A stretch of DNA of 50,603 bases from a virus: IMG/VR virus record IMGVR_UViG_3300046002_006145, positions 1-50,603 of that record. One strand, given 5' to 3'. A program made the position numbers and the translations under genes. This document shows, one piece after another, positions 1-50,603 of the stretch. The notes under the pieces were generated by a model that was not told the DNA's origin, did no database searches, and worked only from the letters and a program-made list of their open reading frames with translations. Position 1 is the stretch's first letter; each line of letters begins with the position of its first letter.

Positions 1-127
1 TCATAATAACAAGTGAACCTCATGTTTTTATTAGATTTATAAGAAGCCCCTACGGTAACCGGAATAAAATCACTAAAAAAATAATTTACATCAGCTGTTT
101 TTCCGTTAGTATTTGAAATATAAAAAC
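1..127. repeat. Terminal direct repeat, left copy (circular overlap)
   Basis: These 127 bases are identical to positions 50477-50603. An exact overlap of this odd length is typical of a circular contig closed by a k=127 assembler, so the unique genome is 50,476 bp. It lies inside the tail-fibre reading frame, which continues correctly through the join. This argues for a true circle or a circularly permuted genome rather than a biological terminal repeat. Confidence 0.93.
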
Positions 128-497
128 CAGACGTTGCTTTATTTAAATTATATATATTTTTACCGGGTAATAAATCAGCTTTATTTAACAGTTCAAAATT
201 CTCAACATAATTAGTTAATCTTTCAATCCACTTTGTAGAAGTACCTGGAACATCACCAGCAACAGTCGCAGCATTTGAAGCCCAATCTTTACCAAGATAA
301 TTAACCTGGTCGCCTAATAAGTAGGCACCAGCAGTCCAAGGCGTTATTTTTACACCGCTTCCCTGTGCACCGGTGTTTCCTTGAATACCTTGGTCACCTT
401 TTACACCCTGAGCAATTGGAAATACTATCGATGAAGGTTGCATAGTCGGTAAGACTACTTGTACTGGTTGGCCGAATTCTAATATTATATCGCTCAC
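1..497 (-). CDS. Tail fibre, N-terminal part (continues across the join at 50476)
   Basis: This is the 5' part of a 474-residue tail-fibre protein whose remainder is at 49549-50476; across the join the frame is open for 475 codons. The start is GTG at 497, which overlaps the TGA stop of the upstream gene at 494-496; no ATG occurs in frame before codon 19. Residues about 29-48 form a short collagen-like run of G-x-y triplets (GVK, GDQ, GIQ, GNT, GAQ). A stretch of the type W-x-x-G-x-Y-x-x-G-D-x-V-x-Y-x-G-K-x-W follows, resembling CBM5/12-type carbohydrate-binding modules. The likely role is receptor binding at the tail tip. Domain names are inferred from motif resemblance. Confidence 0.85.
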   Translation of the reverse strand, partial: MSDIILEFGQPVQVVLPTMQPSSIVFPIAQGVKGDQGIQGNTGAQGSGVKITPWTAGAYLLGDQVNYLGKDWASNAATVAGDVPGTSTKWIERLTNYVENFELLNKADLLPGKNIYNLNKATSGFYISNTNGKTADVNYFFSDFIPVTVGASYKSNKNMRFTCYY

Positions 498-838
498 GTT
501 CTTGACTCATTAATGGTTAGAAAAAGTGTTCTTGATTTTACTATAGATGAAGTACCAAAATCTACCCTTATTTCAATATCATATTCACCTGCGGCCATCC
601 CTGTGGTGTCGATTGTGAATACCATTTTACTATCACCGTTTAGCGTGATCAGTCCTGCACCTGGGTATGTTCCGGAAGCTGTCTTTACGAAAGCTTTTGC
701 AAACCCTGAAGCCTGTGTCGATTCCTTGTCGTACAAAAGGACCACTATCTGTGTGGCATCTGCAAAGACAAATCCTGACATTACCTGTGCGAACTTCTCG
801 CCTTGAAGGCACTCTATTTTATCGCCTGTTACGTTCAT
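494..838 (-). CDS. Small Ig-like tail/baseplate protein
   Basis: A 114-residue protein with no cysteine-rich or membrane segments. Alternating beta-strand patterns end in a strand of the type YDIEIRVDFG...SRTLFLTI, suggesting a single immunoglobulin-like sandwich, as in N-terminal domains of baseplate upper proteins. It lies directly upstream of the tail fibre, and its TGA stop overlaps the fibre's GTG start, so the two are probably translationally coupled. It may be an adaptor that joins the fibre to the baseplate. The family is not recognised with certainty and the role is inferred from position and fold. Confidence 0.65.
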   Translation of the reverse strand: MNVTGDKIECLQGEKFAQVMSGFVFADATQIVVLLYDKESTQASGFAKAFVKTASGTYPGAGLITLNGDSKMVFTIDTTGMAAGEYDIEIRVDFGTSSIVKSRTLFLTINESRT

Positions 839-859
839 AAATTTTGTTTTATTTAGTTT

Positions 860-2320
860 TTAAAAATATCCTGATAAGTCTTTTACGCTTGCGTTTCCTC
901 GCCTTTCTATTGTTCCTGTCAGTGCATCCGGTGCATCGTCGTGCTCATTCCTTCCGACCTTCATATAGCTTGTCAATGACTTGTAAAAAGCTGGCCACAT
1001 CTTATCCCAACCCTTTGGAAAGTAGGTTAGATTCTGAACCTCTGACGATTTAGAAAATATCCTGACATTCTTGTTTTCGCCTTGGTGGAACCAATCTACA
1101 TTCGTGTAGTTGTTACCCATCGCACGCAATTGTTTTTCAACTGCCCTGGCGAATCCACGCCCTCCATTGTTCGACTCGATTATGGCTTCTTTCACTTCAT
1201 TTCGACTTAACAGTTCAGCTGTCTTTGGCTCTGTATATTCCATTGCTTTTTGGGTGTATAGAATATCGGTAACATAATTGGCCGTTTCTGTTTCGATGTA
1301 TGAAATAGCACACAAATAATCTTTTCCCTCGTCAGCTGTATCGATGTAAGCCTTCTTAATCATCGTTTTGCTATACGGTATGATTTCATATTCCCTGAAA
1401 GCTCGTTCGTACATTAGCCCTTGCAACGGTTTCGGGTCCTGTTGATAAAGCGATTCAAAAACGTGCGGTGCTCTTTCCCTTACTGATACCAGTTTTTCAA
1501 TGTTGTGCCTTGCTTCCCATAATGCTTCTCCTTGCTCTCTTGGGTCGTACTCGTTTGGCTCACTCATTTTGATGGCCTGATACGTTACGACAATCCAACC
1601 ACGTGGGTTGGTAATTGGGTCATATACCCCTTGCTGCTCTAAAAGATGCCCTGCAAGGTCAGCTTCGTGCCAACGGGTGAATACTATCAACTGTTGGCTA
1701 TCGTTGTGCAAACGTGTTTCAGCAACGGTGTCGTACCAATCTTCTACTGATTCCCTAACTGTTGGCGACCAGGCTGTTTTGGCATCTTTATAGATGTCGT
1801 CCATAATCAGCATATCAACAGGATCACCGGTCAAAGCACCACCAACACCAACCGTTTTGAAACCTCCACGAAAACCACATATCTCGCACTCGTCAGCGTT
1901 ACGCAACCAAGAGCCTGAAATGGTTGTTACGTTGGAAGCGTTCAGGGTCGTTTCTGGGAATATCTTGTGATATTCTGCTGTGTCGATTACCCTTTGGATT
2001 TCACGGTTAAACTTTCTCGCCTTTGGAGCTGAATACGAAACAACCGCCACTTTTCTGTTTGGGTCTTTACCAAGAACAAAGGCTGGCAGCCTACGTGTGG
2101 AACCTTCACTTTTTCCGTGTTGCGGTGGCATAAATACCATTAGCTTTTTAATGCTTCCGTCCGCAAATTCTGTAAGAACGTTGTAATATCTTTTATGGAA
2201 GTCAGCAGGATCGAATGTCGGCATTGTCGCTTTGGTAAACGTCAAAAGACCGTTCCGGCTTTCCCGAATCAGTCTTTCATCCAATGCTTTTAAATATTCA
2301 ATCTGCTCACTTCGGGTCAT
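860..2320 (-). CDS. terL: Terminase large subunit
   Basis: The ATPase-nuclease motor that packages DNA into the procapsid, 486 residues, a usual length. A Walker A-like motif MPPQHGKSE is at residues 64-72 and Walker B VDMLIMDD at 168-175. The C-terminal RNase H-like nuclease domain shows an acidic strand YIDTADEGKD (D327), IIESNNGGRGFAR near 380-392 and the characteristic HDDAPDALTG near 456. It overlaps the small subunit by four bases (ATGA). The upstream operon also holds the glycosyltransferase and ParB-like genes, and the tail-fibre genes follow, an unusual order. Identification is firm; the packaging mode (headful or cohesive-end) cannot be read from the protein. Confidence 0.96.
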   Translation of the reverse strand: MTRSEQIEYLKALDERLIRESRNGLLTFTKATMPTFDPADFHKRYYNVLTEFADGSIKKLMVFMPPQHGKSEGSTRRLPAFVLGKDPNRKVAVVSYSAPKARKFNREIQRVIDTAEYHKIFPETTLNASNVTTISGSWLRNADECEICGFRGGFKTVGVGGALTGDPVDMLIMDDIYKDAKTAWSPTVRESVEDWYDTVAETRLHNDSQQLIVFTRWHEADLAGHLLEQQGVYDPITNPRGWIVVTYQAIKMSEPNEYDPREQGEALWEARHNIEKLVSVRERAPHVFESLYQQDPKPLQGLMYERAFREYEIIPYSKTMIKKAYIDTADEGKDYLCAISYIETETANYVTDILYTQKAMEYTEPKTAELLSRNEVKEAIIESNNGGRGFARAVEKQLRAMGNNYTNVDWFHQGENKNVRIFSKSSEVQNLTYFPKGWDKMWPAFYKSLTSYMKVGRNEHDDAPDALTGTIERRGNASVKDLSGYF

Positions 2321-2808
2321 TTTTCATTTTTCTTTTCCAGCTCTTTAATTTTGGATTCCAGTTCTTCGTCAGTTAGCTTCTCAAATAAGTCCTTTCCGTC
2401 CTTGCCTGTAAGCTCCGTATTCTGTCTGTTCTTCCAATTCTGTGGATCCTTATTCGTTTGGAAGTGGATAATAGCCCCAAGGTTTGGTGAAATAACCTTT
2501 TTAGTAATCGTTTGCTCCTTTATCTTTGGCTGTCCTGCCCCATTGTCCACCGTAACCGTTTTCTTTTCCTCGTATTCGTAACCTTTGATTATCTTGACAA
2601 GTGACCTTTCGCACTCGATTAAGTTTTTCGCAATGAACTCATCTTTAGCCTTTTGTATAGCAACTGCGAATTCTGCAATATCTGATTGCCATTGATAATA
2701 GCAACGTTCTGATATTCCGACACTTACACATATTTCGGCAATAGTATAACTATCCTTCTTAATCAGGTCGCATATCTTTGTTACTATCCTTTTGTTATAC
2801 TTTGGCAT
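2317..2808 (-). CDS. terS: Terminase small subunit
   Basis: A 163-residue DNA-recognition subunit of the packaging enzyme. Residues about 8-45 form a helix-turn-helix of the type IAEICVSVGISERCYYQWQ, as in phBC6A51-type small terminases. The middle is helical and the C-terminus reads TGKDGKDLFEKLTDEELESKIKELEKK, a linker and charged helix common in this group. It is translated just before terL with a four-base overlap. It should bind the pac or cos site, which I did not locate. Confidence 0.88.
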   Translation of the reverse strand: MPKYNKRIVTKICDLIKKDSYTIAEICVSVGISERCYYQWQSDIAEFAVAIQKAKDEFIAKNLIECERSLVKIIKGYEYEEKKTVTVDNGAGQPKIKEQTITKKVISPNLGAIIHFQTNKDPQNWKNRQNTELTGKDGKDLFEKLTDEELESKIKELEKKNEK

Positions 2809-2809
2809 A

Positions 2810-3679
2810 TTATTTAACTTTTTTGAGTTCTATTCCATAATTATTAATGGAATTAACTATTTGAACACCCTTTTTTTTTCTCAGTTTATTAAATCTAAAA
2901 TGGCTATAATCAACATGATGATGCGCTCTTCCAAACTTCCAAGACAAACGAGCATACTGTGGGTATTCGTGAACTAACATTTTAGACTTTGGAAGCGTTC
3001 CTTCTTTCGAATAAAAATCAGTATTGTTTCCTCCTTTAACAGTTTGTGTCATAGCTTTGAATTGAAGGAATGCATTAAACTGAACTGTACACCAACCTGC
3101 ATTCAACATATCAATTGAAATAATAGTGTCCTCATTGTACCTTCCACGCCAACGAAACGGAACATCATTTCGAATCAGGTTACAAGAATAGATCCGAGTA
3201 TTCATTACGAATGGTGGATGCTTTTCTTTCCTTGTGACAAACATTTCATAATTTGGACCAGCCATTGCGACATTTTCATATCTGTTGCAAAAATCTTCCA
3301 TGATTAAGAAGAAAACGGGATCCTTCACTTCGTAATAATTGTTTTTATTGTATCGGCTAAACCTGAAAATATTATCATCCATTACCCAGTGCCATTCATA
3401 GCCTTTTAGGATTGAAAGTTCCCAAGCAAAATTCCGTGCAGCTCCTGGTCCTTTGCTTTTAGTATTTCCAAGATCATCCAATGTTTGGTATTTGTCCTGA
3501 TACGTTTTATCCAATACGATTAAATGATCCTTCCCTATTGAATTCCGGTACAAATCAAATTCCTGCTCTTCGACTATTACCCAGTAATTTGTGACCTTCA
3601 TTCTTTCCAATGCTTTTACGGTAATGTTACTACTGTAACGACCTTTACTTGGAATGTGAATTGGGTACTTGTTTTCCAT
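2810..3679 (-). CDS. TET-associated-type glycosyltransferase (phage DNA base glycosylation)
   Basis: A 289-residue GT-A-like glycosyltransferase. It carries HIPSKGR (residues 8-14), ARNFAWE near 81-87, a metal-binding WVMDDN at 98-103 and the family signature RGRYNEDT at 178-185, followed by a GGNNTDFY motif and a C-terminal GRAHHHVDY. This pattern matches the TAGT family described with TET/JBP dioxygenases in phage base-hypermodification systems, where it transfers sugar to a hydroxylated pyrimidine. No TET/JBP dioxygenase or hydroxymethyl-pyrimidine synthase is visible in this genome, so its acceptor is unknown. It sits in the terminase operon beside a ParB-like gene, which fits modification coupled to packaging. 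Protein or host glycans remain alternative acceptors. Confidence 0.8.
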   Translation of the reverse strand: MENKYPIHIPSKGRYSSNITVKALERMKVTNYWVIVEEQEFDLYRNSIGKDHLIVLDKTYQDKYQTLDDLGNTKSKGPGAARNFAWELSILKGYEWHWVMDDNIFRFSRYNKNNYYEVKDPVFFLIMEDFCNRYENVAMAGPNYEMFVTRKEKHPPFVMNTRIYSCNLIRNDVPFRWRGRYNEDTIISIDMLNAGWCTVQFNAFLQFKAMTQTVKGGNNTDFYSKEGTLPKSKMLVHEYPQYARLSWKFGRAHHHVDYSHFRFNKLRKKKGVQIVNSINNYGIELKKVK

Positions 3680-3682
3680 TTT

Positions 3683-4315
3683 TCAGCCCTTTTCAGCTTC
3701 GTAAACGTGATCAGTTTGTGATCCTGCTTTTTCTTCTGGAAACCAAATTGACTTTGTTTTTTCAGAAAGTTTTTGATCAATCAGTTTCCCGAAATTGATA
3801 TAGTCTTCAATTGATTTAAAATGAATAATCAAGTCTTTTACTCCTGATTTATCTTCACCTTCATATTCTGGCATTCCATTCCATTCGTCTTCTGGATTGT
3901 TTTCTCCAACTGATTTCACGCCCCAATCTTCGGGCTTTATTTCCCATTGGGCTGAAAGTTCCTGTACGGCTTGCTGATCCCAATCAAGGTTTACGTGAGC
4001 CACGGCATTGTCAGCTAAAGCAAGTTCACGACCCATTTTTGAGTCCAAATCAACATCGGTACGCTTTACCACTACCAACTGATTGCCGGTTGTTTCAACG
4101 ATAATGCAATCTTCAAGCCCAAGACTTGCAGCTGTTTCTGTAACACCGTTACCCCCGATAATACGGTTATTTTTGTCCACCAAAATAGAACGACCAAGCC
4201 CCAGAGTAGAAATAGACTTTTCGAGCAAGTGCATACCGTATTGGTTGTGCTTGTTCAAATTCTTATCGTCCTGTATCAGTGACGATATTTTCTTTTCTTG
4301 TACTTTGCTGCTCAT
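3683..4315 (-). CDS. ParB/sulfiredoxin-fold protein beside the glycosyltransferase
   Basis: A 210-residue protein whose first about 110 residues follow the ParB N-terminal pattern: a loop with IIGGNGVTETAASLGL in place of the usual GGHRR motif, then GRELALADNAVAHVNLDWD. The tail residues about 150-200 read like modules attached to ParB domains in phage DNA-modification clusters. Members bind or hydrolyse nucleotides (CTP or ATP) or act in DNA binding. The altered G-N-G-V-T-E motif raises the question of catalysis. It overlaps the upstream gene by four bases and precedes the glycosyltransferase by three, so all are co-expressed. Confidence 0.75.
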   Translation of the reverse strand: MSSKVQEKKISSLIQDDKNLNKHNQYGMHLLEKSISTLGLGRSILVDKNNRIIGGNGVTETAASLGLEDCIIVETTGNQLVVVKRTDVDLDSKMGRELALADNAVAHVNLDWDQQAVQELSAQWEIKPEDWGVKSVGENNPEDEWNGMPEYEGEDKSGVKDLIIHFKSIEDYINFGKLIDQKLSEKTKSIWFPEEKAGSQTDHVYEAEKG

Positions 4316-4629
4316 AACATTCTACGTTTTTGAACTTCCATTTTTTCAAAGAATAAGCTAAGTTTTTGCCTAACTGAAGGCTGTTTTTGTTTTATGAATA
4401 CCGTTCTATTTCCATCAAGCCAGACTGGTGGTTGTGTCACTCCGGAATGAATTGAAAGCCAAATGTTGCCAAAGAATAAAATTGAGATCCTTTCCCTTAG
4501 TGAAGGCCTCCAAAGTGAAATACACTCACGGCCATTGGTGAACACTTTCAGGTCGCCACATTCGGAATCAGTCAGCGCATTTGGTTTGGCCAGTGTCTTA
4601 TTTGATTCCTTAAAGTCTTTTGGTGTCAT
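4312..4629 (-). CDS. Conserved small phage protein, first gene of the terminase operon
   Basis: A 105-residue protein with the pattern LTDSECGDLKVFTNGRECISLWRPSLRERI, then WLSIHSGVTQPPVWL. I recognise this as a recurrent uncharacterised family in Bacteroidota phages and mobile elements but cannot assign a function. It is the first gene after the promoter at 4649-4679, and its start codon is preceded by a CGCAAC leader like that of several other genes here. It overlaps the ParB-like gene by four bases, so it is translationally coupled to the packaging and modification operon. Confidence 0.7.
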   Translation of the reverse strand: MTPKDFKESNKTLAKPNALTDSECGDLKVFTNGRECISLWRPSLRERISILFFGNIWLSIHSGVTQPPVWLDGNRTVFIKQKQPSVRQKLSLFFEKMEVQKRRML

Positions 4630-4648
4630 AGTTGCGATTATGTTTCAC

Positions 4649-4679
4649 CAAAAATAAAGAAATCGTACCTGAGTGATAC
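4649..4679 (-). promoter_or_regulatory. Terminase-operon promoter with upstream operator
   Basis: On the minus strand a -7 box TATTTTTG (4656-4649) matches the Bacteroidota TAnnTTTG consensus. Eight bases upstream is the 15-bp operator 4665-4679 (plus-strand GTACCTGAGTGATAC), the most divergent of the eleven copies but with an intact GTGATAC half. The operator sits in a longer inverted repeat (AAATCGTA...TACGATTT), so it could also form a hairpin ending the upstream transcript. It is of the upstream class shared with the lysis and head promoters. Confidence 0.65.
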
Positions 4680-4710
4680 GATTTCGATATTAAAACTTAT
4701 GATTAAGTTA

Positions 4711-6039
4711 TTATGCTACTGCTTTTTCTTTACTTCTTGGCCTTGTTCTAATTACTATTTTCCTGATTTCATTTAAGTTTTCGCTAACCAAATCAATGAT
4801 TTTTTTATGATGTTTTGTGGCTTCGTTTTTAATTCCTCGTGCCTGTTCTATTTTCATATCCGGAATCAAAACTTCGATTGTTTCAATTCGCTTTCCGTTG
4901 ACCTTTGCTGAAAGGATCAATGATTTTTCCTTGAGATAGTATTCATTCGTGTAAACACAATGCCCTAACTCGTCGCCTTCTTGCTTGAATTCATCCACAC
5001 TTTGTAAAACATTTATTGTGATATTCCCTTTTTTGAATTCCAAATTGAAAAACTTTTGGTTACGTTCAATATATTGCACAATTGCCTTTTCCAAATTTTG
5101 CTGGCGTTTCTCGATTTTTAAACGTTCCTGTTCTAATGCTTCAAGCCTTAGTATTTCACGTTTCTTTTTCATCAAGCGGTCGTGTTCTGCTTTTAAGTTT
5201 TTAGGGCACACATATTTTGCGTTTCGCATATCCTTCTTGAAATAGGAAAGTAGGTCCAGGTAATCAAAATACATTGAAGCATCGCTGACTTTGTATTTGT
5301 TACGAAAACATATTTTAATCGAGTTCCAATAGGTATTGATTTTATAATTATTGTTCAAGCACTGGCCTAAAATAGAATATTGCTTTTCTTTTAATATGGT
5401 TTCTGCCTTTGGTGATTTAGGCAATAACTTAATAGCATCTAAAAAACTGATTCCGTTTAGTTTGGAATCAATACCATATTTTGAATATTCCTTTTTTATC
5501 TCTGAATCAGGGTGATATAGCCGAGCGTAAATATCATATTTATCACCACCCCATCGCCTTGTTTCCTGTCTTATTTCCATTGAACCTGACCAGGAATCCA
5601 TACACCAACTTGAATTATGACTTAATCCATACATTGTTGTTTTCCCGTCTGTCCTTATCCAGTATTGCAGTATTTCGTGAAGATTATATCTTGCCGGATT
5701 GCCTTTTTTGTAATGGCCTATAATCTCAAAATTTCTAATAACCTGAAATTCGTCCACTATTTCGGTTATGGCAAAATAATTGGTTTGTTTATCTGTGGTG
5801 TTCCTGACTTCTTTTACTTGAAGCTTTGTGCTGCAATGAGGGCAAACGGCTTTTTTTCTGCTCACTAATTCTGGCGCAAATGTTTCGCCACAATCCAAGC
5901 ATAACACCCTGTTTTTAGTTGCATAGGCTCTATGTTCCAGGCAATATTTATACGCCCAATCCGATTGACTTTTGCTTATTTTAGGCAGTTGAGAACTTAA
6001 CTCAACTACCTGTCTTTGAAGTTTGGTTGTCGCTCTCAT
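4711..6039 (-). CDS. PcfJ-like protein
   Basis: A 442-residue protein with an N-terminal zinc ribbon (CxxC at residues 47-50 and 66-69), a long charged helical middle (about 285-330) and a C-terminal PcfJ-type domain. The latter reads LGHCVYTNEYYLKEKSLILSAKV and then RIETIEVLIPD. PcfJ was named from the conjugative plasmid pCF10 and its biochemical role is unknown; the family is common in phages and integrative elements beside PcfK-like genes, as here. Position in the early replication block suggests DNA metabolism. It ends the early operon just before the terminase promoter region. Confidence 0.82.
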   Translation of the reverse strand: MRATTKLQRQVVELSSQLPKISKSQSDWAYKYCLEHRAYATKNRVLCLDCGETFAPELVSRKKAVCPHCSTKLQVKEVRNTTDKQTNYFAITEIVDEFQVIRNFEIIGHYKKGNPARYNLHEILQYWIRTDGKTTMYGLSHNSSWCMDSWSGSMEIRQETRRWGGDKYDIYARLYHPDSEIKKEYSKYGIDSKLNGISFLDAIKLLPKSPKAETILKEKQYSILGQCLNNNYKINTYWNSIKICFRNKYKVSDASMYFDYLDLLSYFKKDMRNAKYVCPKNLKAEHDRLMKKKREILRLEALEQERLKIEKRQQNLEKAIVQYIERNQKFFNLEFKKGNITINVLQSVDEFKQEGDELGHCVYTNEYYLKEKSLILSAKVNGKRIETIEVLIPDMKIEQARGIKNEATKHHKKIIDLVSENLNEIRKIVIRTRPRSKEKAVA

Positions 6040-6042
6040 AAA

Positions 6043-6453
6043 TTAGAAAAGTGAAGCTTGAATACCTACTTTTTGTTCCTCTTTTTTTGGACTGACTTTC
6101 TTTTTGATTCGTTCCTTTTCATCTGCTATAACCTTATCCATTGCTTGCTGTTTAGCTTGCTGAATTTCCTCTTCGGTAAGTTCTGCTTTGTGGTTTACAA
6201 CGTATTGCATTCCGGCAGGCGTTTTTCCTACTATGATATCGTCCTCGTCGTAATAGTGAACTGCCATACCAAATATTTCATCGTCAGTGAATCCATTGCA
6301 TTTAGAAGCCTGAACAGTGGTAAGAATGTAGTTTACACAATCATCGATATTTTTCTTTTCCTTTTTTAGTGTTTCAGCGAAAATAGTATCGTTGGAAGCC
6401 AACACTTCGAGGTGCTGGCTGATTACTTTTTTAAAGTTTTCTGTTGATTTCAT
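6043..6453 (-). CDS. PcfK-like protein
   Basis: A 136-residue acidic and lysine-rich protein with the PcfK pattern: an N-terminal FKKVISQHLEVLA, a central NIDDCVNYILTTVQASKCNGFTDDEIFGMAVHYYDED, and a lysine-rich tail ending in GIQASLF. It lies three bases upstream of the PcfJ-like gene, the usual arrangement. The function of the pair is unknown. Its start codon is directly preceded by the ACCGCAACAA leader motif, which recurs before several genes. Confidence 0.82.
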   Translation of the reverse strand: MKSTENFKKVISQHLEVLASNDTIFAETLKKEKKNIDDCVNYILTTVQASKCNGFTDDEIFGMAVHYYDEDDIIVGKTPAGMQYVVNHKAELTEEEIQQAKQQAMDKVIADEKERIKKKVSPKKEEQKVGIQASLF

Positions 6454-6477
6454 TTGTTGCGGTTTTAAGATTATTTT

Positions 6478-7128
6478 TTAAGACCAAAGCCTTTTAGCTA
6501 TTTCAAGATTTTTTTCAGCTTCATTAACAGCTTTTTTTGCATAAGTCAAAGAATATGAATGTGAACGTTCGTATTTTCCTGACTTTAACCCTTCGTGTTT
6601 TTCTTTAGCCTCTTCAACTTTGTATTCATAAAATTCAACGCTTTCCGGCATTGATAAATTAATGTCGTTTGTTTTTCTGTTCCAATACTCGGCTTTGCTT
6701 TCGTGTTGTTCAGCTTTTTTACCTTCCTCGATACATTTTCCCATTCTATTGTGATTTCTCTCAATAAGTGCACGGTGTCTTTTTTCTGAATGGTGGCCAA
6801 TTTTTATTGGTTCACCCAAAGAAAGAAAGTCTTTCCCCTCTTGTGATGCTTTCCAGTATTCAGTAGATTTGTTTTCTGAACCTTGCGCCCAGTTAAGGTA
6901 TCTCTCGGCTTTTTTCTTTGCAAACTCTTGAATGTTAAATCCATCGGCTCTAACTATCGAATAATAATAGAAATCGTCCTTTCTTAAAACTAAGTTAAAG
7001 ACGATGCACTCGTGTTCTTTTCCATATTTTGTTTCTAAAATGATGTTTTCACCCTTTTCGTGTCTTTCAGGGCATTTTGCTACGAATACATTTGCGGTGT
7101 ACTTTGCATAAGTGTTTTTTGCTTCCAT
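6478..7128 (-). CDS. DUF3560 domain protein
   Basis: A 216-residue, lysine- and glutamate-rich protein. The central GEPIKIGHHSEKRHRALIERNHNRMGK (residues about 108-134) is the hallmark of DUF3560, a family frequent on plasmids and phages with no established activity. The N-terminus adds a compact beta-rich part and the C-terminus a long helix. It is the first gene behind the operator-promoter at 7152-7178 and carries the ACCGCAACAAA leader immediately before ATG. An alternative frame inside it (6585-6800) is a shadow. Confidence 0.8.
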   Translation of the reverse strand: MEAKNTYAKYTANVFVAKCPERHEKGENIILETKYGKEHECIVFNLVLRKDDFYYYSIVRADGFNIQEFAKKKAERYLNWAQGSENKSTEYWKASQEGKDFLSLGEPIKIGHHSEKRHRALIERNHNRMGKCIEEGKKAEQHESKAEYWNRKTNDINLSMPESVEFYEYKVEEAKEKHEGLKSGKYERSHSYSLTYAKKAVNEAEKNLEIAKRLWS

Positions 7129-7151
7129 TTTGTTGCGGTTTTAATTAAAAA

Positions 7152-7178
7152 GTATCACTGTGATACGTGGCAAATATA
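7152..7178 (-). promoter_or_regulatory. Early promoter with perfect palindromic operator
   Basis: The minus-strand -7 box TATATTTG (7178-7171) is followed four bases downstream by the operator 7152-7166. Its sequence GTATCACTGTGATAC is the only perfect palindrome of the eleven copies. A start about seven bases after the box falls inside the operator, so bound protein should block initiation. It drives the DUF3560-PcfK-PcfJ operon. No convincing -33 TTTG is visible. Confidence 0.75.
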
Positions 7179-7226
7179 CACATATATTGTATATAAATGT
7201 ATTAAATCATAAAAAAATTAAGTTTT

Positions 7227-7754
7227 TTACTTTTTATTAAAGAAACTGCCCATTGTCACCGGCCTTACTCGCATCGGGAACCCTGCAAAATTCCAAGCCA
7301 GTAAAGCACCATCCCTACCCTCTTGGTTTGTTCTTCTGGATATTGCCGTAAAAAAAGACAGTTCATCGTGGGTAATTTTGCCATCTGGACCTTTCCACAT
7401 CTTTTTTAGTGGCCTTGTTTCTATAACATCTAAGCCGTAATGCTTTGCCATTTCAATAATCTTTCTGGCAACTTCGTGGTTCCTGCCGGTAGAATTACCC
7501 TTGGCAGTTGCAACACGCCTGTTATCGCCTGAATTAACGTGCCAGTTCGATTTATTTAAGTAACCTGCTTCTACGATAAAGACAACAGATTGGCCTGTTT
7601 CGTCGTGCTGCTTCTTAACGAATTGCATATAGTCAAGTAATTGTGGAAAAGTAAGATTTGATATTTCGAGTTTTTTGGTGGTAGTTTCTAAAAAGGCAAC
7701 GCCCGACTTTTCACAGTCGGGGTCTATGCCAATGATGTTGTTATACTTTTTCAT
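7227..7754 (-). CDS. RuvC-like Holliday-junction nuclease
   Basis: A 175-residue RNase H-fold resolvase. The first strand carries GIDPDCEKSGVAF (D11), the second acidic residue lies in FIVEAGY (E62), and the C-terminal acid in NQEGRDGALLAW (D148). A conserved basic stretch KGNSTGRNHEVAR lies between. These match the acidic set of RuvC-type nucleases, which cleave branched DNA. In a phage it would resolve recombination or replication intermediates before packaging. It is embedded in the replication block, two bases downstream of the SSB-like gene. Confidence 0.8.
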   Translation of the reverse strand: MKKYNNIIGIDPDCEKSGVAFLETTTKKLEISNLTFPQLLDYMQFVKKQHDETGQSVVFIVEAGYLNKSNWHVNSGDNRRVATAKGNSTGRNHEVARKIIEMAKHYGLDVIETRPLKKMWKGPDGKITHDELSFFTAISRRTNQEGRDGALLAWNFAGFPMRVRPVTMGSFFNKK

Positions 7755-7756
7755 AA

Positions 7757-8053
7757 TTAGAACGGAAGATCATCTTCGGCAGGAATTTCAGCATTATTTT
7801 CTTCAAGTGGCTTTGGTGCTTGTTGTTCACTTATTTTAAGATTACCAAAATAAACCTTGTCTTCTTTGGTAGCATCCTTAAAGGAAGTCTGCATACTGGC
7901 ATCATTGCCAAACTTGTCCTTTTCGTCATTTATCCAAACATTTAGGTTTAAATAAATCTTACCATTTTCAGCTCTTGAAAAGGCTTTGTTTCCTGATTTT
8001 GCTAATTCTAGCAGTTTTGAGAAGTCTAGGCTTCCGTACATTAATTTGCTCAT
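7757..8053 (-). CDS. Small ssDNA-binding-like protein with SSB-type acidic tip
   Basis: A 98-residue protein with a compact beta-rich body (IYLNLNVWIND...FGNLKI), a proline- and glutamate-rich linker and the C-terminus AEDDLPF. An acidic tail ending in D-D-L-P-F is the hallmark by which SSB recruits partner proteins. The body is shorter than bacterial SSB (about 110 residues of OB-fold) and I cannot align it with confidence. Its place between a RuvC-like nuclease and replication genes fits a phage ssDNA-binding protein. The tip is seen directly; the fold is inferred. Confidence 0.6.
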   Translation of the reverse strand: MSKLMYGSLDFSKLLELAKSGNKAFSRAENGKIYLNLNVWINDEKDKFGNDASMQTSFKDATKEDKVYFGNLKISEQQAPKPLEENNAEIPAEDDLPF

Positions 8054-8064
8054 ATTTTCTGGTT

Positions 8065-8787
8065 TTAATAAATTACTTCTCTTATTGAATTTTTATGGTT
8101 GTAAACTCGCTCAATATTATAGATGTAGTTTTTTACATCGCCTTGTTTGTCCATTATATTGGGAGCAGAACCTATTTTTTGTTTTAATTTTTCGAAGTCA
8201 CATTTGCCTTTTTTAGCTATTGCCTGGACCGCACCAATAAGGTATCTATCACGTGAGAAGGCATATCGTTTGAAAATAGATTCTGTTAACTCTACTAAGA
8301 AAGTAGCTTCGTCAAAAAACTTAACTCTAAAATCACCTGACTGAAAATCGTCTGTAGATTTTTCAGTGTGTTTATTGTACATCAATAAATCAGTCGAAAG
8401 CTTGATGTTGGTGTCGTGAGCTTTCATAAATGATTTTAGAGCTTTATAGTCTTCAATTCCTAAGTTGATATAGCAGTTCAGGAAATCGTTTGCTTTCCAT
8501 TTATCTCCACGGGAGTTCAATTGTGCAATTTGTTTCAAGGAAAGGGTGTTGCAAACTACATAATACACTGGATTATTTGTTTTCTTACTCACTTCAAAAC
8601 GGTGTTGGCCGTCAATGATGTGAAAGAAGCCCTGTTCACTTTCAGATACTACAATTGGGCAATAAGGCAACATATTAAAGCCGTTTGATACATCACTGCA
8701 TATTTTATCTATTTTTGAAACACTTAAAACTCTGTTACCTATGATGTTTTCGAAGCACTCATATTTTTTTGATTGTTGTATTACCAT
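8065..8787 (-). CDS. DGQHR/ParB-superfamily protein
   Basis: A 240-residue protein with the motif FHIIDGQHRFEV (residues about 54-65), the DGQHR signature of the ParB/sulfiredoxin-like superfamily. It is followed by VYYVVCNTLSLKQIAQLNSRGDKWKANDFLN, typical of these proteins. The C-terminal half is helical. Relatives occur in phages and in DNA-modification or defence loci; no activity is established. It is a second ParB-fold protein besides the one at 3683-4315 and differs from it in motif. The operator at 8815-8829 lies 28 bases upstream of its start. Confidence 0.7.
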   Translation of the reverse strand: MVIQQSKKYECFENIIGNRVLSVSKIDKICSDVSNGFNMLPYCPIVVSESEQGFFHIIDGQHRFEVSKKTNNPVYYVVCNTLSLKQIAQLNSRGDKWKANDFLNCYINLGIEDYKALKSFMKAHDTNIKLSTDLLMYNKHTEKSTDDFQSGDFRVKFFDEATFLVELTESIFKRYAFSRDRYLIGAVQAIAKKGKCDFEKLKQKIGSAPNIMDKQGDVKNYIYNIERVYNHKNSIREVIY

Positions 8788-8814
8788 TTTTTTTATTAAT
8801 TCGAATTAAAGAAA

Positions 8815-8829
8815 GTATCACTCTGATAC
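8815..8829 (-). promoter_or_regulatory. 15-bp operator overlapping the end of the DnaA-like gene
   Basis: GTATCACTCTGATAC covers the last codons and stop of the upstream gene (8818-9444). It matches the genome-wide operator at 14 of 15 consensus positions. Downstream on the minus strand TACTTTC is only a weak -7-like sequence. It may be a weak promoter for the DGQHR gene, or a site at which bound protein blocks elongation inside the operon. Confidence 0.6.
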
Positions 8830-9444
8830 GCATCTGGTTAAAACTGAATCGATTTTCGAAACAATATCACGAAAGCCTGAATTATATTTTATTTCGTTCC
8901 TGTATGTTTTTATTCCGTGCATTACGGTGGTATGATCACGATTGACAATTTGTCCAATCTCATAAAGTGACATTTTTTCAGTTTCTCGGCAATAATTAAT
9001 AATAATCATCCTTGCGAAAAACGTTTCCTTGGTTCTGCTTTTTGTAATTAAATCGTCAAACTTCAAGCCCATAACGTGGGTGATTGCATCTTTAAGCTTT
9101 TCAATCTTGCCAATGTTCTTGCAGGCGTTTGATTCAAACATTATCGGGATTCCGTATTCCTCGGCAATTTTAATTTCGATACGTGACTGTTTCGAATCAA
9201 TCCAGTTGTCCAGGACAAATATTGTATTCGAATTTAAAAGCATCTGGATGTCTTTGATAAGGTGTTGTTTCTTGGAGTGTTTTTCTGTTAGTCCATTCTT
9301 TATCGGATTAATCGGAACCATACCGATGCTGATAAGAAAGGATTCTGCGATGTCAAATTTTTGCTGTACGTGTTCGATTGGTATTCCACTGGTTTTGCCA
9401 GAGATATACGTTTTATGCTGTTTAGGGCTGTTTTCTGCGATCAT
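8818..9444 (-). CDS. DUF4406 fused to DnaA domain IV
   Basis: A 208-residue two-domain protein. Residues about 11-103 (YISGKTSGIP...NWIDSKQSRIEIKIAEEYGIPIMFE) follow DUF4406, a nucleoside 2-deoxyribosyltransferase-like fold. Residues about 115-205 are a DnaA C-terminal DNA-binding domain, with TFFARMIIINYCRE and the signature RDHTTVMHG at 169-177, which reads DnaA boxes in bacterial initiators. There is no AAA+ domain. It overlaps the DnaC-like loader by 23 bases, so the fusion may direct the replisome to phage DNA or compete with host DnaA. The activity of the first domain is unknown. Confidence 0.82.
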   Translation of the reverse strand: MIAENSPKQHKTYISGKTSGIPIEHVQQKFDIAESFLISIGMVPINPIKNGLTEKHSKKQHLIKDIQMLLNSNTIFVLDNWIDSKQSRIEIKIAEEYGIPIMFESNACKNIGKIEKLKDAITHVMGLKFDDLITKSRTKETFFARMIIINYCRETEKMSLYEIGQIVNRDHTTVMHGIKTYRNEIKYNSGFRDIVSKIDSVLTRCVSE

Positions 9445-10129
9445 TTCCTTTTAAAATATAATAGTTACACATTTCGTTTAAGCGGCTCGATACACGGTCT
9501 TCATAGCGTTTTATAAAGGTTTCGTGGTTAATTGGTAAATTTGATGATATAAGCGTTAAGATATTTGTTTGGTCGCCTCGGTATTCAAGGATCTGCTGCA
9601 GGACGTTGACACGGTTTCCCATATACATACTTTCCAACGGCTCAGCTCCGAGGTCCTGAATAGCCATAACAGGCATTTTTTTAAACTTTTCAATTATTCC
9701 GTTAGTGGAATACTCGTCACAAACTGTGTCTGTTCTGTGACACGGCCAGTGCAGAACTCTTTTTTTTCCTCCGATACTAATGCAAACATTATCGATAAGG
9801 CAGTAAGCTGACATAATTTCCAAAGCCCAAGACTTACCAGAACCGGTATTTCCGGCAATGTATATTCCTGCGTCAAGTCTACCTGGAATAACTTGTGAAG
9901 TGGAAGGATCAATACATTTGAAATCTGGGTCAGCGTGTACCCAACGAATCAGGTTTTCAAAGACAAATCGATTTTCATTATCGATTGTGAATTTTTGGTT
10001 TCGTGCTTTTCCGATTGCTTCGACAACTTTCAGTGCAATTTCCATCTTGTATGGCAGATAAGTAATTCTGGTTACTTTCTGAAAAAGGCCTTGGTCGGCT
10101 ATTTTTTTAAGAATTTCTGCTATTTCCAT
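9422..10129 (-). CDS. DnaC/IstB-type helicase-loader ATPase
   Basis: A 235-residue AAA+ protein. Walker A is GNTGSGKS (residues 93-100), Walker B PVMAIQDLGAE (153-163), sensor I LISSNLPI, and an arginine-finger region YEDRVSSRLNEM. This is the DnaC/DnaI/IstB pattern; such proteins load replicative helicase onto the origin. The gene overlaps the upstream O-like initiator by ten bases and the downstream DUF4406-DnaA fusion by 23 bases, the classic phage initiator-plus-loader order. No helicase gene is visible, so the host DnaB would be recruited. Confidence 0.85.
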   Translation of the reverse strand: MEIAEILKKIADQGLFQKVTRITYLPYKMEIALKVVEAIGKARNQKFTIDNENRFVFENLIRWVHADPDFKCIDPSTSQVIPGRLDAGIYIAGNTGSGKSWALEIMSAYCLIDNVCISIGGKKRVLHWPCHRTDTVCDEYSTNGIIEKFKKMPVMAIQDLGAEPLESMYMGNRVNVLQQILEYRGDQTNILTLISSNLPINHETFIKRYEDRVSSRLNEMCNYYILKGNDRRKQP

Positions 10130-10833
10130 ACTTCTGAATCTTTATATTTCAAATCTTCCTTTTTATAACTTACACTTTTTCTGAAACTTTTTTCATTTTT
10201 TGCCCAAGTTTCCAAACGTCTTTCCAAATCCCAAGTCTTTTCTAATTCCTGCTTGAATTTTGTTCCTGATTTATTTGGTTCTGCCCAGTATCGATAAAAA
10301 TCATTTAGAAAATCTTTGCCATAAACATCAAGATAAGGTTTGAGTGTGTCAGAAAACGAAAGTTTTCTGAAATCATACTTTTCTTTTATAATCTTACTCT
10401 TATCTTCTATTATTTTATCTTCTATTATATTATCTTCTCTTAATGCTATCGTTTCGCTATGCGGTTCGCTATCGCTTTTTAATGGGGTGGCTATAGCCAG
10501 GCTATCTTTTTGCCATCTTTTCAATGCTCCTTTGCGTCCGTTATCTGAATTTATGTTTGATTTTTCGGTAGCATTTGAGTATTGTCGAACAAGGAAATCA
10601 ATGACAATTTTACCGGAATCAATCTTTATTATTTTTTCAGAAATAAGCTCGTCAAAACACTGCTCGTTATTTAACCTTTTCTTTGCTTGCTCTAGTGTTA
10701 AATCACAATCTTTCTGCCAGTATAGTGCCATTAAATTAACATATACACCTTGTGATTCAATTGAGCAAAACATAATATCTCCTGCCAGCCATTCCGCTGG
10801 TTCAAATTGAAAATATGGTAGTCGTTTGCTCAT
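10120..10833 (-). CDS. O-like replication initiator
   Basis: A 237-residue protein. The N-terminal winged-helix-like part starts YFQFEPAEWLAGDIMFCSIESQGVYVNLMALYW (DUF1376/DUF4373-like, residues 6-38), common in phage initiators. A hydrophilic linker (about 110-150) contains a repeated N-I-I-E-D-K peptide, and a C-terminal helical domain resembles DnaD/DnaT-type parts. The linker's coding DNA carries 15-bp direct repeats that could be origin iterons, as in lambda O. It lies six bases downstream of a small HTH gene and overlaps the helicase loader. Confidence 0.75.
   Translation of the reverse strand: MSKRLPYFQFEPAEWLAGDIMFCSIESQGVYVNLMALYWQKDCDLTLEQAKKRLNNEQCFDELISEKIIKIDSGKIVIDFLVRQYSNATEKSNINSDNGRKGALKRWQKDSLAIATPLKSDSEPHSETIALREDNIIEDKIIEDKSKIIKEKYDFRKLSFSDTLKPYLDVYGKDFLNDFYRYWAEPNKSGTKFKQELEKTWDLERRLETWAKNEKSFRKSVSYKKEDLKYKDSEVWK
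10400..10438. repeat. 15-bp direct repeats inside the initiator gene (candidate origin)
   Basis: The plus strand has TTATCTTCTATTATT at 10400-10414, TTATCTTCTATTATA at 10415-10429 and a partial third copy TTATCTTCTC from 10430. The spacing is exactly 15 bp, so the repeats stay in frame and encode repeated I-I-E-D-K. The flanks are AT-rich. Position in the linker of an O-like protein mirrors lambda's origin iterons. Slippage producing a low-complexity linker is the alternative. Confidence 0.5.
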
Positions 10834-10839
10834 AGTATT

Positions 10840-11004
10840 CTATAATTTTTCAATTAAAGAAAGTTCACCAAGCTTCCAATTATGCTTTGCTAGGCGAGCA
10901 TATAATGTTGGCTTTGTAATACCAAGCTTTGCTGACAAATCATCGTGGGAATAGCTTAATAATAGCCTGTTCGCTTTTACTGTTGCTTCTAATTTTGTGA
11001 TCAT
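10840..11004 (-). CDS. 54-residue HTH protein
   Basis: A short gene (ATG at 11004, TAG at 10840) encoding a 54-residue protein with the helix-turn-helix pattern SHDDLSAKLGITKPTLYARLAKHNW. The remainder is a short C-terminal helix. It is the first gene after the operator-promoter at 11073-11094 and precedes the replication initiator by six bases, so it opens the replication operon. It probably binds DNA as a small Cro- or repressor-like regulator; its target is unknown. An AAAAAATT stretch rather than a Shine-Dalgarno sequence precedes the start. Confidence 0.72.
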   Translation of the reverse strand: MITKLEATVKANRLLLSYSHDDLSAKLGITKPTLYARLAKHNWKLGELSLIEKL

Positions 11005-11072
11005 AATTTTTTCTTTTTAATTTTTTTACTAAATCGGGTTAAAGAATAGCGGTCATAAGAAACCGCTTTTCC

Positions 11073-11094
11073 GTATTACTGTGGTACAAATATA
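11073..11094 (-). promoter_or_regulatory. Replication-operon promoter with operator
   Basis: The minus-strand -7 box TATATTTG (11094-11087) shares its final G with the operator 11073-11087 (plus-strand GTATTACTGTGGTAC). The predicted start falls inside the operator. The transcript would begin about 75 bases before the small HTH gene; the leader contains a short hairpin (11048-11067, AGCGGT/ACCGCT). Confidence 0.75.
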
Positions 11095-11147
11095 AAACAT
11101 ATTTCAGTCATTATCTGTGAAATAAATAAATATTTATTTTTTAATTT

Positions 11148-11171
11148 AACACCAGCCCGAAGGCCAGTGTT
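11148..11171 (-). terminator. Hairpin with UUCG tetraloop after the recombination block
   Basis: Ten-base-pair stem AACACTGGCC/GGCTGGTGTT (two G-U pairs) closed by a cUUCGg tetraloop on the minus strand, just after the stop of the gene at 11184. Only a short T-rich stretch follows on that strand; on the plus strand TTTTT follows directly. It probably ends or attenuates the recombination-block transcript before the replication promoter. Confidence 0.65.
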
Positions 11172-11183
11172 TTTAGGTTATTC

Positions 11184-11927
11184 TTACTGCTCAATTATCG
11201 CAATATCAGGGCATATTTCCCTTATCTTTTCTAGTTGGCTGTCCACTACCTTATCCCTAATATCTTCCATTGTCTGGTTTGCTGCAGGCGAAAGAAGTAT
11301 GAATGACACGTCACGGCCATCTACTCTGGCGAAGGTTTCGATCTCTAGCGTTTCGGCTGGCATACCTTTGAAAATTGGTATTTTAAGCGTGAAAGCTGAC
11401 GGAAGGTTACTGTTTACTGTTTGGGCAAACTTATCGGTTCTGTCACCGTTTTCCTTTGCCGAACGTTCGATGCTATTGTTTACCGTGGCTGTGAAGTTCA
11501 TTAGTTCGGTAACCAGTTTCATATTCTCTGATTTGTCAGAAAAGAAAGCACGGTTCATTTTGAAAAACATTCCCAACTCAGTAGGTGTCCAAATCTTTCC
11601 AGTATTGATTCCGAATTCAAGGAACTTCGGATGCTCGGCCAGTGTGCCTTTAATGTTTCCAAAAAGATACTCGTCATTTTCGTTGTAAACGAGTTTGATG
11701 CTTATATCTTCACGGTTAACGAGAATGTGGCAACGCTTTTGGTTGATCTGGTCTTCCTGGTCCTTTCTCTTTGAAAGGAATTCAAGTACTGAACCGATAA
11801 CACCTCGCACATCCAACTTGATAGGTGCTTTAATTGGAAGCTCATTCACTGACTCTACTTCCCTTACAATAATTTCGGCTTTTGACATTCCAGGGGCAAG
11901 ATTTACTTGCAGTTTTTCGTTTTGCAT
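11184..11927 (-). CDS. Conserved protein of the recombination block (DUF2303-like)
   Basis: A 247-residue soluble protein. The central part, with TLAEHPKFLEFGINTGKIWTPTELGMFFKMNR and later LPSAFTLKIPIFKGMPAETLEIE, resembles DUF2303 proteins found beside phage recombination genes. No catalytic motif is visible and the function is unknown. It is the last gene of an operon that starts with the SbcC-like ATPase and includes RecT, and it is followed by the tetraloop hairpin. The family call is tentative. Confidence 0.55.
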   Translation of the reverse strand: MQNEKLQVNLAPGMSKAEIIVREVESVNELPIKAPIKLDVRGVIGSVLEFLSKRKDQEDQINQKRCHILVNREDISIKLVYNENDEYLFGNIKGTLAEHPKFLEFGINTGKIWTPTELGMFFKMNRAFFSDKSENMKLVTELMNFTATVNNSIERSAKENGDRTDKFAQTVNSNLPSAFTLKIPIFKGMPAETLEIETFARVDGRDVSFILLSPAANQTMEDIRDKVVDSQLEKIREICPDIAIIEQ

Positions 11928-11955
11928 AATATTAATTTTTTAAAGTTTTTTTAAA

Positions 11956-12387
11956 TTAGTTTCCTGTTCCTGTTTCACGTACTACTTGAAAGATACTTCC
12001 TTGAAGCTCGTCGGCATAAGCAGGACGGCTTTCGATTAACTCACCGTCTTCGTTGTAGAATCCAACTTCACGTGTTTGAGGGTCAATAAACTTGAAACAA
12101 ACCTCGGTAACGTGTTCTGATTTATTTTTCAGTCCAGTAAGGATTGAAGATCTGTCTTCAATCAATGGTTTCATTCTCAATTTGAATCCTTCCATTGCGA
12201 ACTTTTTTTCGATTTCAATATCGTTGATTTCGATGGCTGTTTCTGAAAGTTCTTCTTTCATCTTTAGCAACTGGTCTGGTTTGAATCTCTTCATATAACC
12301 TTTTTGCTCAACTGAATCACAATTGTCTTTTAAAAATTCTACTCTTCTTTTCGGATCCTGAATATCCTTTCCTAATTCTCTTTGCAT
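11956..12387 (-). CDS. Hypothetical protein in the recombination block
   Basis: A 143-residue charged protein, helical for about the first 80 residues and beta-rich near the C-terminus (VTEVCFKFIDPQTREVGFYNEDGELIESRPAY). I recognise no family. It lies between the MBL-fold gene and the DUF2303-like gene with short spacers, so it is co-transcribed with RecT and probably serves recombination or DNA protection. Confidence 0.6.
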   Translation of the reverse strand: MQRELGKDIQDPKRRVEFLKDNCDSVEQKGYMKRFKPDQLLKMKEELSETAIEINDIEIEKKFAMEGFKLRMKPLIEDRSSILTGLKNKSEHVTEVCFKFIDPQTREVGFYNEDGELIESRPAYADELQGSIFQVVRETGTGN

Positions 12388-12417
12388 AATATTTGTGTTT
12401 TTGCCCTTCGGCTATTA

Positions 12418-13158
12418 TTAAAATGGTGTTTTGTTAAATGGAATTATCATTCCTGAATCTGCAATGTGTATTGTCTTTCCTGTGGCTTCGAACATATCTT
12501 GTCTGAACTCGTCAGCGTTACTGTTGCCATCGCTCAAATGGATTAAAATTATGTTATTCACTTGCGATAAATCATTAGCCAATAGGGCTTCTTTGCACGT
12601 TTCAAAAGACATATGACTTTGAAGCGTTCTGTCACGAAGTATCGATGGAACCCTACCAGCTTCGATGTTTCTTTTTAACAGATCCATTCTGTAATTGGCT
12701 TCGATAAGAACGTTATTCAAATTGGCGAACCTGTTTGGCAAAAAATAAGTGTCAGTTGCAAAAAGCACGTTTCCAGTTTCCGGATGATTAATAAGAAATC
12801 CAAATGGCTCTTTTGCATCGTGTTTCACTTTGAACGGTATTACTGAAAAATTGCCAATCTTTATTTTTTTCATATCTGTAAGCAAAAACGGAAGGAACTT
12901 GCTTTTTAAGCTTAGTTTTGAATTCGTTCCTGCTGACATAAAAACATTAATTCTGGCATCTAAAAAGTCATTGATATACTTTGCGTGGTCACCGTGTTCG
13001 TGACTTACCAAAGCCCCTACAACCTTGCTGATATTGAAATCCAAAGCATATTTCACTTCTTTAAAAGAAACCCCGCACTCGATAACGAGTGCTTCGGTTT
13101 CATTTTGAATTATGTAACAATTTCCTTTGGACGAACTGCCAAGAATGTGAAGTTCCAT
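12418..13158 (-). CDS. Metallo-beta-lactamase-fold hydrolase/nuclease
   Basis: A 246-residue MBL-fold protein. The metal ligands are visible as SHEHGDH (H53, H55, D57, H58), H113, FATDTY (D136) and a late ILIHLS histidine near 207. The start GSSSKGNCYII resembles YycJ/PhnP-type members, which include single-strand DNA exonucleases. The start codon overlaps the stop of recT, and no RecE, lambda-exo or Cas4-type nuclease is present. It may therefore supply the nuclease that makes ssDNA for RecT. A phosphodiesterase acting on another substrate is possible. Confidence 0.8.
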   Translation of the reverse strand: MELHILGSSSKGNCYIIQNETEALVIECGVSFKEVKYALDFNISKVVGALVSHEHGDHAKYINDFLDARINVFMSAGTNSKLSLKSKFLPFLLTDMKKIKIGNFSVIPFKVKHDAKEPFGFLINHPETGNVLFATDTYFLPNRFANLNNVLIEANYRMDLLKRNIEAGRVPSILRDRTLQSHMSFETCKEALLANDLSQVNNIILIHLSDGNSNADEFRQDMFEATGKTIHIADSGMIIPFNKTPF

Positions 13159-14075
13159 TAAAAGCCTGGTTTAGTTGGCGCAGTTCCGTTGTTGTCGAAT
13201 AACTCTGTTGTTGCTTCTTTATCCGTTGAAACAGGCTCAGCAGCTTTTGCAGCTGGCTCAGCTTTCTTAGCTGGTTCCGGCTTAACTGTTTCGGCTTCCA
13301 CTTCCATATCGATAACTTCCTTATTTGCGCTTTCAGACTTTTCACGGGTTACTTTATCCGAAACATCTTCATAATCGATGTCAATAATATCCCTTATTTC
13401 GTCGTCTGTTTTCATACCCATTGAAAGCTCCGGTGCATAAGCATTGGTCCAGAAGGAAGCAGTTCGGTAAATAAGCATTTGGCGTGCCATTGTCTGCCAT
13501 TTTGAACCTGCCTTAGTGTACCAACCTTCCTGTATTGCCATTCTTATATCGATTGGCGAAGATTCCAAAACCTCGGAAGATCCTTTTGCAGTTGTGAAGG
13601 CAACACATTGAATGTTGTCAATTTGCGTTCCATCAAACTCTTTGGTCACGGCTGCTTTTCTTTGGCCATCCCAAACATAATCCGTATAAGGTACTTTTCC
13701 ACAACGGCCAAGGTTGGTGAAGCGATACTGTAATGGATTGAAACGGCCGCAAGTGTTAACGGTTGCGATAAGGAATTTGGAAGACCAGGAAGGGCGGCCG
13801 TAAATGATTACCATATTCTGCATAATCATAAGAGCCGAAGCCCCGATACGTTGTGCCATTTCAATTGCTATCATACAATTGGCCATTGCCTTGTTTTCCG
13901 GATTGATAGCCACGCCATTCTTTAATGCCAGATTAGTTCTGTACATATCAGGAACCAATTCTGAACTTGAAAACAGTTTGCAGACACGCTGCATTGTTTC
14001 GAATTGAACTGGGTCAAAGAAATTGAATGTTGCCACTTCGCTTGTCTTCGATACTTGTAAATTTTGATTTTCCAT
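13158..14075 (-). CDS. recT: RecT-family single-strand annealing protein
   Basis: A 305-residue RecT-type annealase. Diagnostic stretches are NCMIAIEMAQRIGASALMIMQN, YGRPSWSSKFLIATVN, and WQTMARQMLIYRTASFWTNAYAPEL. The last about 75 residues are disordered and rich in Lys, Glu, Ala and Pro. It anneals complementary ssDNA during phage recombination. The CCGCAACA leader precedes its ATG directly. It is followed without a gap by the MBL-fold gene and preceded by the SbcC-like ATPase. Confidence 0.9.
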   Translation of the reverse strand: MENQNLQVSKTSEVATFNFFDPVQFETMQRVCKLFSSSELVPDMYRTNLALKNGVAINPENKAMANCMIAIEMAQRIGASALMIMQNMVIIYGRPSWSSKFLIATVNTCGRFNPLQYRFTNLGRCGKVPYTDYVWDGQRKAAVTKEFDGTQIDNIQCVAFTTAKGSSEVLESSPIDIRMAIQEGWYTKAGSKWQTMARQMLIYRTASFWTNAYAPELSMGMKTDDEIRDIIDIDYEDVSDKVTREKSESANKEVIDMEVEAETVKPEPAKKAEPAAKAAEPVSTDKEATTELFDNNGTAPTKPGF

Positions 14076-14104
14076 TGTTGCGGATTGTTTAAAAAAGTGA
14101 ATAA

Positions 14105-16081
14105 TTATTTAATTGTTAATGAGGCTTCTCTGGTAACTACCAGGTGAACCATTTGTGCATCTGTTTCAATAAAGTCGTTTACTGATTCGGCTGAATCAAT
14201 GAAAATCGGTGCAGCCACGTTGTAGAATTTCGATAATGAATTGATAATGTCAATACCTGCGTTTATCCTTTCGGCTGTGTTGGTGGCTGCAATAGGCACG
14301 CCAGCCTTATTGGTTGGAATACAAGCTTCGAACTCGTTACCGTCATTTGTCTTGTCGAATAATTGGAATTTTACTATTTTGAAAAGTCCGTTTATACGTA
14401 TGTCACACTCTTCAATTTTAACACGGTTGAAGTCGTCAATATTGAATTCCTGTTTTTCGCAGTCTGCTATCTGTTGTGCCAATTCAGAACCCTGTTTTTC
14501 AAGTGTTTTAATCTCGGTTTTGTATTTGGCAATCAAATCCTTTTGGGAAAATTCCTTTTTCAGTTCGTCACGCTTTGTAACCAGTTCGGTTTTTTTAGCG
14601 TTCAGTTCTAAATTGTCAACTGGCTTCACTTCTGAAATAGTGGCTTCGATAGCTTTAATTTCTTTATCCAATCCCTGCCATTCTGGAAGCTCGGAAGCGA
14701 TGATATTTACAGGTTCAATGGTGTGAAACTGTTTCAGTTGTTCGGTAAGGCTTGCAATCTCGGCTTTGCTATTTTCGGCAAGCAAATTATATTCTGAAGC
14801 TTCCTTTTCAATAGTTGCGATTTGAGTATTTAGAATTTCTATTTCGCCTTTAAGTTTTAATCCTTTGGTATTAATGTCTGCCAATTTTTTAGCCTTATCA
14901 GCTTTGAAGTTGACTAACATTTCAGATTTCTTTGCTTCAACGTCACCTGATTCAAATTCACGTTTACAAGTTGGGCAATGAAAGGTATTATCATCAAAGT
15001 TTAATTCCTTTGCGCTTTTCATTGTCCATTCTGTACGAAGATTTGAAACATCAATATTATTTTTTTCCAAGTTAGCCTTAACGCTTACAAGCTTATTTTG
15101 ACATTCGGTTATATAAAAATCTTCGTTTTTTAAGTTTGAATTTGCCTTTTTTATTCTGTCGTCTAATTCCCTGCGTTTTTGGGTTTCTTCAAAGCTATTT
15201 TCCGTAGCTTTTGAAGTTGCCAAATTCACAACTTCCTGCTGTTTAGTTTTAAGCGAATTAATCTGCTTTTGCTTTTCCTGAATTTCATCATACTGGCCAC
15301 GGATTGCAGCTGCTTTGTCCGAAATCTGTAATTCAATACCTGTAATTAAATCATCGGTTAAATTGATTTCACCTTCAATACTTTCGAAGTCTTTCTGTTC
15401 CGGCATTAATTTAGTCGTCTGATCAATCCTCGGCTGGATATTTTCAAGGTCGTCTTTCAACTTTTTCTTGCGTGCTGAAAGTTCCTTTTTGAAGTCACCT
15501 AATGATTTGCCGTTTAACAGTTCAAGCAGTGAAGCAAATACTGGGTTTGAATTGGCAATCTCTTTATCACTTACAGTTCCGGCAATTTGGAAAAGGAATT
15601 CACGTTGTTTCGTCCAGTGTAATGCAAGGAAGGCCGAAGGATTTGTTATCAGTTTGAAAACTGTTTCGTCTGCAATGGTGTCAACGAAAGCCTTGTATTC
15701 GCCAGCTTTTTTGGGAACATCATTGATATAGTATAGCGTTTCGCATCCGTCAAAAACCTCTTCGGCTGTTCCACGTCTGCGTGTCCATTTTTGGTGAAGT
15801 ACACGTCTGAATGTTGTTTCAGTTCCGTCAATATTGATAAGCGCTGCCACTTCCGAATCAACACGGTCAAGGCGTTTTCCGTCAATGGTTGGAATAATCT
15901 CAAAATCTTTTCTGTCAAACTGGTCTTTACCGAAGAGCATCCAGACGAAACCGTCAAAAACGGTTGATTTGCCTGTGGCATTCTTGCCAGAAATTGTAGT
16001 TTCCTTATGGAAATCTACGCTTAGTTCCTTATGTCCTCTGAAGTTTACAAGGCTCAAACTAAGTAAATTTACTTTTTTCAT
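14105..16081 (-). CDS. SbcC/RecF-like ATPase with zinc hook
   Basis: A 658-residue SMC-like ATPase. Walker A is GKNATGKST (residues 32-40). Two coiled-coil arms flank a zinc-hook CPTC (369-372), and the C-terminus has FIDSAESV and VTREASL. Such proteins act in double-strand-break processing with a nuclease partner. The ATG at 16081 is chosen over an in-frame ATG at 16129, because the -7 box at 16126-16119 would place the transcript start downstream of 16129. The ACCGCAACAATT leader precedes 16081. No SbcD-type nuclease is adjacent; the MBL-fold protein two genes on is the candidate partner. Confidence 0.85.
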   Translation of the reverse strand: MKKVNLLSLSLVNFRGHKELSVDFHKETTISGKNATGKSTVFDGFVWMLFGKDQFDRKDFEIIPTIDGKRLDRVDSEVAALINIDGTETTFRRVLHQKWTRRRGTAEEVFDGCETLYYINDVPKKAGEYKAFVDTIADETVFKLITNPSAFLALHWTKQREFLFQIAGTVSDKEIANSNPVFASLLELLNGKSLGDFKKELSARKKKLKDDLENIQPRIDQTTKLMPEQKDFESIEGEINLTDDLITGIELQISDKAAAIRGQYDEIQEKQKQINSLKTKQQEVVNLATSKATENSFEETQKRRELDDRIKKANSNLKNEDFYITECQNKLVSVKANLEKNNIDVSNLRTEWTMKSAKELNFDDNTFHCPTCKREFESGDVEAKKSEMLVNFKADKAKKLADINTKGLKLKGEIEILNTQIATIEKEASEYNLLAENSKAEIASLTEQLKQFHTIEPVNIIASELPEWQGLDKEIKAIEATISEVKPVDNLELNAKKTELVTKRDELKKEFSQKDLIAKYKTEIKTLEKQGSELAQQIADCEKQEFNIDDFNRVKIEECDIRINGLFKIVKFQLFDKTNDGNEFEACIPTNKAGVPIAATNTAERINAGIDIINSLSKFYNVAAPIFIDSAESVNDFIETDAQMVHLVVTREASLTIK

Positions 16082-16104
16082 AATTGTTGCGGTTTTAAAA
16101 TTAC

Positions 16105-16126
16105 GTATTACTGTGATACAAATATA
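16105..16126 (-). promoter_or_regulatory. Recombination-operon promoter with operator
   Basis: The minus-strand -7 box TATATTTG (16126-16119) shares its last G with the operator 16105-16119 (plus-strand GTATTACTGTGATAC). The predicted start lies inside the operator, giving a leader of about 30 bases that ends in the CGCAAC element before ATG at 16081. Confidence 0.78.
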
Positions 16127-16187
16127 CACTTTTATTTAATATGTATGTGTTTTTAGTTTTATTTTTTAAATAATTGTGAAAATTTGT

Positions 16188-16493
16188 TTAAGCTGACTTT
16201 CTTTCTTCAGTAGTAAGATAGTTTGAACGGTTACTCGTTTTGGCTACAGTTTCAATTTGTACCCTGTTAATTCTTACGCTTGCATTCCTGGTTCCGTCCT
16301 TGATCGCACTTACAAGCCCTTCCAAAATCCATCTGTTAACTACCGAACTACCATATAGCCTTTGGGCTTCACGAAGCTTCAAATACGGTTTTATTAATCC
16401 AGCCACTTCAAGTGCTTTTCTTGCTCCAAGTTCTGCTGCATCAATAAGAGCGTTTCGGTATTCGGTTTCTGTCTGTGGTAATATCATTGCCAT
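16188..16493 (-). CDS. Small winged-helix/excisionase-like protein
   Basis: A 101-residue protein whose middle reads LREAQRLYGSSVVNRWILEGLVSAIKDGTRNASVRINRVQIETVAKT, the layout of excisionase or MerR-like DNA-binding proteins: helix, turn, recognition helix, then a two-stranded wing. Similar proteins are frequent in Bacteroidota phages near the early promoter. Its start overlaps the end of the LuxR-type HTH gene by ten bases, so the two are co-expressed. A role in excision or early regulation is inferred. Confidence 0.62.
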   Translation of the reverse strand: MAMILPQTETEYRNALIDAAELGARKALEVAGLIKPYLKLREAQRLYGSSVVNRWILEGLVSAIKDGTRNASVRINRVQIETVAKTSNRSNYLTTEERKSA

Positions 16494-16765
16494 TTATCTG
16501 AAATCTTGAATTTTTGGTTAAAAATATAACTCGTTTCAATTATCGGTGAATCTGTTATCGGTATCTGGTACCGTGTGCAGAACCACCACGCTGATAATTC
16601 ATTTGCTTTAGAAACACCGACTTTTTTATAAATAGTCCTTGTGTGATTCTCGACTGTTCGCTCTGAAATAAATAACTTGCTGGCAATGATTTTCTTTGGT
16701 TGACCCCAAGCGATCATTTCTGCAATCTGGTATTCTCGTTTTGAAAGTGTTGCGGCATCTTTCAT
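16484..16765 (-). CDS. LuxR/GerE-type HTH protein
   Basis: A 93-residue protein with a complete LuxR-type helix-turn-helix at its N-terminus: LSKREYQIAEMIAWGQPKKIIASKLFISERTVENHTRTIYKKVGV. There is no receiver or ligand-binding domain. A short C-terminal extension of about 30 residues follows. It is the second gene of the rightward-early-type minus operon diverging from the repressor, so it probably regulates phage transcription. Confidence 0.75.
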   Translation of the reverse strand: MKDAATLSKREYQIAEMIAWGQPKKIIASKLFISERTVENHTRTIYKKVGVSKANELSAWWFCTRYQIPITDSPIIETSYIFNQKFKISDKWQ

Positions 16766-16767
16766 TA

Positions 16768-17004
16768 CTATTCCCCCCAGATTTCGTTTATACCATACTT
16801 GGCAAAAACATCTTCGATTGCCTTGGCTTCGCTGACTTTAGGTTCTACGTTTCCTCGTAACCTATTCAGCCAAGCTGGGCGTGAATTGATTTTTAATACT
16901 TCCTTCAAGTCGTTTCGTAGTTTTCTGGCTTCTTGAACCGTCACTTGGTTGAAGCCTTTTTGAAAAGAATAAATGTTCATATTGAGTATATTTTGTACTT
17001 TCAT
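16768..17004 (-). CDS. Cro-position small protein
   Basis: A 78-residue basic protein (MKVQNILNMNIYS...), the first gene transcribed divergently from the repressor. The central VTVQEARKLRNDLKEVLKINSRPAWLNRLRGNVEPKVSEAKAIEDVFAKYGI is helical and plausibly a helix-turn-helix, but no strict signature is visible. I chose ATG at 17004; an in-frame ATG at 17058 lies upstream of the -7 box at 17052-17045. Position suggests a Cro-like antagonist of the repressor; this is inference from layout. Confidence 0.6.
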   Translation of the reverse strand: MKVQNILNMNIYSFQKGFNQVTVQEARKLRNDLKEVLKINSRPAWLNRLRGNVEPKVSEAKAIEDVFAKYGINEIWGE

Positions 17005-17021
17005 TAAGTAATTAGAATTAT

Positions 17022-17074
17022 TACATTTGTTATTTATGAGATTACAAACATACAACATTGTTATGCAATATAAC
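17022..17074. promoter_or_regulatory. Divergent switch region with a second palindrome type
   Basis: On the minus strand TATGTTTG (17052-17045) is a -7 box for the Cro-position gene. On the plus strand TACATTTG (17022-17029) is a possible -7 box for the repressor. The 15-bp inverted repeat GTTATGCAATATAAC (17060-17074) lies between, and TTATGCA recurs at 17094-17100. None of the eleven GTATYACTGTRATAC operators is present here, so the switch uses another site type. Confidence 0.55.
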
Positions 17075-17120
17075 GTGTTTTTGCAAAGATAATTTATGCA
17101 TTTTTAAATAATAAATATAT

Positions 17121-17552
17121 ATGACTGTAAAAGAAAGACTTATAGAATACATCAAATACAAAGGAATAAGCATTCGATTATTTTGTAGAACTTCTGGGCT
17201 ATCTGAATCTTATGTAACGTCCATTCGTAGCTCAATCCAGCCTGATAAGTTGGATATGATTGCACAGCATTTCCCTGACTTAAATATTGGTTGGGTGGTA
17301 ACTGGTGAAGGTTCTATGATTAAGGTGTCCAGCCAATTACCGAGTATTGACCGTGAAATATTAATTCAAGCTGGTGCCGAAATATTCAAGGACAAATTAA
17401 TTGAAATGTTCAAGATGGGTGAGATATATTCGTCTGCTGTAGTACTTGAACAGAATACTATTATAAGAGATCTGTATGCAAAATTAATCAAGCTTGAAGC
17501 TGAAATAATTTGGCTAAAAGAGAAAATTGAAAAGATTGAACAAGTGCATTGA
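17121..17552 (+). CDS. Repressor-like HTH protein, first copy
   Basis: A 143-residue protein with an N-terminal helix-turn-helix (RLIEYIKYKGISIRLFCRTSGLSESYVTSIRSS) followed by the motif FPDLNIGWVVTGEGSMI, which is diagnostic of Bacteroidota phage CI-type repressors. The C-terminus is a coiled coil (KLIKLEAEIIWLKEKIEKIE), probably for oligomerisation; there is no LexA-type peptidase domain. It heads the only plus-strand operon of the lysogeny region, with the methyltransferase downstream, and is the main candidate for the immunity repressor. Confidence 0.8.
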   Translation: MTVKERLIEYIKYKGISIRLFCRTSGLSESYVTSIRSSIQPDKLDMIAQHFPDLNIGWVVTGEGSMIKVSSQLPSIDREILIQAGAEIFKDKLIEMFKMGEIYSSAVVLEQNTIIRDLYAKLIKLEAEIIWLKEKIEKIEQVH

Positions 17553-17575
17553 TTTGTTGTGCAACTTAATAATAT

Positions 17576-17761
17576 ATGATTGAAATTGAATTGAATGCCT
17601 ATTATAATAAACCAGAATGGTACAGGTTTATGCCAAAATCCGTGTTTTTGGCTCTTGAATATGCCTACATAAGCGGATACTTAACGGTGGAAGTTCCGAA
17701 TGACGACTTCACAAGAATGATTATTTTGAAACAAATTAACGAAAAACTGCAACTTCAATAA
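17576..17761 (+). CDS. Hypothetical 61-residue protein of the lysogeny operon
   Basis: A 61-residue acidic protein (pattern YYNKPEWYRFMPKSVFLALEYAYISGYLTVEVPNDDF) with no recognised domain and no membrane segment. It sits between the two repressor-like genes, 23 bases after the first and one base before the second, so it is co-transcribed in the lysogen. A role in modulating repression or superinfection is possible, but nothing in the sequence shows it. Confidence 0.6.
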   Translation: MIEIELNAYYNKPEWYRFMPKSVFLALEYAYISGYLTVEVPNDDFTRMIILKQINEKLQLQ

Positions 17762-17762
17762 T

Positions 17763-18083
17763 ATGGAATCAAAAGTTATAAGGCCAAAAGCAAAAGAGAT
17801 ACAGGCAAGATTTTTCCAGGCTATCGATATGCTTATAGAGTCAGGCAAGATAAAAAGCCTTCAATCTTTCTGTACTGATTACGGACTACACCGGCCGAAG
17901 TATTCAAACATACGTTCTTATTCTAAGGATGAAAGCAAATTGGGAACCGGTTACAAGTTTATCGATATTGATGCACTCGCTTACTTGGTTGGCGATTTTG
18001 GGGTGTCTTCCGATTGGTTGCTTACCGGTAAAGGTGGAATGTTTAGTAATAAGAAACGGTCCGTATTAATTTCTTCACTTTAG
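17763..18083 (+). CDS. Repressor-like HTH protein, second copy
   Basis: A 106-residue protein. Residues about 12-60 form a helix-turn-helix of the type FFQAIDMLIESGKIKSLQSFCTDYGLHRPKYSNIRSY, and the C-terminus ends in IDIDALAYLVGDFGVSSDWLLTGKGGMF. That last motif is shared with the repressor at 17121 (NIGWVVTGEGSMI), which shows a common family, but this copy lacks a coiled-coil tail. Two related DNA-binding proteins fit the two palindrome types in the genome; which binds which cannot be told from sequence. Confidence 0.72.
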   Translation: MESKVIRPKAKEIQARFFQAIDMLIESGKIKSLQSFCTDYGLHRPKYSNIRSYSKDESKLGTGYKFIDIDALAYLVGDFGVSSDWLLTGKGGMFSNKKRSVLISSL

Positions 18084-18102
18084 GCATCCTTATCCCAATA
18101 GA

Positions 18103-20511
18103 ATGAAATATTCCGGCATTCGCGAAGAAGAGCTGAAAAACCGTATCGCGAAAGAATACTTTTCGATTTACGACTGTGCAAAAATTATTGGAAACGTTGA
18201 TTTCTGTGTTCGACTACACCAGGCAGGAAGACAGCTTTTTGAACAAGAATCGCTTCTTTGGGCAGAAGCCAAAACAGATTTATCGGATATTTACGATTCA
18301 ATTGCTCAATTAGTATTAACAATAGGAAAGGCAAGAACATTTGATAAATTTATGCCACCGCCACTACTCGGAGCAATGGATGGTGAGAAAATTGCTTTTG
18401 TTCCATATAATGAGATACACGATATATTTTACCAAAATGATTTTAACTGGAACGTCACACCCTCGGATAGTTCGACAAAAGAATTTCAGTTAATTAGAGA
18501 TAAAGTAAAGACAATCATTGACCCAAAAGCACTTTTATTCAACTTTGAAAGTGATGAAAAGGATCTTAGAAAATTCATTAAAGACAATTTCATTGTCGGT
18601 AAGTTAGGATTCACTAAGATAAAAATCGACAAGAATAACTTCATTGTCATATATAGCAAATGGCTCAAATCTGTTAAACCTTCAATAGCTGTTAACTGGG
18701 ACCTTGCCAAGAAAAAAGGTGTTATTGATGGCGACTTTTATCTTGCCGATTTGCTTTCGGCTGAGAATATTACTTTAAAAGAAAAGCTTTACGTCGTTTT
18801 GAAATCAAAACACTACGAGTTAAACCGCCATCAAGACGAATATGGTGCTTATACTTCGAGTAGTGTAGAATTTAACGACAACCAGATAGCTCATACACAA
18901 TTCTGGAATAGATATGAACGGCCACCAAAAGAGGAATATTGGGATTATATAGAAAATAGGCGTGATCTATTGGTTCCACAGGACGTTCGAGAAAGAAAAG
19001 GCAGTTATTTTACTCCTCAAAAATGGGTTGAGCTTTCACAAAAGTATCTTACCGAAGTCCTGGACGAAGATTGGCAGGACGAGTATTATATCTGGGATTG
19101 TGCCTCCGGTACAGGTAACTTATTACACGGATTGACAAATAAATACAATATCTGGGCATCAACACTGGACACCCAGGATGTTGAAGTTATGTATGACCGC
19201 ATTAGAAATGGGGCAAACTTACTTGAAGACCACGTTTTTCAATTTGACTTTTTGAATGATGAATTTACTAAGCTCCCACAACCATTACAGGACATTATAA
19301 ACAATCCTGAAAAAAGGCGAAAATTGGTAGTTTATATTAATCCTCCTTATGCTGAAGCTGACAGTAGGAAGGGTGAAGGTAGGTCAGGTATTGCCGTGTC
19401 ACTCATACATAAAAGGTATTCTGATAGGATGGGATATACAAAACGAGAATTATACATTCAATTCCTGACAAGGATATATCTTGAAATTAATGGTTGTTTA
19501 CTCGCTGATTTCTCTAAACTAAAGAACTTACAAGCTCCGAAATTTATAGATTTCCGTAACTTTTTCAAAGCAAAGCTTCTAAAGTGCTTTCTCGTTCCTG
19601 CTTATACTTTCGATAATGTTATTGGTAATTTTCCAATCGGATTTATGATCTGGGATACTGCAATAAGTGAAAATTTTGAACACTTTTTGGCTGATGTATT
19701 TGATGAAGATCAACGCTTTATTGAGCGTAAACACCTATGGGCATACGATGATGTTAAAGTTATAAATGACTGGACATTAACGTTTATTGATGAATCTGAT
19801 AAAATTGAATCATTGGGTACAATTATCGGAGTAGGTAGTGATTTTCAACATCAAAATACAGTTAGAATCGAAAAGCCTTTTAGGATGTGGAACCATAATT
19901 ATCAATGGCAAATTACTAAGGATAACTTAATTGAAACATCAATTTATCTGGCCGTTAGGCTATGCGTGAAAGCTACGTGGATAAATGATAGAGATCAATT
20001 CTTATTCCCAAATGAAGGATGGACAATTGACCAGGAGTTTCAAAACAATTGCTTTACCTTTACTTTATTTAGTCACAACTATATTAAATCAGACGACGGT
20101 GTTAATCACTGGATTCCATTCACAGAACACGAAGTAAATTCAAGAGAGAAATTCGAAAGTAATTTTATGACTTCGTTTATTAGTGGAAAGCTTAATCATA
20201 AACCTAAAGTAAATCTTTTCGAAACTAAAGAGAGCCGGAAGGACCCCTTGGAATTTTCCCCAGAGGCACAAAATGTATTTAACGCTGGCAGGATGCTTTG
20301 GTCATATTACCACGCACAACCAAAATGTAACGTGAATGCTACGTTATATGACATTAGGGAGTATTTTCAATGCAGGAATGATAAAGGGGTAATGAAAAGC
20401 AGAAGTGAAGATGAAACCTATATGGAACTAATCACCAACCTACGAAATAAGTTGAAACTTTTGCAAATTAAAATTGAGCCGAAGGTTTACGAATATGGGT
20501 TTTTAAAGTAA
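18103..20511 (+). CDS. N6-adenine DNA methyltransferase, lysogeny-operon copy
   Basis: An 802-residue class I methyltransferase. RKGSYFTPQKWV precedes SAM-binding motif I WDCASGTGNLL (residues 331-341), and catalytic motif IV is NPPY (413-416), the N6-adenine type. Flanking regions of about 300 and 380 residues probably include target recognition. I see no clear PD-(D/E)xK nuclease, although the N-terminal part could hide one, as in type IIG enzymes. Expressed with the repressors in the lysogen, it may protect or mark prophage DNA, or act as a restriction system against other phages. Confidence 0.85.
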   Translation: MKYSGIREEELKNRIAKEYFSIYDCAKIIGNVDFCVRLHQAGRQLFEQESLLWAEAKTDLSDIYDSIAQLVLTIGKARTFDKFMPPPLLGAMDGEKIAFVPYNEIHDIFYQNDFNWNVTPSDSSTKEFQLIRDKVKTIIDPKALLFNFESDEKDLRKFIKDNFIVGKLGFTKIKIDKNNFIVIYSKWLKSVKPSIAVNWDLAKKKGVIDGDFYLADLLSAENITLKEKLYVVLKSKHYELNRHQDEYGAYTSSSVEFNDNQIAHTQFWNRYERPPKEEYWDYIENRRDLLVPQDVRERKGSYFTPQKWVELSQKYLTEVLDEDWQDEYYIWDCASGTGNLLHGLTNKYNIWASTLDTQDVEVMYDRIRNGANLLEDHVFQFDFLNDEFTKLPQPLQDIINNPEKRRKLVVYINPPYAEADSRKGEGRSGIAVSLIHKRYSDRMGYTKRELYIQFLTRIYLEINGCLLADFSKLKNLQAPKFIDFRNFFKAKLLKCFLVPAYTFDNVIGNFPIGFMIWDTAISENFEHFLADVFDEDQRFIERKHLWAYDDVKVINDWTLTFIDESDKIESLGTIIGVGSDFQHQNTVRIEKPFRMWNHNYQWQITKDNLIETSIYLAVRLCVKATWINDRDQFLFPNEGWTIDQEFQNNCFTFTLFSHNYIKSDDGVNHWIPFTEHEVNSREKFESNFMTSFISGKLNHKPKVNLFETKESRKDPLEFSPEAQNVFNAGRMLWSYYHAQPKCNVNATLYDIREYFQCRNDKGVMKSRSEDETYMELITNLRNKLKLLQIKIEPKVYEYGFLK

Positions 20512-20520
20512 TTAATAATA

Positions 20521-21813
20521 TCATTTTGCTTTCAGGAAGTTCAGAACTGCCCTATTGGAATTGTCAACCCGTGACCAATCCTTTTCAATGTAAGCATCTG
20601 CCATCTTCAAGCCCTGGTCGATATGGTTAAGGGCAAGATCTACATCGTCTTTAGACACCTCGCACTTGTTTCGTGCAATTGTAGCCCAAGAATGGCGTGC
20701 GTAGTACGTTGAAAGTGGTTCATCTATCTTACAGGCTTTGGCAACCTTTTTCAATCCCTTATTCACGTTAGAACTAAAAATGAGTGAATTGGTGTACCTA
20801 TTGTGAAAGTCAAAAACCCGTTGGCCTGTTTTGTCTTTGTATTTCTCGACAATTGGCATTGCTTCCGGTTCTACTTTTATTGAAATGAAAGCCTTGTCCA
20901 TTCGCCTGCCTCTGGTCTTTTTCCTTTCGTATGAAATACGGCCGTCTTTAAACTTGTCCATTTCGTAAAGGTCGGCAAGGTTGGCACCAACCATATAAAA
21001 CGATAGCATAAATATATCACGTGCAAAAATGGCACGTTCCAGAAGTAGCTTTTTTACTTCTGCATCACGAATGGCCAAAATCTGTTCCTTAGTAATGTTT
21101 CGCTTTTCGTTTTCCTGCCTACGTTTCAGTTTGTACTTTCGGAAAGGATAGTGAATAATTCTCATTTCCTCTTTGTCCTCGTCGTTGTATTCGTCCATTG
21201 CAGCATTGAAAAGCAAACGTATTCCGGTCATATAATCGAACAAGCTTATATCTGAAACACCTTTTCTCTTTATGGTTACGAAATTACCGAACTGGTTTTT
21301 TCTTTTTATTGTACGTTCGGTCCTCAAAAAGTCTTCAAGCTGCTGCAGGAACTTGGCTGTTATTTCGGTAATGGCAATCTTTTCACTTCCGTTACGAAAG
21401 TCAACTATGGAATTGACAACGGTTCTCAAACTCATTGCAGTTGTGGATCTGCCTTGTGCTTTCAGCTTTTCAATATGCTTTCGGGAAAATTCGATGAAGT
21501 TGATTGTCGAATCTGTTCCAGGCTTTGTTTCGCTGTCGAAATATTCGGCCAACTCCTTAACGCTGTACATTTGGATCCTATGGCCAAGCTTCTGTGACTT
21601 CAAATCTTCAAACTTCGTAATACGTTTGTTCAGCTCGTTGATAATATAGATGTCTTTCAGGGTGAAAGTCTTTTTGTTGATTTGCTTCTCGGTTACGTAA
21701 TACTCGGTTTTGATATAGCTGTACCCACGCTTCCAGCCAACACGGATTGAAACAGGGTATTTGCCGTCAATTCGCTTTTGATGTTCAAAGACACATATCT
21801 TAAAAGTTGCCAT
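20521..21813 (-). CDS. int: Tyrosine-family integrase
   Basis: A 430-residue Bacteroidota-type integrase: an N-terminal arm-binding domain (MATFKICVFEHQKRIDGKYPVSIRV), a SAM-like core-binding domain (about 100-210) and a C-terminal catalytic domain. Box II ARHSWAT supplies R373 and H374, H397 lies in ALNHID, and Y408 in DAYIEKDW is the nucleophile. The box I arginine is replaced (GANLADL, N278), as known in some Bacteroidota integrases such as IntDOT. The ATG at 21813 is preferred over one at 21885 because homology begins at MATFK. Convergent with the methyltransferase; the attachment site is upstream. Confidence 0.92.
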   Translation of the reverse strand: MATFKICVFEHQKRIDGKYPVSIRVGWKRGYSYIKTEYYVTEKQINKKTFTLKDIYIINELNKRITKFEDLKSQKLGHRIQMYSVKELAEYFDSETKPGTDSTINFIEFSRKHIEKLKAQGRSTTAMSLRTVVNSIVDFRNGSEKIAITEITAKFLQQLEDFLRTERTIKRKNQFGNFVTIKRKGVSDISLFDYMTGIRLLFNAAMDEYNDEDKEEMRIIHYPFRKYKLKRRQENEKRNITKEQILAIRDAEVKKLLLERAIFARDIFMLSFYMVGANLADLYEMDKFKDGRISYERKKTRGRRMDKAFISIKVEPEAMPIVEKYKDKTGQRVFDFHNRYTNSLIFSSNVNKGLKKVAKACKIDEPLSTYYARHSWATIARNKCEVSKDDVDLALNHIDQGLKMADAYIEKDWSRVDNSNRAVLNFLKAK

Positions 21814-21910
21814 TTTCCGTACACTCTTCGTACAACAATGTGTTACAAACGTAGGTATTTTTGCTTTGATTTGCAAAATTGACATTTTCAGACACTACCT
21901 TATAGCAATG

Positions 21911-21952
21911 AAAAAGCCCGTAAGAATCAATTACTTACGGGCTTCTTTTTTT
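21911..21952. terminator. Bidirectional terminator beside attP
   Basis: A nine-base stem GCCCGTAAG/CTTACGGGC (21916-21924 and 21934-21942) with A-runs and T-runs on both sides. Read on the minus strand it follows the tRNA-like 3' end after seven bases, the usual layout of a host tRNA gene and its terminator. The phage may carry both pieces to restore the tRNA gene after integration. Confidence 0.8.
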
Positions 21953-22010
21953 GTAGCGAGAGGGAGGAATGATCTCCCGACCTCATGATTATGAATTATG
22001 CAGTCTGACC
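21953..22010 (-). other. attP: Candidate attP core: 3' part of a tRNA-Met-like gene
   Basis: Read on the minus strand, this stretch folds as the 3' half of a tRNA. The anticodon loop TTCATAA (anticodon CAT at 21993-21991) has a stem CATAA/TCATG with one mismatch. A variable loop follows, then a T-arm stem GGGAG/CTCCC with a seven-base loop, and an acceptor strand TCTCGCT plus discriminator A near 21955. The 5' half is missing, so it is not a functional tRNA. Next to the integrase start, this is the expected attP crossover region. The host gene is probably a CAT-anticodon tRNA. Confidence 0.75.
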
Positions 22011-22016
22011 GCTATA

Positions 22017-22120
22017 TTAACTTATAAGTTAACTTTTTACGTGATTTTTTTAAAATGTTGGTACACTTATGGTAAAACAATCTTCACTTTGCACGAAATC
22101 CACTGACCTAAATCAGTGGA
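22017..22120. promoter_or_regulatory. Palindromes in the attP arm region
   Basis: The gene-free stretch 21814-22177 contains, besides attP and its terminator, a perfect 16-bp palindrome TTAACTTATAAGTTAA (22017-22032). It also holds an inverted repeat TCCACTGA/TCAGTGGA with a six-base loop (22099-22120). These are plausible integrase arm sites, excisionase or host-factor sites. I see no further gene in the interval. Confidence 0.45.
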
Positions 22121-22177
22121 AATCTGGTTGCCTTTTTCGGCCGCAACTCCGTTGAAAACAACTTCGCAAAGATATGA

Positions 22178-22687
22178 TTATTTCTTATAAATGTTCGTGT
22201 AGTAGTATTCAGCAATCTGAACCGATTCACTCCAAGTCAGTTTTCCGTCTGCAAGGCTCTGAAGTATCAAGACACATAAAGAATGATAGTAAATGTTTTT
22301 CGTTTCATCTGGCGACATATTTATGGCCACGACGATTGCTTTCAGTTGTTCATTTGGATCCTGAATATTTGAAATAGTATTGGCAATGTTTAGCTGTATG
22401 ATAACCTTTGGCAGTATTAGTTTAAGTTTTGCCCTGATCATATTTATTGCCACATCGTCTGCTTTACCAGGAATGATAGCTGCCAATACTGTTTCAATAA
22501 TGTCACCAGCGAAGGAATCGTTCACATTTTTAAGAGCGTTCACGGCTGTTACGGCAATAGGTGCGATTTGCTTCACTTCGTCAGTTGCTTTTTTCCAAAG
22601 TCCCGTAAGGAATACCCAGATTTGGGTGATAAAAATTTTGAGTTTCATAATAATTGTTTTTAATGATTGATAAAAATTTGTTTTCAT
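22178..22687 (-). CDS. Hypothetical protein at the end of the lysis operon
   Basis: A 169-residue protein starting at ATG 22687, which overlaps the endolysin stop as ATGA. A later ATG at 22648 (MKLKIFITQIWVFLTGLW) is a possible alternative start and would place a hydrophobic, perhaps membrane-inserted helix at the N-terminus. The rest is helical and soluble-looking, with an acidic C-terminus (DGKLTWSESVQIAEYYY). I do not recognise the family. Position after the lysozyme suggests a lysis accessory, such as a spanin substitute or a regulator. Confidence 0.6.
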   Translation of the reverse strand: MKTNFYQSLKTIIMKLKIFITQIWVFLTGLWKKATDEVKQIAPIAVTAVNALKNVNDSFAGDIIETVLAAIIPGKADDVAINMIRAKLKLILPKVIIQLNIANTISNIQDPNEQLKAIVVAINMSPDETKNIYYHSLCVLILQSLADGKLTWSESVQIAEYYYTNIYKK

Positions 22688-23154
22688 AAAAAATATAGTT
22701 TTGCTTCTGCTTTTCGTCTAGCAATTAGCCCGTTTAACTTAACCCCTTTGGAAGTGATATAATGAGTCGTCCACCACGCTTTCAATAGAGGATTGTTTGA
22801 ATTAACCATCGAAAACAAAGTATTTGATCCGCCAGTGTTATAGGTAAATGAAACTAAGGCATCGAACTCATTTTCTTTTAATGGCCTTGTTATTTTCCGA
22901 ATCACTATAGTTTCAAAAACTTGTAAATCTTCTTTAAGAGCCTTTTCAGCATCCAAAATATTAAGGATAGTTGCTTTTGGCATTTTATCGCTTTTCAAAA
23001 AGTTTCCTTTGCTGTCACGCATAGCACGTCCGTAACCTTCTGTCCAAATACCAGCAGGGCATTTTTTAGGCTGTAACCCAATTACGGATAAATCCCCATC
23101 GTGTAGGCTTTCAAAATGTTTAATTAAGTCTATTCCTATTTGAGTTGTTTTCAT
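22684..23154 (-). CDS. Endolysin, GH24-type lysozyme
   Basis: A 156-residue T4/P22-type lysozyme that cuts the glycan strands of peptidoglycan. The catalytic set E15 (HFESLHDG), C32 and T38 (CPAGIWTEGYG) matches the E-C/D-T triad. ALVSFTYNTGG and GLIARRKAEAKLY are conserved later. There is no signal peptide or N-terminal membrane anchor, so it should need a holin for release. It lies two bases downstream of the coiled-coil membrane protein and overlaps the next gene. Confidence 0.92.
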   Translation of the reverse strand: MKTTQIGIDLIKHFESLHDGDLSVIGLQPKKCPAGIWTEGYGRAMRDSKGNFLKSDKMPKATILNILDAEKALKEDLQVFETIVIRKITRPLKENEFDALVSFTYNTGGSNTLFSMVNSNNPLLKAWWTTHYITSKGVKLNGLIARRKAEAKLYFL

Positions 23155-23156
23155 AA

Positions 23157-23522
23157 TTATTTATGTGAAAATGACTGCTCGGTCTGTGGTGTATAATTAT
23201 TTTCTTCTTTGACGGCAATTCGTTTGTCGTAATAGTCTTTTATTAAAAACCCGAACAACAAGCCCAATCCTAATTTTATTAAGTCATAAACAATTGACTT
23301 GTCTTCTAATTTACGAACCCTTCCAGGTAAATCTTTAAAATGCTCCAAAGCGTTGTTGATGTTTAAAACTGAAATATTTGTAGATTCTACCGATTCTAAT
23401 ACTTTTTCAATAGTTCGGTTAAATTTAGCTTCGTGATTCCTTACCGATTCCATATCCTTCTTTAAATTATTTATATCTATTGTGTGCTCAATGCAGTCAG
23501 ATTTGGGTCTTCTTTCGTCCAT
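23157..23522 (-). CDS. Coiled-coil, single-membrane-span protein (holin accessory)
   Basis: A 121-residue protein: a hydrophilic coiled-coil-like N-terminal part (LKKDMESVRNHEAKFNRTIEKVLESVE), then one membrane segment (VYDLIKLGLGLLFGFLI) and a charged C-terminus. The layout resembles XhlA-type hemolysin or holin accessory proteins. It sits between holin and endolysin with two-base spacers. It could tether or time the holin; the exact role is inferred from topology and position. Confidence 0.72.
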   Translation of the reverse strand: MDERRPKSDCIEHTIDINNLKKDMESVRNHEAKFNRTIEKVLESVESTNISVLNINNALEHFKDLPGRVRKLEDKSIVYDLIKLGLGLLFGFLIKDYYDKRIAVKEENNYTPQTEQSFSHK

Positions 23523-23524
23523 TT

Positions 23525-23731
23525 TTATTTGTTTTGAATTTCTTGAATTACCTTGTCCTTTGCTGCACTTCCAGTGCTGGAACCAAAGAAGTATTGCAAG
23601 ATTGCGCTGATAAAACCTATCAATGCACCTAAAACTATTTCAGGTATATCGATGAATACAATAGCCGACATTCCAAAAAAAACAACAAATACCGCTAATA
23701 CGGTTTTTAGGGTTATGTTTTGAGTTTTCAT
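23525..23731 (-). CDS. Two-span holin
   Basis: A 68-residue protein with two hydrophobic segments (TVLAVFVVFFGMSAIVFI and IVLGALIGFISAILQYFF) and the polar tail GSSTGSAAKDK, a common feature of Bacteroidota phage holins. It would form lesions in the inner membrane that release the endolysin. It is the first gene behind the promoter at 23758-23789 and is followed by the accessory membrane protein. Confidence 0.82.
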   Translation of the reverse strand: MKTQNITLKTVLAVFVVFFGMSAIVFIDIPEIVLGALIGFISAILQYFFGSSTGSAAKDKVIQEIQNK

Positions 23732-23757
23732 ATGATTTAGGTTGAATTTATTATAAA

Positions 23758-23789
23758 CAAAAATACTGATTACGGTATCAGCGTGATAC
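23758..23789 (-). promoter_or_regulatory. Lysis-operon promoter with upstream operator
   Basis: The minus-strand -7 box TATTTTTG (23765-23758) lies nine bases downstream of the operator 23775-23789 (GTATCAGCGTGATAC). The predicted start is about 20 bases before the holin ATG. The operator is upstream of the box, as at the terminase and head promoters. A divergent promoter with a different operator arrangement starts about 90 bases away at 23881. Confidence 0.7.
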
Positions 23790-23880
23790 GTTTTTGAATA
23801 AATAAATCATAAGTTTGTAAGCAATTTTATACCATTTTAAAATTTAACATATTAAAATACATTTATATTTAATATATGTA

Positions 23881-23902
23881 TATATTTGTATCACTGTAAT
23901 AC
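23881..23902 (+). promoter_or_regulatory. Lipoprotein promoter with operator
   Basis: The plus-strand -7 box TATATTTG (23881-23888) shares its last G with the operator GTATCACTGTAATAC (23888-23902), so the start falls within the operator. It drives only the lipoprotein gene at 23923. The same arrangement and sequence occur at 40536-40557. Confidence 0.78.
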
Positions 23903-23922
23903 TAACTTTAAAAACAATCATT

Positions 23923-24570
23923 ATGAAAAATTACTTTATTTTTTTAGCTGCAATGCTATTCGTTTTATCATCTTGTACCAACAACGATGATTCAATATTC
24001 AAGTTGGATCCGAGTGCCACAATTAGTTTAAATCCAGCTCCTGTTTGGAAATCAACTAAGGCAAAAATGGCTTCCGGTTATTTAACACCACTTCAAGTGG
24101 TCAAACAAGTTGGCGACATCGAATTTTATAACTATAAAATTTATGGAAACGAAGCAGTCGGAAGAGGTTTTTCAGGACCACAACGAGATACAATAACACC
24201 TAAGTTGAAAATGTGGGGAACAGACATTATTGACCAAGAAGGAAAATATGTTCCTGATTTTATCGAAGCCGAAGATCTTGTTTTGCGCAGATACTTGAAG
24301 ATTAATATTGTCACCAAAGAAGTAACTCCAAGAATAATGCACCCAATAACAGGTGGTCCAATGGATATTTTAAATACTTACGAAAGGGAAACATCGGACA
24401 CAATAGGCTATATTCCAAACTCAATTATGAGAAGTGCCGAATCGAGAATTAAAGCGGCATACGAAGCCCAAGACAATGAAGCCGTTTACAATATTTTTAA
24501 CGATACGTTTGTCTTTTATCCGATAACCGGTAAAGAGTGGCTGGCCTTGAAAGCCCAAAACCTTCAATAA
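23923..24570 (+). CDS. Lone operator-controlled lipoprotein
   Basis: A 215-residue protein with a lipoprotein signal peptide: MKNYFIFLAAMLFVLSSC, lipobox LSSC with C18, then TNNDD, a hydrophilic start common in surface-exposed Bacteroidota lipoproteins. The mature part is soluble and has no recognised domain. It is the only plus-strand gene between the tail and lysis operons and has its own promoter, operator and bidirectional terminator, a typical moron layout. Superinfection exclusion or host-surface change are plausible roles, not shown by sequence. Confidence 0.82.
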   Translation: MKNYFIFLAAMLFVLSSCTNNDDSIFKLDPSATISLNPAPVWKSTKAKMASGYLTPLQVVKQVGDIEFYNYKIYGNEAVGRGFSGPQRDTITPKLKMWGTDIIDQEGKYVPDFIEAEDLVLRRYLKINIVTKEVTPRIMHPITGGPMDILNTYERETSDTIGYIPNSIMRSAESRIKAAYEAQDNEAVYNIFNDTFVFYPITGKEWLALKAQNLQ

Positions 24571-24574
24571 AATT

Positions 24575-24607
24575 AAAAAGAGCCTACAATTAAATAGGCT
24601 CTTTTTT
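24575..24607. terminator. Bidirectional terminator between lipoprotein and tail genes
   Basis: A twelve-base stem AAAAAGAGCCTA/TAGGCTCTTTTT with an eight-base loop and flanking A- and T-runs. It ends both the plus-strand lipoprotein transcript and the minus-strand tail transcript, whose last gene stops at 24611. Confidence 0.88.
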
Positions 24608-24610
24608 TTA

Positions 24611-27600
24611 TTAATTAACTCCTAAAATAGTATAATCAAAAGACCCAGCTATAATAGTGTTGCTACTATTCCTGACTTGAACCCTGAACGATGTTGTAGA
24701 TTTTGAAATAATTGAAGCTCTATATCCATCAACACTTGGCGTTAGAATTACCGTATATGTTGATACTCCTACAGAATGAATAACATCGTATATTCCAGTT
24801 GCCGTGTAAGTGGCATTACTTGCGCTTGACTTTGCGCCCCAACGATTTGTATGTGTTCCTGCACTCGATATACTTCCAGTTGCTAGAATACCAGGAATAT
24901 CGGTTGCCCCTTTTATCTTCAAACCATTTAATTTATCATAGAAAAGATATTGTGTAGTTGACCAAAAAGAAAAGAATCCGTCGCCACCAATTTCAGTTCT
25001 TGAAGGTGCAACCGATTGAACTTCAACGTAAGCGGCCGAAGTGTTTGACATACTTATCATTGCGGAATGGAATTTTGTAACGTTGAATGTTCCTTCTATA
25101 ATATATGTAATTGTGTAACTTCCTGCCGCTAGTGCTATTGTCTGGTTTCCACCTGGCGATAAAGTATATGAACCAACCCCCGAAATTTCAAACTTTTGAT
25201 TAATTGTATTTATTGTCACCCCTGAAGTGTCCGAAATCAAATATCCTAAAATACCACCTGCATAAATCTTTATCGATGTGGCAATAGGTATCGACAAAAC
25301 AGCCGAACGAACAATAGTAACCGGAACTACCAAAGGAATGTCACTGTAACTATTGTAAACTGTTCCAGCGTATATAGTTGTTACCCTATAATCTGTCGCT
25401 TCACGGATCCAACCGCCAGCAATAAGCGTGGCAAGCGGTGTTATAGCTTGTGTCGTAATTCTTATGCGTTCGTAAAGTCCTTCGAATCCAGTTATTGCAC
25501 CTGCAACAACTTTGAAAAGTCCAACGGTTAAGTTTCCGAGTTTATCCCAAAGTAGTGAGCCTTTTGCCCTATGTCCTGAACCGTCTTTTCTATCGATAAC
25601 GGCAACAGCCGTTGGTGTAGTTGCAGAAGCTAAAGCATCGGCATAAGTACCACCACCAAAAAGCACTACGTTGTCAGTTGCTAGTCCAGAAAGTCCACCT
25701 GTTACGTTTCCTGCAACGTCTTTAACCTGAATTAAAGTAGTACTTAAAAGACCACCTTCAATTGATGTATTGGCCTGCATTGCAGCCTTCAAATAATCAG
25801 TCAATGCTATATTGGCATCAACGTCCTCTGGTGCTGCTGTCCAATCTGTTACTTTATTACCTTTTTCGACCTTGATTAATTTCAAAAATCCGTGATAAGC
25901 ATAAGCCCCAGCATTTGAACAAACAATTCTTAAATTATCAAGCGTTGCAGGAAGCGTGATAGTTGCTGACTTGTATGTATAACTATTTTCGTTAACAGGA
26001 ATGTATAGCAAATTTGTTCCAGACGTTCCGGTACCTGTATTTTTTACCAAAAACGACCAGCTTTCTGTTCCACCAGTTGCGTATTTTCCGAAAAAAGAAA
26101 GTGAAATCGTTTCGCCAGCAACAAACATTGAAAGCGGAATTTCAAGAGTGCTTGAAAACTCCTTTTCGGCCTCACTTTCTGTTATATAATTCCTTCCACC
26201 TATCTGAATATTATTTACAGAATTACTGATTGCTGTTTGAATTGTTTCGCCCGAACTGAATTTGAAGTTCCCTTTAAATTCGCCAGCATCCAAATCGAAA
26301 TAAGTATTTCCATCGGCTGACTGGATCCTTCCCGTTTTAATAAAGCGACCATTTACCGTTGTGAATCCATACATCAAAGCTAAAGCCCTTGTATTATTTG
26401 CATCGACTGAATTCAGAATTCCGATAAGAAAATGGTAATAGGCACCATCGCTTTCAACACTTATTTTATCCGTGGAAAACAGGATTGAACCGCCAGAACC
26501 TGAACGGGAACACTTGGCATATACATATCTTGCTGTGTCTGTTGTTATTACCACATCACCGCCCGTGATAGTCCATACAATTGGATTATCGCCTGAATCT
26601 AGTATCGAATAATGTACTAAGCTTCCACCAGAATAGACAACACGGTTTTTGTTAGCCGCATAGTTTGGCTGAAATATTATCGCTTCAAGTCCAAACTGCA
26701 TTGATTTTGCTCCAACGGAAAGCATATTGGTTTCAATAGAAAGCGGTTTGATTTTATCAGTGTAGTAATCGCCTTCAACATCGAAGATCATATTCAAAAC
26801 CTCTTGTGAATCCTTCCAGTTTCGTCTTGCCTTAGCTGGATCATTCAGGTCGTTTATCTTGATAACCTTGTCAATAGTATTCATTCCAGAAATAACACGG
26901 TTAATCGTTGACACGGTAACTGATAAATCGGCAATAGTTAACTGGTAGGCATAATCGAGCATCAAATCACGAGTAAAACCTTTTACTCTGATAGTTTTGT
27001 CCACTTCCAAATCTGTGTCTTTAATTGGGATGAAATCGCCCACCCATACGATGTTTGAAAGTGCGTCTGCTCCAACTTGTGTTTTAAGATAGTTGCTATC
27101 AATCGTCAATCCATATTGAACCAAAGGCTGGCTATATTTTGCCAAATATGCAGCACCTTTCACGGCCAATTCTGCTTCGGCAGTATCGATGTATGACTGT
27201 GGCATATAAATGTCTGAAATTATATACTCGTCACCAACTTGGAACTGAAACGCTGCCGTGGTTGTTGATGGGAAAACATAATCGTTTTGGTCCGTCTGGC
27301 TTATGATTGTGAACTTCTTTGTAGCGTGTACGTAAGCTGTCACCTCAAATTCATATCCGGCAAGGTTTCCGGTATTGAAATGGATTTTGGCACTTGTTCC
27401 ATCCATCAAATATTTCGTTGTGCCATCGACGTTTTTTTCGTTCAAATCGAAATCCATTGAGCTGTCAATAAACTCAAAAACAGTTGCACCCAAAGACGAA
27501 ATAATACCTGTTCGGTGTGGGTAAATATCGTCGAAATCCCTTGTGCTTTCCCATATTCCATAAGTAGCAATGGCACCAGCATCTTCAATAAAGCTTTGCG

Positions 27601-28372
27601 ACTTTGATTTAGTGGCCAAGCAAAGTTTTGAAGCACGGTATTTTGGTGTGATGATATTCTTTGAACCACCGAAGCAATTTAACCTGGTAATGATGTTGGA
27701 AGAAGAAAGTTTCTCACGTGTCAATTCGTAGATTCCTTTTCCTTTGCCGTATTCGAAAGTATGGCCAAAACTGTTTCCAATAGTGCCAACATTTATGGTT
27801 CTGTTTCCTGATCCATCAATTGCAATCTTAAACTCCGTTCCAAAGCTATCTTCACCGCATAAAGATTGAAGCACGGTTAAACAATTGTCGGAATCGTTGA
27901 AGCTTAACGTCAATGTTTTCGTTCCTGCCGGATAAGTACCAACCGCCCATTTTCCTGCTCCAAAAACACGGTTCGCATTGGCCACAAGAACATCGAGAAA
28001 CAACTTTATATCACCAGTAATGGAATCGCCACTAATATCTTGAATATCGTTGCTGGTGGTGTCAATATTCACGTTGAAGGCAGCACGTAATAAGTCATAT
28101 TGAACCCCTTCAAACTGCATATCATACTGAAAATTGTTTTCAGAAATTTTCCTTTCACGTGCTGGTGTGTTCAGGGTATAGTCACGGCCAATGACTGTGA
28201 TCTTATCGCCAAGTAAGAAATTCATTTTCTTTGCCGACTGAACAGATATATCAATGACATCAGCACCCAATAACTCGACTGTTTGCAAAGCCTTTGTGAC
28301 AGCACTTACATTTTCCTTTGAATTTAGTTTTAAAGTAGATCCGTTTCTGTGGGTAATTATAATTTGTTCCAT
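24611..28372 (-). CDS. Large tail-tip/central fibre protein
   Basis: A 1253-residue protein. The first about 450 residues (EQIIITHRNGSTLKLNSKENVSAVTKALQTVELLGADVIDIS and ARERKISENNFQYDMQFEGVQYDLLRAAFNVN) resemble Bacteroidota phage tail proteins in the position of the Tal or gp27-like hub. The remainder is beta-rich, with a long serine-, threonine- and glycine-rich fibre part and a C-terminal beta domain (SYTVILTPSVDGYRASIISKS-type). No peptidase motif is evident. It follows the Dit-like gene with a 16-base overlap, so it probably forms the tail tip and contacts the host. Confidence 0.8.
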   Translation of the reverse strand: MEQIIITHRNGSTLKLNSKENVSAVTKALQTVELLGADVIDISVQSAKKMNFLLGDKITVIGRDYTLNTPARERKISENNFQYDMQFEGVQYDLLRAAFNVNIDTTSNDIQDISGDSITGDIKLFLDVLVANANRVFGAGKWAVGTYPAGTKTLTLSFNDSDNCLTVLQSLCGEDSFGTEFKIAIDGSGNRTINVGTIGNSFGHTFEYGKGKGIYELTREKLSSSNIITRLNCFGGSKNIITPKYRASKLCLATKSKSQSFIEDAGAIATYGIWESTRDFDDIYPHRTGIISSLGATVFEFIDSSMDFDLNEKNVDGTTKYLMDGTSAKIHFNTGNLAGYEFEVTAYVHATKKFTIISQTDQNDYVFPSTTTAAFQFQVGDEYIISDIYMPQSYIDTAEAELAVKGAAYLAKYSQPLVQYGLTIDSNYLKTQVGADALSNIVWVGDFIPIKDTDLEVDKTIRVKGFTRDLMLDYAYQLTIADLSVTVSTINRVISGMNTIDKVIKINDLNDPAKARRNWKDSQEVLNMIFDVEGDYYTDKIKPLSIETNMLSVGAKSMQFGLEAIIFQPNYAANKNRVVYSGGSLVHYSILDSGDNPIVWTITGGDVVITTDTARYVYAKCSRSGSGGSILFSTDKISVESDGAYYHFLIGILNSVDANNTRALALMYGFTTVNGRFIKTGRIQSADGNTYFDLDAGEFKGNFKFSSGETIQTAISNSVNNIQIGGRNYITESEAEKEFSSTLEIPLSMFVAGETISLSFFGKYATGGTESWSFLVKNTGTGTSGTNLLYIPVNENSYTYKSATITLPATLDNLRIVCSNAGAYAYHGFLKLIKVEKGNKVTDWTAAPEDVDANIALTDYLKAAMQANTSIEGGLLSTTLIQVKDVAGNVTGGLSGLATDNVVLFGGGTYADALASATTPTAVAVIDRKDGSGHRAKGSLLWDKLGNLTVGLFKVVAGAITGFEGLYERIRITTQAITPLATLIAGGWIREATDYRVTTIYAGTVYNSYSDIPLVVPVTIVRSAVLSIPIATSIKIYAGGILGYLISDTSGVTINTINQKFEISGVGSYTLSPGGNQTIALAAGSYTITYIIEGTFNVTKFHSAMISMSNTSAAYVEVQSVAPSRTEIGGDGFFSFWSTTQYLFYDKLNGLKIKGATDIPGILATGSISSAGTHTNRWGAKSSASNATYTATGIYDVIHSVGVSTYTVILTPSVDGYRASIISKSTTSFRVQVRNSSNTIIAGSFDYTILGVN

Positions 28373-29022
28373 ACGACAACGCCTGTAGTGGTTAATGATG
28401 TGATTTCGTCAATGTTTCCGGTAACTACGATGTAATAAGTGCCGTTGTTGGTGTAATCGTGCGTAATCGTTTGGGCTGTTCCGCTTGCATCGTAGGTATG
28501 TGAACCGTCACCCCAATAAATGTTAAGCAGTTTGGCACTTGTAAAAGTCACGCTTACGGTTTTGTTGGCATCGGCAGTTCGTGTATATTTCAAAACCTTT
28601 TTAATCGGTTCCGGCTCACTAAATTTTAGCTTGAAAGTACCTACCATTGAGTTTGAATTCCACTTCTTTGAAACATCAACACTATCGGTCAAATAGATTT
28701 CGAATACAAGTGGTTTTGGTGTGGTTTCGTTATCGATATAAACTTCTAGCCTTCTTGTTCCTGTCTTATCGAATAAAGCCAAAAACGTGTTGCATTTTGC
28801 CACGAATTCAGTTTGGCTGTCTGCCTTAATGAAGCAGTCAAGTTCAATCTCACGTGCTTCGTATAGTCGCTTGGTAAGATCCACAACCGAGCCGTTATAA
28901 TCAGCCCAGTCAACTGTTGGACTGTCTTTCGGTTTTGGTCGGCTCAAAAGCCCATCAGAGGACGAAATGTAAACGTTGTAATCTCGTAAATCAATATCGT
29001 CTATTTTGTATATCACTTCCAT
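28357..29022 (-). CDS. Distal-tail-like protein with C-terminal PKD-like domain
   Basis: A 221-residue protein. The N-terminal about 140 residues fit a Dit-type hub: short beta-rich segments with DLTKRLYEAREIELDCFIKA and FEIYLTDSVDVSKKWNSNSMVGTFKLKFSEPEP. The C-terminus (IYWGDGSHTYDASGT...THDYTNNGTYYIVVTGN) has the W-G-D-G...H-x-Y pattern of PKD domains, an unusual addition that may bind surface polysaccharide or protein. It is encoded between the tape measure side and the tail-tip gene, the normal Dit position. Confidence 0.75.
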   Translation of the reverse strand: MEVIYKIDDIDLRDYNVYISSSDGLLSRPKPKDSPTVDWADYNGSVVDLTKRLYEAREIELDCFIKADSQTEFVAKCNTFLALFDKTGTRRLEVYIDNETTPKPLVFEIYLTDSVDVSKKWNSNSMVGTFKLKFSEPEPIKKVLKYTRTADANKTVSVTFTSAKLLNIYWGDGSHTYDASGTAQTITHDYTNNGTYYIVVTGNIDEITSLTTTGVVVWNKL

Positions 29023-29024
29023 AA

Positions 29025-29534
29025 TTAGTATGTTTTTTTGTTCTTTTCAATGATTTTAATAACCGAGGTTTCATTAGTAGATTCCGTGATTTGGCCACCG
29101 TATCTGTTAATGTAAACCTTAGCATTATCGTAGGTAAAAATGTGAACCTTGGCATTGTCAAAAACGTCAATCATAACGAATGAATTTCCTTTTGCCATAA
29201 CAGTAACTTCCGATTCATTCTTTATAAATATCTCACAAACATCGAAGTTTTCTGCCTTAACTGTACCGGAACATTTACCCAAAGCAATTGTTTTCGGCTC
29301 ACTTATAACCCTCAGTGTTTCATCCAAATGGATGCCGTGAGATTCCATTTTGCCCTTGAAGTTTTTACGGATAAAATCGTTTGTCGGGAAGTCATTCGAC
29401 AAACAGAAATCAATCCCTTTTACGTACATTTCTAGCATATTGTCTATGTCCGTTTCGTTCTTTAACTCCAAGTGCCAGTTTTCGCAAATGCCGTGTATCT
29501 TTGCCATCTTGGCCAGTTCGCTATTTAGTTTCAT
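29025..29534 (-). CDS. Conserved tail-region protein
   Basis: A 169-residue protein beginning MKLNSELAKMAKIHGICENWHLELK. The N-terminal half is helical with an ICENWHLEL motif that I recognise from Bacteroidota phage tail clusters without a function. The C-terminal half is a repetitive beta-stack (IFIKNESEVTVMAKGNSFVMIDVFDNAKVHIFTYDNAKVY), possibly a beta-helix-like turn structure. ATG at 29534 is chosen; an upstream TTG at 29552 would overlap the tape measure stop. Position between tape measure and Dit suggests a tail-tip component. Confidence 0.68.
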   Translation of the reverse strand: MKLNSELAKMAKIHGICENWHLELKNETDIDNMLEMYVKGIDFCLSNDFPTNDFIRKNFKGKMESHGIHLDETLRVISEPKTIALGKCSGTVKAENFDVCEIFIKNESEVTVMAKGNSFVMIDVFDNAKVHIFTYDNAKVYINRYGGQITESTNETSVIKIIEKNKKTY

Positions 29535-29545
29535 AAGCTTAAATT

Positions 29546-32500
29546 TTACCAAAGTCCGTGAGCACGCCCACCGTTTACAAGGGTGTTCATTGCCGTTAAT
29601 ATTCCGTTTAAATTGTCCGTGTTTACCACTATCTGATTCAGGGCTAAAAGCTGACTTCTAAGCACTGATATAGATTCAATTTGGTTAATACGCATAGCGT
29701 TCATTTGCCCTGAAATCACCCCAGCCGTGTCTTCCGAAACGCTTTTAATCGAACCACTAAGAGCTTTCTTATTGTCGTTTGCTCCTGAAACATCACCAGT
29801 AATATATTTCTTGATGTCGTCTGGAAGGGCTTCGAGTGCAGAACTTAATCCTGGTCCGACTGCCGAAAGTTCATTTCCCATCTGTACGGCTGAATTCATA
29901 ACAGCATCAAAACCAAGGAAGTTTCCTTCGCTATCAACCCATTGCGCCATATACTTGTTTATGATATTTCCAACTGGTTCTTCGACAAGTTTTTGGATCA
30001 ACATTTTACGCATCACATCGCCAACAATGTCGTTTACCTTATCACCCCAAGCAGCTGCAGCATCTTCACCTGCAGAAAAAGCGTCAATTATAGCACTTCC
30101 CAAATCATTGGCAGCCGATGAAACATCCATTCCAAGAATATCTTCACGCATTTTAGCAATCTTGTCCTCAATAGCATTAATGTTATCCTGAATGTTATTC
30201 TGGTATTCCTGTACTTTTCCGCTATCAGTTTTTTTCTTGTCATTTTCTGCTTTGGCTAATGCGGCATATTCTGCTTGTTGTTTTTTAAGATTGTCTATCG
30301 TAGCTTTTTGGCTTGAATAACGTCCACTACCCAAGGCTTTGTCTATTGCACGCTCTAATTTTTCATAAGATACTTTCAAGGCATCAACTTCGGCTTTATG
30401 TTTCCTTATAGACTTTTCAAGCTTCCTATCTTTCGCTCCTGCAATCAGGTCAATTGCGCTCACTATATATTCCACCGAACCTTTAATAATATCAACTGGA
30501 TTACCTTCTGCAAGCCCTTTCATTACGGTAGCAGTACCGTTCATCATTCCTTTGATATCTCCAAGAACCTGTTTATCTTGTTCCGTAGTTTTAACACCGA
30601 GTTTATCAAGAGATCCTACAACTTGATCAAATACCTGTCCTACTGCGTCAATTGCGGCAGACGCATCACTCATCACTTCTTTAAAATTTACCGACGACTG
30701 GTCTGTCTTATATTTTTTTAATGCTTCAGAAAGGGCAAGAAAAGGATTTCGCTGTTCGATGATATTTGTAATATCATTTATTTTTTGACGTAAAGTTTCA
30801 AGGTCTTTTGGGTCAAGATTCATATTACTGAACTCACCTTCAACTTTATCCTTCAGTTTGATTAACTCACGTGTTGTAACGTTGTCAAGATTCCCAAATA
30901 GTTTTGACCAGTCAGGTGACTTCATTAACTCGTCAACTGAAAGTGCAGAACTATCTTTTGAGAATTGTTTTTTTCGTTCGTCAAGTGATTGCTGAATTTG
31001 GGCTTTTTCGGCATCTGTTTTAGCATTTAACAAACCACTTTGAAGCCTTTCAATATCCCTGTTATAATCAGTTTCAAGATCAAACATTTTCTGTTTCATA
31101 TCCTGAAACTTCGCAAGCAGCTCGTCTAGCTTTTCTTTTTCAGCTTGTGTATCGACAAGCTCAACGGCTTTTTTATCGGCATTCGCTTTGCTTACTGCTG
31201 TTGCACGTAACGACTTGAAGCTTGACAGATCAGGATTTTTAACACCAGCTTTTTTGGCTTTTTTAATGAATTCCTTTTCCTCGTCGTCAATGCCTTTCAT
31301 CGTTTGCTTCAAGTCGAAGTCAATCAACTCTTTTTTAGCATCAATCCTTTGTTGTGTAAGTTCCTTTTCTTTGGTGAAAGACAAATCAGTTTGTTTCAAT
31401 TCATCGTCGTACAACCTGATTTTGGTTTCAATGCCGTCACGAATAAGCGATTGTTCCTCGGAAATTGCTTTTTTCTGGGCATCAAGTTTATCTTTGTCGA
31501 AGTCTTTGTTGTCTTTTACCGAAGTATCACCTTTTGTTTTTTTACCAAGTATTTTATTTGATTCGGCTTCACCTTGTGCTATTTGATTCAGTAACTTTTT
31601 ACGCTCATTATTATAGTTTTTTGCTTGTGGGTCTAGCTTTTTAAGTGCGTCTTGTGCGATCTTTACCTGGTCTTGCCAATAATCTGCATTTTTGACAATA
31701 GGTGATTTTGGGTCTGGTGCTTTATCACCGCCCGTGGCTTTATTGATTTCCTCTTTCAGCTTTTTCTGCAAATCCTTTTCGGCATCAAGAACGGCTTTAT
31801 TGTTTTTAGCATTCAGTTCGACTGACTTCATCGCACCCAATGCAGGGTTCCCAACTGCTGTTGAAATGGCAATATTCGCTTTATCAATCCAGTCAAGGTT
31901 TTCAGTGCCTCTTGATGCTTTATTTATTCTGTCGTCACTTGCCGAAAGTTCTTTTTCAAGGTTTTGGATTTTTATTTTCTTGCTTAATGCTTCAATATAT
32001 CCGTTTATAGCAATAGTTCCTTCTTTGGTTTTTATGTTATCAAGTGTAAGCCCGTTTAAGTGTTCTGGGCTTAATGCGATTAATTCTTTTAATTTTTGGT
32101 TACGGAATTCACGGCTGTTACCTTCGTCGTTTATTAATGAAATTAAAGTCGATGATTTGCTTTTTTCCTCGTCAATTTTCTTGTTCGATTCGTCCATTGC
32201 ATCATTATAACGCTTTGTTGCTTTTTCGGCTTCAGTTTGAGCAGAAGTAACTTGGTATATTACCACTGCAAGCCCAACCAAAGCCGTAATAGCCAAAACA
32301 TAAGGGTTGGAAAGCATAGAGTTGTTAAGTGCAAGTTGAGCTGCTGTAAGACGGCTTTTTGCCACTGCTGCAACACCTTCGGCAGTGGTAAGTGTAATCG
32401 TCGAACCAGTATTTCCAATATTGGCAAGAATTTGTTGATAGGCTATTTCAGCTTGTAGTGCGCTTACTGCATTTGCAACTATAACAGCCGCTTTGTAAGT

Positions 32501-33373
32501 TCCATAAGTAGCTGCCAAAGCAAATAACACTTTACCAACGGTTTCGTAGTTTTCAACTAAGCCTGTAAGTCCTGAGATACCACTTGAAATAACACCATCG
32601 TTACTTTCACCAATAGTATTAAGCATCCTGTCAAAAGCATCGCTTAAATTGCTTATTTGGCCTGTGATTGTTTTTGATTGTTTTTCCATTAAGTTGAAAA
32701 ACATTCCACCTTCATCGGTCAGGTTTTGAATGACTTTTTGAACCTCTGGAAATCCAATTTTACCATTTTCAACCATTTTTGAAATCTCGCTGTCGGTAAC
32801 TCCCATCACTTTTGCAAGCTCACTAATCATTGGAATACCAGCTTCAGAGAATTGTCGTAAATCGTCGCCCATAAGTTTTCCTTTGGCTTTCACTTGCCCG
32901 TAAACTGTCACAAGCCTTCCAAGTGGAACCGAAACACCAGCCGAGATATTACCCAAACGAATAACAGTATCGTTCACCTCTTCGGCAGCAACCTGATAGG
33001 CAAGCAATTGTTTTGCTCCTTGTGCAACTTCGGTAAGCGTAAAAGGTGTTTTGGCAGCCGTGTCAACAATCTGAGCCATTAACTGGTCGGCCTTTTCCTT
33101 ACTTCCAAGCATAGTTGTAAAAGCAACGTCAAGCTGCTGGAATTCGCCTCTTACGGTAAGTAATTTGTTTCCCAGCATTCCTAAAAATGCCGTGCCACCA
33201 ATGGCAGCCAAGGCAGTTCCAACACCACCAAAACTGTTTTCCATATTCTTGCCTTCATTGACGAAAGTATCTGAAACGCCCTTTATTCGTCTTTCGGCTT
33301 CCAAGGCTGTTTGCTGAAGTCTGGTGTTGTTCAAGTAAAAATCAAACTCTAATGATCCGTTGTCTGTGTTCAT
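29546..33373 (-). CDS. Tape measure protein
   Basis: A 1275-residue tail-length protein. Residues about 60-240 carry the tape-measure domain (FTTMLGSKEKADQLMAQIVDTAAKTPFTLTEVAQGAKQLLAYQV and GKLMGDDLRQFSEAGIPMISELAKVMGV). Two hydrophobic segments (about 283-310 and 355-374) and very long coiled-coil stretches follow. Its length predicts a tail of very roughly 190 nm under the usual 1.5 angstrom per residue rule. It directly follows the tail-assembly chaperone pair, the conserved order. Confidence 0.95.
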   Translation of the reverse strand: MNTDNGSLEFDFYLNNTRLQQTALEAERRIKGVSDTFVNEGKNMENSFGGVGTALAAIGGTAFLGMLGNKLLTVRGEFQQLDVAFTTMLGSKEKADQLMAQIVDTAAKTPFTLTEVAQGAKQLLAYQVAAEEVNDTVIRLGNISAGVSVPLGRLVTVYGQVKAKGKLMGDDLRQFSEAGIPMISELAKVMGVTDSEISKMVENGKIGFPEVQKVIQNLTDEGGMFFNLMEKQSKTITGQISNLSDAFDRMLNTIGESNDGVISSGISGLTGLVENYETVGKVLFALAATYGTYKAAVIVANAVSALQAEIAYQQILANIGNTGSTITLTTAEGVAAVAKSRLTAAQLALNNSMLSNPYVLAITALVGLAVVIYQVTSAQTEAEKATKRYNDAMDESNKKIDEEKSKSSTLISLINDEGNSREFRNQKLKELIALSPEHLNGLTLDNIKTKEGTIAINGYIEALSKKIKIQNLEKELSASDDRINKASRGTENLDWIDKANIAISTAVGNPALGAMKSVELNAKNNKAVLDAEKDLQKKLKEEINKATGGDKAPDPKSPIVKNADYWQDQVKIAQDALKKLDPQAKNYNNERKKLLNQIAQGEAESNKILGKKTKGDTSVKDNKDFDKDKLDAQKKAISEEQSLIRDGIETKIRLYDDELKQTDLSFTKEKELTQQRIDAKKELIDFDLKQTMKGIDDEEKEFIKKAKKAGVKNPDLSSFKSLRATAVSKANADKKAVELVDTQAEKEKLDELLAKFQDMKQKMFDLETDYNRDIERLQSGLLNAKTDAEKAQIQQSLDERKKQFSKDSSALSVDELMKSPDWSKLFGNLDNVTTRELIKLKDKVEGEFSNMNLDPKDLETLRQKINDITNIIEQRNPFLALSEALKKYKTDQSSVNFKEVMSDASAAIDAVGQVFDQVVGSLDKLGVKTTEQDKQVLGDIKGMMNGTATVMKGLAEGNPVDIIKGSVEYIVSAIDLIAGAKDRKLEKSIRKHKAEVDALKVSYEKLERAIDKALGSGRYSSQKATIDNLKKQQAEYAALAKAENDKKKTDSGKVQEYQNNIQDNINAIEDKIAKMREDILGMDVSSAANDLGSAIIDAFSAGEDAAAAWGDKVNDIVGDVMRKMLIQKLVEEPVGNIINKYMAQWVDSEGNFLGFDAVMNSAVQMGNELSAVGPGLSSALEALPDDIKKYITGDVSGANDNKKALSGSIKSVSEDTAGVISGQMNAMRINQIESISVLRSQLLALNQIVVNTDNLNGILTAMNTLVNGGRAHGLW

Positions 33374-33376
33374 CTT

Positions 33377-33673
33377 TTATCCCATTGTGTTAATAAAGCT
33401 CATTATGCTGCCTGCGTTTTCCTTGTTAAGTTTCAGCTTTTCGTCTTTGTCTTTTCCTTCGTGGTCGTATGAAGGTAAATCGGACATAATACGCTGTACA
33501 ATCGCCCAAGGGATGCCGTTGTGTAGATAGTGCCAAGTCCAGCCGAAGTGGGCGCAAATCGAACCTCTACGACCGTATGGACTGTTTAATCCACGTTGTT
33601 TTCCTCTACTCGAATCGGCATCGTCGTCCTGCTGGCTGACATTAATCGAATAGAGTTTGTAAAATCCCCCAAA
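33377..33673 (-). CDS. Tail-assembly chaperone, -1 frameshift extension (gpT-like)
   Basis: A reading frame in the -1 phase of the chaperone gene is open from about 65 codons before that gene's stop to TAA at 33377, four bases before the tape measure ATG. It contains no ATG, GTG or TTG until a late internal methionine, so it cannot be expressed alone. Its product (SSRGKQRGLNSPYGRRGSI then CAHFGWTWHYLHNGIPWAIVQRIM) looks like a real protein. A heptamer T-TTG-GGG in the zero frame at 33673-33667 fits the X-XXY-YYZ slippery rule, giving a fusion of about 258 residues like lambda gpGT. The exact slip site is inferred. Confidence 0.7.
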   Translation of the reverse strand, partial: FGGFYKLYSINVSQQDDDADSSRGKQRGLNSPYGRRGSICAHFGWTWHYLHNGIPWAIVQRIMSDLPSYDHEGKDKDEKLKLNKENAGSIMSFINTMG

Positions 33674-34152
33674 TTGGACATTGTATTGACCAGGATAGCC
33701 AACTGTAACAATTTTGAAGGTTTGATATGTATAAAGAATAGTTCTGTAAGTTCGTCAAGTCGTTTGTCGTCGTACTTGTAAATGAACCCTGAACCGTTTT
33801 TTTTCGTTTTAATGTAGTCTTGACCAAGCACCGCAAAAGCCACAATACGTGCCAATGTTTCACCGTGTTTGCCTGTCATTTTCTTAGCCTCTTGAACACC
33901 TGATTCGGAAGACATCACGGCTTCGTCAATTCTAAGTTCAATTTGTTCCGAGGAAATCAAATCAAGTACGGCCAAAGTAGGTTCTTTGATAGTGAATTTA
34001 AGTGTTTCTGTTTTTGTGTATCTCTTTTTAAATCGGCCAAAGAAACCGTTTTGACGAACTTCAAATGTTCGTTCAATATCGAAGTTCACACCCTTGTCAA
34101 TTAGCAAGTTCAGTTCGCTTTTTTCGGCATTAATATTTTGATCTTCATTCAT
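33586..34152 (-). CDS. Tail-assembly chaperone (gpG-like)
   Basis: A 188-residue helical protein between the major tail protein and the tape measure, the position of tail-assembly chaperones. It has a two-part layout with a basic segment (FFGRFKKRYTKTETLKFTIKEPTLAVLDLISS) and a C-terminal helical part ending VEENNVD. Its start follows an ACCGTAACAAA leader. A terminator upstream at 34184-34219 should reduce its expression relative to the tail tube, and a -1 frameshift product is predicted at its 3' end. Confidence 0.78.
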   Translation of the reverse strand: MNEDQNINAEKSELNLLIDKGVNFDIERTFEVRQNGFFGRFKKRYTKTETLKFTIKEPTLAVLDLISSEQIELRIDEAVMSSESGVQEAKKMTGKHGETLARIVAFAVLGQDYIKTKKNGSGFIYKYDDKRLDELTELFFIHIKPSKLLQLAILVNTMSNLGDFTNSIRLMSASRTTMPIRVEENNVD

Positions 34153-34183
34153 TTTGTTACGGTAGTTTTTAATTGTATTATTT

Positions 34184-34219
34184 TAAAAAAAGCCCCGAAA
34201 ATTTGCAAATCCGAGGCTT
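34184..34219 (-). terminator. Intrinsic terminator after the major tail protein
   Basis: On the minus strand a stem AAGCCTCG/CGGGGCTT (one G-U pair) is followed by a run of T. It lies after the major tail protein stop at 34246 and before the chaperone. It likely acts as a partial terminator, so tail-tube protein is made in excess of chaperone and tape measure. Confidence 0.8.
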
Positions 34220-34245
34220 CAATTACTAAGTCAAAATACTCTTGT

Positions 34246-34992
34246 TTAGACTCCGGCTTGTGTTACTGGAACAATTGCAGAAATTCCGTCTGCTGTAACA
34301 GTCACATTTGCAGTTCTTGCCTCAGAGTTGGTGTTCGCTGTAACTTTAACAGTCACGACTTTCAATGCTCTTGTCACGGTAATCCAGTCAAGGTCACTTG
34401 GTGCAGCAGCATAAGTCACGTTACCAGTTGAAGTGGCAGTGATTGTTTTACCTACTGCATCAGCAGCAGAAGTGAACGACAATGTTGTCGGTGTCACAAC
34501 CAATTGAGTTGCACCGTCATAAGCCAAGATTGACTTACCAGCAGTTACAGCCATTGGCGTGATTGTAAAATCTACAAGGAAGATTCCTTTTGCGCTGAAA
34601 TCGGCATTGATAACCGCTTCAATATCGGCATTTGGGATGTCGATATAGTGACCTTGCTGTGTTTTTACACGAACAGCTTTGTTGGCCACAACTTCGTCAC
34701 CGTTGAAACCCCAGATTCCTGCTGTATTTGTTCCACCAACATAGTCGGCTAACATTTGAGCATCTGGATCCATAATAGAAAAAGACAGTACAGGTACTTT
34801 CTTTTGTTTTTTACGGACTTCCGGTGCTGATTTGCCCTCTTCGAAGTGTTCGGTAACTTCTGCGGTGGCTTGCGCTAACTTACAAGTGTCTTTGTAAGTT
34901 TTACCGATTTTAGCCAAAGATCCAGGCATTGTTCCTACTGTGGAAGCGATGCCAACTTCGACTTGCGATAATCCTAAAGTGATTAATGCCAT
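34246..34992 (-). CDS. Major tail tube protein with C-terminal BACON-like domain
   Basis: A 248-residue protein. The first about 155 residues fit a siphovirus tail-tube protein (ITLGLSQVEVGIASTVGTMPGSLAKIGKTYK; later VPVLSFSIMDPDAQMLADYVGG). The last about 85 residues form a separate beta domain, LVVTPTTLSFTSAA then WITVTRALKVVTVKVTANTNSEARTANVTVTADG ending VPVTQAGV. Its N-x-x-x-x-R-x-A-x-V-T-V pattern and terminal V-T-Q match BACON/Ig-like domains of Bacteroidota. Hundreds of copies would decorate the tail outside, possibly binding mucin or polysaccharide. Position between head-tail joining genes and chaperone supports the call. Confidence 0.85.
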   Translation of the reverse strand: MALITLGLSQVEVGIASTVGTMPGSLAKIGKTYKDTCKLAQATAEVTEHFEEGKSAPEVRKKQKKVPVLSFSIMDPDAQMLADYVGGTNTAGIWGFNGDEVVANKAVRVKTQQGHYIDIPNADIEAVINADFSAKGIFLVDFTITPMAVTAGKSILAYDGATQLVVTPTTLSFTSAADAVGKTITATSTGNVTYAAAPSDLDWITVTRALKVVTVKVTANTNSEARTANVTVTADGISAIVPVTQAGV

Positions 34993-35011
34993 AATCTTTT
35001 TATTTTTTTAA

Positions 35012-35419
35012 TTAATGAATAAACCAATTGATTCTGATGTTTACATAGTGTTGTTCGATTTCAGCTTCTTGAATCATCGTCTGATTTTCGATTGTGAAAC
35101 CTACACCTGTAATTTTTGATAATCTTATAGCGTTCAAAACGAGTTCCGAAATTGCTTTCAAACGTGTTCTGTTGGCCATTTTTTGTGCGGTGCCTCCGAT
35201 AGTTACCGATTGGTCCGCAACGTGAATGTTTACGTTAGAAGTTCCAAGCTGTGGTTCAAACTCCTGAGTCAATGCAATAGTGTTAATCGTAATATCTTCC
35301 AGCTCTGAATTCAAAGGACGTTGACCAGCGTACACGCTTCCAGTGATAGCCGAAGTTATCGCTGTAGTGTTTTTTAATATGCCGTATAAATAGGCATCCG
35401 TGTCGAAAGTCTGTTTCAT
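35012..35419 (-). CDS. Tail-terminator-like protein
   Basis: A 135-residue protein (DTDAYLYGILKNTTAITSAITGSVYAGQRPLNSELEDITINTI and C-terminal IEQHYVNIRINWFIH) with the strand pattern of tail-completion/terminator proteins (DUF3168-like). It lies immediately upstream of the tail tube gene, the expected position. It would cap the tail for joining to the head. The family call rests on position and size more than on motif. Confidence 0.65.
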   Translation of the reverse strand: MKQTFDTDAYLYGILKNTTAITSAITGSVYAGQRPLNSELEDITINTIALTQEFEPQLGTSNVNIHVADQSVTIGGTAQKMANRTRLKAISELVLNAIRLSKITGVGFTIENQTMIQEAEIEQHYVNIRINWFIH

Positions 35420-35420
35420 T

Positions 35421-35876
35421 TTAACTTATTGCTGAATTGATATTCTTTTTTAACTCTGCCAGCATACGTGGCAATTCCTGTTTTGCAAATAACTCGGTTG
35501 AGGTTAGAACGTCACGACCTCTTGACTCAACGGCAAGAGCGTAATTCATTCCGGCAACAACTACCAAGCAAATCCCTTCTTTATACTTAGATCCTGCCTT
35601 TATAGCAATTGAACGACCCTCATTTGTTCCTTTCAATCCTGAACCTGTTTGCTCGAATGATACGTGCAAGGCAACACCATTTTTAAAAACAATGTAACCA
35701 ATAGATGAACGAAGGTTTCCCGTCTGGTCCATATAGTCACCACTTATTCTTGCTTTCGTAACGCATTGTTCACCCAAGTACTGCAAGCGTTGAATAGACC
35801 TCTTTTCAATAACCTGAATAAAAGCATCAATACGAGCTTTAATCTGGGCTTGCGTGAATTTAGGTTCTAAAGCCAT
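35421..35876 (-). CDS. HK97 gp10-like head-tail joining protein
   Basis: A 151-residue protein. TGNLRSSIGYIVFKNG and NYALAVESRGRDVLTSTELFAKQELPRML give the pattern of the HK97 gp10/tail-component family (x-TG-x-LR-x-S, then Y-A-x-x-V-E...G). It starts inside the stop region of the upstream gene (ten-base overlap) and ends one base before the next gene. It functions in head-tail connection. Confidence 0.75.
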   Translation of the reverse strand: MALEPKFTQAQIKARIDAFIQVIEKRSIQRLQYLGEQCVTKARISGDYMDQTGNLRSSIGYIVFKNGVALHVSFEQTGSGLKGTNEGRSIAIKAGSKYKEGICLVVVAGMNYALAVESRGRDVLTSTELFAKQELPRMLAELKKNINSAIS

Positions 35877-36196
35877 AATCTTTCGTGTAGTTGTCCAACA
35901 TCATACTTTAGTACTTGCCCCTTAATGCGAACGAATCCGTCAGGACTGCTCGTTTCAGAAATAAGCACCTCGGCATTTTCTTTAATCCTTTCGGAAGATA
36001 GTGGAAGGTGGACTACTGCTGCGAAGACAATTGCTTTTCCATCTTGGCCGTTGATAACAGATCCTTTTCCGTTTGATTGTTCCCGACAAATAGAATGAAG
36101 TACCCAGCTTTCAGTCGCAGTTGACCAATTACCGTCGGCATCTTGCGAAGCTTCTGTAACTGTTTTTACAAAAAGAAAGTGTGGATATTGATTCAT
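35867..36196 (-). CDS. Head-closure-like protein
   Basis: A 109-residue protein (MNQYPHFLFVKTVTEASQDADGNWSTATESWVLHSICREQSNGKGSVI) resembling small beta-barrel head-closure or stopper proteins (SPP1 gp16-type). ATG at 36196 is chosen because the longer frame from 36253 overlaps the preceding gene by 56 bases and adds a hydrophobic, non-conserved-looking N-terminus. It overlaps the next gene by ten bases. Confidence 0.62.
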   Translation of the reverse strand: MNQYPHFLFVKTVTEASQDADGNWSTATESWVLHSICREQSNGKGSVINGQDGKAIVFAAVVHLPLSSERIKENAEVLISETSSPDGFVRIKGQVLKYDVGQLHERLWL

Positions 36197-36197
36197 T

Positions 36198-36509
36198 TTA
36201 CCAGTAGTTTGAACGGTTACGAATTGTATTACCAGCCAAAGGATTGACAACACCGTGTTTCTCGTATATCCCTGAAGCTAACTTTATAAGGTTGCTTTTA
36301 TCGGTTGCTGATATTTGATAATCGCCTTCGGAAAGATTTGCCGAAGTGACAATCAAAGTATAAACGGCAGCCGTGGCCAACTCGAAAGCTTTTGTGATTC
36401 CAGTGTAAACATCAGAGTCATTTAATCCATTATCAATAAGTATCTTTTGAAGCTTCACGGCTTCAATTGGATAGTTTACGGATGCTGAAAGGGCTTCTAA
36501 GTTTGTCAT
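36198..36509 (-). CDS. Head-tail connector (adaptor) protein
   Basis: A 103-residue all-helical protein (SASVNYPIEAVKLQKILIDNGLNDSDVYTG, FELATAAVYTLIVTSANLSEGDYQISATDKSNLIKLASGIYEKHG) with the pattern of gp6/gp15-type connector adaptors that attach below the portal. It follows the major capsid gene after a strong palindrome and precedes the stopper-like gene by one base. Assignment is by pattern and position. Confidence 0.72.
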   Translation of the reverse strand: MTNLEALSASVNYPIEAVKLQKILIDNGLNDSDVYTGITKAFELATAAVYTLIVTSANLSEGDYQISATDKSNLIKLASGIYEKHGVVNPLAGNTIRNRSNYW

Positions 36510-36527
36510 TGTTCAGTGAGAGTTTTA

Positions 36528-36553
36528 AAAGGGTGTCGAATTCGACACCCTTT
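36528..36553. terminator. Perfect 26-bp palindrome after the major capsid gene
   Basis: AAAGGGTGTCGAA joined directly to its inverse, TTCGACACCCTTT, between the major capsid stop (36560) and the connector start (36509). As RNA it forms a long perfect stem. On the minus strand the last T-run is short (TTTTAAAA), so it is probably an attenuator or RNA-stabilising hairpin that keeps capsid protein in excess. Confidence 0.75.
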
Positions 36554-36559
36554 CAATTA

Positions 36560-37654
36560 TTACTTATTCCAGCTTGTGGCAGAAGTTTGTAACAATACAG
36601 AACGGCCTGCCAAGTTCCACGCTGGGAAAATGTTGGCGATTCCTTCAGTTACTTCTTTCACTGGGCTTTCTTCGGAATACTTTTTAATCAAAGTATGACC
36701 GTTCATTACTTTCATTGCTGAAGAGTTTTGAAGGTTCATATCGATTGGACGTTTCCAGTGTGTTTTTCCAAGAACTTTTGATTCAGAGAATAATACAACG
36801 TCAGCTTCGAATGGGTTTCCTGTAGCACGGCTACCGTCTGCCAATTCGATTGTGATGTCCTGGTCGATTTCAATGATTTGTAAACCGTTGAATGCAACTC
36901 TACGAGTTAACATTTGGTTCACGTCTGACAATGCAGGAGTTTGAGCCATACCTGACAAGTTAGACAAGTAAGAAGCACACAATTTGATAGCCTCGTCAGT
37001 TTGCACTAATTTGGCCAAAGTTGCAGTGCTCATAAAAGCATACTTGTAAGTAGCACCCAATAATTTACCGGCAGCAACAGCAGCAGGGAAATCTTTTGAG
37101 AATGGTTTGGCACTTGCAACTGTGTCCCAAATTACGTTTGCACCAATTTTTTGAGCAGCAGGGATTTGATAATCCACGTTGTACTCAGTGATAACACCAG
37201 CGTTATTAGCATTGGTGAAAGTCAATTTTCCAAGCGAGATTTGTTTCAAAGCCATCCATTCAGCTCTTGCAGCTACACCAGTCCAAACGTACTGTGTATC
37301 TTCTGCCCAGAATTCAACCAAGGCTTTAAGGTCTGGGTTGTTGCTGGCCATTGCAAGCATAATGTCGTATTCCGTTAACTCATCTTCTTGTTTTTCACGA
37401 GCGATTGAGATTTTCGGAATGTCACCCTGAATTCTGCTGATAGCTTCACGGGTTTTTTTCGGGATTGAAGATCCACGGCTAACAAGGTCAGCAGCTATTT
37501 TCAAGCCAGACTGTCCTTCAAGCATTTTCCAAGTTAGAAACGGTGTTTCTGTAAGTGGAAATAACGTTGGGTAGTAGTAAGGTTTCAAATCGTAAGTGTT
37601 AATTACGGCTTGCATATCTTTCTCATTCAACCCTTGCATCAATGATTTTTGCAT
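36560..37654 (-). CDS. Major capsid protein
   Basis: A 364-residue protein fitting the Phage_cap_E/HK97-fold group: an N-terminal DLKPYYYPTLFPLTETPFLTWKMLEG, a central ADVVLFSESKVLGKTHWKRP and a C-terminal YSEESPVKEVTEGIANIFPAWN. The fold assembles the icosahedral shell. It follows decoration and scaffold genes and precedes the connector genes, the canonical order. The gene is preceded by a 26-base gap with no visible promoter. Confidence 0.9.
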   Translation of the reverse strand: MQKSLMQGLNEKDMQAVINTYDLKPYYYPTLFPLTETPFLTWKMLEGQSGLKIAADLVSRGSSIPKKTREAISRIQGDIPKISIAREKQEDELTEYDIMLAMASNNPDLKALVEFWAEDTQYVWTGVAARAEWMALKQISLGKLTFTNANNAGVITEYNVDYQIPAAQKIGANVIWDTVASAKPFSKDFPAAVAAGKLLGATYKYAFMSTATLAKLVQTDEAIKLCASYLSNLSGMAQTPALSDVNQMLTRRVAFNGLQIIEIDQDITIELADGSRATGNPFEADVVLFSESKVLGKTHWKRPIDMNLQNSSAMKVMNGHTLIKKYSEESPVKEVTEGIANIFPAWNLAGRSVLLQTSATSWNK

Positions 37655-37680
37655 TTTCTTTAGTTTTTAGAGTTAAACGA

Positions 37681-38262
37681 TTAAACGATGTAGTGAATAC
37701 CTTTCAACGTAGCCGTTACTGTAGCATTTACAGAAGGTGCGTTTCCAGTTTTTACAACAGCCAATACCCAAGCATCAGTGAACAAACTTTCGCTTGCCAC
37801 AACGTCTTGATTTTGTCCTGCAATTACAGTCGGTGCATACTTCACAACTTTGTCACCAGCGTTAGACTGGAAAGCAACAGTTTTTGAAGCGGCAGTGATA
37901 ACAACCCCAAGAGTGGTTCCAACAGTGATAACATCTTTGTCGGCATTGGTTGTTTTGTCGATGGCAGTAATTAACTGGCCATTAGCTCCCTCAGTTGCGA
38001 ATCTATCGCCAACTTTGAAGTGAGATCCTTTTGCTACATCGTAAGCCACGGCACTAATAATAGCATCGGTTACGATTAAAGCGGTTTTGCACACGTGGTA
38101 CATACCATCTGCAACGGCATACGCTAACGGTGTGCCTTCTTTCAAAGCAGCACCACCAATATCGGCAACCGAAACGGTTACGCCCCCTGGTACATCAGCT
38201 ATACGGTGCAGAATAGCTTTTATGACACGGCTGTCAGCCGAGCGAGTGATTTTTAAAGCCAT
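37681..38262 (-). CDS. Head-decoration-like protein
   Basis: A 193-residue beta-rich protein with many Thr, Val and Ala residues (LHRIADVPGGVTVSVADIGGAALKEGTPLAY and GDKVVKYAPTVIAGQNQDVVASESLFTDAWVLAV). The layout resembles capsid-stabilising or DUF2190-type decoration proteins. It lies between scaffold and major capsid genes and should be abundant on the head. The call rests on position and composition. Confidence 0.65.
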   Translation of the reverse strand: MALKITRSADSRVIKAILHRIADVPGGVTVSVADIGGAALKEGTPLAYAVADGMYHVCKTALIVTDAIISAVAYDVAKGSHFKVGDRFATEGANGQLITAIDKTTNADKDVITVGTTLGVVITAASKTVAFQSNAGDKVVKYAPTVIAGQNQDVVASESLFTDAWVLAVVKTGNAPSVNATVTATLKGIHYIV

Positions 38263-38292
38263 TTGTTTAAATGTTTTAAGTTAAAATTCGTT

Positions 38293-38979
38293 TTACAATT
38301 CTTTGCCTGAAAGAACCTTGGTGTCTTCTGATTTGCTCGTTATAAACGAAGCAACGCCAGCAGAAACCCCTTCTTTATTCGTGCCGCCCATAATTGGTTT
38401 GCCGTGTCCAGAAAGTCCTTTGTCAGCCAGTTCTTGATTAAGAGCCGTGATGTCTGTTTCAAATTCAGTCAAGTATTCATTGAAGGAATCGTCAGTATCG
38501 AAGTTCATTCTGCCAAAGTCTTTCAACTTCTGGGCTTTGAATGTTTCCGGAACGTCTTTAAGTTTCCCTTCAAGTGTTTGAAGCCTTGATTCTTTTGTTT
38601 TTTGTCCTTCGAAGCCACCTATCTTGTCTGCAAGTGCTTTGTTTTGGTCAATCAAAGCTTTAGCCCAAGCAGGCATTTGGTTCGGGTCAGTAGGGTTTGT
38701 TGGGTCCGGTTTCGGGTCGCCTTTTTTCTCTACCAAGTCAAACTTTTCTTTCAGTGTACTTTCAAAGGTTTTTGTCGAAGTCGACACCTCTTTGTCCACA
38801 TCTTTGCGAAAGTCTTTTACGAAATCATTCACCTGATCTGGGGTGAACTTTTCGACTAATGCGTTCGCTTCTTCATCGGTTGTAGCTTGCGTGGCCAAAG
38901 CCCCTGCCAATTGCGCCAATCCGTCTTTTCGCACGCCTGCAAATTTTGCGATCAGTAATGCGAGAATGATGTTTTTCAT
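38293..38979 (-). CDS. Scaffolding-like head protein
   Basis: A 228-residue, highly charged helical protein with a proline-rich break (GDPKPDPTNPTDPNQMPAWAKALIDQ), helical coiled segments and a flexible glycine-rich tail (SGHGKPIMGGTN). This is typical of phage scaffolds. There is no separate protease gene in the cluster. ATG at 38979 (MKNIILALLIAKFAGV) is chosen; an upstream TTG at 38988 is less likely. It is the first gene of the head-tail transcript. Confidence 0.72.
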   Translation of the reverse strand: MKNIILALLIAKFAGVRKDGLAQLAGALATQATTDEEANALVEKFTPDQVNDFVKDFRKDVDKEVSTSTKTFESTLKEKFDLVEKKGDPKPDPTNPTDPNQMPAWAKALIDQNKALADKIGGFEGQKTKESRLQTLEGKLKDVPETFKAQKLKDFGRMNFDTDDSFNEYLTEFETDITALNQELADKGLSGHGKPIMGGTNKEGVSAGVASFITSKSEDTKVLSGKEL

Positions 38980-39016
38980 TGTGTTCAAATGTTTTGGTTA
39001 ATAATCAGATTGACAA

Positions 39017-39043
39017 CAAATATAAATAGTATTACTGTGATAC
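39017..39043 (-). promoter_or_regulatory. Head-operon promoter with upstream operator
   Basis: The minus-strand -7 box TATATTTG (39024-39017) lies four bases downstream of the operator 39029-39043 (GTATTACTGTGATAC). The predicted start is about 30 bases before the scaffold ATG. The operator takes the place of the missing -33 element, as at the other two late-type promoters. Confidence 0.75.
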
Positions 39044-39153
39044 TATATTGATTTATGTGTACTTATGAAATAGTTATGCAATAGTGTTTAAGGCTAATTT
39101 GGCAAATAATGAAATTTTAACACTTTATTTTACATTTGTATTAAGTATATATA

Positions 39154-39181
39154 TATATTTGCATATGTATTAGAGTAATAC
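39154..39181 (+). promoter_or_regulatory. Promoter of the plus-strand small-gene cluster, with operator
   Basis: The plus-strand -7 box TATATTTG (39154-39161) is followed five bases later by the operator 39167-39181 (GTATTAGAGTAATAC). A start about seven bases after the box is at the operator's first base. A second box TACATTTG is at 39131-39138. It drives the gene at 39206, whose ATG follows the ACCGCAACAA leader. Confidence 0.72.
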
Positions 39182-39205
39182 ATACATCATTTAAAACCGC
39201 AACAA

Positions 39206-39295
39206 ATGAAAAAATCAACACAATTAAAAGCAGTCTTATTAATAGCTGCTTACTTCCCGATCAGAATCTTAGTTCAGTTAATCTTTAACATTTAA
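39206..39295 (+). CDS. 29-residue membrane peptide
   Basis: A short gene (ATG 39206, TAA 39295) encoding a hydrophobic peptide, MKKSTQLKAVLLIAAYFPIR followed by ILVQLIFNI, with one probable membrane segment. It follows the operator-controlled promoter directly and its start has the ACCGCAACAA leader. Function unknown; a membrane-acting early effector or a leader peptide are possible. Confidence 0.55.
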   Translation: MKKSTQLKAVLLIAAYFPIRILVQLIFNI

Positions 39296-39297
39296 GA

Positions 39298-39402
39298 ATG
39301 AAGCTATCACCACATAACGAAAAGCGCATCACGTGGGCTGTCGTTGCAATAGTCACAGTATTATGGGCATCATTTATCATTAGTCTATTTTATGAGCACT
39401 AA
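39298..39402 (+). CDS. 34-residue membrane peptide
   Basis: ATG at 39298 begins two bases after the previous stop; the peptide has a basic start (MKLSPHNEKRITW) and one hydrophobic segment (AVVAIVTVLWASFIISLF). It overlaps the next gene by eleven bases. Two consecutive tiny membrane peptides expressed early suggest envelope-directed effectors, but no family is recognised. Confidence 0.55.
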   Translation: MKLSPHNEKRITWAVVAIVTVLWASFIISLFYEH

Positions 39403-39538
39403 AGAGATTATAACCCAGAACAACAAGGAATTACTCAACCGGTTGATTCCTTCCAAAGCCTTACCGATATACTGCAACTCGGTAAAGGATCCAAACGCAG
39501 AAGTATTTAATCAACCTATATCAAAATGGAAAAAATAA
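39392..39538 (+). CDS. 48-residue hypothetical protein
   Basis: ATG at 39392 overlaps the end of the preceding membrane-peptide gene; TAA is at 39536-39538. The product (MSTKEIITQNNKELLNRLIP...SVKDPNAEVFNQPISKWKK) is hydrophilic and partly helical. It overlaps the start of the next gene by 13 bases, so translation is probably coupled. No function can be assigned. Confidence 0.5.
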   Translation: MSTKEIITQNNKELLNRLIPSKALPIYCNSVKDPNAEVFNQPISKWKK

Positions 39539-39690
39539 TAATTGAAAAAGTAAACGGTAAGTGGCTGATTAACGGCAAGACCTACACCAATATTAACGAC
39601 GATGAAAAGAAATTCTTTGACGAATTCATTCTCTTTATGAAGTGGGAACAAGGAAAAGACGAGTTCGATAAACGAAATAAAGTATCTTGA
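39526..39690 (+). CDS. 54-residue conserved-looking phage protein
   Basis: A 54-residue protein, MEKIIIEKVNGKWLINGKTY then TNINDDEKKFFDEFILFMKW. The W-x-I-N-G-K-x-Y-x-x-x-x-x-x-E-x-x-F-F-x-E-F pattern recurs in small Bacteroidota phage proteins, but I know no function. It overlaps the previous gene and is followed by the 178-residue protein after two bases. Confidence 0.58.
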   Translation: MEKIIIEKVNGKWLINGKTYTNINDDEKKFFDEFILFMKWEQGKDEFDKRNKVS

Positions 39691-39692
39691 TT

Positions 39693-40229
39693 ATGGACAC
39701 ATCACCAAAATTATACTTCCTTAAAAACAGCGAAGGCAAGTTTTTTAACTCAAAGTATAAAAACTTCAGTACGATTCTTAACGCCAATTATGAGCGTGAC
39801 AAGGTTCGAATGCAATCCATATTGAACCTTCCACAGTTTCAGGGTTGTGAAATCCACGAAATGACCGAAGAGAACTTTCGCATCTTAATGGGCTGTGAAA
39901 CAACCAGGGTAATCTTGGCCGGACAATACTTCGTGCAGCTATTGGAGCAGTTCGATATGAAGCTGCCAACCATTTCACAGATAGGTAAGAATATGCACAA
40001 GAAATGTAAGTCGGTAATCGATGAACTAACACCAATGACGATCTGGCATAAGAGCTTCATCAAGTCGCAGGAAGACCAGACAGATGAAGTGCAAGGCTTT
40101 TATCAGGAATTCATCGAAACTATGGCAACGATTGAATTATTTCAATGTGCCGAGGTTACGGCAATAATGAAAGCCTATCACAAGGACAAGGCAAGTATGT
40201 TGGGTATAACAAAGAAAATTCTAAAATAA
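39693..40229 (+). CDS. Hypothetical 178-residue protein
   Basis: A soluble helical protein (MDTSPKLYFLKNSEGKFFNSKYKNF...). ATG at 39693 is chosen over an upstream TTG at 39687. It contains a central GCETTRVILAGQYFVQLLEQFDMKLPTISQI, but no family or catalytic motif is recognised. It is the largest gene of the plus-strand small-gene cluster. The cluster's position and operators suggest an early accessory or anti-host function. Confidence 0.62.
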   Translation: MDTSPKLYFLKNSEGKFFNSKYKNFSTILNANYERDKVRMQSILNLPQFQGCEIHEMTEENFRILMGCETTRVILAGQYFVQLLEQFDMKLPTISQIGKNMHKKCKSVIDELTPMTIWHKSFIKSQEDQTDEVQGFYQEFIETMATIELFQCAEVTAIMKAYHKDKASMLGITKKILK

Positions 40230-40230
40230 A

Positions 40231-40491
40231 ATGAAAACAAAAAACACAATCATCCACGTGGAATTCCACGACGGACCAAGAAAAGGGCAACACCACTATT
40301 TTGGTTCCATTACGGCCATCTTTGACAAGATACCAAAGCACGAAGTCAAGACTACCATACAGGCCTTGTATCGCTTCAATTTGGATTCTGGTAAGCCTTT
40401 CAATAATAAGGTTTGCATCATTCGCAAAGGTGTCATTCATCGTAAGCCTGGGAACCGTACTGCACCAGTTAAAATCCTAAGACTACAATAA
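40231..40491 (+). CDS. Hypothetical 86-residue basic protein
   Basis: A basic protein (KTKNTIIHVEFHDGPRKGQHHYFGSITAIFDKIPKHEVKTTIQALYRFNL...) that begins one base after the previous stop. The GSITAIFDKIP...IQALYRF part could be a short helix-turn-helix, but this is weak. It is the last gene before the second plus-strand promoter at 40536. No family is recognised. Confidence 0.58.
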   Translation: MKTKNTIIHVEFHDGPRKGQHHYFGSITAIFDKIPKHEVKTTIQALYRFNLDSGKPFNNKVCIIRKGVIHRKPGNRTAPVKILRLQ

Positions 40492-40535
40492 CAAAACTTT
40501 AACATAATTATAGATATATACTGAATACATATGTA

Positions 40536-40557
40536 TATATTTGTATCACTGTAATAC
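40536..40557 (+). promoter_or_regulatory. Second promoter of the plus-strand cluster, with operator
   Basis: The plus-strand -7 box TATATTTG (40536-40543) shares its last G with the operator GTATCACTGTAATAC (40543-40557). Box and operator are identical to the lipoprotein promoter at 23881. It drives genes from 40575 onward. Confidence 0.78.
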
Positions 40558-40574
40558 ATTTAAATCAATTAGTT

Positions 40575-40922
40575 ATGAAAATAAAACTAAAAATTACCTC
40601 CAATGAGCTTCGGTTTTTGGAAAAGAAAACTTATTACGTTACCGGAATCCATATAAACGATTTGACACGTGATAAAAAGTCCGCTTATACTATTATGCTG
40701 GACATTGCCGATAAGGTGGCAAATAAGGCAAAGAGCCTAAACCGTCAGGCTTCATCTGATAATAAGAATCACGATATTTCTTTGAAGTGGCACGAGGCCG
40801 AAACCCTTGAAATGTTTCTTACCGGTTTGAATGAACCAGGTGAAGATCCTTACAGTGCAGATCCTTACAGTGCCAATATGTCCAGAAAGATTATTTCACA
40901 ACTTAATCAAAAGCTGGCCTAA
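40575..40922 (+). CDS. Hypothetical 115-residue protein
   Basis: A 115-residue soluble protein (MKIKLKITSNELRFLEKKTYYVT...) with a C-terminal tandem EDPYSADPYSAN, encoded by a 15-base tandem duplication near 40850-40880. The family is not recognised. It is the first gene behind the promoter at 40536, and its TAA overlaps the next ATG (TAATG). Confidence 0.62.
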   Translation: MKIKLKITSNELRFLEKKTYYVTGIHINDLTRDKKSAYTIMLDIADKVANKAKSLNRQASSDNKNHDISLKWHEAETLEMFLTGLNEPGEDPYSADPYSANMSRKIISQLNQKLA

Positions 40923-41134
40923 TGAAACACTTAATTCAAGCAACTAAGGCGTATAATTCAATGGAAAAAGTAGTACGCACAATAATAAACCGCCATACAA
41001 GCCAAGTTCAGATTCAAGATGCCGTTATCCAGGCTCGCAATTTAGGAGTTGAAAAGTGGCGTGAACAAACCGGAATACCTAACAGGTGGAAAGGCATTGT
41101 CGAAGAAATAGTTACTAACGAACAACCAATTTAA
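40922..41134 (+). CDS. Hypothetical 70-residue protein
   Basis: A 70-residue helical basic protein (MKHLIQATKAYNSMEKVVRTIINRH...) whose start overlaps the preceding stop as TAATG. The second half (VIQARNLGVEKWREQTGIPNRWKGI) is amphipathic. No domain is recognised; co-expression with an HTH and an AP2-like protein suggests a regulatory or DNA-linked role. Confidence 0.58.
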   Translation: MKHLIQATKAYNSMEKVVRTIINRHTSQVQIQDAVIQARNLGVEKWREQTGIPNRWKGIVEEIVTNEQPI

Positions 41135-41136
41135 TT

Positions 41137-41412
41137 ATGAAAAATCCAACAAACCAAACAGCAGAAGTACTTTATGAAATACTGAATAATGTAAGCGTTT
41201 CCAGAAAGGATATTTTAATCAGCACCGGAGTATTGAACCCAACGGCTCGAATTGCCGACTTACGAATTCGTCACGGCATAGATATTACTTGCGAAAACGT
41301 CAAGACAAGGAATAAGTTTTCAAGGCAAGTAACATACGGAACTTGGAGTATACAGGGTCAGGAAAACATCGACAAGGCTCATGCTGTATATAACCAAATC
41401 AACGCGAATTAA
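41137..41412 (+). CDS. Winged-HTH domain protein
   Basis: A 91-residue protein with the pattern TAEVLYEILNNVSVSRKDILISTGVLNPTARIADLRIRHGIDITCENV, typical of a short phage winged helix-turn-helix (HTH_39-like). It contains no other domain. It begins two bases after the previous stop. It is probably a transcription regulator or a recombination-directionality type DNA-binding protein. Confidence 0.72.
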   Translation: MKNPTNQTAEVLYEILNNVSVSRKDILISTGVLNPTARIADLRIRHGIDITCENVKTRNKFSRQVTYGTWSIQGQENIDKAHAVYNQINAN

Positions 41413-41413
41413 G

Positions 41414-41608
41414 ATGGAAAAAGAGTACAAAGGCGTGAGTTGGAATAGACAGAAACAACGATGGATTTCAAGGGTAATTTCAAAAGGTATTACTTATGAC
41501 TGTGGTAGTCACGCTGAGCAAGTTGACGCTGTTAAGGCAAGAGATAGGTGTATAATTCATAATGGGCTTGGAGTTCAGAAATTGCAAATTATTAAACCAC
41601 GAGTATGA
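41414..41608 (+). CDS. AP2-like DNA-binding protein
   Basis: A 64-residue protein (MEKEYKGVSWNRQKQRWISR then VISKGITYDCGSHAEQVDAV) with the AP2/ERF-like pattern GVSWNxxxxRWxSRVxxKGxxYxxGSHxxxxDAVKARD. ATG at 41414 begins one base after the previous stop; a longer frame from 41381 has no support. AP2 domains in phages usually come with homing endonucleases; here the domain stands alone, as a small DNA binder. Confidence 0.72.
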   Translation: MEKEYKGVSWNRQKQRWISRVISKGITYDCGSHAEQVDAVKARDRCIIHNGLGVQKLQIIKPRV

Positions 41609-41694
41609 AAAACTACATTAATGTGCTTATTTTTAGGCTAAGAAACTGGGTCAGGAACATTTCAAAGAGTTGTCCACGAGAAACAAAATGGTAA
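41605..41694 (+). CDS. 29-residue basic peptide
   Basis: ATG at 41605 overlaps the AP2-like gene's stop (ATGA) and runs to TAA at 41694. The peptide, MKNYINVLIFRLRNWVRNIS then KSCPRETKW, is basic and amphipathic. The overlap fits translational coupling, but no family supports it, so it remains a weak call. Confidence 0.38.
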   Translation: MKNYINVLIFRLRNWVRNISKSCPRETKW

Positions 41695-41721
41695 AATTAT
41701 GAAATCAAATATTTATATAAA

Positions 41722-42036
41722 ATGGAAAAGTTTACAATAATTGCCATTTCCGTAGACAGCGACTATGGCAACGCTTTCGTAATTGAAGGCGATGATCTAT
41801 ATTACTTCATCAACGAAAGACCAGAAAACGGAGGTTTCGATACTGTTTACCCCTGCCCTATTGGACAGGTTGCTGGTCGCTTTCGCCACAATTGGTTCTT
41901 GGACAATGGCGAACATAGCCCAGTTCCGGAAGACCTCGTAAATCGAATAAAAAAGCAGCAAAGCAATCCTGACTTTCAAAAGCTTTGCGAGCAACAGAAA
42001 CGACAATTCGGAAAGAAACGATTTGAATTTGATTAA
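41722..42036 (+). CDS. Hypothetical 104-residue protein
   Basis: A 104-residue protein (MEKFTIIAISVDSDYGNAFVIEGDDLYYFINERP...) with beta-rich N-terminal and charged helical C-terminal parts (NRIKKQQSNPDFQKLCEQQKRQFGKKRFEFD). No family is recognised. It is the last gene of the plus-strand cluster and ends at the bidirectional terminator. Confidence 0.6.
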   Translation: MEKFTIIAISVDSDYGNAFVIEGDDLYYFINERPENGGFDTVYPCPIGQVAGRFRHNWFLDNGEHSPVPEDLVNRIKKQQSNPDFQKLCEQQKRQFGKKRFEFD

Positions 42037-42072
42037 AAAAAAAGGCTGGAATTTAACCCAGCCTTTTTTTTT
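42035..42072. terminator. Bidirectional terminator between the plus cluster and the MuF gene
   Basis: A stem AAAAAGGCTGG/CCAGCCTTTTT with an eight-base loop and long A- and T-runs, covering 42035-42072 and overlapping the stops of both converging genes. It separates the plus-strand cluster from the MuF-portal operon. Confidence 0.9.
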
Positions 42073-44662
42073 ATAGCTTAACGATACCAGAACTTTTTTC
42101 CAAGTATAATTTAATACCAAATGATTTGAGCTTTCTTATAACTTCAGGCGTGAACCTACTTGCATCACTCTCTGATATAAGTATCTTTTCAACGTGAGTT
42201 AGATCAACCTTACCGTGATACTGCAGCTCAATATACGAAGTTCCAAATTTGTTTGTGAACTTATGAATATTTTTCGTTCCAACAGATTTTGAAGCTGAAA
42301 TGATATTGTTAAAACTATAGTTGCTTACAGAACTAACCTTTGGATTTGTAGTCAATGAAGGTGCAAGTCCAGAACCCAAACTATCATTCATTGTAAATGT
42401 AGCCTGAACATTATCTTTCTTAAAGTAAGCTATAGTCCTGCCGTAACTTGAAGGTCCGTAGTTGCCAATCTCTACAGCCATATCCTTATCACCCAAATAT
42501 CCATAATGCTCGTAATCGAATGCTTTTGCCTTCTTAGTATCTGTACCAAATAGGTTATTTGAAGCCGTAATTCGACGGTCAGGGTCAAGCATACCACCCG
42601 ATTTTACATTAAGTCCAAGTTCTCTAAGTTCTATCTGATTAAGGAAGCCGTGCTGCATTATTCCTTCTATATCACGTCCATTGAAACGCATTGAGAATTC
42701 ACCGTTATCAATAAGCTCGGCCATATAACCTTCGATTTCATTAATATCACTTTTAGATAATCCACGTGCTTTATCTTGAATCCATTTCCTTACGGTTTCT
42801 TCCTGATTGGCCAACGTTGGTGGCATTCCGGCTGTACGCTGAATCTTATATTGTTCACCAACCTTGCCTACTTCGTCAATAGCTTTCTGTATGCGTTTTA
42901 GGTCAGTAGTTCCTGTAGCAAGTGAAGCTTTCAGTTCACTAACAGCTGCTTTTACATCAGTTTCTTTGTAATCTTTAAAGCGATATATGACAGTCTTAGC
43001 CTGGTCGGTTATCCTTTCAGACTCATAAGAAGCTTTCATCAATTCAACGTCACGCTTGTATAGCGCAATCATTGTGTCGGAAGTGCTGTATCTGGAATGT
43101 GAAGGGATCCAATCTATTTCGAATTCAAGCTTGGAAATCTTCTCGGCTGTGCCTAACCTGGATATGTCAGCTATTTTTCTTTCGTAAGCGCCAAATAGCG
43201 AATCAACTTCGGACTGGCTAAACTTAGTAAGCAGATGTTCACGGCTTAATGGGTCTGCTTTTATAAGCTTTTGAGCTTTTATATCTTTAACCAATTTGCT
43301 CGATTTACCTGCTATCTGTGCATAAGTCAAGCTTTCATCTTCAATAGCTAGTTTCAAGGCTTCAAGGTTCTTGCTGGAAATACCAAGGCTTTCGGCTTCT
43401 ACTATTTTCTTTTTAGCGTAAACTATTTCAGCTATCTTTTTATCTGCCAGTACTTTTGCTTTTGCTGCTGCGATTGCTTGCTCTGCTGCTAGTGCTTCGG
43501 CTGCTGCCTTTGCTGCTTCTGCCGCCAATTTTTCTGCTGCAAGTGATTCCGCACTCTTTGTGGCTAGTTTCAGGCCACCAGACATCCTACCACCCACAAA
43601 GTTGTCTTTAATGAAATAAGGCTGTGATTTCCAACCTTTGGACCGTTCTGTATTATCAGCAATCCAATCTTTGAAACCTTTCGGAACGTCTGTAACGGTA
43701 TTGGCTGATTGAAACGGCTTGTATTCCGTTCCGTTAATGGCTGAAGAAAGCTCGTTTAGTTCGTCCGTGTTAAATTCTTTCGGGTCTTGAAGTATTGGAA
43801 TACACTTGCACCGGCATTGTGGGTGCCAGCCTACGAATTTGAATTCCTTTGGGTACTTGCCTTTGACTATATCGCAAATGTCATAAACAGGGTGATTATT
43901 TGACAGCATCACTTCGAAGCCGACAACGAAGTCAAGTTGCTGCCAACGAAGCTGGTCCGATTCTCGATATGCCATATTTATTTCGGAACGTGTCAAACGC
44001 ATTGCGTTTTTGTGACTGCTTCTATATTTTCCCTGCCCAGGATGGAATGCTTCGGCATTCTTTGAAAGGTGCAACACACCCCGTTTATCACGTACCTGTC
44101 TGAAAAGCTTATCCGGATCCACAAGGTATTGTTTCAATTCTCTTGAAAGTGATTGAGCTGATTTACCGTCACCAATAGCCACATCGATACCCAGTTCCAT
44201 TTGTTTCTTCATTTGGCCTGAGTAGTTCCATATCCTATCAGATAAGCCCATACCGTTAACCTTTCGTGTTTGGAAGGTTTTTAAGGCGTCAAGGTTTCTG
44301 TCCTGGTATTTATTCAGTACCGATTTTTTAACCTTGGAAGTGTCGAGTATGGCTGAAAGGAAAGCATCATTCTTTTGGCAGGCATAAAGCCATTGTTTTT
44401 CGCTTCCCTGAACGATAACGCTTTGCATCTTATTAGCCAACTGTGAAGCAATGACTTCGGCTTTGGCTTTTGTGCCTGGATAATCTGAAAAAGAAAAAGG
44501 CTTGGCAGGATCTATTTTTAATTTTGATGCCATCTGAGAATATTCAGCTACAGCCTGATTGTACAGCGTATCAATCGCCTTTGTGTACTGTTCCGTTTGC
44601 TGAATGTGACTGGCATCGAATCCTTGAATTGAAAAGCCTTGTTTCTTTGGTGTTTTAGACAT
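42071..44662 (-). CDS. MuF-type head protein with long C-terminal domain
   Basis: An 863-residue protein, far longer than plain MuF head proteins (about 300-400). Residues up to about 290 are MuF-like (RLTRSEINMAYRESDQLRWQQLDFVVGFEVMLSNNHPVYDICD, HPQCRCKC at 280-287). An alanine-rich helix (about 367-405) links to a long helical region. A C-terminal domain (about 660-863: SMRFNGRDIEGIMQHGFL, GRTIAYFKKDNVQATFTMNDSLG, YIELQYHGKVDLTHVEKILIS) resembles the enzyme-like ends of MuF polymorphic proteins. An effector injected with the DNA is possible. It lies downstream of the portal. Confidence 0.78.
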   Translation of the reverse strand: MSKTPKKQGFSIQGFDASHIQQTEQYTKAIDTLYNQAVAEYSQMASKLKIDPAKPFSFSDYPGTKAKAEVIASQLANKMQSVIVQGSEKQWLYACQKNDAFLSAILDTSKVKKSVLNKYQDRNLDALKTFQTRKVNGMGLSDRIWNYSGQMKKQMELGIDVAIGDGKSAQSLSRELKQYLVDPDKLFRQVRDKRGVLHLSKNAEAFHPGQGKYRSSHKNAMRLTRSEINMAYRESDQLRWQQLDFVVGFEVMLSNNHPVYDICDIVKGKYPKEFKFVGWHPQCRCKCIPILQDPKEFNTDELNELSSAINGTEYKPFQSANTVTDVPKGFKDWIADNTERSKGWKSQPYFIKDNFVGGRMSGGLKLATKSAESLAAEKLAAEAAKAAAEALAAEQAIAAAKAKVLADKKIAEIVYAKKKIVEAESLGISSKNLEALKLAIEDESLTYAQIAGKSSKLVKDIKAQKLIKADPLSREHLLTKFSQSEVDSLFGAYERKIADISRLGTAEKISKLEFEIDWIPSHSRYSTSDTMIALYKRDVELMKASYESERITDQAKTVIYRFKDYKETDVKAAVSELKASLATGTTDLKRIQKAIDEVGKVGEQYKIQRTAGMPPTLANQEETVRKWIQDKARGLSKSDINEIEGYMAELIDNGEFSMRFNGRDIEGIMQHGFLNQIELRELGLNVKSGGMLDPDRRITASNNLFGTDTKKAKAFDYEHYGYLGDKDMAVEIGNYGPSSYGRTIAYFKKDNVQATFTMNDSLGSGLAPSLTTNPKVSSVSNYSFNNIISASKSVGTKNIHKFTNKFGTSYIELQYHGKVDLTHVEKILISESDASRFTPEVIRKLKSFGIKLYLEKSSGIVKL

Positions 44663-44680
44663 TATGTATTGGTGAATGTT

Positions 44681-44824
44681 TTACCTTTTCTTTTTACGTT
44701 TAGGAATAAATATTGGTGAATTGGCAGCCTGTTTGAAATAAAAAAAAGGTTCATCACTTTGCCTTGACTGATTTTCAATCTGTCCCCTCCTATCTCTATG
44801 GAATTTATAATCAGCCTTTTTCAT
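44681..44824 (-). CDS. 47-residue basic protein between portal and MuF gene
   Basis: ATG at 44824 overlaps the portal stop as TAATG, giving tight coupling; TAA is at 44681. The product (MKKADYKFHRDRRGQIENQS...FIPKRKKKR) is strongly basic. It may be a small head or DNA-associated protein; no family is recognised. The coupling and the absence of another frame support its reality. Confidence 0.6.
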   Translation of the reverse strand: MKKADYKFHRDRRGQIENQSRQSDEPFFYFKQAANSPIFIPKRKKKR

Positions 44825-46296
44825 TATGCAGGAAGAGTTGGTTCGTTAATAGAAAAGGTATTCTTTGTTGTCTGTTCAGCGTTGTACTGCTCGAAATCGG
44901 CATCAGTGTCATTCGTAAGTCCTGCTTTCTCGAAGGAAGCCTTTTGAGAAATCACCGGAACGCCACCATTGGCATCAATCCATATTTTCATTTCTGCAGC
45001 TTCGTCCACAATCATATATGGGGTGATAATAGGCTCAACCATTAAGTTATCAGCCTCTGAAGCTAACTTAGTGTTGAATTTACCAATGAACGCCTTAATC
45101 ACGTTGATTCTGCGTTGTAGATATTCATCGAAAACTTCTTGATGGTCGGCAACCTTCAAGTGAGCATCCATAAACATAAGCTTCAAAGCTATTCCAGAGA
45201 TAGCACCAAGTCCTTTAACGGCATCAAATGAAATGTCCGGTGTTTGGGTAATGGTGTAAATCATTTGAAGCAGCGTATTTATTTCAAGCTTAACGGCTTC
45301 CGGTGCATTAGCCCACGAAAGGTATTGAGCAGACGAGTTTTCATCACCTTGCAGGATAGCACCAGACTCGCCCTTTTTAGCAAATCCAAGCAGTTTTCCT
45401 TTTACGAAAATCTTAGGGCTGGCGTGATAATCGTTCGTATCTGCAAAGTTTGACAGTAATTTTTCCAATCTGTCAATCAGGTTTTGAACGTCAGCCCATT
45501 CCACTTGCGGTTGGTTACCAAAGATTACAGGGATTTTTCCAATTGCGATTGCCTTTGGATAGCCTTCTACTAAGGCGTGCCCATCTGTAGCCGTTTCCCA
45601 CATATAGTGGTATTCGTCTGTATAGGTTTCGAAATAGCTTTTTGTTACTGTCTTTTCAGTGATTGAAAACTCACGGGAAAAGGCTGTCATATCGCCTGTT
45701 TCATCGAAGTAAGGGTACAGTGTATCGCCAAGAAGCGGTGAGAAGATTGCACAACGAAGTTTAAACTTACTATCAAATCCATAAACTGAATTGTCACTTG
45801 CCACTGGGTACCAATACTCGGCCACCTCAGTACAACTGAAAATGTTCCTGGCGACCTTGCGGTTGAAAGACTTTTCTTTGATGTCGTACATCACCCTTTT
45901 TAAAGCTTTCAAAACTGCCTTTTGATTGTCGTTTTCTGCCGAAGCATCTAACGTAACGGCATTACCAAAGATGAAAGACACTGCACGCTTAACGATAAGC
46001 TTCTGAATAGCCAATGCAACACGTGCCACTGGTTCGTATCTGTAGCCTGTTGGTGTTTCACCGCCTGTAACGTTTATCACGTTGTTGTCGTTGGTTTGAT
46101 ATTCAGGGTCGTCTGGGTCAATCTTCACCTTTTTATCAGGCCTCTTAATCCTATCGTACACATCGTGCTTCAACGGTTCAAGATTATTCTTGTAGGTTTC
46201 TGTTTGTGGGTTTTCGATATTGCGTTTTGACTTTAGCTCAGTTATCGCTTTGCCGTGGTCAAGGTCTTCCAGTAGTAATAATTCTTTTATGTCCAT
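44824..46296 (-). CDS. Portal protein
   Basis: A 490-residue SPP1 gp6-like portal. Typical stretches are RYEPVARVALAIQKLIVKRAVSFIFG, EAVKLEINTLLQMIYTITQTPDISFDAVKG and SGIALKLMFMDAHLKVADHQEVFDEYLQRRINVI. It forms the dodecameric vertex for DNA entry and head-tail joining. The MuF-like head protein is two genes downstream, as usual. It begins nine bases after the operator at 46305-46319. Tail-fibre genes lie directly upstream of this promoter region. Confidence 0.92.
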   Translation of the reverse strand: MDIKELLLLEDLDHGKAITELKSKRNIENPQTETYKNNLEPLKHDVYDRIKRPDKKVKIDPDDPEYQTNDNNVINVTGGETPTGYRYEPVARVALAIQKLIVKRAVSFIFGNAVTLDASAENDNQKAVLKALKRVMYDIKEKSFNRKVARNIFSCTEVAEYWYPVASDNSVYGFDSKFKLRCAIFSPLLGDTLYPYFDETGDMTAFSREFSITEKTVTKSYFETYTDEYHYMWETATDGHALVEGYPKAIAIGKIPVIFGNQPQVEWADVQNLIDRLEKLLSNFADTNDYHASPKIFVKGKLLGFAKKGESGAILQGDENSSAQYLSWANAPEAVKLEINTLLQMIYTITQTPDISFDAVKGLGAISGIALKLMFMDAHLKVADHQEVFDEYLQRRINVIKAFIGKFNTKLASEADNLMVEPIITPYMIVDEAAEMKIWIDANGGVPVISQKASFEKAGLTNDTDADFEQYNAEQTTKNTFSINEPTLPA

Positions 46297-46304
46297 TATT
46301 TTAT

Positions 46305-46319
46305 GTATTAGTGTGATAC
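46305..46319 (-). promoter_or_regulatory. 15-bp operator upstream of portal
   Basis: GTATTAGTGTGATAC (plus strand), a close match to the genome-wide consensus, lies nine bases upstream of the portal start codon. I see no TAnnTTTG box in the right place on either side, so the promoter is unresolved. The operator may control transcription coming from the fibre genes. Confidence 0.62.
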
Positions 46320-46347
46320 GTATTTGATTAAATAAGATTGATAATTA

Positions 46348-46458
46348 TTATATATTCCAAATTAATGTGCTATTCCCACTTCCTATGAAATATGCTTCTG
46401 CCTTAATAGTTGTAGTTGTCAGACCTCCATTAGCAGCTATTTTCTTTGAGAATGTCGT
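46348..46458 (-). pseudogene. Remnant C-terminus of a tail-fibre-like protein
   Basis: A 36-codon open stretch preceded by stops and lacking a start codon. It encodes TFSKKIAANGGLTTTTIKAE followed by AYFIGSGNSTLIWNI, in a different frame from the gene that ends at 46468. The composition (A-N-G-G-L-T-T-T-T...I-G-S-G-N-S-T) is that of a phage fibre C-terminus. It is probably debris left after replacement of a fibre gene. Chance similarity is possible given the short length. Confidence 0.45.
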
Positions 46459-46467
46459 TTAGGATTG

Positions 46468-49400
46468 TCATTTACTTTTAAATAAATAGTTTTCAATACA
46501 TATAAAGCCATCAGATGAAATCCCTCCTGGTCTTGAAACATCTTGTTTGTTAATATTTAATTGTGACCACGTTTTACCTTCATCATTTGATATTCCAACG
46601 TGTCCAAGTTGTCCTATATAAATCATTGTGCCATAGATTTCTTTAAAGAAATAACAAACTTCTCTTGACTCAAAAATACAAGTGAATAATGCTTGTGAAT
46701 CAAAATCAACTAATTTTCCTTTCCATACTCCTTGACTTGACCGTTTAAAAGTATCAGTTCTATCAGGTGGCATTAGTACATTTCCTAATTCAGTTTTTTC
46801 ATTATCTACTCCTACATAAACGGTATTATCTTGGTCTTGCTTCAATAGAATTCCAAGCGGTCTTTGAACAGAATTAACAGTACTATTCAATCTTGTAAGC
46901 GATAAGGTATCCCAAGGATAAAAAGAAATAAAAGCATCGGAAGCTATAACTGATAACCATAAAATCCATCCATCAGGATACACTTCGCCAGCACCTATTG
47001 CAAATCCATCTTTACATTTATTAATTGAATGAATGTGTCTAGTTTGTAAGTTATTATGAGGATTATTAACAGCTTCCATTAATCTAAAAGAAGTTGCATT
47101 TATATATTTAACTTTAAAATGAACCCCATTCCCAAAAGATAAGCCATCAAAACCGGTATTAATAATCCAATCCCATTCACTTGCCGCTGCACTAATTTGC
47201 TTTTCAAATAAGATAATTTCGCCATCAATAAAATTGTGGTTAGTAGTTGTGTTTACTATAATATCACTTCCAGAATCTACTATTGAAGCAACAGCAATTG
47301 GTGTATAATATTTAAACTTTTTAGTTTTTTCAATTTCTTTACTTGCTGAACTTGGAACATATTGGCTTCTTTTTATAACATTAAATAAAGAAGTTCCAGC
47401 AGAAGCTGCCATTCCAACAGAGATTAAATTTCTTAATAAAAAAGTGGCATCTGCTGCTCTAATATTTGCATCTATACTGTTTATAATATCTCCTTTTGAA
47501 CCATATTCATATCGACAAAACCAATTTCTACCACCATCATTGCTCATAAAAACACAAATCCTTACACTTCCGGTAGTTGGGGAATTGGATTTATATGTTC
47601 CTAGAATAGATATTTTATTATCAGCCTCAAACCCTCCCATAAATCCAAATGAATTTGTATCTATTCCACGCATTGGAGCATAAAATCTACCAAAAGTAGT
47701 TGTACCCCCATCGGACTTTGTTTTTGTAATAGTAGCTGGATAGCCACCGTTTCCATAACCATTATCAGTAGAAATTAAAGGGTGCATTTCATAAGCTGAA
47801 TCTGGTAAACAAGGGAAATATTTATATTTTCCAGTACTAATTAAAGTTGCATCCGAACCTACATTTGTTTTTACTGGCGTCCATCTTTCTGGAAGTTCCC
47901 ACACACAAGATTCATCAAATAATTTATAATCGGTAGATTGAACAACTCCATCACTGCTTATAGCTCTACTTGGAAAGTTGTGATAAACTTGACCATTTTG
48001 AGTTATTACATTCATTCTCCATTCTGAACCAGGATATGAAGTTGTTGCGTTTCTAGTCCAAGGCATTAAAACAACTCTTTCAATAGTAGATCCGCTAATT
48101 AAATTTGGGAAATTAGTACTGTTAAGTATTATTTCTTCTTGCACACCATCAAATCCATCAATACTTAGTGAAATAGCAGTTGTACTAGTCCACACTACTA
48201 TCTTATTAAGTGTAGCGACAAGCGTTTTTGCGGCTATGTTTTTATAAACAACTGCATTATTATCTTCAAAAATTTTAACTAAATCTCGATTGACAAAAGA
48301 AAGCGCATCTGTTATTGTTACTGGCGTAGTAAATTCATCTAAAAACTGTATTTTTTTTCTTATGCTGATAGGAGCTTCGTCATTTGAAAAAATAAATTGA
48401 GTTTTTATCGCACTTAATCCACTACTTCCATCCATTGAAATCCATCCAATATTTGTAGGATCAAAATAAACGTATTGAATAGAGTTTGTAATAACAACTT
48501 CGCCATTGGTAATAATTGAATTTGCGGTTTTATTATATATTTTTTTTACCCCATTAAAAGAAACCATTTTTGAAGAATCGCCAATAGTATCTAAATTTCT
48601 TTCAGTAAAATATAACTTTATTTTTGAACCAACAGAGGCTAAATTTCCTATAATAACAAGGACTGCTTTTTTAGTTTCCAATGGAATTGGCAATAAATTT
48701 GCACCACCAATAGCACCGGTTTGTTTTTCCCAATAACTATATACGTTTTCTTTTTTATTAAAATTATAATCAATTATTTTATACTCAACCTTTACCGTAT
48801 TTGTTGTTGCCGGTTGTGATAAACTGATTTTCTCGCCATTTTTACTGATAGGAACCGCAAAATAGTAAGTTCCATCTGGATAAAAATCATAATCTTTACT
48901 AATAAATTTATTTTTATTAATACAGAAGCAATCTGTTGTAATATCCTTACTAGTTCCGTCATCCATTGTCAATATAACCGAAAACCCTGGTCCCTCTCCA
49001 ACGGTATTATATTTAAAAAGAATAGCATTTCCTTTTTCTTGTCCATCTAAAAACACGGTACTACCTATTGAACCAGTACCATTTTTTAAAAGATAAAATC
49101 CATTATAATTAAAACTTTCGGTATTAATTTCTTTTTGATATACTTGATATTTACAAGTAACACTACTACTATCAGAAACAGTTTTCCCAATACCTATATA
49201 ATCAAACATAGAAACATCAATGGCAAAACGGTTGTCTGACGATATTTTTAAAGTAGTTAATTCTTTTTTAGTTGGATTCTTATAGTTTATATTATTTGTA
49301 AAATCAATAACATAAAGCTTATTAAATAGTGTCGTTGTTCCATCAGGATAGAAACCGACAAGTTGTAATGTCGTATCGGCAGTAGCAACATTTAACGAAA

Positions 49401-49533
49401 CTACTAAACTATTAAAGCCCCTACAATCTATTTTATTTGCAGTATAAGCTGAAACCCCAGTTAAAGAAGTAAACAGGGTGGCGTTTTTTTCCCTGCCTTG
49501 TGTTCTAATTATATTATTATCTAATAAACCCAT
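46468..49533 (-). CDS. Tail-spike-like receptor-binding protein with Asp boxes
   Basis: A 1021-residue beta-rich protein. It starts like a virion-anchoring tail protein (GLLDNNIIRTQGREKNATLFTSLTG). The second half contains Asp-box motifs, SNDGGRNW at about 664-671 and SNDEGKTW near 982, as in beta-propeller sialidases and glycan-binding spikes. No catalytic sialidase triad can be verified. It follows the tail-fibre gene after a 15-base spacer and is thought to be the main receptor-binding or glycan-processing spike. Confidence 0.75.
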   Translation of the reverse strand: MGLLDNNIIRTQGREKNATLFTSLTGVSAYTANKIDCRGFNSLVVSLNVATADTTLQLVGFYPDGTTTLFNKLYVIDFTNNINYKNPTKKELTTLKISSDNRFAIDVSMFDYIGIGKTVSDSSSVTCKYQVYQKEINTESFNYNGFYLLKNGTGSIGSTVFLDGQEKGNAILFKYNTVGEGPGFSVILTMDDGTSKDITTDCFCINKNKFISKDYDFYPDGTYYFAVPISKNGEKISLSQPATTNTVKVEYKIIDYNFNKKENVYSYWEKQTGAIGGANLLPIPLETKKAVLVIIGNLASVGSKIKLYFTERNLDTIGDSSKMVSFNGVKKIYNKTANSIITNGEVVITNSIQYVYFDPTNIGWISMDGSSGLSAIKTQFIFSNDEAPISIRKKIQFLDEFTTPVTITDALSFVNRDLVKIFEDNNAVVYKNIAAKTLVATLNKIVVWTSTTAISLSIDGFDGVQEEIILNSTNFPNLISGSTIERVVLMPWTRNATTSYPGSEWRMNVITQNGQVYHNFPSRAISSDGVVQSTDYKLFDESCVWELPERWTPVKTNVGSDATLISTGKYKYFPCLPDSAYEMHPLISTDNGYGNGGYPATITKTKSDGGTTTFGRFYAPMRGIDTNSFGFMGGFEADNKISILGTYKSNSPTTGSVRICVFMSNDGGRNWFCRYEYGSKGDIINSIDANIRAADATFLLRNLISVGMAASAGTSLFNVIKRSQYVPSSASKEIEKTKKFKYYTPIAVASIVDSGSDIIVNTTTNHNFIDGEIILFEKQISAAASEWDWIINTGFDGLSFGNGVHFKVKYINATSFRLMEAVNNPHNNLQTRHIHSINKCKDGFAIGAGEVYPDGWILWLSVIASDAFISFYPWDTLSLTRLNSTVNSVQRPLGILLKQDQDNTVYVGVDNEKTELGNVLMPPDRTDTFKRSSQGVWKGKLVDFDSQALFTCIFESREVCYFFKEIYGTMIYIGQLGHVGISNDEGKTWSQLNINKQDVSRPGGISSDGFICIENYLFKSK

Positions 49534-49548
49534 TTTATTTTGTTTTTT

Positions 49549-50603
49549 TTAAGTTATTGTTAAAGCAGTTACTGTTCCGTTTAAATCTCTTGTAATAGTT
49601 TCAGTTAGAGTTAAAGTTACTCCATTATGTATTTTAGTGGCGACAAGGATAGTTACTAAATCGTTTAAATCTCTTGTTAAGGTTAGCACTCCACTATCTC
49701 CATCAGCCCATATAACTGATATAGGACTATTAATCAAGTCATTTGTATAAGTTATACTTTGAGGAATATATGACTCTGACAACAACATTTCTTTAAATAC
49801 AGAAGTAGCTGAAATTCCTAATTGACTCTCTAATATTGTTTCAGAATAATCTACATAAGTAGTAGGGGAAGAACCTATTTCAACTTGCATAGTATTCAAG
49901 TACGAAACAAGAAAAGACACGATGACAAATGCAGCGTTTGATGGTGTTGTAAACGAATTTCCGCTTGCGCTATTACCTCCCGATACATAAACATAATTAC
50001 TATCATAATAACACGTAAATCTCATTTGTTTTGCTGATGGTGAAACATATTGAGTATTAGGTAAAACCGGTATATAGTAAGACATACCCCAATTAACATC
50101 CGTAGAGATTACATTTAAATCTGTAATAAGCTTCCCAGAGGTTGCAGTTAATTTATTAAATTTATTTTTACCAACTACTAATCCAGCTTTGGTTTCATTC
50201 AATACTCTACCCATAAATGAACTAAGTGGTTTTGTATTTTGTAAATCTGATAAGTTATTTACAATATCATTTTTAACTAATAAAGACGGATCGATATTAG
50301 CTAAAGGAATAGTTAAAGTATAAGTTGCATAAGTTGTAGAAACTGTACCTAATTCTAATTGATAATTGACATTGTCTGCTACTACTCCTGAAAAAATAAC
50401 ATAAGCAACTCCTGGTGGAACAGTAAATGTAGTTCCGCTTGCACTATTCCCCCCCGATACATACATTCTATTAATATCATAATAACAAGTGAACCTCATG
50501 TTTTTATTAGATTTATAAGAAGCCCCTACGGTAACCGGAATAAAATCACTAAAAAAATAATTTACATCAGCTGTTTTTCCGTTAGTATTTGAAATATAAA
50601 AAC
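49549..50603 (-). CDS. Tail fibre, C-terminal part (start lies across the join, see 1-497)
   Basis: This covers most of the 474-residue tail fibre; the frame runs off the window's right end and continues at 497-1 after the circle closes. An internal duplication is visible. Two modules each begin GKN-(I/K)-(Y/F)-N and carry MRFTCYYD, (V/M)YVSGGNSASG and a TxxxYxxYT-like end (codons about 115-225 and 265-375). A C-terminal beta domain with repeated D-L-N-(D/G)-x-V-T follows. The duplicate modules probably bind a surface sugar. The ATG at 50499 is internal and should not be taken as the start. Confidence 0.85.
   Translation of the reverse strand, partial: FYISNTNGKTADVNYFFSDFIPVTVGASYKSNKNMRFTCYYDINRMYVSGGNSASGTTFTVPPGVAYVIFSGVVADNVNYQLELGTVSTTYATYTLTIPLANIDPSLLVKNDIVNNLSDLQNTKPLSSFMGRVLNETKAGLVVGKNKFNKLTATSGKLITDLNVISTDVNWGMSYYIPVLPNTQYVSPSAKQMRFTCYYDSNYVYVSGGNSASGNSFTTPSNAAFVIVSFLVSYLNTMQVEIGSSPTTYVDYSETILESQLGISATSVFKEMLLSESYIPQSITYTNDLINSPISVIWADGDSGVLTLTRDLNDLVTILVATKIHNGVTLTLTETITRDLNGTVTALTIT
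50477..50603. repeat. Terminal direct repeat, right copy (circular overlap)
   Basis: Exact copy of positions 1-127. It should be removed to give the 50,476-bp circle. Removing it leaves the tail-fibre gene intact across the join. Confidence 0.93.

Follow-up and report, generated by a model that had tools for sequence, protein, structure and literature searches.

ParB-like proteins with a conserved C-terminal domain, here called X, and glycosyltransferases of the TAGT family (PF20691) form a recurrent cassette in tailed viruses, in which X is a near-obligatory partner domain of the TAGT. Furthermore, ParB+TAGT and ParB-methyltransferase alternate in one genomic slot. On balance, ParB-X and TAGT probably constitute a late-expressed DNA-modification cassette, with ParB-X as the dedicated partner of the enzyme, which stands in the slot of a ParB-DNA methyltransferase and protects the packaged DNA.

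The cassette was analysed in a viral record of 50,603 bases (IMG/VR IMGVR_UViG_3300046002_006145), referred to in its whole length as the window. The opening 127 bases of the window recur at its end, a terminal repeat that is expected of a complete genome. Since integrase, portal, capsid and terminase are all encoded in it (Pfam scans), the window represents a temperate tailed phage. The features of the locus are given in Table 1. Only 3 bp separate the ParB stop codon from the TAGT start codon, and TerS and TerL come next; the pair thus lies directly before the terminase genes, as the first-pass annotation of this DNA had stated. Upstream of ParB is a gene of 105 aa (4312-4629, minus strand) with a weak match to PHROG 34105 and no assigned function; genes that start like it and have in addition a membrane-like C-terminus are found upstream of ParB in loci L156, L175 and L187. 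A second ParB-like protein (8065-8787, minus strand; PHROG 12305, DGQHR motif) is encoded apart from the TAGT pair, and no ParA was noticed among the annotated window proteins. Adjoining the integrase is a protein of 802 aa (18103-20511, plus strand) with a sub-threshold N6_Mtase match in Pfam and no match in PHROG or PADLOC, and an 863-aa head morphogenesis protein (42071-44662, minus strand) strongly matches a PHROG named Bxa ADP-ribosyl transferase. PADLOC gave no hit.

Table 1. Features of the ParB-X/TAGT locus in the window
Feature	Position	Strand	Basis or remark
TAGT (PF20691) GT-A glycosyltransferase, 289 aa	2810..3679	-	Pfam, PHROG, AlphaFold model, fold search
TAGT DDN, aa 101-103	3371-3379	-	Residue comparison
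TAGT ED, aa 183-184	3128-3133	-	Residue comparison
ParB-like protein, 210 aa	3683..4315	-	PHROG, profile search, fold
ParB/Srx N-terminal domain, aa 1-125	3941..4315	-	Profile search, fold, ParB-methyltransferase comparison
GGNGVTE motif of ParB, aa 54-60	4136..4156	-	Without the Arg of the usual G-[HN]-x-R
X domain of ParB, about aa 141-207 (EWxGMPEF ... KTKxIWxP ... Y)	3695..3895	-	Dedicated TAGT partner domain
Terminase small subunit, TerS	2317..2808	-	PHROG 309
Terminase large subunit, TerL	860..2320	-	PF03237, PF22530

The protein encoded at 2810 had been identified as a TAGT, and this identification is confirmed. It matches PF20691 over the full profile (positions 1-205 of 205; hmmscan, E=8.8e-44, 150 bits, with a cut-off of 27.5 bits) and PHROG 842 (E=1e-43). 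A sequence search of solved structures gave no useful match; the AlphaFold model of the protein (pLDDT 91) has PDB neighbours of GT-A type. Residues D101-D102 and D184 are kept in every clade compared, T6 Ggt included. The window TAGT is therefore an intact member of the family, with a GT-A fold and both the DxD-like and the catalytic acidic residues.

The partner protein has no Pfam match over the cut-off. It matches PHROG 620/498, a profile search against solved structures returns Spo0J/Noc/ParB (E about 1e-12), and Foldseek places it in the ParB/sulfiredoxin fold, that of a ParB N-terminal domain, so that its description as ParB-like stands. The G-N-G-V-T-E motif, which had been regarded as altered, is indeed present, and it turns out to be the trait of a subtype: the Arg of G-x-x-R is present in 36 of 44 TAGT-linked ParBs and absent in eight, the window protein among them, and the ParB of L157, which is fused to an N6/N4 DNA methyltransferase, carries an identical GGNGVTE. 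This pocket Arg is typical of the ParB/Srx superfamily active site, with DNase and ATP-binding functions, and DNA nicking is reported for a Bacillus cereus ParB-methylase (PMC5512222). Because the active-site Arg of the NTPase/DNase-active ParB/Srx type is missing from the window ParB (GNGV), the protein is predicted to have no such DNase or ATP activity, and the absence of the Arg would be easier to reconcile with targeting or scaffolding than with catalysis.

The first-pass annotation considered the pair an orphan. This is correct in so far as the TAGT occurs without a visible TET/JBP enzyme, but the pair is by no means peculiar to this phage. Two samples were compared, one of 80 relatives of the window TAGT fetched from IMG/VR, and an independent one of 50 GTDB genome loci, 46 of which contain the TAGT together with upstream sequence. 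In most of the IMG/VR relatives a ParB-type ORF is located directly upstream of the TAGT, and the two frames usually overlap if each ORF is taken to begin at its first start codon. Conservation in these ParBs is highest in the C-terminal stretch of ~65-70 aa that constitutes X. Searches with an X profile found X upstream of or fused to the TAGT in 75/75 IMG/VR loci that reach far enough, nearly always at a distance of 30 bp or less; the five IMG/VR loci without X end within 300 bp of the TAGT gene. X was likewise found in 42 of the 46 GTDB loci, and the other four comprise three that show an X-like stretch by eye and one that looks mis-assembled. When X was used as a query in the phage collection, the matches were X-TAGT fusions only (15 records). 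Parts of the X region are modelled with low confidence, the pLDDT being about 50-60 at the start of the region.

Three arrangements are recognized: ParB-X adjoining the TAGT; X alone, as a gene of 80-82 aa with no ParB (L044, L047, L060, L062, L069 and L081); and X fused to the TAGT (Aeh1, PTm1, Kuja and Vibrio phages 1.076 and 1.124). ParB, X and TAGT are even contained in a single reading frame in L137. The X-only genes and the X-TAGT fusions indicate that X is the constant partner, and ParB a usual yet dispensable addition. Three loci (L005, 5204-6004; L030, 883-1815; L133, 2893-3975) have extra genes between ParB-X (or X) and the TAGT; judged by eye, their products resemble a SAM-dependent methyltransferase and glycosyltransferases, and might act on the sugar after its transfer. 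Two TAGT-like genes are found in tandem behind a single ParB-X in L026 (1165-3499) and L103 (4001-5856), and in Vibrio phage Kuja a tandem of two X-TAGT fusions (L094, 3587-6275) adjoins an annotated DNA end protector gene.

A second group of TAGTs, apart from the X-linked ones in the tree, was found in Escherichia Rac-like prophages, Lactobacillus jlb1, Nocardia NTR1, Haloarcula HHTV-2, Vibrio Va1 and a Porphyromonas phage; Lactobacillus phiLdb is counted in this clade but absent from the tree. These TAGTs adjoin proteins of ParB type whose C-terminal domain differs from X and is here named Y, and the tailed viruses that bear the cassette have as hosts many bacteria and an archaeon (Haloarcula). 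The N-terminal part of the Porphyromonas ParB shows 56% identity to the window ParB; the protein has no X and is paired with a second-group TAGT. The type of the C-terminal domain, and not the ParB domain, thus tracks the TAGT clade, with the swap itself seen in a single example. In E. coli, the pair was matched in 1,575 of 5,426 complete genomes (about 29%), 887 of them over at least 80% of the pair, and the TAGT in these genomes is annotated as 'hypothetical protein'. K-12 MG1655 has a short ynaK and no annotated TAGT. In phiLdb (L089, 848-1713) the TAGT is split into two overlapping ORFs, which may represent inactivation or recoding.

Pairwise identities of ParB-N, X and TAGT showed weak to moderate correlations, and those of ParB-N and X were uncorrelated, a comparison that is used here solely as an indication that ParB-N does not co-vary with X. 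This independence, and the fact that the slot also holds ParBs without a TAGT, would be compatible with ParB and TAGT being unrelated cargo genes in a common favourable place. The recurrence of the arrangement in dozens of unrelated phages excludes chance, and the adjacency in most loci, the overlapping frames, the fusions and the agreement between C-terminal domain type and TAGT clade make unrelated cargo very improbable.

The alternation with DNA methyltransferases is seen in several lineages. A query with the ParB-N of the E. coli pair retrieved 474 phage records, and among the rows sampled the annotated hits were mostly DNA methyltransferases. In six phages that were looked at, a methyltransferase or ParB gene (checked by Pfam) lies shortly before the terminase. 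Two of the comparisons are between close relatives. One is that of jlb1 and Lj771, which are 87% identical in the activator, 75% in TerS, 86% in TerL and 96% in the portal protein; between activator and TerS, jlb1 has ParB+TAGT, whereas in Lj771 a ParB-like stretch precedes an N6/N4 methyltransferase. The other concerns the lineage of the window, which was sampled by 80 relatives of its TerL. In L157, L169, L170, L217 and others, with TerL about 71-79% identical, a ParB-methyltransferase is situated upstream of TerS/TerL, and its ParB domain is 54-68% identical to that of the window. These phage ParB-DNA methyltransferases thus share both the ParB-N subtype and the genomic slot with the window pair, and differ in that an N6/N4 (or C5) methyltransferase replaces the glycosyltransferase. 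Another form was observed in L160, L171, L175, L187, L159 and L156, where a stand-alone ParB of about 180-184 aa is immediately followed by TerS, without an intervening modification enzyme; the C-terminus of this ParB, RLIVECxDVxKLSxLFxELQDRGFKCELKE, is a third C-terminal type.

Characterised members of the TAGT family act once 5hmC is formed (PMC13216743, PMC13390438), and the first-pass annotation saw no TET/JBP or nucleotide-modifying enzyme in the window. Our searches agree with it. Forty window proteins, comprising almost every one longer than about 150 aa, were scanned against Pfam (hmmscan), without a match to a dioxygenase (TET/JBP included), a thymidylate-synthase relative or a C5-methyltransferase, and PHROG searches with 20 of the 40 found no acceptor-making enzyme. 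Six-frame searches of the window for PF12851, PF00303, PF00145 and PF13640 likewise found none. When the relatives were included, PF12851 was found in 0 of 33 records, PF13640 in 0 of 28, PF00145 in four of 28 and PF00303 in five of 28, all five being larger than 100 kb and the T6 positive control among them. Positive controls were detected for PF00303, PF00145 and PF13640, and not for PF12851, so that the absence of TET is supported mainly by the Pfam scans. The window has no dCMP hydroxymethylase of the thymidylate-synthase family in a search that detected that of T6. Very divergent hydroxylases or oxygenases can be missed by such profiles. As far as tested, the window TAGT stands outside the TET and the T-even 5hmC pathways.

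The TAGT could still follow the characterised family members if it glycosylated a hydroxylated pyrimidine whose source was a host enzyme or a phage hydroxylase that escaped recognition, given that divergent oxygenases escape profiles, that the PF12851 control was detected nowhere and that PTm1 has a weak thymidylate-synthase-family match besides its main one. We consider this improbable, since the loci have no third gene in common except packaging genes, PF13640 is lacking from all 28 records and PF00303 from all but five, the pair in X-only cassettes has no space for a concealed enzyme, and the cassette occurs in genomes as small as 34 kb. The X-only cassettes and these very small genomes suggest that the acceptor probably pre-exists in the infected cell, either as an ordinary base or as a modified base made by the host.

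The window TAGT shares the full-domain match, GT-A fold and DD and ED acidic residues with PF20691/PHROG 842, and differs from the family in having no TET/JBP or dCMP hydroxymethylase, in its near-obligatory X or Y partner and in its position in a packaging operon. It shares the Pfam family and key acidic residues with the beta-glucosyl-HMC-alpha-glucosyltransferase (Ggt) of T6/T2, whereas the Ggt of T6 belongs to the family distantly (36 bits), has neither X nor ParB, lies beside gene 42 and extends glucosyl-5hmC; it acts on DNA sugars (PMC13216743, PMC13390438). The T4-like glycosyltransferases of the Aeh1/65 type are about 50% identical to the window TAGT and differ in being fused rather than separate (with X N-terminal in Aeh1), in having no ParB domain and in lying away from the terminase. 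Aeh1 and 65 are not listed among the phages with gene 42 (Petrov 2010, PMC2993671), and the one Aeh1 match that exceeds the PF00303 cut-off spans the full length, in keeping with a thymidylate synthase. Since even these T4-like relatives are without gene 42, the earlier suggestion of a different acceptor is favoured. The Aeh1 glycosyltransferase (Aeh1ORF087c) has been listed with an 'unknown base' (PMC8056088, citing Iyer et al. 2013). The dCMP of T4 relatives without gene 42 was inferred to be largely unmodified, from the restriction sensitivity of some of them (Petrov 2010, PMC2993671). This speaks against massive modification of their cytosines, and any mark is therefore more likely to be rare or site-specific.

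The position before the terminase had also suggested that modification is coupled to packaging. This is not specifically supported, because the terminases downstream of the cassette belong to several unrelated families (the Terminase_6N type of the window, TerL_ATPase/TerL_nuclease and lambda-type GpA), so that the position is not tied to one packaging machine, and because the slot is common to DNA methyltransferases. The position would be accounted for equally well by a modification gene that is expressed late. The terminase neighbourhood and the DNA end protector gene of Kuja might also point to modification of DNA ends or breaks, at a 3'-OH or 5'-phosphate, that arise from packaging, as an end protection. 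Such a role is highly unlikely, as packaging types vary while the cassette is constant, and large phages, T4-like ones included, have no annotated terminase within several kb of the TAGT gene.

A protein acceptor, such as a virion, terminase or DNA-binding protein glycosylated before assembly, would likewise account for the terminase adjacency. The GT-A/GT2-like TAGT has protein and polysaccharide glycosyltransferases among its closest solved folds, including collagen galactosyltransferase and POMGNT2, which speaks for such an acceptor and against DNA. We nevertheless regard it as unlikely, because the adjoining terminase and head genes are of different families and no conserved protein acceptor is apparent, and the exchange with methyltransferases and the ParB domains point to DNA. 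Modification of DNA, the leading idea of the first-pass annotation, gains from this exchange, from the intact glycosyltransferase and its X partner, from the fusions, from the lack of any recognisable acceptor-making enzyme and from the kinship with T6 Ggt.

For a DNA-modifying cassette we propose the following scheme. The TAGT would move a sugar from a nucleotide-sugar onto phage DNA made during infection. X would contact the glycosyltransferase or its substrate, and the ParB domain, where present, would bring the complex to DNA. The mark would protect DNA about to be packaged and injected, the same job as that of a ParB-DNA methyltransferase. DNA as the acceptor, the roles of the domains, late expression and protection are inferred. 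ParB is not essential, given the X-only versions, and it may have a role of its own, since some ParBs stand alone before TerS with no enzyme.

Ordinary DNA bases lack a hydroxyl group, and the direct glycosylation of such bases by a GT-A enzyme is, to our knowledge, not a known reaction. An ordinary base may be the acceptor all the same. The specific form that this could take, a site-selective, ParB-X-guided glycosylation of ordinary bases (e.g. at an exocyclic or ring nitrogen) in one step, with no hydroxylated base and interchangeable with DNA methylation, is put forward tentatively and is rather unlikely.

Solitary TAGTs have been found in 288 of 753 phage genomes, with their role left open (NAR 2026, PMC13216743). 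The literature searched describes no link of ParB with TAGT or terminase, no X/Y partner domains, no exchange with ParB-methyltransferases, no ynaK together with ParB and prophage, and no nucleoside analysis of a pair-bearing phage; Iyer et al. 2013 lay outside that search, so that a prior description of the link, the partner domains or the exchange is possible. Solitary TAGTs of this sort are now tied to a partner domain and to a genomic slot that alternates with DNA methyltransferases. With matches to the pair in so many complete E. coli genomes, the acceptor question is directly testable in laboratory E. coli, and if an ordinary base is the acceptor, the cassette would represent a new way of modifying DNA.
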